From positions 1-35,143 of the forward strand of contig NZ_JAMBOL010000034.1 in NCBI RefSeq assembly GCF_023715605.1: DNA of 35,143 bases, in the 5' to 3' direction. How positions within the stretch are numbered: position 1 is the first letter of the stretch; every line of letters starts with the position of its first letter. The position numbers and the translations under genes are program-made. The notes beneath the pieces are model-generated. The model was not told the origin of the DNA and did no database searches. It saw nothing but the letters and a program-made list of their open reading frames with translations. Source of the DNA: Halalkalibacter oceani. GTDB lineage: Bacteria; Bacillota; Bacilli; Bacillales; Bacillaceae_D. Positions 1-35,143 of the stretch are shown here, piece after piece.

Positions 1-50
1 TCGCCCTTGATAAGCTCGAGTCAAACCATTGGCGTGTTTGTCAAGGGCGA
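1..50. repeat. 10-bp perfect inverted repeat at the window edge
   Basis: TCGCCCTTGA at 1-10 is exactly repeated in inverse at 41-50, with a 30-base loop that contains a further short GTTTG/CAAAC pairing. It begins at the first base of the window, so the arm may extend to the left. It could be a terminator of a gene outside the window or the end of a mobile element; no transposase is recognisable beside it. Confidence 0.5.
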
Positions 51-413
51 TTGCGTGGCCTTCCCACTAAATTCATGGAAAGAATCTGAACCATCTACCG
101 ACTTTTCATAGAACTTTTGACAGTACCGCTGTTGATCCTAAGAAAACCGTGCAACGCTCCTCCTCGAATCCCTTTGAAATGCAGGGTAACTTTCTCATCT
201 CTCCAGCAAAAAACTGAACGGTTCCCAAAAAACCTTTTGGTTTTAACATGCTGATTATATAGGGAACCTCTCTTCTTGTAAAGCAATTGCATTCAAAATT
301 TTATCGGCGACGACAAGAGAGCGCCGTTTATATACGGCTCTGTTTTCACCAGCTTTTTTCTTCGAGTTATGAAAAAGGAAGTTTTTCAGTGGCCTCCTGT
401 TTTCCGGCCTGCA
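1..413. other. Intergenic region left of chaA, no supported gene
   Basis: No convincing gene is seen. A 65-codon open frame on the minus strand (95-292) has no recognisable domain. Besides the 1-50 repeat, there is a nested inverted repeat at 220-268 (GGTTCCC...GGGAACC enclosing AAAACC-TTTT-GGTTTT at 229-244), and a short stem at about 314-338 that lies downstream of chaA but lacks a T-run. The cluster of unrelated inverted repeats could be a remnant of a mobile element, but nothing proves it. Confidence 0.4.
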
Positions 414-1469
414 TCAGAGCAAATAAAAGCCAATCCCCATAATGACGTACGCCGCGAGCAAGGTGGCTCCCTCAAACCAGTTCGTCTCCCCATCATTGGA
501 TATCACGGTCATTAATAATACAGACGAAGTCATCGCGATCAGCTCAGGCAGCGTGAAAACAAGCGGCATTTTTTCAGGCAAAAACAAAGAAATCAGGACG
601 AGGACCGGTGCAACAAACATCGCGATCTGCAAAGTAGAGCCAATCGCAATCTCAACGGCGATATCCATTTTATTTTTAAAAGCAAAAATAATCGCGGAAG
701 CATGCTCGGCCGCATTCCCGACAATCGCGACAATAATCACACCGATAAACAGCTCCGTCCAGCCGAATGTTTCCGCTACTTCTTCAAACGTATGAACAAG
801 TGCTTCGGAGACATAAGCTACAGCGGCCGTCGCAAAGGCGAGAACGATAATCGCCTTCCATTTTTTCCACTCCGGCTCTTCATGCTCGATATTCCCTGAC
901 TCCTTTGGCTGATAAACCCCACGATGGGTCACTAAGCGAAACATCAGGGCGGCCAAGTATAACATAATTAAAATAATGGAAATTCCGATACTTAAAGACA
1001 ACGTTTTTGCCGGACTCATCGTCATCGAAAAAACCTCAGGAATGACAAACGCAACAATGACGGCAAACATTAGGAGGCCTGAATTATGACGGGCATCATA
1101 CACATTGAAGTTCTGACGTTTGAACTTCAATCCGCCGATAAAAAAGGAAAGCCCGGCCACTAACAGAAGATTGCCAAGCACCGATCCGGTTAACGAAGCG
1201 AGGACAACACCAATTAAACCGGCCTTCAAGGCAAAGATCGAAATAATCAGTTCAACCGCATTACCAAATGTCGCATTAAGCAGTCCGCCAATTTGCGGAC
1301 CTGATACAATCGCGAGGCTTTCCGTTGCCCTCCCCATATAACCTGCCAAGGCGACAATTGTAATACAATAGACGACAAACATCAGCACTGTTGGCCAGTG
1401 AAGGATATTCCCAATTATCGATAGTGGCAGGCCGACGAGTAGAATCAAGAAAAACACTTTATTAACCAA
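414..1469 (-). CDS. chaA: Ca2+/H+ antiporter, CaCA/CAX family (ChaA)
   Basis: Cytoplasmic membrane antiporter that expels Ca2+ in exchange for protons. The protein is a string of hydrophobic helices with the two family repeats, each carrying the ion-binding GNA-x-E motif: GNAVELI in the N-terminal half and GNAAEHA in the C-terminal half. An acidic, charged loop (HEEPEW) separates the halves. From memory the sequence follows B. subtilis ChaA (YfkE) almost without gaps. I chose the TTG start at 1469 because AAAGGGAGGG lies six bases upstream and it gives 351 residues, the length of the Bacillus protein; an ATG 27 bases further upstream has no ribosome site. It is monocistronic, and the eamA terminator separates it from the gene upstream. 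Confidence 0.93.
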   Translation of the reverse strand: MVNKVFFLILLVGLPLSIIGNILHWPTVLMFVVYCITIVALAGYMGRATESLAIVSGPQIGGLLNATFGNAVELIISIFALKAGLIGVVLASLTGSVLGNLLLVAGLSFFIGGLKFKRQNFNVYDARHNSGLLMFAVIVAFVIPEVFSMTMSPAKTLSLSIGISIILIMLYLAALMFRLVTHRGVYQPKESGNIEHEEPEWKKWKAIIVLAFATAAVAYVSEALVHTFEEVAETFGWTELFIGVIIVAIVGNAAEHASAIIFAFKNKMDIAVEIAIGSTLQIAMFVAPVLVLISLFLPEKMPLVFTLPELIAMTSSVLLMTVISNDGETNWFEGATLLAAYVIMGIGFYLL

Positions 1470-1559
1470 ACCATTCCCTCCCTTTCGTCTCCTCATCTCA
1501 ATTAGTATATAACCTGTACCCGCTTTTTTATCCGTTCGTGCAAGCTCCTCTCAAGAAAT

Positions 1560-1605
1560 AAAAAAAAGACGCCTCAAAGGTCTGTTCACCTTAGAAGGCA
1601 TCTCC
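1560..1605 (-). terminator. Intrinsic terminator of the EamA gene
   Basis: On the minus strand an imperfect stem (GATGCCTTCTAAGGT / ACCTTTGAGGCGTC) is followed by a run of eight T. It lies 84 bases after the EamA stop, and a second 7-bp stem (GTGTCCG/CGGACAC, 1653-1678) lies between. Confidence 0.8.
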
Positions 1606-1688
1606 AAATCAAGAGTGTGAAGTCCGCTTTAAACGCAGCAAATTCTCCAGCAGTGTCCGGCTGTCTTGATGGACGGACACAGTGTCTG

Positions 1689-2579
1689 CTAGAGAGCTTT
1701 ATCGATATTGGGGGGTGACACATTCAGTCGGTTTTCTTCAGGACTTTTCCGATTCACAACCCATATCCCGGCAAGTACGAGCAAAATTCCAGCTAATGTA
1801 ACGATGCTTATCTGTTCATCTAAAAATATGGAGCCAGAGATGACGCCAACAATCGGGACGAGCAGTAAAGAAACGGATGCCTTGCTCGCTTCAGTCCGGC
1901 TTAATGCATGATTCCACATAACGAATGCAAGCGCCGAGGCCACTACGCCGGAAAACAGAATATACACAACCGGCATGACGCCCCAGTGCGATTCACCTTG
2001 CTCAAATAAAAGAGTGTACAGCAGTAATCCGACAGCTCCAATTGTCATTTGCCATGTCGTATATTGAACCGTATCACAATGCTTTAATTTCAATTTGAAA
2101 AGTAAGTTAGCGACAGCCCAGGAAATAGCTGAGCTTAACGCCAGCAACATAATCGAAAATGATCCCCCTGCATGAACATTCATTGCAAGAAATAAACCGG
2201 CTATCCCGATCATGATGCCAAATGTTTTGGCCGTAGTTAATCGTTCACCGGGAAGCCACTTATGCGCCATGATTGATAAAAAAAGTGGCATGCTGTAGGT
2301 CATGACTGACGTCAGGCCGGCACTAATATGGGTAAGCGATATTTGGATCGCAATATTAAAATAAGCAGTCTGAAACAGGCCGCATAAGACGAGCCACTTA
2401 ACATCCGCTTTCTTCGGCAGCGCTATTTTTTTCAGTAAACAAATGCCGATCAGTACGAGAGAGCCGGTCAAAAATCGCAGCGCGGCAAACTCCCCGGGGG
2501 GAAAGGCGCCATTCCCCAACTTCATCACAACAAAATTAAACCCCCATATGAGACATAGCATAACCATCGTGGCATTCAT
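1689..2579 (-). CDS. EamA/DMT-family membrane transporter
   Basis: Drug/metabolite transporter superfamily protein of 296 residues, the usual length, with about ten hydrophobic segments forming two EamA repeats. The first begins near residue 5 with the typical IWGFNF motif, and the second starts after about residue 145 (SSAISWAVANLLFKL). The tail is hydrophilic. Relatives export amino acids, purines or other metabolites; the substrate cannot be predicted here. The gene is divergent from the adjacent LysR-type regulator (2776), a common arrangement in which the regulator controls the exporter. The ATG at 2579 follows GAGAGGAT at nine bases. Confidence 0.85.
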   Translation of the reverse strand: MNATMVMLCLIWGFNFVVMKLGNGAFPPGEFAALRFLTGSLVLIGICLLKKIALPKKADVKWLVLCGLFQTAYFNIAIQISLTHISAGLTSVMTYSMPLFLSIMAHKWLPGERLTTAKTFGIMIGIAGLFLAMNVHAGGSFSIMLLALSSAISWAVANLLFKLKLKHCDTVQYTTWQMTIGAVGLLLYTLLFEQGESHWGVMPVVYILFSGVVASALAFVMWNHALSRTEASKASVSLLLVPIVGVISGSIFLDEQISIVTLAGILLVLAGIWVVNRKSPEENRLNVSPPNIDKAL

Positions 2580-2775
2580 TTGTGTGATCCTCTCCCCTCT
2601 CTCAATTTTTTTTTGAGAATCCGAAGATAATCAAATCGCAAATCATTTCCCGTAAATTTTGCCAAGACGTCTTCTGCTTTATAAAAAACTTTACAATGAG
2701 AACGAACTGGTGTCTAATATATAAAAAATGTGTTTTTAAGACGATAAACGACTTAATAAAATGGAGGGGAATGGT
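2580..2775. promoter_or_regulatory. Divergent control region between EamA and LysR genes
   Basis: This 196-base region should hold both promoters. A 10-bp perfect palindrome AAGACGTCTT lies at 2664-2673 and is a possible regulator site, although it is not the classic T-N11-A shape. A TCTCAA/TTGAGA stem around an A/T run (about 2600-2618) sits in the presumed 5' leader of the EamA gene. Confidence 0.35.
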
Positions 2776-3672
2776 GTGGAATTGCGTCAGCTTATCTATT
2801 TCACAGTTGTCGCCGAGGAGCTGCATTTTGGCCGTGCGGCAATACGCCTGCAGATGACACAGCCACCGCTGAGTCAACAGATTTTACAGCTTGAAAAAGA
2901 ACTTGGTGTCAAGCTGTTTGACCGATCGAAAAGACATGTAGAGCTGACAAATGCCGGAACCGTGTTCCTGCAGGAAGTGCGTCACGTACTCACCAAATTA
3001 GATGAAGCGAAAGCAGCAGCGATTAGAGCCCAAAACGGGATGGCCGGTCGTTTAGTAATTGGGTTTATTGGTTCTGCTACGTTTGATATTTTGCCGACCA
3101 TTGTTCGCGGTTTTCAGGAACAGTTTCCCGCGATCGACTTAATCCTTCACGAGATGCACACCCCAAGGCAAATTGAGGCCTTTCATAATAAGGAAATTGA
3201 CATAGGCTTTGTCAGACCGCCCATTTTCGATCCACTTTTATCCCTTTTGCCCATCTACCAGGAGACCGGAATCGCCGTCGTGCCAAAATCACATCCTTTT
3301 GCCCAGCGGGACTCCCTTTCGATGAAAGAGCTGAGTTTGGAGCAATTTATTATGGTAGAGAGAGAGATTTGGCCGAGCTGGTACGATGATATTATCGCAA
3401 AATGTCACGCCGCCGGCTTTGAACCGATCACGCGTCAAGTCGTCAAGGAAATCCAAACAGTAATAGGCCTGGTCGCCTCAGGACTAGGAATCAGCATCGT
3501 CCCGCGATCCACCTCGAACTTTCACACGCATGATGTCACCTATGTAACGATTGAACAAGAAGCACCACGCGTAGACATGAGCCTGGCATGGCGCACAGAT
3601 AACAATTCAACGATTGTAAAACAATTTCTCGATACGTCGACAAAGCTGATTAAAGTTAATAAGTTGCAATAA
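2776..3672 (+). CDS. LysR-type transcriptional regulator
   Basis: 298-residue LysR family regulator. The N-terminal winged helix-turn-helix (about residues 1-60) has the standard ELRQL...AEELHFGRAA...PPLSQQI...LGVKLFDR pattern, followed by a linker helix and a substrate-binding effector domain (about 90-295). The HFGRAA/PPLSQQI style resembles the BenM/CatM/CynR branch. The start is taken as GTG at 2776 because GGAGGGG lies seven bases upstream; an in-frame ATG at 2761 would overlap that ribosome site. The divergent exporter gene is the likely target. Confidence 0.88.
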   Translation: MELRQLIYFTVVAEELHFGRAAIRLQMTQPPLSQQILQLEKELGVKLFDRSKRHVELTNAGTVFLQEVRHVLTKLDEAKAAAIRAQNGMAGRLVIGFIGSATFDILPTIVRGFQEQFPAIDLILHEMHTPRQIEAFHNKEIDIGFVRPPIFDPLLSLLPIYQETGIAVVPKSHPFAQRDSLSMKELSLEQFIMVEREIWPSWYDDIIAKCHAAGFEPITRQVVKEIQTVIGLVASGLGISIVPRSTSNFHTHDVTYVTIEQEAPRVDMSLAWRTDNNSTIVKQFLDTSTKLIKVNKLQ

Positions 3673-3690
3673 AAAAAAGCCCTAATCGGG

Positions 3691-3732
3691 AAGCTGCTGA
3701 AAACGTACGATTTACTCTTTTTCAGCAGCTTT
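3691..3732. terminator. Bidirectional terminator, AAGCTGCTGAAAA type
   Basis: AAGCTGCTGAAAA pairs with TTTTTCAGCAGCTT around a 15-base loop, between the convergent LysR and SLH-protein genes. The same stem design recurs at 22496 and 30919. Confidence 0.8.
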
Positions 3733-3792
3733 TAGAAAGGACTTTTTCCTGTTAGCTAATTATCCGTCAAAACTCACCAACTGCAGCTCAAG

Positions 3793-4986
3793 TTACTTTT
3801 TCACGCCGAACTGTTCCCAGCTGATTGTAAAAGACGGCATACCAGCTGCATATGGAGCAATTTCATATTCGCTGAAATATATTGTCCCCCCTTGATCGGA
3901 TACATAAAACTGTTTTGTATCCGGGTCAATCCCATCAAAATCAAAAACATCATTAAATTCAAGCTGAAAGCCTGCATCCGTCACGCCTGCAGACACGGTT
4001 TCGTTAATAATCGCCAAATAGTCTGTACCTTCAGGGAACAGATCCTTTAATGCTACCAATTCTCCGCTTGCAGGAGTAAATGTATAAGCGGTTTGCCAGC
4101 TCCCACCATGCGCGCCTCCTGTATAGTGATAGCCCTCAAAGACAATGCTCAAGTAATCGGCATCATTCTGTTCAATCCGGTAGCTCTCACCAAACGCGTA
4201 ACGCTCAGCGATCATTTGATCTTCTTCGGCTTCCGCACGCGCAAACAGCTCTTCTCTCGCCTCCACTGACCGACCTGCATGCTCGGCGAGCGTCTGATTG
4301 ACTCGACCTTGACTTGCTTGATCAAGACCGGTCACGCGAGGAAAGTAGACATTTTCAGCGGCCCGCTGTGGAAGAACAGCGACCTCCTCACGAAAGGATT
4401 CCTCTTTTGCCCGCGCCAAGAAAACAGCGAATTCAGCCCGGGTCACAGGTTCTCCTGGACGAAAAGTCAAATCGTGATAACCGGTTGTCAGGCGATTTTC
4501 CGCGAGCTCACTGATGCTCTCATACGCCCAATGCCCGGATGCCACATCGCGAAAATCAACAGGCTGGCTGCTCATTAGCTGCGAAGAACGTGAAAGAATT
4601 GTAGCCATCTCAGCCCGCGTTAACGTATCATTCGGGCGAAACTCATTTCCATCAGCAAAAAATCCTGCTCCCACCGCTGCGGCAATGCCGGAATAAGCAT
4701 AGTTCGTCTCCGCTACATCCGTGAACGAGACAGGCTCCGGCTGTTCCATATCCAGACCATGCAGTCGCGCCAGCGTTACCGCGGCCTGCGCTCTTGTCAC
4801 ATCATCGCCAATCCCGAAAGCTCCATCCTGATACCCTAGCATCACGCCCTGCTCAGCCAAAAAGTGAATCTCCTCCACTCCCCAAAACCCATTTGAAACA
4901 TCCGAAAATGCGACCTCAGCTTGTACGGGGCTGGCCACAACCAATAAAGCTGATATCCCGACCGCTGCCATGATCCTTCTCTTCAT
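3793..4986 (-). CDS. Secreted SLH-domain protein with DUF4163/DUF3298 (RsiV/PdaC-like) C-terminus
   Basis: 397-residue exported protein. A signal peptide (KRRIMAAV... to about Ala23, VQA|EVA) is followed by three S-layer homology repeats at about 27-70, 88-130 and 144-190, each with the FxDV...A..GxF.G...F.P...TRAE pattern; SLH repeats bind pyruvylated secondary wall polymer. The remainder (about 205-395) looks like the DUF4163/DUF3298 region of RsiV and PdaC, including the GGAHGGS turn and the ELVALKDLF strand, here with the Y-x-Y-TGGAHG motif. RsiV uses this fold to bind lysozyme; no polysaccharide deacetylase or sigma-factor-binding part is present. The protein is very acidic. The ATG follows AAGGG at six bases. 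Confidence 0.8.
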   Translation of the reverse strand: MKRRIMAAVGISALLVVASPVQAEVAFSDVSNGFWGVEEIHFLAEQGVMLGYQDGAFGIGDDVTRAQAAVTLARLHGLDMEQPEPVSFTDVAETNYAYSGIAAAVGAGFFADGNEFRPNDTLTRAEMATILSRSSQLMSSQPVDFRDVASGHWAYESISELAENRLTTGYHDLTFRPGEPVTRAEFAVFLARAKEESFREEVAVLPQRAAENVYFPRVTGLDQASQGRVNQTLAEHAGRSVEAREELFARAEAEEDQMIAERYAFGESYRIEQNDADYLSIVFEGYHYTGGAHGGSWQTAYTFTPASGELVALKDLFPEGTDYLAIINETVSAGVTDAGFQLEFNDVFDFDGIDPDTKQFYVSDQGGTIYFSEYEIAPYAAGMPSFTISWEQFGVKK

Positions 4987-5076
4987 TGTAACCCTTCTTT
5001 CTTTCTATATTTATTATGTAACGTCCCCACCCAGTATAAAGTAACAAAGCGTCTCCTGAACAGCTTTTTACGACAG

Positions 5077-5211
5077 CTATTTCATGAAAAGAGAATTCCC
5101 GGCTAAAGTACCACAAACTGAAACTGAAACGGATTTTTCTGCTAAGCCAATTTCAGCTTGGCACCCCTTTAATCTTCTACCAGCACCAACAACAAGTACT
5201 TTATCTTTCAT
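5077..5211 (-). pseudogene. Remnant: N-terminus of a 3-hydroxyacyl-CoA dehydrogenase-like gene
   Basis: A short frame of 44 codons starts with ATG at 5211, behind a good ribosome site (GGGAGTGG). It begins MKDKVLVVGAGR, the first strand and glycine turn of a Rossmann NAD domain as found in 3-hydroxyacyl-CoA dehydrogenases, then continues with CQAEIGLAEKSVSVS, reminiscent of the next helix and strand, and stops after FMK. The second glycine of GxGxxG is disturbed (GAGRRLKG), and nothing of the rest of such an enzyme follows. I infer a decayed gene that kept its promoter region. Ketopantoate reductase or another Rossmann protein is an alternative, and so is a chance or small functional ORF. Confidence 0.45.
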
Positions 5212-5264
5212 CACAACCACTCCCTATCGTCATTTGATGTAACATTTTTTTCATTTTATTCAAA

Positions 5265-5278
5265 TTAAAGCGCTTTCA
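5265..5278 (-). promoter_or_regulatory. cre-like CcpA site
   Basis: On the minus strand the site reads TGAAAGCGCTTTAA, one mismatch from the consensus TGWNANCGNTNWCA. It lies 54 bases upstream of the remnant start codon, where catabolite repression of a degradative gene would be expected. Confidence 0.5.
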
Positions 5279-5295
5279 AAATAAGTGAGATTTAA

Positions 5296-5343
5296 TGTAA
5301 AGGCTGTAACTTACTCAATGCTGGATTTGCTACAGCCTTTACA
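5296..5343 (-). terminator. 13-bp perfect stem-loop after the aldehyde dehydrogenase gene
   Basis: TGTAAAGGCTGTA (5296-5308) and its exact inverse (5331-5343) enclose a 22-base loop, just beyond the dehydrogenase stop codon at 5369. There is no true T-run after it, so termination may be weak, or it may mainly protect the 3' end. Confidence 0.6.
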
Positions 5344-5368
5344 TAGTTAGCGATTCATTCTGAAAAAA

Positions 5369-6838
5369 TTAATCATTGAAATCGATCATAATACTTTTCA
5401 CTTGGGTGTAGCTGTCGAGCATTCCCTCTAAGGAAAATTCGCGCCCGATTCCACTTTGTTTGTAGCCTCCATAGGAAAGGCCAGGCATTTGCGCGCCTCC
5501 CCGATTTACTTGAATCCAGCCTGATTCAATTTTGCCTGCTGTTCTTAACGCTTTCTTCGTGTCATTCGTCCAGACAAAAGCAGCTAACCCATATGAACTG
5601 TCATTAGCGGCCTTGATGACCTCTTCCTCGTCACTCCAGGACATAATTAAAAGCACCGGGCCAAAAATTTCCTCTTTGGCAAGTCTCGTATTGTTATTTT
5701 GACAAGCAAACAAGGTTGGCCGATGATAATATCCTTCCGCCAACGGTCCTTCCTGAGGAGGGAGACCGCCGATGAGAAGCTCTAAATTGTCATCATTTAT
5801 TCCTTCCTCTATAAACTTGGTCACTTTATCAAACTGCTTCTTATTTATCAGAGAGCCCATATCTGATTCCTCATCAAGTGGATGACCAACTTTAAGCTCT
5901 CCTAAGCGATTGACCAGCTTTTCCACAAATGAATGAAAAATAGATTCGTGTAAAAACAACCGAGTACCCGCGGAGCAGGATTGTCCTTGGCGGGCGAAGC
6001 GCATCGCAGAAATAATTCCTTCCACCACTTTGTCGTTATTTGCATCGGGAAAAACAATTTGCGGGCTTTTTCCGCCCAATTCCAAAGAGACTGGCACAAT
6101 TCGTTCGGCTGCCTTTCGCATAATTGTTTTCCCTACGGCTGTTGATCCGGTAAATGTTAATTTATTGACTAGCGGATGACCCGTCAATGCTTCGCCGCAT
6201 TCCTGACCAAAGCCTGTAATTACGTTAACGACGCCAGCTGGCAAGTACTCCGCACAAATTTTTGCGAGCTTCAGTACTCCTAATGGGGCATCCTCAGCTG
6301 TTTTTAATACGATTGTATTTCCTGCCGCCACCGCAGGCGCAATTTTTAATGATGAGAGCTGAACCGGCGCATTCCAGGGAACGATCGCCCCGACGACACC
6401 ATATGGTTCACGCTGCGTATATGCCATTAAATTGTTGTCAACCGGACATGTACTGCCCCGGATTTCACTGACAACACCGGCGAAGTAACGAAAAATCTCG
6501 ATGACACTCTTCACTTCACCTCTCGCTTGCGTACGAATCGCATTTCCCGTTTCAGTCGCGATTGTTCTTGCGATATCCTCTGCCTGCTCTTCAACGGCAT
6601 CGGCAATTCTCCATAATAGCTTCCCCCTTTCCTTTGCGGGAACCTCTCTCCAGGAGGCAAAGGCTGCATGTGCTGCTTTTACGGCAATATCAACATCTTC
6701 AGCCGAAGACCTTGGCACTTCCGCTATGACAGAACCTCTCTCAGCCGGGCTTTCAATTGAAAAAAACTCTGAGCTGACACTGGCTCGCCATTCCCCATTA
6801 ATAAGCATGAGTTGTTGTTCAACAGATACTTGTTTCAT
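5369..6838 (-). CDS. NAD(P)-dependent aldehyde dehydrogenase
   Basis: Cytoplasmic enzyme of 489 residues, the normal length, oxidising an aldehyde to its acid. All catalytic parts are visible: Asn156 in PWN, Lys179 in VLKT for the cofactor, general base Glu253 in LELGG, nucleophile Cys288 in GQSC, and EIFGPV near the C-terminus. Family members act on betaine aldehyde, gamma-aminobutyraldehyde, benzaldehydes or long-chain aldehydes; the substrate is not evident. It lies 98 bases downstream of a GntR regulator on the same strand, so it is probably that regulator's target. The start has GGAAGGTG seven bases upstream. Confidence 0.9.
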   Translation of the reverse strand: MKQVSVEQQLMLINGEWRASVSSEFFSIESPAERGSVIAEVPRSSAEDVDIAVKAAHAAFASWREVPAKERGKLLWRIADAVEEQAEDIARTIATETGNAIRTQARGEVKSVIEIFRYFAGVVSEIRGSTCPVDNNLMAYTQREPYGVVGAIVPWNAPVQLSSLKIAPAVAAGNTIVLKTAEDAPLGVLKLAKICAEYLPAGVVNVITGFGQECGEALTGHPLVNKLTFTGSTAVGKTIMRKAAERIVPVSLELGGKSPQIVFPDANNDKVVEGIISAMRFARQGQSCSAGTRLFLHESIFHSFVEKLVNRLGELKVGHPLDEESDMGSLINKKQFDKVTKFIEEGINDDNLELLIGGLPPQEGPLAEGYYHRPTLFACQNNNTRLAKEEIFGPVLLIMSWSDEEEVIKAANDSSYGLAAFVWTNDTKKALRTAGKIESGWIQVNRGGAQMPGLSYGGYKQSGIGREFSLEGMLDSYTQVKSIMIDFND

Positions 6839-6936
6839 GCAAACACCTTCCTTTTCTTCATTATCTATAAATTCTTAGCGGGTCCATTGCTTGAAATGAG
6901 AAATAAACTCGCTAAGTCATTTACAAAAAGTCCTTC

Positions 6937-7596
6937 TTATGTGAATTTTGTTATGATGTTGTGGATCTCAATATAGCGCTGCAATGCATCCTCTACATGG
7001 GCTGCTGCTTTTTTGCCGGCGCTTTCTTTATCCTTCAGCAGGATATATTTCAGAATATCCCGATGCTCTTCGATCGACCTTTCCATTTGTCCCGGCAATG
7101 TCAGTGTTCTCACCCTCGACAAGTATGATTTTTGATTTAATAATTCAATAAATTTTTCTAATTCTTTATTCGTCGATGCTTTCACGATCGCATGATGAAA
7201 CTCCTGATCGAGATGGGTGTATTCTTTCACATCTTTTTCATCAATTGCTTTTTGCTGATTGCTGATGATATGTTCCAGCTGTTCACCCACTGTTTTATCA
7301 GTCGATTCACAGCATATTTCAACAGCAAGCTTTTCCAGTACCGCTCTAAGCTGTGTAATATCTTTAAAATCTTCAATCGTTAAATCTTTTATAAAAGCTC
7401 CTTTATAAGGAATGAATTCCACTAACCCTTCCATCGACAGTTGCTGTAGCACCTGCCTGATTGGCGTGCGGCTAACATTGTATCTTTCAGCAAGCTCCCG
7501 TTCAGGTAAACGTTGTCCCGGTTTAAGATCCTGATCGATAATATCCTGCTTGATGATCGTATATAAAGTTTGCATACTGCTCGACTGATCAGTCAT
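6937..7596 (-). CDS. GntR-family (FadR/FCD subfamily) regulator
   Basis: 219-residue regulator. The winged helix-turn-helix (about 5-70) carries the family signature L.PGQRLPERELAERYNVSRTPIRQVLQQL. The FCD ligand domain (about 80-210, all helical) keeps DxxFH (LDQEFHHAIV) and the later EHRDIL histidine, which normally bind a metal and a small acid. The start at 7596 follows GGGGGT seven bases upstream; the longer reading from 7668 would swallow the operator region. It very probably controls itself and the downstream aldehyde dehydrogenase through the TGGTATACCA site. Confidence 0.88.
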   Translation of the reverse strand: MTDQSSSMQTLYTIIKQDIIDQDLKPGQRLPERELAERYNVSRTPIRQVLQQLSMEGLVEFIPYKGAFIKDLTIEDFKDITQLRAVLEKLAVEICCESTDKTVGEQLEHIISNQQKAIDEKDVKEYTHLDQEFHHAIVKASTNKELEKFIELLNQKSYLSRVRTLTLPGQMERSIEEHRDILKYILLKDKESAGKKAAAHVEDALQRYIEIHNIITKFT

Positions 7597-7612
7597 ATAT
7601 GTACCCCCAAAA

Positions 7613-7622
7613 TGGTATACCA
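7613..7622. promoter_or_regulatory. GntR operator, TGGTATACCA palindrome
   Basis: A perfect 10-bp palindrome of the FadR-subfamily type (TxGTxxxACxA) lies 17 bases upstream of the gntR start. Near copies of GTATACCA occur at about 7659-7667, and a half-site AATACCATA at about 7637, suggesting several dimers over the promoter. Confidence 0.55.
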
Positions 7623-7732
7623 AATTTATAAATTTAGAATACCATACTGTATTATCTTTGTATACCACTTTTATATAAAAATTCTGAAAATAAAATCTTC
7701 ATTTCAATTTTGTGGCATTTTCAGCTCAGGCG

Positions 7733-7763
7733 AAAAAAGCTGCCCCCATGAATGGAAGCAGCC
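7733..7763 (-). terminator. Terminator of cypC
   Basis: On the minus strand GCTGC...GCAGC closes a 14-base loop, followed by six T, directly after the cypC stop codon. Confidence 0.8.
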
Positions 7764-7780
7764 TTCCTACTGAAACTCAT

Positions 7781-9443
<1,663 letters not shown>

Positions 9444-10598
9444 TCAGATCACATATGAATTTTTAATTAACTTGTTGATGACTTGAATAGTATCAGTTGC
9501 AGTCAACTTTCCTCCAAGATATTCATGAATATACTCTCCTGCTTTTTCCTGAATGAATGTATATCCATCATATCTTGGACGAATATAGGACAGGTCCAAT
9601 GTTTTTAACGTATTTTTAAAGAAACCATGAACTTTGTCATTAATTGCTTTATTAGTCCAAGCTGTTCGATGTGCCGGCTGTCCCTCATGTTCTACATATA
9701 TCCCTCTTTGGCATTCACCTGAGGCTACATACATTGCATACTTAACGGCAATGTCAGTATGCCTGCAATGAGAAGACACACCTAAACCTACCCCCCCAAT
9801 AATAGAACCTTTTGGTTGTGATTGAATGGACGGGATATCAGTAAAATGAATCACATGACTTTTGTCATTATTATAGGAATAGTTCACATACCCATAAATC
9901 AATGGAACATAAATAATTTCATCAGCTGTTTTCATAAATTCCAGCATCTCAATTGGGTCTGAATGTAAAGAAAGAGGATGTACATAAGGAATAATTTCAT
10001 TCAAAGAATGCAACGCTTGCTTTCCGATTTCAATATCTATGCCGCGCTGTTGATCCCAAAAAACATTTCCTCCAATATTTGCACACAAAGTCATAAAGCT
10101 AATAAACGAATGAGTGGAATTTAACGGGATACCTATTTTGACATCATTCGGTACTTGCTTAGCCATCATTACTACGTCTTTCCAACTCTCTGGTATACTC
10201 ATTTGGTGTTTTTCTATTAAGTCCTGTCTATACGCAGCTACTTGAGCGGCTGTGTCGACTGGCAATGCCCAAAGCCTTTCCTTCCACAGATAACTCTCAT
10301 AGCTTGGACCTACACTGTTCGCTTTTAAATCTTCCACATATTCTTTTGGTAAATATTCACTTAACGAAAGCAGAGAGTCTGTATTTACTGCTCGGCCTAT
10401 ACATGGATGATCAAGTAAGATTAAATCAAATTCTTTAGCTAAGGCCTCAATCGGATAATCTTCAAAATCTTTTAAAGAGCGTGTACTCCAATGCGCCTCC
10501 ACTTCCGGGTGATTCTTTTGAAATGCCTTAAAGGTGGCTTTCATCGGTTCAATACCACGTGGGTGGTTCCACGTCATAATTTTCAGTTCAATTGTCAT
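9444..10598 (-). CDS. ABC-type solute-binding-like protein without signal peptide
   Basis: 384 residues with the fold signature of extracellular sugar-type (cluster B, MalE-like) binding proteins: a first strand ELKIMTWNHPRG, then FKAFQKNHPEVEAHW, FDLILLDHP, a substrate-loop-like LWALPVDTAAQVAAYRQDL, and IGGVGLGVSSH in the C-terminal lobe. The oddity is the N-terminus. The protein starts directly with the first strand of the mature domain and has no signal peptide, lipobox or membrane helix, and there is no in-frame extension that would supply one; an upstream GTG adds only three residues. It should therefore stay in the cytoplasm. No ABC permease or ATPase gene is nearby; the neighbours are TRAP genes, 37 bases upstream. 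A cytoplasmic sensor, a substrate chaperone or an enzyme are possible roles. The function is unknown to me. Confidence 0.72.
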   Translation of the reverse strand: MTIELKIMTWNHPRGIEPMKATFKAFQKNHPEVEAHWSTRSLKDFEDYPIEALAKEFDLILLDHPCIGRAVNTDSLLSLSEYLPKEYVEDLKANSVGPSYESYLWKERLWALPVDTAAQVAAYRQDLIEKHQMSIPESWKDVVMMAKQVPNDVKIGIPLNSTHSFISFMTLCANIGGNVFWDQQRGIDIEIGKQALHSLNEIIPYVHPLSLHSDPIEMLEFMKTADEIIYVPLIYGYVNYSYNNDKSHVIHFTDIPSIQSQPKGSIIGGVGLGVSSHCRHTDIAVKYAMYVASGECQRGIYVEHEGQPAHRTAWTNKAINDKVHGFFKNTLKTLDLSYIRPRYDGYTFIQEKAGEYIHEYLGGKLTATDTIQVINKLIKNSYVI

Positions 10599-10635
10599 CG
10601 AGTTCACTCCAAGTCCATTTTCAACTAGATTTCTA

Positions 10636-11913
10636 TTAGTTTCTCATTGTATCTGGTAAAAACGTTACAATTTGAGGGATAAGCACTAAAATGATCGTAA
10701 TCAAAATCATAACGCCAACAAGCGGCCATACTTTCCAAAATACTTGCGACATTTTTGTTTTTCCAATACTTGATGCAATAAAAAGCAAGTTTCCTACAGG
10801 CGGGGTCACTCCACCAATAACGAGGGTAAGGATAACGATGACACCAAAATGAACAGGGTCAAATCCAAACGCACTTTGGATACCGATCAGTACCGGTATT
10901 AAAATAATGAGTGCGGCCGAGGCTTCCAGGAAAAGACCAATAATTAGCAAAATTAACATAACTAAAAAATAGACAAAAATTGGTTGATCTGTAATTGAGG
11001 TAATGAGTCCAACTGCCTTTTGAGGAAATTGTTCAAAAGCTAATAACCAGCTAAATGCGGCAGCGGCGGCCATTATCATGAGTGAAATTGTTGATAATAC
11101 AGCAGCTCCCAGAAAAACATCAGGTAGCTTTTTAAAGTTTATTGTACGCTGAATTACACCTAGGATGAACGCGTACGCTACGGCGACAACTCCCGCTTCA
11201 GTCGGTGAGAAAATCCCAAACCGAATCCCGCCAATAATAATAACTGGTAATGCTAAAGCCAAAATCGCCTGCTTAAACGCTTCCCAAACATCATGTAACG
11301 TTGCACGTGTTTCACTAGAAACAATGTTATGCTTTCGAGCGTAAAAATAACTGTAAATCATTAAACCTAACCCAAGCAGTAAACCCGGGATAATCCCAGC
11401 CATAAATAAAGCCCCAATGGACGTACCTGTTAACGAGCCATAAATAATCATCATGATACTGGGAGGAATAATCGGCCCGATAATTGAAGCAGTTGCTGTT
11501 AAAGAGACAGCAAATCCTGGGTCATAGTTCTGTTTTTTCATTGCCGGAATAAGCAAAGATCCGACAGCTGAAGTATCGGCAGCTGCTGAGCCTGAAATTC
11601 CCGAAAATAACACACTAGTCATAACGGTAACCTGGGCAAACCCGCCCCGGATATGCCCCACCAATGTAACAGCGAAGCGAATGATTTTACCGGTTAATCC
11701 TGTATGTGTCATTAATTCACCTGCCAACATAAACAGAGGAATAGCTACTAATGAAAAAGAATCCAAAGTTGTGAAAAAGCGCTGGGTAACAACAAGAAAC
11801 GGGATACCATCTTGAGTAGATAAGCCTGCAAATGTTGCTAATCCAATCGCAAATGCTACCGGTGTTCCTATTAAAATAAGAACTGCAAACACTATGAATA
11901 ATACTGCTAACAT
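10636..11913 (-). CDS. dctM: TRAP transporter large permease subunit (DctM)
   Basis: 425-residue membrane protein of about 12 helices that forms the Na+-coupled translocation channel of a TRAP carboxylate transporter. The family signature is intact: GELMTHTGLTGKI at about 65-77, and the SGISGSAAADTSAVGS loop at 104-119 followed by LIPAM. TRAP systems import C4-dicarboxylates, keto acids, aromatic acids, sugar acids and similar anions. The start follows AAAGGAG at seven bases and lies 14 bases after dctQ, so the two are co-translated. Confidence 0.93.
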   Translation of the reverse strand: MLAVLFIVFAVLILIGTPVAFAIGLATFAGLSTQDGIPFLVVTQRFFTTLDSFSLVAIPLFMLAGELMTHTGLTGKIIRFAVTLVGHIRGGFAQVTVMTSVLFSGISGSAAADTSAVGSLLIPAMKKQNYDPGFAVSLTATASIIGPIIPPSIMMIIYGSLTGTSIGALFMAGIIPGLLLGLGLMIYSYFYARKHNIVSSETRATLHDVWEAFKQAILALALPVIIIGGIRFGIFSPTEAGVVAVAYAFILGVIQRTINFKKLPDVFLGAAVLSTISLMIMAAAAAFSWLLAFEQFPQKAVGLITSITDQPIFVYFLVMLILLIIGLFLEASAALIILIPVLIGIQSAFGFDPVHFGVIVILTLVIGGVTPPVGNLLFIASSIGKTKMSQVFWKVWPLVGVMILITIILVLIPQIVTFLPDTMRN

Positions 11914-11927
11914 CGCTATTCTCCTTT

Positions 11928-12440
11928 CTACACGTTATCTGTATCCTCGATTCCCCTCTGCTCCTCAATTCCATAACGAATCGTCCGCCATATTGAACTT
12001 ATGATATAAATGAACATTATGATAGAAGAGAGCGGTAAAACAATATAAACAAATGCCATCGGAATGTTCATTGAAGGGGAAGGGGTCATTCCAGCGCTTT
12101 TCAATAAATTAATTCCATTGAAAAAGAATAGAATTAAAAAGATACTAATTAAAACATCATTTAGTAAAACAAAGAACGTTTGAAGCTTAAGGGGAAGTTT
12201 TGAAATAATTAAATCAAAACCTAAGTGAGCTTTCCGTTTAATCGCAACCCCCGACCCTAGTAAAATCATCCAAATGAATGTATAGCGAATAAATTCATCA
12301 GACCAGACAAATGAAAAGTTAAAAACGTAGCGACCAACTACATTAACAAACATGATTACTGAGAAGGCCACAAAAAGAAGGACGACCATCCATTCAACTG
12401 ACCGATCAAAGAGATGTTCTATTTTTTTCAAATATTCCAC
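11928..12440 (-). CDS. dctQ: TRAP transporter small permease subunit (DctQ)
   Basis: 170 residues with four hydrophobic helices and the DctQ pattern (NVVGRYVFNFSFVWSDEFIRYTFIWMILLGSGVAIKR at about 34-70, not quoted in full), in which the WxDE and R-x-x-F residues are typical. It pairs with DctM and docks the binding protein. The GTG at 12440 sits very close to AAGGA; a TTG three codons on (12431) may be the actual start. A hairpin separates it from dctP. Confidence 0.88.
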   Translation of the reverse strand: MEYLKKIEHLFDRSVEWMVVLLFVAFSVIMFVNVVGRYVFNFSFVWSDEFIRYTFIWMILLGSGVAIKRKAHLGFDLIISKLPLKLQTFFVLLNDVLISIFLILFFFNGINLLKSAGMTPSPSMNIPMAFVYIVLPLSSIIMFIYIISSIWRTIRYGIEEQRGIEDTDNV

Positions 12441-12448
12441 ATCCTTTT

Positions 12449-12489
12449 TAAATAAGGGGCCTTCTGCATTCTGGAAAGCCCCTTTATTT
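12449..12489 (-). terminator. Attenuator hairpin between dctP and dctQ
   Basis: AAATAAAGGGGC and GCCCCTTATTT on the minus strand form a strong stem with one bulge, just after the dctP stop and before dctQ. No strong T-run follows. Such hairpins let the binding protein be made in excess over the membrane subunits. Confidence 0.6.
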
Positions 12490-12515
12490 ATTTGACTTTA
12501 CTTAATGGTTAAACT

Positions 12516-13562
12516 CTATTTCATTGCCTGAATTTGTTCAATGATATCCTGAGCTCCTTCAATTTCATTTGAGATGGAGTCCCAAATTGGCTGCACTTTG
12601 TCTATAAACGCTTGCCTGTCTTCCACTTCATTTAGAATTAAGCCTTCCTCAACCATAGCTTCAACTCCATCAATGTTAGCCTGCTCAGTCTCCGTTCTTT
12701 CAATTTCAATCGCTTCCCTCATTGCTTCTTTAATAATTGTTTGATATTCCTCAGGAATGCTGTTCCATTTATCTTGATTAATTACTGTTGTTGCAGAGGC
12801 TTGAATATGATTTGTCGCCAGCAAGTATTTAGTTTCTTCATAAAATTTTTGTAAATGTAAATCTGAAGGAGCGCTTTCCAGGCCAGAGATAATACCTGTT
12901 TCCAGACCTGTATAAACTTCTCCCCAAGGCATTGGAGTAGCATTACCGTTCAATAGTTTAATTGTTTCAATGTAAACCGTTGACTCCGGAGCTCTAATTT
13001 TCAAGCCATTAAAGTCTGGTCCTGTCACTTCTTCAGTCGTTATAAAATACCGGAAACCACCAAAGCTCCACCCAAGGGAAACTAATCCTGTTTCTTCTAA
13101 AAGCTTTTGATCTATTTCTTCTGTAATTTCACTGTCCAGTACATTTCCAAGATGCTCGTAATCCTCAAAGATAAAAGGAAGAGAATAGATTCCATATTCA
13201 GGAACATAGGAAGCTAAAGCTGCATCATCTGCTTTGGTCATATCGACTGTTCCAGAAATCACACCCTCAAGAAGATCACGTGCATTTCCTAGCTGACTAT
13301 TTGGAAAGACCTCCACTTGAACCGCTCCATTTGTTTTTTCATTAACGAGGTTTGCAAAATTTGTATACTGTTTACCTTGAGGGGCCTCTTCTGTTAACCA
13401 GTGACCTAATCTTAAGACAATCGGTTCTTGGTCCCCCCCGTTTCCTTCTTGAGAAGCCGTATCCGAGTCATCATTATTAGTTGTTGTTTCTCCGCCTCCG
13501 CAGGCTGCTAACAATCCGATTAGACAACCAAGTAATAGTAGACTTAACCAGCTTTTTTTCAT
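12516..13562 (-). CDS. dctP: TRAP transporter substrate-binding lipoprotein (DctP)
   Basis: 348-residue extracytoplasmic binding protein, anchored as a lipoprotein: a positively charged start, hydrophobic core and lipobox LLAAC with Cys21. A Gly/Asp/Asn-rich linker (22-46) leads to the DctP domain. The conserved Arg that grips the ligand carboxylate is Arg190 in GLKIRAP, and MPWGEVYTGLETGIISGLES follows as in the family. This says the ligand is an organic acid, not a neutral sugar. It is the first transporter gene in the operon. The start follows GAGGAGAGG. Confidence 0.93.
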   Translation of the reverse strand: MKKSWLSLLLLGCLIGLLAACGGGETTTNNDDSDTASQEGNGGDQEPIVLRLGHWLTEEAPQGKQYTNFANLVNEKTNGAVQVEVFPNSQLGNARDLLEGVISGTVDMTKADDAALASYVPEYGIYSLPFIFEDYEHLGNVLDSEITEEIDQKLLEETGLVSLGWSFGGFRYFITTEEVTGPDFNGLKIRAPESTVYIETIKLLNGNATPMPWGEVYTGLETGIISGLESAPSDLHLQKFYEETKYLLATNHIQASATTVINQDKWNSIPEEYQTIIKEAMREAIEIERTETEQANIDGVEAMVEEGLILNEVEDRQAFIDKVQPIWDSISNEIEGAQDIIEQIQAMK

Positions 13563-13627
13563 AATAATCCTCTCCTCTTTCAGCTATTTTAGAATTCGAT
13601 TTTTTGAAATACTCCTTATAGGTAAAA

Positions 13628-14656
13628 TCATAAAGACTGTGGATGAATCATAATTTTGCCAACATGGCTTGCACGAGAACTAGCAAGGGTAAAAGCATCT
13701 TGGATATGATCAAGATCAAATCGATTTGTTACTAATGCCTCCACTTTTATCCGTTGTTGTTGAATTAACTTAATCGCAGTTTCAAAATCTTCTTTTCTAT
13801 ACATTTGCGTACCAAATAATCTTCTTTCCTCTCTTTGGAGTAAACGCATAGGTATTGTTGGATTTTTTCCGAAAATAGCAGATATGACAATTTCTCCTCC
13901 GTTTTTAGTGATTGTTAAAGCTTGTTGTAAGGTCATTTCTAATCCTGCACAATCAACCGCTCCATCCAGTTTTTGAGAGTTATTTTTTTCAAAAGCTATC
14001 TTAAGTAAATTTTCATGAACAGGATCAATAACTATATCTGCACCAAGTGTTTCTGCTAAGACCCTCCTTGTTTCGTTTGGATCAGAAACAAAGATACGCT
14101 TGGCCCCAAATGCCTTTAATACCTGGAAGGTTAATAATCCAATAGGCCCTGCTCCTAAAACAGCAAATGTCTGACCCTTTATTTTTGAAAAATGAGACAC
14201 AGCATGCACAGCAACGGCAACACTTTCAACCATAGCTCCTTCTGTCGCAGTAAATTGTTCAGGTATTTTAACTAAATTATCTTCAGGAACAACAATAGAT
14301 TCTGCAAAAGCCCCGGGAACGTGACCTCCTATTACTTGTAAATCCTCGCATAGATTAAACTTTCCCTGAAGGCAGTGTTCACAACGGCCACAACCGATTG
14401 CCGGTATTCCGGCGACATAGTCCCCCACTTTAAATCCCTTCACCTCGGTACCACATTGAATAACTCTACCTGAAAATTCATGCCCCATTACAACTGGTGG
14501 ACCAATAACTGGATGATGTCCTTCAAAAATGTGCAAATCCGACCCGCATAATCCACATACCTCTAACTGAACGAGTATATCTTTCTCCGAAAGTTTTCGC
14601 TCGATAACTTCTTGTAGTTCTATCGTTTTTACTCCTGTCAGAATCGCTTGTTTCAT
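13628..14656 (-). CDS. Zinc-dependent medium-chain alcohol/polyol dehydrogenase
   Basis: 342-residue MDR enzyme of the sorbitol/threonine dehydrogenase group. Catalytic zinc ligands are Cys37, His59 and Glu60 (CGLCGSD, GHE), with Glu144 as the likely further ligand. Four structural zinc cysteines are Cys89, Cys92, Cys95 and Cys103. The cofactor motif GAGPIG (168-173) with Asp192 at the end of the second strand points to NAD+. It oxidises a secondary alcohol to a ketone. Its place between CoA-transferase 1 and dctP in one operon suggests it acts on the imported compound or a product. The start follows AAGGGAG. Confidence 0.88.
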   Translation of the reverse strand: MKQAILTGVKTIELQEVIERKLSEKDILVQLEVCGLCGSDLHIFEGHHPVIGPPVVMGHEFSGRVIQCGTEVKGFKVGDYVAGIPAIGCGRCEHCLQGKFNLCEDLQVIGGHVPGAFAESIVVPEDNLVKIPEQFTATEGAMVESVAVAVHAVSHFSKIKGQTFAVLGAGPIGLLTFQVLKAFGAKRIFVSDPNETRRVLAETLGADIVIDPVHENLLKIAFEKNNSQKLDGAVDCAGLEMTLQQALTITKNGGEIVISAIFGKNPTIPMRLLQREERRLFGTQMYRKEDFETAIKLIQQQRIKVEALVTNRFDLDHIQDAFTLASSRASHVGKIMIHPQSL

Positions 14657-14697
14657 TTTCTCCCTTCTTTCCCTTTTATTCGACTATCCAGTTATTA

Positions 14698-15918
14698 CTA
14701 ATTACTACGGGAAGAATGATCCGTTTCGTTGTATACGACACCAGACTGTTTTAATTGATCAATTTGCTCACCCGAATAACCTGCCATCTTTAAAATTTCA
14801 TCGCTGTGTTCCCCAACCAATGGTGGATAGTAACGTATCGAACCTGGGGATTCAGAAAATTGATACGGAATTCCTAACATTCTTAGCTTCCCTTCAGTTG
14901 GGTGATCCATCTCGACAATCATGTTATTGTGTTTTACTTGTGGGTCGTTGATAAGGTCGTCATAGTCATACACCGGACCTGCCCAATAATTGTGCTTATC
15001 AAGAATTTCAATCCATTCTTTGGTTGTTTTTTGTGGCATTATACTAGCTACGATGCGATAAATTTCATCACGGTATTCCATCCCATCATTCCATTCAGTA
15101 AACGACCGAAGCTTATCATCATCCAACGCCTCTCCTAAAACATCGATTGGACCAATTGAAACAACAATATAACTGTCTTTTGTTTTATAGATACCATATG
15201 GGGCAGTTAACAGCGTGTGAGCGAGTGGCTCATCTGTTCTTTCCGGCTTTACCCCTCCCGTCATGTAAACGCTAAGCTCTTGAACCTGAAGATCCATAAC
15301 TGCATTTAACATATTTACCTCTACCTTTTGTCCTTTTCCATTAGTTTCGCGGTAGAATAATGCTGCAAGTATGCTTTGGACAGTCATATGAGAGGCTGTA
15401 GCGTCTGCAATAAATAATGCGTTGGGATGTGGAGGATCACCTTTTTTCCCCGTATTCCAAAGTGAGCCGCTGTATCCTTGAAGAACTAGGTCTTGACCTG
15501 GCCTCTTGGCATAGGGACCCGTTTCTCCATAACCAGAGATACTGCAATAAATAATTTTTTTATTGATTTTTTTTGCCGCTTCATAATCAATGCCTAACCG
15601 TTCCACTACCCCTGGGCGGAAATTATGAAGCATCACGTCTGCCTTTTTAATTAAAGCTTGAACAATTTTTAAACCTTCGTCGCTCTTTAAATTGACTGAT
15701 AAACTTCTTTTATTACGATTGAATGAAATAAATGAAGAATTTAATTTATTGGCCCAAGCGTTTGCTGCTGGTCTTGTACGGTGCCATTCACCGGAGCCTG
15801 TAGGTTCAATCTTAATAACCTCGGCTCCTAGATCTCCTAACTTTTGCGCAGCGAATGGGCCAGACATAGCTAGTGAAAAATCTAAAATCATAACTCCTTC
15901 AAGCGGTCCCTTCCCCAT
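14698..15918 (-). CDS. Class III CoA-transferase 1 (CaiB/BaiF family)
   Basis: Moves CoA from one carboxylic acid to another. 406 residues with family landmarks: GDLGAEVIKIEP near the N-terminus, NRNKRSLSVNL, NFRPGVVERLG, GYGETGPY, and the nucleophile Asp172 in FIAD-A (formate CoA-transferase Asp169 equivalent). ATG at 15918 is chosen because GGAGG stands eight bases upstream; a TTG frame from 15942 lacks one. The protein is clearly a sister of CoA-transferase 2 (19196-20413), with the aspartate at the same residue number, so the pair probably arose by duplication and may handle donor/acceptor steps of one pathway. Substrates are unknown. Confidence 0.9.
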   Translation of the reverse strand: MGKGPLEGVMILDFSLAMSGPFAAQKLGDLGAEVIKIEPTGSGEWHRTRPAANAWANKLNSSFISFNRNKRSLSVNLKSDEGLKIVQALIKKADVMLHNFRPGVVERLGIDYEAAKKINKKIIYCSISGYGETGPYAKRPGQDLVLQGYSGSLWNTGKKGDPPHPNALFIADATASHMTVQSILAALFYRETNGKGQKVEVNMLNAVMDLQVQELSVYMTGGVKPERTDEPLAHTLLTAPYGIYKTKDSYIVVSIGPIDVLGEALDDDKLRSFTEWNDGMEYRDEIYRIVASIMPQKTTKEWIEILDKHNYWAGPVYDYDDLINDPQVKHNNMIVEMDHPTEGKLRMLGIPYQFSESPGSIRYYPPLVGEHSDEILKMAGYSGEQIDQLKQSGVVYNETDHSSRSN

Positions 15919-15947
15919 TTCTTCTACCTCCAATGATTTCAACTGTT

Positions 15948-16724
15948 TTATTCTTTCAATGGATTTAATCTAGGATCTCCGGCTAAAATCCCCCCGTCCA
16001 CGCCTATAATTTGTCCTGTTATGAATTCTGACTCTTTTGAAAGTAAAAAGATGATGGTATTTGCTACGTCTGTTGTCGAGCCAAACCGGCCCAACGGTGT
16101 ACGGTTTATGATAGTGTCCTTATATGAAGCGTTTTCAAATGTCTGTTTCGTTAAAGGTGTTTCAATATAACCAGGGCTAACCTGATTAACTCGAATATGA
16201 TATTCCGCCCACTCCACCGAAAGCGCTTTCGTTAATTGGTTTATCCCCCCCTTTGCAGCAGCATAGGCCGCAACATTTGGAACTCCATAATGAGAAATCA
16301 TTGAACCTATATTTACAATTCTCCCAGCGCGATGCTCTTTCATTATTTCCGCTACTTCCTGCGACATATAAAATGTACCATTCAAGTTAACATCAAGAAC
16401 CTGTTTCCACTCTTTCACTGTGAATGATAAAGCAGCCTTTCGAATATTAACTCCAGCGCAATTAACAAGCATGTGAATGCTTCCATATTTATCTTTAATA
16501 CTCGTTATTGTTTTTTTTATTTGCTCAGGTTCACCAATATCGGTTTGAAAAAAATCGAGTAAATGCCTGCTGTTTGAGTTTTCCATTAAAAATTTGTTTG
16601 CTTTACTCCGACTTCGACCGATAATGATGCAAATTGCTCCTTCTTTGATTAACTTGCTTGCGACAGCCGCTCCGATTCCGGAATACCCGCCTGTTACAAC
16701 AGCTACCTCATTTTTAAAATTCAA
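15948..16724 (-). CDS. Short-chain dehydrogenase/reductase
   Basis: 258-residue classical SDR: TGGYSGIG cofactor loop at 11-18, NCAG at 88-91, catalytic Ser141, Tyr154 and Lys158, and SPGYIETP at 183-190. It probably oxidises the hydroxyacyl-CoA made by the neighbouring hydratases, which would fill the place of a missing 3-hydroxyacyl-CoA dehydrogenase; this is inference from position. It starts with TTG at 16724, supported by AAAGGAGGG seven bases upstream. Gaps to its neighbours are about 30 bases, so it belongs to the operon. Confidence 0.9.
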   Translation of the reverse strand: MNFKNEVAVVTGGYSGIGAAVASKLIKEGAICIIIGRSRSKANKFLMENSNSRHLLDFFQTDIGEPEQIKKTITSIKDKYGSIHMLVNCAGVNIRKAALSFTVKEWKQVLDVNLNGTFYMSQEVAEIMKEHRAGRIVNIGSMISHYGVPNVAAYAAAKGGINQLTKALSVEWAEYHIRVNQVSPGYIETPLTKQTFENASYKDTIINRTPLGRFGSTTDVANTIIFLLSKESEFITGQIIGVDGGILAGDPRLNPLKE

Positions 16725-16754
16725 AAAACTACCCTCCTTTCGTTTATAAGAAAA

Positions 16755-17522
16755 CTATCTTCCTTTGAAAATTGGCTTTCTTTTTTCTTTAAACGCTGCA
16801 ATACCCTCGTTTCTATCTTCTGTATAAAAACAAATTGTTTGCATGTCACGCTCATACATAATCCCTTGCTCAAGCGGGATACTTAATGCCATTCTGCAGC
16901 CATGCTTCGCTGTTTGCAGCGCAATTGGAGAATAACTCGCGATTTGATGAGCGTAGTTATATGTGAATGTTTCAAGCTCGTTATCTGATACGAAAGCTTC
17001 AATCAAACCAATTTGATTAGCTTCATCAGCATCTATAATATCTCCTGATAAGATTAACTTCATTGCTTTACCATAACCAATTAAATGCGTGAGAAGTTGA
17101 GTGATCCCACCGCCGCCAATCCAGCCCAGCTTGACTTCGACTGCCCCAAACTTAGCCGACTTTCCAGCAAAACGAATATCCGCACAAAGAGCCAATTCTA
17201 ATCCCCCACCCACTGCAAAGCCATTCACCATAGCAATTAAAGGCTTTCTTAACTGCCGCACTACATCACAATATTCTAGCCGGTTTCTAAACTCCCAATT
17301 TGTATGATACTCATCAAGTAATGTTATGTCGCTTCCTGCCGAAAATGCCCTGTCACCTACCCCTGTTAGCACGACAACACGTATATCCTCATCATGATTA
17401 GCTTCATAGACAGCATCTACTAATTGCTTAGTCATTTGCTTAGTCATCGTATTTAGTTTTTCTGGGCGATTAAATGAAATAGTAGCAACATAACCATCTT
17501 TTATAAAATCTACTGACCCCAT
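16755..17522 (-). CDS. Enoyl-CoA hydratase/isomerase (crotonase family)
   Basis: 255 residues, a typical crotonase length. The oxyanion-hole segments are FSAGSDI (about 60-66) and GFAVGGGLEL (101-110). Both catalytic glutamates of true hydratases are present: Glu109 and Glu129, 20 apart as Glu144/Glu164 in the rat enzyme. It should add water to, or remove it from, an enoyl-CoA. Other crotonase activities (carnitinyl-CoA dehydratase CaiD, lyases) remain possible, since CoA-transferase partners are in the operon. The start follows AGGAGGG. Only 16 bases separate it from maoC. Confidence 0.9.
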   Translation of the reverse strand: MGSVDFIKDGYVATISFNRPEKLNTMTKQMTKQLVDAVYEANHDEDIRVVVLTGVGDRAFSAGSDITLLDEYHTNWEFRNRLEYCDVVRQLRKPLIAMVNGFAVGGGLELALCADIRFAGKSAKFGAVEVKLGWIGGGGITQLLTHLIGYGKAMKLILSGDIIDADEANQIGLIEAFVSDNELETFTYNYAHQIASYSPIALQTAKHGCRMALSIPLEQGIMYERDMQTICFYTEDRNEGIAAFKEKRKPIFKGR

Positions 17523-17538
17523 CTGCTATCCCTCCTCT

Positions 17539-17988
17539 TTACGAAACGTTTCGTTCTATCATTTGAAGATCATGAACGATAACAGAAAGCATATCGTCCT
17601 GGTTCTTTACTTGATATTCAAATTTAATTACTCCAAAATTCTCATTTAACGACCTTTTTTCCAATACGGTTGCTGTCATCGTTACCGTATCCCCTGGATA
17701 TACGGGAGCTAAAAAGCGAATTTTATCATAACCATAATGGCCAATTTTAAGTTTTCTTGGTACAAGATCATTCGTGACGAACCCATCTATTACACCCAAG
17801 ATTAATGCTCCAGGCACTACAATTTTTTTAAAAGGATGACTTTTACAATACTCTGCATCAACATGTGCGGGATGAGTGGCATCTGTGGCACCGATAAACA
17901 TTCGAATATCAGCATCAGTCAATGTCCTGCCAGAAGTGTTTATAATTTCTCCTACCTCATACTCTTCCCAATATTTTTCAAGACCCAT
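17539..17988 (-). CDS. MaoC-like hotdog-fold hydratase
   Basis: 149-residue single hotdog protein of the MaoC/R-specific enoyl-CoA hydratase family. The N-terminal YEVGE...SGRTLTDADI and later VVPGALILGVIDG and YGYDKIRFLAPVYPGDTVT are characteristic. The active-site segment reads GATDATHPAHVD. The usual Asp-x4-His pair is altered: Asp36 lies one residue too early for His42, and Ala37 takes the usual Asp place, although His39 and His42 remain. Start 17988 is set by AGAGGTGAT seven bases upstream; reading back to 18138 adds a basic, non-conserved tail through the control region. Its last codons contain the ACGAAACGTTTCGT palindrome. Confidence 0.85.
   Translation of the reverse strand: MGLEKYWEEYEVGEIINTSGRTLTDADIRMFIGATDATHPAHVDAEYCKSHPFKKIVVPGALILGVIDGFVTNDLVPRKLKIGHYGYDKIRFLAPVYPGDTVTMTATVLEKRSLNENFGVIKFEYQVKNQDDMLSVIVHDLQMIERNVS
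17541..17554. promoter_or_regulatory. LacI-type operator candidate ACGAAACGTTTCGT
   Basis: Perfect 14-bp palindrome with the central CG step typical of LacI-family operators, lying over the last codons and stop of maoC, upstream of ech. Confidence 0.45.
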
Positions 17989-18025
17989 ATCATCACCTCT
18001 TTTAGACTCTTCTCGTTCCCGACTG

Positions 18026-18041
18026 TAAAAAACGTTTTTTA
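18026..18041. promoter_or_regulatory. LacI-type operator candidate in the maoC leader
   Basis: Perfect 16-bp palindrome TAAAAAACGTTTTTTA, 37 bases upstream of the maoC start codon. The centre is 74 bases from that of the second site at 18103-18112, i.e. about seven helical turns, which would allow looping. Confidence 0.5.
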
Positions 18042-18102
18042 ATTTAAAGAAAATCAAGTTAAAAAAACCTTTATTCCGCATATAGAGCTTTGATTTGAAA
18101 CA

Positions 18103-18112
18103 AAAACGTTTT
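18103..18112. promoter_or_regulatory. Second LacI-type operator candidate, AAAACGTTTT
   Basis: Ten-bp palindrome in the lacI-maoC gap, sharing the AAAACGTTTT core of the 18026 site. A partial cre-like sequence (TGAAAGCGCTTATT on the minus strand, 18123-18136) lies just upstream, between it and the lacI stop. Confidence 0.4.
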
Positions 18113-18143
18113 CTCATCCGGTAAATAAGCGCTTTCATTTTTG

Positions 18144-19175
18144 CTATTTAATCTTTCTAACTGATTTTCGTACTCTGATTTCAGAATTTAATGTAATTTG
18201 ACGTTGTTTTATGTCAATACCACGAAGGATATCAATAATCATATTTGCCCCTAATCTCCCTACTTCTGCAAATGGATTAGAAATGGTTGTTAGTGGCACT
18301 TTTAATAAATGCAAATTGGGTATATTATCACACCCTACTATTGAAATATCATTCGGAATTAAAATTCCCTCTTGTTCCAGCCCTTCGATTGCTCCTAACG
18401 CCATCAAATCATTCGCTGCAAAAACAGCAGTTGGGGCATGCGCATATTCTCGTAGTAACCGCCTTACACCAATAAGACCTGATTCTTGATAGTAGTCACC
18501 GCTAATAACCAGCGTCTCATCATAAGCGACACCAGCTTCTAATAATGCTTGTTTATAACCTTCTAATCTTTCCTCAGCCATACTAATGCCTGGCATTTTC
18601 CCTATAAATCCAATTTTTTCATGGCCTTTCTCTAACAGATAACGTGTAGCGATGTATCCACAATTTTTATTGTTTAAAGAAACGGAATATGTTCGCTCAT
18701 TAACAGCACTTCTAATAAGGACAATAACTGGAATTTCGATCTTCTCTATCAGTTGTTCAAGCTCCCTGTCCTTCCTCCGTGTCCCAATATAAATCATGGC
18801 ATCCACAATTCGACTTTGAGCAATTTTAGGAATCACACTTTCTTCATCTTCCAGACTGACAATATTAAGAAGGGCATGATACCCGTTTTTATTTAAGGTT
18901 GCTGTAATTGACTTGATGCTATCGAAAAAAATCGGATTTGAAAAAATATTAAAAGAAGATGGGGCAGATAAAACAATACTTACATTTTTAGTCATTTTTG
19001 TTACCAAACCTTGAGCTACTGTATTAGGCACATAATTTAATTTTGTAGCTATTTCAATTACCCGTTTACGAGTTTTTATACTTACCCCATTCTTTCCATT
19101 TAAAGCATTTGAAGCCGTTGATACAGCTACACCAGCAAGTTTGGCAACATCTTTTATTGTAGCCATTCTCATCAA
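18144..19175 (-). CDS. LacI-family transcriptional regulator
   Basis: 343-residue regulator. The helix-turn-helix is at the extreme N-terminus (ATIKDVAKLAGVAVSTASNALNG), followed by the hinge helix region and a periplasmic-binding-like effector domain (about 65-340; MIYIGTRR, GFIGKMPGISMAEERLEGYKQ and AANDLMALG are standard). The start may be TTG at 19175 or ATG at 19172 or 19166; none has a strong ribosome site, perhaps because translation is coupled to caiB2, which ends 20 bases upstream. It presumably represses the maoC operon and possibly itself through the AACGTT palindromes on both sides. Confidence 0.92.
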   Translation of the reverse strand: MMRMATIKDVAKLAGVAVSTASNALNGKNGVSIKTRKRVIEIATKLNYVPNTVAQGLVTKMTKNVSIVLSAPSSFNIFSNPIFFDSIKSITATLNKNGYHALLNIVSLEDEESVIPKIAQSRIVDAMIYIGTRRKDRELEQLIEKIEIPVIVLIRSAVNERTYSVSLNNKNCGYIATRYLLEKGHEKIGFIGKMPGISMAEERLEGYKQALLEAGVAYDETLVISGDYYQESGLIGVRRLLREYAHAPTAVFAANDLMALGAIEGLEQEGILIPNDISIVGCDNIPNLHLLKVPLTTISNPFAEVGRLGANMIIDILRGIDIKQRQITLNSEIRVRKSVRKIK

Positions 19176-19195
19176 TCCGTTTCATCATTAGAAGC

Positions 19196-20413
19196 TTATA
19201 TTTTAAACGTTTCGGGCTGCACATTTTGAATAACATTCTTTTGCTGGAGTGATAAAATCTGTTGATCAGTTAAACCTAATTCTTTTAATATTTCCGTATT
19301 ATGTTCGCCTAGTTCTGGCGGTGGCATCCGGTAGGAAATAGGCGTGTCCGATAAAGTGATTGGGTTGGCGACGAATTTCAGCTTTCCATACTTTGGATGA
19401 GTAAATGACTGAATCGTACGATTATGTTCAATTTGTGGATCTTGTGCCACTTCTTCATATGTCTGAACTGGGCCGCACCAAACATCATAAGAATCAAGTT
19501 GTTCGATCCATTCCACCGTTGTTTTTGTCAGCAAAACTTCAGCAACAATTCTAAAAATTTCCTCCTTATACGCTTGCCCGTCCTCCCACTTACTAAATTT
19601 TTTTAAATCGTCACACTCTAATGCCTTAGACAATTTGTCATATGGTGTCATAGCTAAAGCAATATAGCTGTCTTTCGTTTTATGAATACCGTATGGACTA
19701 TTAATAAATGGATGGGCCATTAACTCTTCACTGCGCTCTGGCTTCTTTCCCACGTTTAAATAGGTAGTAAATTCTTGAATTTGTACATCCATAATAGAAC
19801 TTAGTAGATTCACTTCAATTTTTTGGCCTTTCCCCGTCTTTTCTCTTGCATAAAGAGCAGATACAATTCCAGCCAATGCCAGATTCCCTGTAGCTGCATC
19901 GACTACAAATGTTCCAAGCGGAATAGGTGGATCACTTTTTCGTCCTGAGTTCCATACGACTCCTGATAAAGACTGGACGATTAAATCTTGCCCAGGCCTT
20001 TTTTCGTAAGGACCACTTTCTCCAAACCCAGTTATCGAACAATATATCAGTCTCGGATTTATCTGGTTCATTGCATTATAATCAGTCCCCAATTTTTCAT
20101 GGACAGTCGGTCGAAAATTACTAACAAGGATATCAGCAGTCCTCACTAATTCGCTAAAAATTTCTTTTCCTTCTTTTTCTTTCAAGTTCAAGGTTAAGCT
20201 TCTTTTGTTTCGATTTAACGCAATTAATGAAGTGTTAAATTCTCCTACCCATGCATTTCCGATCGGACGTGTTCGTGTCCACTCTCCCAGTCCAGGCGGC
20301 TCAACTTTTATTATATCTGCTCCTAAATCACCCAATTTTTGAGTTGCAGTTGGGCCTGCCATATGATGGCAAATTTCAATTACTCGAACGCCGTCCAAAG
20401 CTCCCTTACTCAC
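19196..20413 (-). CDS. Class III CoA-transferase 2 (CaiB/BaiF family)
   Basis: 405 residues, a close sister of CoA-transferase 1: KLGDLGADIIKVEPPG, GEWTRTRP, NRNKRSLTLNL, SNFRPTVHEKLG, ITGFGESGPYEKRPGQDL, and the nucleophile Asp172 in FVVDAATG. It starts with GTG at 20413, behind AAAGGAGGGG. It is the first gene after the iclR terminator and has its own promoter, so it is controlled separately from transferase 1 but reads on into lacI. Having two such enzymes in one locus suggests two different CoA acceptors or a pair of alternate donors. Confidence 0.9.
   Translation of the reverse strand: MSKGALDGVRVIEICHHMAGPTATQKLGDLGADIIKVEPPGLGEWTRTRPIGNAWVGEFNTSLIALNRNKRSLTLNLKEKEGKEIFSELVRTADILVSNFRPTVHEKLGTDYNAMNQINPRLIYCSITGFGESGPYEKRPGQDLIVQSLSGVVWNSGRKSDPPIPLGTFVVDAATGNLALAGIVSALYAREKTGKGQKIEVNLLSSIMDVQIQEFTTYLNVGKKPERSEELMAHPFINSPYGIHKTKDSYIALAMTPYDKLSKALECDDLKKFSKWEDGQAYKEEIFRIVAEVLLTKTTVEWIEQLDSYDVWCGPVQTYEEVAQDPQIEHNRTIQSFTHPKYGKLKFVANPITLSDTPISYRMPPPELGEHNTEILKELGLTDQQILSLQQKNVIQNVQPETFKI
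19205..19212. promoter_or_regulatory. AAACGTTT near the end of caiB2, upstream of lacI
   Basis: Short palindrome in the last codons of caiB2, 30 bases upstream of lacI. It shares the core of the sites at 18026 and 17541 and could serve autoregulation. It is short, so the support is weak. Confidence 0.3.
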
Positions 20414-20430
20414 AATTTCCCCTCCTTTAA

Positions 20431-20444
20431 TTCATATATATGAA
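20431..20444. promoter_or_regulatory. 14-bp palindrome in the caiB2 leader
   Basis: TTCATATATATGAA is a perfect palindrome between the promoter and the ribosome site of caiB2, a position suited to a repressor. Confidence 0.4.
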
Positions 20445-20466
20445 ACTGTTTTATATTTATGAATTA

Positions 20467-20495
20467 ATACTATAATTTTAACTTTATTTTGTCAA
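20467..20495 (-). promoter_or_regulatory. Sigma-A promoter of caiB2
   Basis: On the minus strand TTGACA (20495-20490), a 17-base spacer and TAGTAT (20472-20467), about 55 bases upstream of the start codon. Confidence 0.65.
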
Positions 20496-20508
20496 GAATC
20501 AATATTCA
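20495..20508. promoter_or_regulatory. Putative IclR site at the caiB2 promoter
   Basis: AGAATCAATATTCA abuts the -35 box and matches 11 of 14 positions of TGAATTGATATTCA found upstream of iclR itself (21353-21366). Confidence 0.4.
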
Positions 20509-20529
20509 GAAATTTTGATACAAAATAAA

Positions 20530-20557
20530 TTACCACTGATGTTTCCACCAGTGGTAA
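20530..20557 (-). terminator. Terminator of iclR
   Basis: TTACCACTG and CAGTGGTAA form a 9-bp perfect stem with a 10-base loop, followed on the minus strand by TTTATTTT, nine bases after the iclR stop. Confidence 0.8.
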
Positions 20558-20565
20558 TTTGATTA

Positions 20566-21327
20566 TTAAAGTAAACTTGAAATTTTTTCAGCTGCTAACT
20601 TTACTTCCGGGATGATGAGTGGGATTTGTTCCTCCATCCTATTTGAAGGACCAGACAAGCTAACAGCGGCAACTACTTTTCCTTGATAGTCCTTAATCGG
20701 GGCACTTACAGCTGAAGCTCCATCCCCCATATCATTTTCAGTTATTGCATATCCCATTTCTCTAATATCATTCAACTCTTCCATCAATTGATCTTTTGAA
20801 GTAATGGTTTTCTCTGTGTATTTAACAAAGTTAACTTTCGAAAAGTAATCTTCTATTTCATCATTAGTCAGACCTGATAACAAAGATTTACCGGTGGCAG
20901 ATGCATATAATGGAACTCTGCTCCCAATTGAACGTATGACAGTAACCGTTTTTAAACTTTCTATCTTATCAATGACAACTCCCTCATACGTACTATAGTC
21001 CACAATTGTCAGGTAACTTGTTTCCCCGAATTTTGCGACTAATGTTTTCATAATAGGTAAAGCAACTTTTCTAATATCGATATCTTCATACAATTGCATA
21101 CCTAATCGCATTAACGTAGTACCCAGCTTAAATTGTGACGTTAATTTATTTTTTTCCACAATGCCTCGCTGCTCCAGTGTTGTAATTATGTTAAAGCAGG
21201 TGCTTGCCGGATAACCTAATTCCTCATAAATCTGTTTAAGCGTGCGATTCGGTTTTTGACTTAGTAAAATGATGATATCCACAGCTTTATCAATAGATGG
21301 TACCAGCGATTTTGTCTTCTTTGTCAT
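20566..21327 (-). CDS. IclR-family transcriptional regulator
   Basis: 253-residue regulator: winged helix-turn-helix at about 8-65 (PSIDKAVDIIILLSQ..., YPASTCFNIITTLEQRGI) and the IclR GAF-like effector domain at about 80-250 (SRVPLYASATGKSLLSG, GYAITENDMGDGASAVSAPI, and VVAAVSLSGPSNR are standard). ATG at 21327 is chosen because AGAGGGA lies three to nine bases upstream; the ATG five codons earlier overlaps that site. It is transcribed ahead of caiB2 and ends in its own terminator, so it likely regulates caiB2 through the TGAATAT motif. Ligands of the family are usually aromatic or small acids. Confidence 0.9.
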   Translation of the reverse strand: MTKKTKSLVPSIDKAVDIIILLSQKPNRTLKQIYEELGYPASTCFNIITTLEQRGIVEKNKLTSQFKLGTTLMRLGMQLYEDIDIRKVALPIMKTLVAKFGETSYLTIVDYSTYEGVVIDKIESLKTVTVIRSIGSRVPLYASATGKSLLSGLTNDEIEDYFSKVNFVKYTEKTITSKDQLMEELNDIREMGYAITENDMGDGASAVSAPIKDYQGKVVAAVSLSGPSNRMEEQIPLIIPEVKLAAEKISSLL

Positions 21328-21352
21328 ATAATCCCTCTTCATTCCAGTATAT

Positions 21353-21366
21353 TGAATTGATATTCA
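21353..21366. promoter_or_regulatory. Putative IclR autoregulatory site
   Basis: TGAATTGATATTCA, with inverted ends TGAAT/ATTCA, lies 26 bases upstream of the iclR start. A related copy is at 20495-20508. Confidence 0.4.
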
Positions 21367-21470
21367 GATTTATAAATGTCAAACTTACAATAGCATAGTT
21401 TTCAAAATAATGTAAGCAATACATTTTTTAAATATCTACTTCTCTTTTTATCTCCATCTTTACCCGAGGC

Positions 21471-21490
21471 TTTGTTTGTTTGTTTGTTTG
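21471..21490. repeat. Tetranucleotide repeat (TTTG)x5
   Basis: Five exact tandem TTTG units in the iclR-czcD gap, upstream of the czcD promoter. A tract of this kind could change length by slippage. Confidence 0.8.
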
Positions 21491-21520
21491 TATGTACATG
21501 TAATATCCATCAAAAAAAAC

Positions 21521-21549
21521 TTGCACTCCGACAATATTTTTGAAATAAT
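21521..21549 (+). promoter_or_regulatory. Promoter of the CDF zinc exporter
   Basis: TTGCAC (21521-21526), 17 bases, AATAAT (21544-21549). The CzrA-type operator begins at the very next base. Confidence 0.6.
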
Positions 21550-21577
21550 CAATATATGAACATATAATCATATATTG
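21550..21577. promoter_or_regulatory. ArsR/CzrA-type operator
   Basis: CAATATATGA and TCATATATTG form a perfect 10-bp inverted repeat with an 8-base spacer, covering the transcription start and reaching the ribosome site of the exporter gene. The ATATGA...TCATAT shape is that of SmtB/CzrA operators. The matching sensor is encoded at 22556-22876. Confidence 0.7.
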
Positions 21578-21592
21578 AAGGAGGATGTTTTT

Positions 21593-22468
21593 ATGGGACA
21601 TTCACATCACAGCAAAAATAAAAAAGCCTTAAAGCTGTCATTTATGTTGATTGCGTCCTACATGATTGTTGAAGCTGTCGGCGGATTGTTGACGAACAGC
21701 CTTGCCCTTTTGTCAGACGCCGGTCACATGCTGAGTGATGCCGGCGCGGTCGGACTTAGCTTTCTTGCTTTGAAATTTGGTGAAAAAAAGGCGACCTTAT
21801 CAAAAACGTTTGGCTACAGACGATTTGAAATTCTCGCGGCTTTTATTAACGGACTAACGTTGATCATCATCTCGCTTTATATTTTTTGGGAGGCTTACCG
21901 CCGGATTCTCGCTCCTCCTGACGTGATCAGCTCCGGGATGCTCATCATTGCTTTTATCGGGTTAGTGGTCAATATCGTCGCCGCCTATTTGCTTATGCGC
22001 GGAGACAAAGATGAAAACTTAAATGTCCGCAGCGCCTTTCTCCATGTCCTCGGAGACCTTCTTGGTTCCGTCGGAGCGATTGTCGCAGCGCTCCTAATTC
22101 TCTTCTTCGGCTGGAATCTTGCCGATCCAATTGCCAGTGTCTTCGTTGCCCTGCTCATTACAATTGCGGGGTTTCGCGTTATAAAGGATGCCGTGCATAT
22201 TCTGATGGAAGGCGCGCCGCCGCAGATTGATGTCGCAGAAGTAAAGGAATCACTACTCGAGCTGAACGGTGTCCATCACGTCCACGATCTGCACGTCTGG
22301 TCGATCACGTCTGATTTTCCGGCCTTGAGCTGTCATCTTGTCATGAAACCCGCTTTCTCACAGCAGCAGCTGTTAGCCGAGGCGAAAAAGAAGCTGCTTG
22401 ACTTTCATATTCACCATACAACCATCCAGATTGAAACGGATAAATGTCAAGAAGACGCCTGCAATTAG
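21593..22468 (+). CDS. czcD: Zinc/cobalt cation-diffusion-facilitator exporter (CzcD-like)
   Basis: 291-residue CDF protein that exports Zn2+ (and Co2+/Cd2+) for protons. There are six hydrophobic segments, a His-rich N-terminus (HSHHSKNKK), and the transport site with HxxxD in helix 2 (His45, Asp49) and helix 5 (His151, Asp155), the zinc-type composition. The soluble C-terminal domain (about 205-291) contains HHVHDLHVWSI and ends in DKCQEDAC. ATG at 21593 follows AAGGAGG at eight bases; a TTG six codons upstream lies in the operator. Control is by the convergent CzrA-like sensor via the 21550 operator. Confidence 0.92.
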   Translation: MGHSHHSKNKKALKLSFMLIASYMIVEAVGGLLTNSLALLSDAGHMLSDAGAVGLSFLALKFGEKKATLSKTFGYRRFEILAAFINGLTLIIISLYIFWEAYRRILAPPDVISSGMLIIAFIGLVVNIVAAYLLMRGDKDENLNVRSAFLHVLGDLLGSVGAIVAALLILFFGWNLADPIASVFVALLITIAGFRVIKDAVHILMEGAPPQIDVAEVKESLLELNGVHHVHDLHVWSITSDFPALSCHLVMKPAFSQQQLLAEAKKKLLDFHIHHTTIQIETDKCQEDACN

Positions 22469-22495
22469 AGGGACACTGAAACGCTTCGAAGAAAA

Positions 22496-22535
22496 AAGCT
22501 GCTAAAAAAGTGACACCGTACTTTTTCAGCAGCTT
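22496..22535. terminator. Bidirectional terminator between czcD and the sensor gene
   Basis: AAGCTGCTAAAAAAGT pairs with ACTTTTTCAGCAGCTT (one mismatch). It serves both convergent genes and is the second member of the AAGCTGCT hairpin set. Confidence 0.8.
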
Positions 22536-22555
22536 CGCAATTTGTCTTTTTCAGT

Positions 22556-22876
22556 TCATGTATGCCGGGCATGGTCAATCGTTTGCTTTAACAAATCGAT
22601 GACATGCTTATCGTCATGGGAATAATAAATCGTCGTGCCCTCTCTCCGAAATTTCACCAGGCGGGTATTCTTTAATAAACGAAGCTGATGGGATACAGTT
22701 GATTGTAATAACGAGAGCTTTTCAGCGATTTCGTTGACAGAATGTTCGCCTTTTAATAATAAGTGAAGAATACGTAACCTTGTCGGATCCGAAAGAGCTT
22801 TAAAAGTTTGTGACACGATAAAAAGCGTTTCCTCGTCAAGCGACATGTCATGAATGTCGTTCTCTTTTTCTTCCAT
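22556..22876 (-). CDS. czrA: ArsR/SmtB-family zinc sensor (CzrA-like)
   Basis: 106-residue dimeric repressor that leaves DNA when it binds Zn2+ or Co2+. Winged helix-turn-helix: [16 protein letters not shown] (26-41), [24 protein letters not shown] (46-69). The C-terminal alpha5 metal site is complete and spaced exactly as in CzrA: Asp89-x-His91 and His102-x2-His105. There is no CxC motif of ArsR/CadC type, so zinc rather than arsenic or cadmium is the expected signal. It is convergent with the exporter it should regulate. Confidence 0.9.
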
Positions 22877-23195
22877 TCGCGAAAATCCCTTCTTTCCTGC
22901 TCCTCAAAGCTTATTTCGCTCACAGCCAGCAAATTGGCCATTATACATTAGGATAACCGATGTTGATCTTTTTTTCGATCTTTTTATCCTGCGATCGATT
23001 TTCCTTTTATTCCGCTAAATTTCCCTTCTCAGGGCATGACTTTATGCCATTGAGTTTTTCGCTCAACTTAAGACTTTTCGATTTCCCAGAGCACCAGGTT
23101 CCCTAAGGAATTAAACACCTGTCCTAATTGATTCGCCGTTTCATTGAGACAACCAGCAGCATTTAATGTATAAGCTTTCCAAGGAGGTGATCAAC
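22877..23195. other. 319-base gap between the sensor gene and the coat-protein gene
   Basis: No gene seen. It contains small stems: GGCAT/ATGCC (about 23034-23049), TTGAG/CTCAA (about 23053-23069), and a CAGGT/ACCTG pair enclosing TTCCCTAAGGAA (about 23096-23124). I could not identify a convincing SigK promoter for the coat-protein gene. Confidence 0.35.
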
Positions 23196-23417
23196 ATGGG
23201 CAGATGTCCTCGACCAATTGTTTGTCCTACGCAGTATGTAGTCAACGATCAATTTCTTCGTCGTGAAGTTCCTGTTATCCATCCGGTTGTATTTGTCAAC
23301 CGTCTCAATATCTTTGATGTACCACGTCATATTACTGCACCAGTGCGTAAAGATGTTGTGATTAACCACGGTTTCAGACCTTATGGACCCGGAGCTTTTG
23401 GACCTTATGGTCGGTAA
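23196..23417 (+). CDS. CotD-like spore coat protein
   Basis: 73-residue protein, the size of CotD (75), beginning MGRCPRPIVCPTQYVV with two cysteines, then a VPVIHPVVFVN segment, an RRE/RH-rich middle, and a Gly-Pro-Tyr-rich end (RPYGPGAFGPYGR). It has no membrane helix or signal peptide. The HP motif and overall composition resemble the CotD/YhbB-type inner coat proteins; the match is moderate. The ribosome site AAGGAGGTGATC is a 12-base full complement of the 16S tail, typical of very highly expressed sporulation genes, and fixes the start at 23196. A frame from 23166 is therefore too long. Confidence 0.65.
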   Translation: MGRCPRPIVCPTQYVVNDQFLRREVPVIHPVVFVNRLNIFDVPRHITAPVRKDVVINHGFRPYGPGAFGPYGR

Positions 23418-23473
23418 AGAATCGTTATCGCCGCGTCAAAATAGTTAATCATTTTGGCGCTGGCAAAAGAGAA

Positions 23474-23510
23474 GGCTGGAAAAAAGGTTGTTTTCACCTT
23501 TTGCCCAGCC
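23474..23510. terminator. Hairpin between coat-protein and serine-hydrolase genes
   Basis: GGCTGG/CCAGCC with an inner AAAAGGT/ACCTTTT pairing, between convergent genes. A further GCGTCAAAAT/ATTTTGGCGC stem lies just after the coat gene (about 23433-23461). Confidence 0.65.
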
Positions 23511-23517
23511 CCTCGAA

Positions 23518-25650
23518 TCAATCAACAATTGTTAATGACAACGCCCGCATTGCCGCTTCTGTCACAGGATCAAGCTCTGCTTGCTCATCGCTTTGATCCG
23601 GGGCCAGTTCATCGGCAATCATGTAAGCCGGCACGGTTAAAAGCGACCATAAAATTGCCGCCTCTTCCTCATTTGTTAATGGTTTGGTTGCGAGATAATC
23701 CGCTCCGCTGTCCCCGACAACGACTTCGGGACCGTGATAGCCAAAGGCGACCATCATTTTAATAGCTGGGAGCGCCCATTCACTCACTTCCCCCGTTACG
23801 ACAATATCAGTAAAAAGCTGATCCGGAAATTGCTCCCGGTAGCTTCTCCATAGCATCACGGCCGCTTCTTGCCGTGTAATTGCCTCATCAGGTCTGAAAT
23901 TTCCTTGCCCATCCCCGTTGATTAACCCTAATTCAAAGGCCATTTGAATATAGGCGGCGCTTGGATGTCCAGCAATGTCGTTGAAAGCGAGCTGGTCTGT
24001 TTCACTGCCCGGCAGGTTGCTGATGACAAGAATGTTTTCGATGAACGAGGCTCTCGTCACCGGGCGTTGCGGGTCAAAGGTTCGAACCGCGTCATTTGGA
24101 TAATAGGCTAATGACTGGAGCGGGAAAATATAGTCGGCATACGGATGATCTTCAGAAATATCGCTGAATCCAACTGGCTGTTCCCCTTTTTGCGCATAGC
24201 CTAGCGGATTCAAGTTCGGTTCACTCAAATAGCTGACATCTCCAGCCTCATTTCCTTCAAAGCCAATCAATTGATTGGTTAATGAATCGACGAATAAGCG
24301 CTCCTCGACTTGAATAAGCGGTCTTGGACCGAGGAAGCTGTCGGAAATCGTTAATGCCCCATCCTCTCCCAGAGCGACTGTCGAGATCAAGATATTCAGG
24401 CGCAAGTCCTGATAAACGCCGGTAAACGCTTCAAGCTCATCTTGCGGCAGCGGCTCAAAGTCATCGAAGTCGGCCGGCTCCACATATTGCGGGAAAAATG
24501 TACTCATGAATTGGCTATAAAACAACTCCCGTAATGCGCCGTTTTGATTGTAGGTCAAAAAGACACCGGTCTCCTCATCCGGAAGCATGAACAAATAGGA
24601 GCTAAAGCCAGTCAGATCCCCTGCTTTCGTAATGACGCGGCTGCTGCTGCCGGCTCCAGGAAGCTGCATCGGTGCTTCAAATCCGTATGTCGTATTCGGG
24701 ATCAGCGGGTGAATGGCAGATTGATAGGTTTCCATCAGATTGATAGACTTTTCCGATAAAAATTCACCTTCGTCTGTCTTTCCGCCTTCAAGAAAACCAA
24801 TCATAAACTTCCCAATATCCTCTGCAGTTGAAAGCATTCCGCCGTGTGGCATGATCGTCGGCGTCACGGTGTAAAGCGGGAGTTCTCCACCGAGCTGGTC
24901 ATAGCCTGTTGCCAGCTGCCCGATCATCCGGTCACTTAATTCATAGCTGCTGTTTTCCATCCCAAGCGGTTCAAACAGATGCGTTTGCATATACCGCTCA
25001 AATGGCTCTCCACTTACCTTTTCGACAAGTAGTCCTGCCAGGAGGGAGGCGAAATTATCATACATATACGAAGTGCCAGGCTCCCTGACAACAGAAGGCA
25101 TATGCTCGTGAACATAGTCTTCCATTTCTACGATTCTTGTAAAATCCTCGTGTAAATCACTTGCCTGTGGATCACGAATTTCAAATCCTGTCGTATGAGT
25201 CAGCAAATGCGCCACAGTGACAGGGGTGGCATATGGATTCGCAAACTGTAGTTCCGGTAAATATGTACGAATATCCTCTTGAAGGTCAATTTTCCCCTGC
25301 TCGACAAGCTGCATCACCGCAACGGCCGTAAATGATTTCGAAACAGACGCGACTCTAAAGACCGTCCCTTCCGGATCAACAGCTGTTTCCGTCGCTTGAT
25401 CAGCATAGCCGTATCCTTTCTGTCCAATCACCTCGCCGTCTTTCACAACAACGACCGAGGCGCCAATATAATGGGGCTGAACTTGTTCAGCGGCAAAAAA
25501 TTGCTCAAGAAATTCATTCAAGCTTTCCTCTGATAATTCGCTTCCTTCCGTTGATGTTTGCGCCGCTGCACCTGGTGCTACGCTAAGCGACAGCAAAGCC
25601 AAAACGAGCAGCACCCTCAGGTAAACTGCAGCAGTGTAGCTTCTTTTCAT
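23518..25650 (-). CDS. SLH-anchored serine hydrolase, class C beta-lactamase/PBP type
   Basis: 710-residue secreted protein. A signal peptide (KRSYTAAVYLRVLLVLALLS..., cleavage near APGAAA) precedes a beta-lactamase/AmpC-EstB type hydrolase domain (about 40-390) with catalytic Ser102-x-x-Lys105 (SVSK), Tyr197-x-Asn199 (YDN) and HGG at 269-271 in place of KTG. A middle domain (about 395-510) follows, then three SLH-like repeats towards the C-terminus (about 515-680; FSDISEDHP, FNDIAGHPSAAYIQMAFELGLINGDGQGNF, TRQEAAVMLW). It may be a D-aminopeptidase, peptidoglycan endopeptidase, esterase or beta-lactamase-like enzyme held on the wall. Start 25650 is set by AAGGAGG at seven bases; ATG two codons earlier is too close. 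The protein is strongly acidic. Confidence 0.85.
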   Translation of the reverse strand: MKRSYTAAVYLRVLLVLALLSLSVAPGAAAQTSTEGSELSEESLNEFLEQFFAAEQVQPHYIGASVVVVKDGEVIGQKGYGYADQATETAVDPEGTVFRVASVSKSFTAVAVMQLVEQGKIDLQEDIRTYLPELQFANPYATPVTVAHLLTHTTGFEIRDPQASDLHEDFTRIVEMEDYVHEHMPSVVREPGTSYMYDNFASLLAGLLVEKVSGEPFERYMQTHLFEPLGMENSSYELSDRMIGQLATGYDQLGGELPLYTVTPTIMPHGGMLSTAEDIGKFMIGFLEGGKTDEGEFLSEKSINLMETYQSAIHPLIPNTTYGFEAPMQLPGAGSSSRVITKAGDLTGFSSYLFMLPDEETGVFLTYNQNGALRELFYSQFMSTFFPQYVEPADFDDFEPLPQDELEAFTGVYQDLRLNILISTVALGEDGALTISDSFLGPRPLIQVEERLFVDSLTNQLIGFEGNEAGDVSYLSEPNLNPLGYAQKGEQPVGFSDISEDHPYADYIFPLQSLAYYPNDAVRTFDPQRPVTRASFIENILVISNLPGSETDQLAFNDIAGHPSAAYIQMAFELGLINGDGQGNFRPDEAITRQEAAVMLWRSYREQFPDQLFTDIVVTGEVSEWALPAIKMMVAFGYHGPEVVVGDSGADYLATKPLTNEEEAAILWSLLTVPAYMIADELAPDQSDEQAELDPVTEAAMRALSLTIVD

Positions 25651-25972
25651 CGTCATTCCTCCTTATTCCATCATATACCAGAATATACGAACGAGATAAC
25701 GAAAGGTTGCAGGTTAAAAGGTTTTTTTTCATCTTTTTCCTAGCGCCTAAGCTCTGTACGGAACCACCACTAGAGTTAAAGCCCGTTGTGTGTCGGATTC
25801 TCACAACGGGCTTATGGTGTATGATATGCTGACAGGTTTTGTCTGCCCCTCCCTTCTTTGAAGCATGAGTGGAGTCAATACCTTCCTCAATTCTTCCTTT
25901 CCTTACTGCTGAGAATGTTTATCCTTTCTTATAACCCGGTGGCGGACTCTCAGTTCAAGAGATCTGAGCGTG
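25651..25972. other. 322-base gap, terminator only
   Basis: It contains the stem-loop at 25779-25813. The rest (25814-25972), between that stem and the stop codon of the next gene, shows nothing recognisable. Confidence 0.4.
25779..25813 (-). terminator. 12-bp perfect stem-loop
   Basis: AAGCCCGTTGTG (25779-25790) and CACAACGGGCTT (25802-25813) enclose 11 bases. On the minus strand TTTAAC follows. It likely ends transcription from the 25973-26686 gene before the serine-hydrolase gene. Confidence 0.7.
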
Positions 25973-26686
25973 CTAAATCGTCCATTGATCCTGAATCATT
26001 CCGACGAGATACCATTGACCGTTCCACTTTTCAAACGCCATAATCAGGCTCGCCCAATCCATTCCCGCCAGCTCCTCCGAGCCAGGGAGATGAAATTCAA
26101 CAAAATGAGCGTCAGGATACACCTCATCGGCATTGTGAAGCGTATTTCCCCTCTCGGTAAGCTGATCGAAATGGATGTCCTCAGCCCGGGCGAAATCTTT
26201 TTGATAAAGGAACCGTTCGTAGTATTCCGCCGGCGTTAATTCAATTGCGTGCCCGCTGCCGTCATACGTCCCCCAGAAATACACTGTTGAATCGTTCATC
26301 ATTTTACTAACGCATTCCGGTGTGAAACTTCGATGAGCCTTTTTTACATAAGCATAGGGAGAAAAGCGGACACCCTTTTTCGGATGGACATAATCCGCCA
26401 CAGTGGCGAAGTCTTTCTCAGCTAAAGCGTCCACGACCGTTTTGGCGTGCTTTGTAATCAATTGTTCTTCTGTTTCACGCGGCAGTGAGACCGATTGACG
26501 CGCTTCCTCGTCTCCCCCCATGCTTTGCCGGGCAAGAAAGCCAGATGCAGCCGGCGCGTACTCTGCAGCGATCACCGTCAGACCCGGTCCAACGATGAAC
26601 AGGCAGGCGATGCCAAGACTCATCATTTTGCACAAAATTGGATTGACGTTTTTCACCGTAACCACCCTTTCAAAAGCTCGATTCAT
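25973..26686 (-). CDS. Hypothetical exported/anchored protein
   Basis: 237 residues. A basic start (MNRAFERVVTVKNVNP), one hydrophobic segment (about 22-42, MMSLGIACLFIVGPGLTVIAA) that is a signal anchor or signal peptide, an Ala/Gly-rich linker, then a soluble domain. That domain begins VVDALAEKDFATVADYVHPKKGVRFSPYAYV and ends MAFEKWNGQWYLVGMIQDQWTI (not quoted in full). The alternation and the final GQWYLVGMI look like an NTF2-like or SnoaL-like extracytoplasmic domain of the type found in many Bacillus lipoproteins and sigma-factor-linked proteins, but I do not recognise the family. There is no lipobox cysteine. Start 26686 has AGGAAA at seven bases; the longer TTG frame (26740) has no ribosome site. 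Confidence 0.65.
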   Translation of the reverse strand: MNRAFERVVTVKNVNPILCKMMSLGIACLFIVGPGLTVIAAEYAPAASGFLARQSMGGDEEARQSVSLPRETEEQLITKHAKTVVDALAEKDFATVADYVHPKKGVRFSPYAYVKKAHRSFTPECVSKMMNDSTVYFWGTYDGSGHAIELTPAEYYERFLYQKDFARAEDIHFDQLTERGNTLHNADEVYPDAHFVEFHLPGSEELAGMDWASLIMAFEKWNGQWYLVGMIQDQWTI

Positions 26687-26760
26687 TAGTTTTCCTGTTT
26701 CCATATAAGACGCCGGAAGCAGGGAAAAGGTGGCAGCCAACGTGCGGATCGCTGTTTTTC

Positions 26761-27630
26761 CTAATGAATATTCCGCTTTTTGAAATTTCCACCCTTTACT
26801 TCAGCGACGTCATACACCATGACGAAAGCACGTTCATCAATTTCATGAATAATCTCTTTCATTTTGCTGTCTTCCAAGCGATTAATGACGCATGTAATTT
26901 CTTTAAACTGTTCATTTGAATAGCCGCCTTGCACGATATTGTACGTGGCGCTGCGGCCAAGGCGCTCACGAATCGTTTCGACCATTCGTTCAGGCTGACT
27001 TGTAATAATTTTAAACGTTTTTGAACCGCTCAATCCTTCTTCGACGATATGAATCACCTTTGAGGCGATATAATAGGCGATCGCCGAGAGAAATGCTCCC
27101 TGAAGACCAAAAACAGTCGAAACGAAAATAAAGACAAACATATTTAAAAACAAAATTAAATCACTTGTCCCAAATGGCAATTTCCGCGAAAGCAGAACGG
27201 CCAGCATATCAATCCCGTCTAACGCCCCGCCGTTTCTGAGGGCCAGTCCCATGCCAAAGCCAATAATTATCCCGCCAACAACGGTAACCAAAAGGGTGTC
27301 GCCTTCAACGATCGGCGGAATATGATGCATCATCGTCGTTCCAGCCGCAAGCGAAACAATTCCGATTACGGAATAAATGGCAAAGCTTTTCCCCATCTGT
27401 TTATAGCCTAAAAACACAAAAGGGGTGTTAAGCACGGCGATTAACATCCCAAGGGGGGCACCGCTTAGCTGTGAGCCGACGATGCTTACTCCCGTCACCC
27501 CTCCATCCGATACACTGTTTGGAATTAATACTGCTTCCAATCCATAAGCCGTGATAAATGCACCTATGATAATCATTACTCCTCGTAAAATCTTCGGTAG
27601 TTTGCTTCGTTGTTTTTGTTTTACATCCAT
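26761..27630 (-). CDS. YitT-family membrane protein with DUF2179 domain
   Basis: 289 residues: five to six hydrophobic segments of the YitT_membrane domain (about 12-205; AYGLEAVLIPNSVSDGGVTGVS, GLALRNGGALDGIDMLAVLLSRK and NMFVFIFVS are hallmarks) and a cytoplasmic DUF2179 domain (about 225-280; YSNEQFKEITCVINRLE). B. subtilis has several paralogues, and one study links a member to sporulation or stress, but the biochemical role is not known. Start 27630 follows GAGGAGA at five bases. It is separated from the next gene by 74 bases without a terminator, so they may be co-transcribed. Confidence 0.9.
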   Translation of the reverse strand: MDVKQKQRSKLPKILRGVMIIIGAFITAYGLEAVLIPNSVSDGGVTGVSIVGSQLSGAPLGMLIAVLNTPFVFLGYKQMGKSFAIYSVIGIVSLAAGTTMMHHIPPIVEGDTLLVTVVGGIIIGFGMGLALRNGGALDGIDMLAVLLSRKLPFGTSDLILFLNMFVFIFVSTVFGLQGAFLSAIAYYIASKVIHIVEEGLSGSKTFKIITSQPERMVETIRERLGRSATYNIVQGGYSNEQFKEITCVINRLEDSKMKEIIHEIDERAFVMVYDVAEVKGGNFKKRNIH

Positions 27631-27727
27631 TGCTCTCCTCATTCCCTTGTTCTACTCTACCATATTGGTAATCAATTCTATTTTAACCTTCCATTAAGAA
27701 GCTTACACCTCTTTTTGTTGTCTTTAC

Positions 27728-27779
27728 AAATAGGCTGCCCACTTTAAAGAAATGTTTCATTTAGTGAGCAGCCTATTTT
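27728..27779 (-). terminator. Terminator of the TerC-family gene
   Basis: AAATAGGCTGCCCACT pairs with AGTGAGCAGCCTATTT (one mismatch), ten bases after the stop codon at 27790. The plus-strand side also ends in TTTTT, so it may work in both directions. Confidence 0.75.
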
Positions 27780-27789
27780 TCGTTCAAAA

Positions 27790-28608
27790 TTATAGCACTT
27801 CCATTTTCTTAACTTCCCGTTCATTTTCGTCTTCTGTACTTTCGGTCTTTTTGCCGCTGAGAAACCAGCCACTGAGAGCAATTGAAACGAGAACGGCCCA
27901 GAAGATAATCTTCCAAACTCCGCTTTCTGGAAAATGATGAGGCAACCAATTAATGCTAGGGTGCGCCATTGTGAAAACAGCTAGCTTCACCCCGACCCAA
28001 CCGACAATCATAAAAGCAGCCACTTCCAATCCTGGACGCTCATGTAATAATTTCACAAAGAATGTCGCCGCAAAACGCATAATCACGACACCAGTAAAAC
28101 CGCCGATAAAGATAATCAAAAATTGACCAGCGTCTAAGCCCCCGATTGTACCTAAGCCAGTAGCTGGTAAAACCATTGCCAGAGCTACAGCGGCTAAAAT
28201 CGAGTCAACAGCAAAAGCAATGTCTGCAATCTCGACTTTCAACACAGTCATCCAGAATCCAGATTGCTTTTTGACCTTCGGCTCGGCTGCTTCTGTGGTT
28301 GCCGCTATTACTGCTCGGGCTGAAACAGCCTTTCTCCATAAATGGTTAAATGCGATAAAAAGCAGGTATAAAGCGCCGATTGCTTGTAGCTGCCAAACAT
28401 TGACAAGAAATGAAATGATAAAAAGTGAACCGAGCCTAAAAACAAAAGCCCCAGCTAAACCATAAAACAGTGCTTTTTTACGAAGATCATCAGGCAAATG
28501 CTTAACCATAATCGCTAACACAAGCGCATTGTCCGCTGCTAGAATTCCCTCCAGCACAATTAACACAAGTAATACCCAACTATACTCCAAAAATAATGCC
28601 CATTCCAT
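27790..28608 (-). CDS. TerC-family membrane protein (YkoY/MeeF-type manganese exporter)
   Basis: 272 residues with seven to nine hydrophobic segments. TerC motifs: Glu20 and Asp26-Asn27 in LEGILAADNALVLA, and Glu126, Asp129 and Asp135 in KVEIADIAFAVDSILAA, the acidic pairs thought to bind the metal. B. subtilis relatives YceF and YkoY (MeeF/MeeY) load secreted enzymes with Mn2+ or export it. Start 28608 is fixed by GGAGGAGATAAGG; a longer frame from 28662 would run through the leader hairpin. The gene is preceded by a yybP-ykoY riboswitch, which makes a manganese role likely. Confidence 0.9.
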   Translation of the reverse strand: MEWALFLEYSWVLLVLIVLEGILAADNALVLAIMVKHLPDDLRKKALFYGLAGAFVFRLGSLFIISFLVNVWQLQAIGALYLLFIAFNHLWRKAVSARAVIAATTEAAEPKVKKQSGFWMTVLKVEIADIAFAVDSILAAVALAMVLPATGLGTIGGLDAGQFLIIFIGGFTGVVIMRFAATFFVKLLHERPGLEVAAFMIVGWVGVKLAVFTMAHPSINWLPHHFPESGVWKIIFWAVLVSIALSGWFLSGKKTESTEDENEREVKKMEVL

Positions 28609-28634
28609 TTTCCTTATCTCCTCCATTTGCATAC

Positions 28635-28671
28635 AAAAAGCCTTTACCAACAACTCAGGCAAAGGCTTTTT
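28635..28671 (-). terminator. Second leader hairpin ahead of the TerC gene
   Basis: On the minus strand AAAAAGCCTTTGCC pairs with GGTAAAGGCTTTTT (one G-U pair) and ends in five T, 27 bases before the start codon. It repeats the design of the first riboswitch terminator and also carries the CCTTTGCC sequence usual for the 3' side of the aptamer. Confidence 0.75.
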
Positions 28672-28675
28672 GATA

Positions 28676-28718
28676 CAAAAAAGACCTTTACCCGAATTTT
28701 TTGTCAGGTAAAGGTCTT
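28676..28718 (-). terminator. Riboswitch expression-platform terminator
   Basis: On the minus strand AAGACCTTTACC (28718-28707) pairs with GGTAAAGGTCTT (28692-28681), followed by TTTTT. The 5' arm is also the 3' strand of aptamer helix P1, so metal binding should prevent termination. Confidence 0.85.
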
Positions 28719-28808
28719 GCTAACAACATAAGTTGCCAATAAAGCCGGAAACTGTTTCCAGTTACGCGATGACGACTTTATTGTTTTCATAGCTACTCCC
28801 CTTTAGTG
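28707..28808 (-). promoter_or_regulatory. yybP-ykoY manganese riboswitch aptamer
   Basis: The conserved blocks are present in order on the minus strand: ACTAAAGGGGAGTAGC (P1 5' side and L1), AAAGTCGTCATCGCG, CCGGCTTTATTGGCAAC, and TTAGCAAGACCTTTACC (P1 3' side). The family binds Mn2+ between L1 and L3. It controls the TerC-family gene, as in B. subtilis ykoY, and should switch it on when manganese is high. Confidence 0.9.
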
Positions 28809-28837
28809 GGCTTACTGTATGTAATTTAGTAATGACT

Positions 28838-28866
28838 ATAGTAAACTTCTTTTCTATTTTTGTCAA
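28838..28866 (-). promoter_or_regulatory. Sigma-A promoter of the riboswitch leader
   Basis: On the minus strand TTGACA (28866-28861), 17 bases, TACTAT (28843-28838), about 30 bases upstream of the aptamer. Confidence 0.7.
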
Positions 28867-28999
28867 TAAACATATGATAACAATAAATGTTGTTCCTTCT
28901 CGAATTTGAAAATTGATTCGTACCGAGCAACAGCAAAGAGTATAGCCAGCTCACTCGTCAAACTAGACTACATTCAGCACTAATACCGAAGCGTTACAG
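28867..28999. other. Gap between the TerC promoter and the next SDR gene
   Basis: 133 bases without a recognisable gene. No clear terminator follows the SDR stop codon at 29000. Confidence 0.3.
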
Positions 29000-29848
29000 T
29001 TAAAATGATAGCACAAATGGCGGAATATAGCGACCGTCAATATCGGTAAACTGGTACTCTTTCGCCAAGTCACCGACTTTCACGACCCGCCCGCTTTTTT
29101 TCATCACATCAGGATCCATCGCCAACGCTTTAATGCCCCGCCCAACATAGTATGGTGTTTCCGATGCCTGCAATTCTTTTATTTCCTGCCAATGCGCTTC
29201 GTCAGTCTGGAAATGCTGCAACACAAGCTCGGTTCGCATAAACCCCGGAGATACAGCGACCACGGCAATGTTATCCGCTTTTACTTCAAGCGATAATCCA
29301 TATGCCATGCGAATCAGGGCGTTTTTCGCCAAATCGTAATAAAACTGCCCGGTGTATTTATCATTATCCCAAAAAGTCGTATGAACAATCAGCGCTTGAT
29401 TATTCTCACGCAGCAATGGAAGCGCAAAATGATTTGTCGCCAGCTGGGCCCGGACACCTGCGGTAAACATCGTATCCCAATGCTTCAGCGGCAATTCCCA
29501 GAACGCCCCAGGCTCCACACCAAGGTCATGAGCGCCCCAGACGTTATTGACGACGATGTCAAGCTTTCCTTGCTCACGTCGAATTTGTGCAATCGCTGCT
29601 TCCGTTTCCGCATCGTTCGTATGATCGCAACGAATCGCGCTCGCTTTGCCTCCGGATGCTTCAATCTCAGAGACGGTTTCATCAATCGTCCCCGGCCACT
29701 GATTCGTTGTATTCCCACTCGTACTGCGCCCCGTCACATATACGGTCGCTCCGGCTTTCCCCAACTCAATCGCGATCCCGCGGCCTGCTCCTCTGCTTCC
29801 CCCTGTGACGAGCGCTACTTTTCCGGTTAATTGTTTCATTTGTTTCAT
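29000..29848 (-). CDS. Short-chain dehydrogenase (DHRS1-like)
   Basis: 282-residue SDR. Cofactor loop TGGSRGAGRGIA at 15-26 with RSTSG after the second strand (NADP-type arginine), NNVWG in place of NNAG, the active-site segment TTFWDNDKYTGQFYYDLAK with YxxxK as Tyr-Asp-Leu-Ala-Lys, and VSPGFMRTEL. The catalytic serine position is occupied by Thr/Phe-Trp as in some DHRS1-like members. The substrate is unknown. It is divergent from a WYL regulator 93 bases away, its likely controller. The start may be 29848 or, with better spacing from AAAGG, 29839. Confidence 0.85.
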   Translation of the reverse strand: MKQMKQLTGKVALVTGGSRGAGRGIAIELGKAGATVYVTGRSTSGNTTNQWPGTIDETVSEIEASGGKASAIRCDHTNDAETEAAIAQIRREQGKLDIVVNNVWGAHDLGVEPGAFWELPLKHWDTMFTAGVRAQLATNHFALPLLRENNQALIVHTTFWDNDKYTGQFYYDLAKNALIRMAYGLSLEVKADNIAVVAVSPGFMRTELVLQHFQTDEAHWQEIKELQASETPYYVGRGIKALAMDPDVMKKSGRVVKVGDLAKEYQFTDIDGRYIPPFVLSF

Positions 29849-29888
29849 CCTTTCCTCGTTGAAGTTCTTTCATTATAATGACCCATTG

Positions 29889-29917
29889 TTGACATCTATT
29901 GTCATCTTTCCTTAAAT
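29889..29917 (+). promoter_or_regulatory. Promoter of the WYL regulator with overlapping inverted repeat
   Basis: TTGACA (29889-29894), 17 bases, TTAAAT (29912-29917). TGACA-N5-TGTCA (29890-29904) overlaps the -35 box. On the other strand a TATAAT faces the SDR gene (about 29874-29879) without a good -35, so one bound regulator could affect both directions. Confidence 0.5.
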
Positions 29918-29941
29918 TAAAAGTAGCGAAAATCAGAAAGG

Positions 29942-30916
29942 GTGAGTACAATCAGAGCGGACCGTTTACTATCGATCCTTTTACTATTGCAATCTCAGCG
30001 CCAACTAACCGCAAAAGAGCTCGCGGAGAAACTCGAAGTTTCCAAGCGGACAATTTACAGGGATATGGAAGCGTTAAGTGGCATTGGCATTCCGGTATTT
30101 TCCCAGCGCGGACAAAACGGCGGCTGGTCATTAGTAGACGGCTTTCAAACCAGCTTAACAGGGATGACGGAAACAGAACTACGTACGCTGCTCGTTTCTC
30201 CTTCTGTTCAGTTTCTTGATGACCTCGGGCTGACTCGCTCTTCCGAGGAAGCGAGGCAGAAACTGCTCGCTTCCCTGCCCTCGGCCAATCGGGAAAAGGC
30301 GAAGGATGTCTGGAACCGTATTCATATTGACACGAGTGGCTGGCGTCAACGAAAGGAAAAGGTCACAGCGTTTGATGTCTTGAAAGAAGCGATATGGAGC
30401 AATTACAAATTAAACATCATTTACGAGCAGGCAGACGGGAAAACAGCTGAACGGGTTGTTTCTCCACTTGGACTCGTGGCGAAGGGAGAGCGCTGGTACT
30501 TAATTGCACAAAAAGATAATGGTGCCATCCGCAATTACAGAGCCTCGCGCATTCATTCCGCGGCCTTGGCTAACGAATCATGTAAACGGCCGGAGAACTT
30601 TGACCTCGCCAACTACTGGAAAGCATCGACAGCCGCCTTTCTGGCAACATTGCCGACATTTGAAGTCACCGTTGAGGTGACAGCGGCGATATGGCCCAGG
30701 CTGCGTTACAGCGGGCGGTTCGTTCGCGTCGTCGAGCTTGGAACAGAACGAGAGCAGGATTGGATTCCCGTCAAGCTCTCTTTCGATACGAAAGAAGAAG
30801 CAAGAGGATATATTCTCGGATTCGCCGATCAAATAAAAGTAATTGAGCCAAAAGAACTGATCTGTGACATTCTTCAGCAGGCCGAAGCTGCCGTCGCCTT
30901 TTATAAACAATTATAA
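29942..30916 (+). CDS. HTH-11/WYL-domain transcriptional regulator (YafY-like)
   Basis: 324 residues: DeoR-like helix-turn-helix at about 4-60 (RADRLLSILLLLQ, LTAKELAEKLEVSKRTIYRDMEAL), a QNGGWSL wing, and a WYL domain at about 135-315 (FDVLKEAIWSNYKLNIIYE, GLVAKGERWYLIAQKDNGAIRNYRASRI). WYL domains sense small ligands or nucleic acids. The GTG start at 29942 directly abuts AAAGG, unusually close spacing, but no better start keeps the DNA-binding domain whole. It should control the divergent SDR. Confidence 0.9.
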   Translation: MSTIRADRLLSILLLLQSQRQLTAKELAEKLEVSKRTIYRDMEALSGIGIPVFSQRGQNGGWSLVDGFQTSLTGMTETELRTLLVSPSVQFLDDLGLTRSSEEARQKLLASLPSANREKAKDVWNRIHIDTSGWRQRKEKVTAFDVLKEAIWSNYKLNIIYEQADGKTAERVVSPLGLVAKGERWYLIAQKDNGAIRNYRASRIHSAALANESCKRPENFDLANYWKASTAAFLATLPTFEVTVEVTAAIWPRLRYSGRFVRVVELGTEREQDWIPVKLSFDTKEEARGYILGFADQIKVIEPKELICDILQQAEAAVAFYKQL

Positions 30917-30918
30917 AA

Positions 30919-30959
30919 AAGCGGCTGAAAAAGTGAAACTCATCCTTTTTCAGCCGCTT
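30919..30959. terminator. Bidirectional terminator between WYL regulator and FabF genes
   Basis: AAGCGGCTGAAAAAG pairs with CTTTTTCAGCCGCTT around 11 bases, flanked by A and T runs. Third member of the recurring hairpin set. Confidence 0.85.
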
Positions 30960-30973
30960 CCTCTTTGGACTCT

Positions 30974-32209
30974 CTACTCAAATTTTTTTAAAATAATCGT
31001 GGAATTATGACCGCCAAATCCAAATGAATTGGATAGGCCGATGGAGAGCGCCGCCTGCCGCGCTCCTTCTGCGGCATAATCTAAATCACAGCTTGGATCC
31101 GGATTTTGCAAATTGATCGTTGGGGGAATGAGATTTTCCTGCAGACTTTTGACGAGAGCAATTGCCTCGACTCCTCCTGCCGCGCCGAGCATGTGGCCGA
31201 GCATCGACTTATTGGCTGTGACCGGGATTTGATAGGCTGCATCGCCGAACATCTGCTTGATCGCCTTCGTTTCCGCCAAATCACCCGCCGCTGTACTTGT
31301 CGCATGAGCGCTAATCAGATCAATATCAGCCATGGCTACTTTCGCTTTTTTCAGCGCGCGCTTCATCGCTAAATAAGCGCCCTTTCCTTCAGGATGCGGC
31401 GCGACCATATGATGAGCATCCGAGCTGGCTCCGTAGCCGATCACTTCAGCCAAAATCGGCGCCTGGCGTTTCAACGCATGCTCATAGGATTCCAGCAGCA
31501 AAATGCCTGCTCCCTCGCTCATCACAAAGCCGTCTCTGTCCGCCTCAAACGGCCGGCTGGCGGCCTCCGGCTCCTCGTTTCTCGTTGATAGCGCCTTCGC
31601 ATTTCCGAAACTGGCCAGCGATAAATTCGTAATCGCCGCTTCCGTCCCACCGGCAAGCATCATATCCGCATCATCGTTTTGAATCGTATGATAGGCTTCT
31701 CCGATTGCTGTATTGCCGATTGAGCACGCGGTTACCGGCGACATGGACGGCCCATGCGCGCCAAACCTCATGCTGATTTGCGCCGCAGCTGCGTTGGCGA
31801 TCATCATCGGCACAAGCTGCGGACTGACCCGTCCGGCCCCACGTTCATTTAATAGATTGACATTGTCTATAAACGTCTGAATCCCGCCAATTCCTGAGCC
31901 AACAAAAACGCCAAAGCGCTCACGGTCAACCTCTTCCGGCTCGAACCGTCCCGCCTCTAAAGCGGATTCAGCTGCTGCGAGGGCAAACTGCACAAACCGG
32001 TCGAGCCGCCGTGCTTCTTTTCTTCCCCAGCGTGCTTCCGGATTGAAGTCACGCACAAGGCCGGCAATTTTTGTTTTCGAGTCAGCCACATCAAACGTAT
32101 CAATCGGTGAAATGCCCGATTTCCCTTCAACTAAGTGCTTCCAAAACGTATCGACATCATGACCAAGGGGCGAGATGACCCCCATCCCGGTAATCACAAC
32201 TCTTTTCAT
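30974..32209 (-). CDS. 3-oxoacyl-[ACP] synthase II (FabF/KAS II), stand-alone copy
   Basis: 411-residue condensing enzyme: adds malonyl-ACP carbons to an acyl chain. The triad is intact: Cys162 (VTACS), His302 (HATST) and His339 (KSMLGH), with Lys334. The C-terminus NSFGFGGHNSTIIL is standard. Compared with housekeeping B. subtilis FabF from memory, it has VTACSIGNTAIG rather than VTACATGTNSIG and HATSTAAGDLAE rather than HGTSTYYNDKYE, so it looks like a paralogue. It stands alone, without fabH or acyl carrier genes. Start 32209 follows GGGAGG; an ATG five codons earlier lies on that site. The XRE regulator is divergent. Confidence 0.88.
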   Translation of the reverse strand: MKRVVITGMGVISPLGHDVDTFWKHLVEGKSGISPIDTFDVADSKTKIAGLVRDFNPEARWGRKEARRLDRFVQFALAAAESALEAGRFEPEEVDRERFGVFVGSGIGGIQTFIDNVNLLNERGAGRVSPQLVPMMIANAAAAQISMRFGAHGPSMSPVTACSIGNTAIGEAYHTIQNDDADMMLAGGTEAAITNLSLASFGNAKALSTRNEEPEAASRPFEADRDGFVMSEGAGILLLESYEHALKRQAPILAEVIGYGASSDAHHMVAPHPEGKGAYLAMKRALKKAKVAMADIDLISAHATSTAAGDLAETKAIKQMFGDAAYQIPVTANKSMLGHMLGAAGGVEAIALVKSLQENLIPPTINLQNPDPSCDLDYAAEGARQAALSIGLSNSFGFGGHNSTIILKKFE

Positions 32210-32258
32210 TTCCCAGCCTCCCATCGCGTTTTCTTTAGTTTAACGTGTTCCCATCCTA

Positions 32259-32287
32259 TTACAAGTTGTTGTTTATCATAGTATAAT
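32259..32287 (+). promoter_or_regulatory. Promoter of the XRE regulator
   Basis: TTACAA (32259-32264), 17 bases, perfect TATAAT (32282-32287). An inverted repeat TAGTA-N7-TACTA (32279-32295) overlaps the -10 box and could be an autoregulatory site, also near the fabF promoter. Confidence 0.55.
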
Positions 32288-32323
32288 GAGTACTAGCATA
32301 AGCAAATGGGAGAGGGAACGACG

Positions 32324-33181
32324 ATGAATCGTGAAACGAGACTCCAAGCATTATCTGATTTTTTAAAAGGAAAACGGGCAAAGCTGAATCCGCAAATGGT
32401 CGGACTGCCAACAGGCATTCGCCGCAGAACTCCAGGATTGCGGAGGGAAGAGGTTGCCCAACTGGCAGGCGTTAGCACGACGTGGTACACATGGCTTGAG
32501 CAGGGACGGGACATTCATGTCTCCACCTCTGTATTAGAAGGTATTTCAGCGGCATTGCAACTGAATAAAGACGAAAAAAAATATTTGTACGGCTTGGCCC
32601 TGGATGAAGGAACGGAGCGCCCCGCTCCCGCCCCGGAAGAGATTCAGATCAGCCCCCCGCTGCAAAAGATTCTACAGGAGCTTAGAAACTGCCCTTCGAT
32701 CATCACCGACCGCCGTTGCTTTATCGTCGGCTGGAATGAGGCTGCGGCCAATGTGTTCCTCGATTTCGCCCAAATTCCGCCAGCTGAAAGAAACTTGATC
32801 CGGCTGCTTTTTGCACGCAAGGAATTCAGAAGCCTGGCAGTCAACTGGGTCGAATTCGTCAGAGGGTTTATCGCGATTTTCCGGACGTATTACGGGCAAT
32901 ATGTTGCTGATCACTGGTACATTGATTTCATTGAAGAACTGGAAAACGACTATCCGGAGTTCCGGCAATTGTGGCATGAAAGCGAAGTCAGCTCGGCGCC
33001 GGACATTCAAATTGAATTCCGTCATGCCAAGGCGGGGAAAATGGTTTTCAATCTGACCTCTTTACAAGTCCAGGGCCATCATGATGTACGATGCAGTGTC
33101 TACACCCCTGTTGAAAACACGGGAACCGAGAAGAAGCTGAAGCGCTTGATGAATGGAAATGAACTTGCCGCAAAAGGCTGA
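32324..33181 (+). CDS. XRE-family regulator with MmyB-like ligand-binding domain
   Basis: 285 residues: an actinomycete-style XRE helix-turn-helix (about 5-85; LSDFLKGKRAKL, IRRRTPGLRREEVAQLAGVSTTWYTWLEQGRD) and the MmyB-like PAS-fold ligand domain (about 105-270; GWNEAAANVF, RNLIRLLFA, FRQLWHESEV). The ligand domain binds fatty acids in characterised relatives, which would fit the divergent fabF copy; this link is inference. ATG at 32324 follows GAGAGGGA. Confidence 0.88.
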   Translation: MNRETRLQALSDFLKGKRAKLNPQMVGLPTGIRRRTPGLRREEVAQLAGVSTTWYTWLEQGRDIHVSTSVLEGISAALQLNKDEKKYLYGLALDEGTERPAPAPEEIQISPPLQKILQELRNCPSIITDRRCFIVGWNEAAANVFLDFAQIPPAERNLIRLLFARKEFRSLAVNWVEFVRGFIAIFRTYYGQYVADHWYIDFIEELENDYPEFRQLWHESEVSSAPDIQIEFRHAKAGKMVFNLTSLQVQGHHDVRCSVYTPVENTGTEKKLKRLMNGNELAAKG

Positions 33182-33196
33182 GAATGGCCTTTGCGG
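33168..33196. terminator. Stem-loop across the XRE gene stop codon
   Basis: CCGCAAAAGGC and GGCCTTTGCGG form a GC-rich stem (one mismatch) with a 7-base loop between the convergent XRE and AraC genes. There is no T-run. Confidence 0.5.
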
Positions 33197-33212
33197 GACA
33201 AGCTTGTTACGA

Positions 33213-34199
33213 CTAGCGAGGCAATCGGTATTCAGAAAGTGTTTTTCCCGTCCATCTTTTGAAAGCACGGACAAATGAATTCGTGTCCGCATACCCAAGC
33301 AAGTAGGAGATGTCATCTGTCGTCAAGTCGGATCGCTGCAAATAATGAAAAGCTAATTGCTGCTGCACTATTTGAAGCTGCTTCTGGAATGTCGTATTTT
33401 CCGCCGCCAAATTCCGCTGCAGCGTCCGGACGCTGATTCCCATTGATTTGGCGACATCTTTGACTGTAAAACTCCCGCTCGGAATCGCTGAGAATAATTT
33501 CGCCTGAACGTTTTGCGAGAACGTTTTTTCCGTGGAAACCTGATAAAGTCTTTTCGTAAATTCCGGCTCTAAATACCCCCACATCACATTGTTTTCCGTG
33601 AGAAAAGGCTGCATCACATCCTCTTTCTTAAACACGAGCCGGTTTTTCACGCTTTTTATTCCACTTACCCCGAGCCACTCTTCGATTTTCGCTCCATATG
33701 AATACGGACCTTCAATCATAAGCGGCATCACGTTTTCTCCCGTCCCCGTCCGTACTAAACTAACGAGCAATAATTGCTCTGCCAACAGAGCGAACCGGGG
33801 GAGCTCCTGATTTACTCGGACAAATGAAAACGTAATGCTCAGTGTTTGTCCGGTCTCGATGACATTCATTTCCATTGGACCGATCAAACGTTTATATTTC
33901 TGGAGCCGCTGAATGCCTTCATATCCATTTTTTGCTGTCAGTGCCGCAAACAGTGGCGGGATAAACATGTTGAGGTTTTCAATTTGACTAAAGACGACGA
34001 GCTGCTCATCTGTTAACAGCTGATCAAGCTCCTGAAGCAAATTGACATAGTCAAGATCACTGATCGTCAGCGTATGCTGCCAGCGTGCATCGGCGATATT
34101 CGCTTTTTTCAGCAGAGCATCGATTGAAATTCCCAATGATTCAATAAACAGTTGCATTTGTTTTGTCATCGTTATTTTCACAGCTACGCCCGCCCTCAC
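33213..34199 (-). CDS. AraC-family regulator (Arabinose_bd/OruR type)
   Basis: 328 residues. The N-terminal half (about 20-205) matches the ligand-binding domain of OruR/ArgR-like AraC proteins (GISIDALLKKANI, WGYLEPEF), and two helix-turn-helix motifs occupy the C-terminus (about 235-328; VKDVAKSMGISVRTLQRNL and ISYLLGYADTNSFVRAFKRWTGKTLSEYR). The frame begins at a GTG whose first base overlaps the upstream SDR stop (GTGA), so translation is coupled; another GTG six codons on, or ATG at 34169, could be the actual start. Fatty acids or amino acids are ligands of relatives. It probably regulates its own operon with the SDR. Confidence 0.85.
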   Translation of the reverse strand: MRAGVAVKITMTKQMQLFIESLGISIDALLKKANIADARWQHTLTISDLDYVNLLQELDQLLTDEQLVVFSQIENLNMFIPPLFAALTAKNGYEGIQRLQKYKRLIGPMEMNVIETGQTLSITFSFVRVNQELPRFALLAEQLLLVSLVRTGTGENVMPLMIEGPYSYGAKIEEWLGVSGIKSVKNRLVFKKEDVMQPFLTENNVMWGYLEPEFTKRLYQVSTEKTFSQNVQAKLFSAIPSGSFTVKDVAKSMGISVRTLQRNLAAENTTFQKQLQIVQQQLAFHYLQRSDLTTDDISYLLGYADTNSFVRAFKRWTGKTLSEYRLPR

Positions 34200-35008
34200 A
34201 ACATATTTTTCACCAGTTTATCATAAACGCGGTCAGGGAGAAGTCTTTTCATCAAAAGAATCGGCTTAGCGTCAAATCCGATTAAATAGCGTGTTTTAGG
34301 ACGTTTTCGGTCACCAGCCTTCGCGATTACTTTTGCAATCCTTTCCGGCTTTGAAAGCAGGTTAGACGTGTATTGCTTCCTCATACTTTCCTCTGTTTTG
34401 ACCGCCATTTCCTCGTAGGCGCCGCCTTTGCCGCTTGCTAATAGATGATCGGCGGCGATGCTCCCCCATTCTGTTTTGATCGCTCCTGGTTCAATTAATA
34501 CAACGTCAATCCCAAATTCCGCCACTTCCATCCGCAAGCAGTCGCTGAACCCTTCCAATGCAAATTTCGTAGCGTGATACCAGGCTCCAAATAATGTCGT
34601 GATTTTTCCGCCGACAGAGGAAATCGAAATAATTTTTCCCGCTTGTTGTTTTCTCATCACCGGTAAAACGAGCTGTGTTAAACGGGCAACGCCAAATAAA
34701 TTCACCTCAAACTGTTTGCGTCCTTCTTCAAGAGAAACATCCTCGACTGCGCCATACGACCCGTACCCTGCATTGTTGATGAGCACATCTATTTTCCCTT
34801 CATTTTCGATGATCATTTTGACACAGCTTTCCATCGATTTCTCGTCCGTCATATCAAGCTCAACAGGAATGACGCCCCACTTTTGCAATGGCTTCATCCT
34901 TTTCACTTGGCGGGCGGCGCCGTATACTTTGCACCCTCGCTGCGCTAAAAGCTGCGCTGTCTGATACCTGATCCCGCTGCTTGCTCCTGTTAGTAAAACG
35001 ACTTTCAT
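34196..35008 (-). CDS. SDR-family oxidoreductase with altered cofactor loop
   Basis: 270-residue SDR of the bacterial retinol-dehydrogenase-like group. NNAG at 78-81, Ser131, Tyr144 and Lys148, and PGAIKTEWG are all present, and the C-terminus (TRYLIGFDAKPILLMKRLLPDRVYDKLV) is typical of this group. The oddity is the cofactor loop: TGASSGIR, with Arg14 where the last glycine of TGxxxGxG is expected (AGG instead of GGG, a single-base change). It is first in an operon with the AraC regulator, overlapping by four bases. Confidence 0.87.
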   Translation of the reverse strand: MKVVLLTGASSGIRYQTAQLLAQRGCKVYGAARQVKRMKPLQKWGVIPVELDMTDEKSMESCVKMIIENEGKIDVLINNAGYGSYGAVEDVSLEEGRKQFEVNLFGVARLTQLVLPVMRKQQAGKIISISSVGGKITTLFGAWYHATKFALEGFSDCLRMEVAEFGIDVVLIEPGAIKTEWGSIAADHLLASGKGGAYEEMAVKTEESMRKQYTSNLLSKPERIAKVIAKAGDRKRPKTRYLIGFDAKPILLMKRLLPDRVYDKLVKNML

Positions 35009-35094
35009 TGCTCATTCCTCCCTCAATAAAGTTTAATTTTCTCGCTAATACTCGTGTATTCTCCAAATTTCACTAACACCAAATAGTAATCTCA

Positions 35095-35107
35095 CCAGTA
35101 CTACTGG
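35095..35107. promoter_or_regulatory. Palindrome CCAGTA-C-TACTGG upstream of the SDR-AraC operon
   Basis: A 13-base perfect inverted repeat about 87 bases upstream of the SDR start codon, in the presumed promoter region. It is a possible regulator site. Confidence 0.35.
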
Positions 35108-35143
35108 ATAGAAGTAGAACGAATTAAAATTTCTTACAGGGGA

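Follow-up and report, generated by a model that had tools for sequence, protein, structure and literature searches.

The region considered here, referred to below as the window, is a stretch of 35,143 nucleotides from Halalkalibacter oceani (contig NZ_JAMBOL010000034.1, positions 1 to 35,143). Its minus strand carries an operon of eleven genes, running from 20413 down to 9444 in the order CaiB, LacI, MaoC, enoyl-CoA hydratase, SDR, CaiB, zinc dehydrogenase, DctP, DctQ, DctM and SBP1, the last being the name used in this work for the gene product under study. The features of this segment, with the basis of each assignment in brackets, are:

9292..9326, minus strand: hairpin and T-run, a probable terminator 3' of SBP1 (folding against shuffled sequences)
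9444..10598, minus strand: SBP1, an SBP_bac_1-family protein of 384 amino acids, predicted to be cytosolic (ORF translation, Pfam, profile)
10607..10610, minus strand: ribosome-binding site GGAG, 8 nt before the ATG of SBP1 (sequence reading)
10636..11913, minus strand: DctM, TRAP large permease (family profiles)
11928..12440, minus strand: DctQ, TRAP small permease (Pfam)
12516..13562, minus strand: DctP, TRAP solute-binding lipoprotein with a lipobox, LAAC, recognised by eye (Pfam PF03480)
13628..14656, minus strand: zinc alcohol dehydrogenase; the best NCBIfam match, threonine 3-dehydrogenase and related enzymes, is below the cut-off (family profiles)
14698..15942, minus strand: class III CoA-transferase (CaiB/BaiF), first copy (family profiles, solved relatives)
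15948..16724, minus strand: short-chain dehydrogenase (family profiles)
16755..17522, minus strand: enoyl-CoA hydratase/isomerase family protein (family profiles)
17539..18138, minus strand: MaoC-like hydratase, given as the longest frame, with a likely start inside it (Pfam)
18144..19175, minus strand: LacI-type regulator (Pfam)
19196..20413, minus strand: class III CoA-transferase (CaiB/BaiF), second copy (family profiles)

SBP1 is the last gene of the operon and is separated from dctM by 37 bases. The terminator hairpin that follows it (9326-9292) has a z-score of -5.6, with none of 200 shuffled sequences being equally stable; a simple terminator scan did not list it. Just past this hairpin lies a cytochrome P450 gene (window 7781-9019, minus strand), followed by genes for a GntR/FCD regulator and an aldehyde dehydrogenase, and S-layer-homology domains are found in two other window proteins (3793-4986 and 23518-25656, both minus strand), one of which also has a beta-lactamase-family domain. 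Within the operon, the second CaiB copy retains the Asp of the 'D-x-x-T-G' stretch common to the solved relatives. As the earlier note on this DNA had pointed out, the operon already possesses a binding lipoprotein of its own in DctP, and Pfam detected no ABC permease or ATPase among 26 window proteins, which comprise nearly all of the long non-overlapping open reading frames.

The GGAG precedes the ATG at 10598, upstream of which the frame remains open for only 15 residues, ETNRNLVENGLGVNS, before it is closed by a TGA at 10646-10644, 16 codons upstream of the ATG; so short an extension leaves no possibility of a signal peptide there. The protein begins at the first motif of the family, with no hydrophobic stretch at the N-terminus. 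Signal peptides were judged throughout from the length of the open frame, hydropathy and inspection by eye. That such inspection does detect signals is seen from the other SBP_bac_1 proteins of the same genome: a signal or lipobox was recognised in all eight examined (L004-L011), these being eight of ten genome-wide matches, of which the remaining two are a paralogue of SBP1 and one further match. Thus, the absence of a signal peptide, a lipobox and a 5' extension claimed in the earlier note is borne out, and a missed start or missed signal peptide could be ruled out by the in-frame stop together with the evidence from relatives presented below.

In terms of family membership, the only Pfam match of SBP1 is to SBP_bac_1 (PF01547, MalE-like), over residues 18-152 and with a modest score of 33.4 bits (cut-off 26); a PF01547 search of the whole genome listed the paralogue and not SBP1 itself. 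NCBIfam gave only sub-threshold matches, to MalE and GanS, and the TRAP-type DctP family PF03480 does not match SBP1, its match being instead to the product of 12516-13562. An alignment of 52 family members, SBP1 included (hereafter A3), was used as well. Every one of the 52 members matched SBP_bac_1, and a profile of A3 compared with solved structures matched sugar-binding proteins over both lobes, the best being the trehalose/maltose-binding protein TMBP (PDB: 1eu8; E 1.1e-19, profile positions 53-377, with positions 1-52 lying outside the alignment). The two-lobed solute-binding-protein fold is therefore supported by profile comparison, in agreement with the earlier proposal that SBP1 has the mature-domain fold of MalE-like proteins. 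ABC sugar-binding proteins such as TMBP, SmoF (PDB: 7nbz) and MalE belong to the same PF01547 family and align with it over both lobes, but SBP1 differs from them in having no signal peptide and, in the window, no permease or ATPase; furthermore, the GGW stretch reads GGVG in SBP1 and GGTG in the consensus of its family.

Sequence conservation within A3 is strict. Here 37 of 384 positions are invariant, 21 of them polar or aromatic, and the invariant polar residues include R14, D63, H64, D115, R340 and R342. In the profile alignment with 1eu8, D63 stands opposite an Asp and R340 opposite an Arg, which we take to be the sugar contacts D70 and R364 of TMBP. A further sugar contact of TMBP, D123, presumably corresponds to position 117, which is Ala throughout A3, and D115 presumably stands at a Tyr contact of 1eu8. 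Conservation of this strictness across loci devoted to different glycans suggests that the family may bind one common ligand, perhaps a late intermediate shared by the pathways concerned.

To what extent these features hold beyond the window was seen from a wider survey. A scan of genome contigs (tblastn, E <= 1e-3) confirmed at least 574 loci with relatives of SBP1, of which the best 80 were retained; judged by the titles of the records, these come from several phyla. The main survey comprised 90 SBP1 ORFs in 88 loci, 80 loci having been obtained by similarity and five more from annotated plasmid records. SBP1 is accordingly not an oddity of the window, a notion ruled out by its occurrence in many other genomes. 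Where annotations were checked, members of the family are labelled 'extracellular solute-binding protein' or similar. Nevertheless, no signal peptide was seen in any of the 90 ORFs by open frame and hydropathy: the median number of open codons before the first motif (TWxHxRG) is 17, with fewer than 16 in 41 ORFs and fewer than 20 in 58. Among the longer frames there is a single strongly hydrophobic upstream stretch (L087, Kyte-Doolittle value 2.65), which precedes the Met of the usual N-terminus. Another 36 loci, each about 4.1 kb long, were drawn as a second set from sampled Bacteroidota and Pseudomonadota genomes, leaving out L007, a true secreted protein; here the highest hydropathy values, 1.97 (L127) and 1.89 (L124), belong to stretches that by eye are not signal peptides. 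Judged from the reading frames, the absence of an export signal is strongly supported for the SBP1 family.

A near-constant neighbour of SBP1 is CaiB. A CaiB gene lies on the same strand within 6 kb in 87 of the 90 ORFs of the main survey, so that the neighbourhood survey of signal-less homologues proposed earlier as a check confirms the conservation next to CoA-transferases, which holds far beyond the window. The two genes are direct neighbours in 68 of 83 cases, under one choice of non-overlapping ORFs, and of the 83 nearest pairs, 48 show a possible start of one gene overlapping the stop of the other by exactly 4 bp (35 with SBP1 followed by CaiB, 13 in the reverse order); since each start was chosen as the in-frame codon lying nearest to that stop, these are counts of possible starts. 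In the second set, 32 of the 36 loci have CaiB no farther than about 1.5 kb from SBP1. Two of these loci also occur in the first set (L108 = L070, L118 = L084), and 31 of the 34 new ones have CaiB. The four second-set loci without it are L118 and the three UxuA-SBP1 loci L140-L142 (one of which was scanned). When two misses of the UxuA type were extended (L144, L146), CaiB was found about 6 kb away in both. In these two loci SBP1 adjoins the mannonate dehydratase UxuA (scanned in L144), and IclR and ABC-transporter-like genes are also present.

Among the observations that count against SBP1 being a partner of CaiB, three concern the arrangement of genes. The first is a single gene (L084 = L118 = L145) of the Bacteroidota genome G785 (contig C11), whose CaiB pair is 61 kb off and, as read, sits with a second binding protein (SBP2, see below), Gfo/Idh and MaoC. 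The neighbours of this SBP1 are a transporter-like protein with no Pfam match, a rhamnulose-1-phosphate aldolase/dehydrogenase (above the NCBIfam cut-off), a kinase as read, a divergent IclR gene and a gene whose best match, below the cut-off, is L-rhamnose isomerase. The second is L096, in which no partner of SBP1 was recognised within the locus, and the third is that no SBP1-CaiB fusion was found among the ORFs of the main survey.

Whole genomes show the association with CaiB as well. In all 16 sampled Bacteroidota genomes with SBP1 the number of CaiB genes is exactly two (E <= 1e-30), and 30 of these 32 genes lie within 2.6 kb of SBP1, whereas any CaiB at all was found in only 12 of 62 SBP1-negative genomes of the phylum (those among G500-G564, of 280; negative here means no match at the threshold among the candidates scored). 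Fisher's test gives 1.8e-9 for this co-occurrence, or 4.9e-9 without the chosen centre genome, values that ignore kinship and genome completeness and serve only as a guide. The three CaiB genes of Paenibacillus soyae are all inside its SBP1 locus. On pSymB of S. meliloti the CaiB-SBP1 pair is present, with no match to MaoC, SDR or hydratase within 6 kb of SBP1 in a gene table that is incomplete. Correlation of distances over 44 loci was tried as evidence of physical contact and dropped: the values for SBP1 with CaiB (0.89 for the nearer copy, 0.96 for the farther) are no higher than that for SBP1 with Gfo/Idh (0.97), and thus speak for co-inheritance rather than contact.

The phyletic distribution of SBP1 is patchy. 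It was found in 1 of 398 Bacillota genomes, namely that of the window (E <= 1e-40), in 16 of 296 genomes from the phylum to which Pedobacter belongs (Bacteroidota) and in 18 of 398 from that of Rhizobium (Pseudomonadota; E <= 1e-60); each of the three samples was centred on a genome already known to carry the gene, and that genome is included in the count. Within the genus of the window, SBP1 was found in none of 12 further genomes, and among 99 other relatives in a single one (E <= 1e-20), which suggests horizontal acquisition. In the tree SBP1 is monophyletic with a root support of 0.17, and given this value we claim nothing from it. The paralogue in the same genome (37% identity; L099:833-9675, contig C32) heads an operon in the order SBP1, CaiB, CaiB, MaoC, amidohydrolase and Gfo/Idh oxidoreductase; genes for a Peripla_BP_4 binding protein and an ABC ATPase come next, and the whole may represent a sugar route linked to CoA. 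Two SBP1 paralogues also occur within one locus of Ammoniphilus resinae (L035:8048-12600), the second being directly before a CaiB gene.

As for transport, the TRAP-operon setting to which the earlier note drew attention is correct for this locus, where SBP1 follows DctM as the last gene, but does not extend to the family: only 6 of the 88 loci of the main survey have a DctP match no more than 6 kb from SBP1, which rules out SBP1 as a general TRAP accessory protein. The set of the window recurs in a Clostridium locus (L019: DctP, DctQ, DctM, SBP1, CaiB, hydratase, CaiB), and in a locus from Mediterraneibacter (L020) SBP1, CaiB, hydratase and CaiB are accompanied by a DctP farther on. Other loci contain ABC or MFS transporters, or glycosidases, in place of TRAP, and in the relatives that were examined closely the ABC genes, where present, are accompanied by a binding protein of their own. 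The typical order in Bacteroidota is SBP1-CaiB-CaiB-SBP2-Gfo/Idh-MaoC, often beside glycosidases; for example, L066 encodes an alpha-L-rhamnosidase, a GH2 enzyme and a GH130-like protein, and L071 a protein with an agarase-type domain. Alphaproteobacterial plasmid loci, as annotated and with not all genes in each, have an amidohydrolase, IclR, a sugar ABC transporter, a mandelate-racemase-family protein and rhamnose mutarotase. The common thread of the SBP1 loci is sugars or sugar acids together with enzymes of CoA esters.

SBP2, the second binding-protein family of these loci, follows the CaiB pair and comprises 44 ORFs with an RIAVRK-type motif (family start RIAVRKFGPFE), mostly from Bacteroidota (for example L066:13594-14838); a further member, L086:77-1495 on the minus strand, is labelled Chloroflexi. 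Like SBP1, it is of the SBP_bac_1/8 type (one member was scanned), adjoins CaiB and shows no visible signal peptide, 36 of the 44 ORFs having fewer than 20 open codons before the motif; yet it is a separate family. As SBP2 is nearer to secreted ABC binding proteins of alphaproteobacterial loci (about 27% identity) than to SBP1, there is a hint that binding proteins may have been internalised twice.

Several strands, namely 1) the lack of an export signal, 2) membership in SBP_bac_1, 3) co-location and co-occurrence with CaiB and 4) the carbohydrate setting of many loci, form the basis of the best-supported interpretation, in which SBP1 would act as a cytosolic ligand-binding protein serving the CoA-transferase encoded alongside it. 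Its two-lobed cleft would hold a sugar-derived acid, lactone or acyl-CoA intermediate common to these pathways; SBP1 would pass this intermediate to CaiB, or serve as the substrate-recognition subunit of CaiB, and the resulting CoA ester would then be processed by MaoC or enoyl-CoA hydratase. We give this detailed reading not quite an even chance, whereas it is quite probable that SBP1 functions in some connection with the CaiB step. Of the roles proposed in the earlier note, that is, ligand sensing, hand-over of substrate and a new enzyme activity, the pattern of conservation favours one tied to the CoA-transferase. Paired CaiB genes are also seen in two-gene class III CoA-transferases such as benzylsuccinate CoA-transferase (PDB: 9fn0), both subunits of which are matched by the window CaiB. 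Unlike in the proposed SBP1-CaiB arrangement, none of the solved class III relatives among the matches listed is named with a binding-protein partner, and we found no description of a cytosolic solute-binding protein with a CoA-transferase in the open-licence literature.

The main rival, which we regard as unlikely, makes SBP1 an enzyme in its own right, its binding-protein fold turned to catalysis of a reaction next to that of the CoA-transferase, for example the opening of a lactone, an epimerisation or a dehydration. The periplasmic-binding fold does serve in cytosolic metabolism, as in MqnA/MqnD and THI5/NMT1, with MqnA and MqnD being enzymes on another branch of this fold, and the invariant polar residues of A3 exceed what a loosely specific binder would appear to need. 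However, SBP1 matches none of these families, we know of no link between them and CoA-transferases, and no enzyme family of Pfam or NCBIfam matched SBP1 or A3 at E <= 0.001. Moreover, H12, though invariant in A3, is Asp in the wider relatives L134 and L135, and G15 is replaced by Cys in three others (L140-L142), so the loop is not a strict catalytic motif.

Distinctly improbable is a role as a cytosolic sensor that reports a pathway ligand to the regulator of the operon (IclR, LacI or GntR). In 38 loci an IclR gene occurs no more than 9 kb away from SBP1, in several of them divergent and directly adjacent, which would fit such a role, and there are precedents in SgrR and other regulators that carry an SBP-type ligand domain in the cytosol; but SBP1 differs from SgrR in that Pfam found no DNA-binding domain in it. 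The family of the adjacent regulator also varies from locus to locus (LacI, GntR, IclR, LysR, MarR), CaiB being more constant, and such regulators usually have effector domains of their own, as seen for the LacI-type and IclR regulators of the window. Finally, that we are dealing with a normal ABC solute-binding protein which has lost its signal peptide, or whose signal peptide escaped notice, as the family name and the automatic annotation would have it, is scarcely credible in the face of 90 members with no visible signal, most of them with no room for one, of the signals that the same inspection found in all eight other binding proteins of the genome and of the absence of ABC genes among the window proteins scanned; for this gene the in-frame stop ahead of the ATG already contradicts it.

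SBP1 is thus a variant within a known fold family, with an unusual and strongly conserved partner. Its annotation as a transporter binding protein hides a conserved cytosolic module. If SBP1 works with CaiB as we propose, class III CoA-transferases would gain a substrate-binding partner, and the loci would point to a CoA-dependent breakdown of sugars or sugar acids. A broader scenario, tentative and in our view rather doubtful, is that of a previously unrecognised CoA-dependent catabolic route for carbohydrates (sugar acids), in which the class III CoA-transferases would be two-component enzymes of CaiB with SBP1, or with both SBP1 and SBP2, recruiting the carbohydrate-derived substrate, and in which binding proteins of transporters would have been internalised at least twice to take on substrate recognition. 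In the sampled Bacteroidota the two CaiB genes of a genome are nearly always those of the SBP1 operon, so that the link is directly amenable to a genetic test. Taken together, the family suggests the recruitment of a transporter fold into metabolism.
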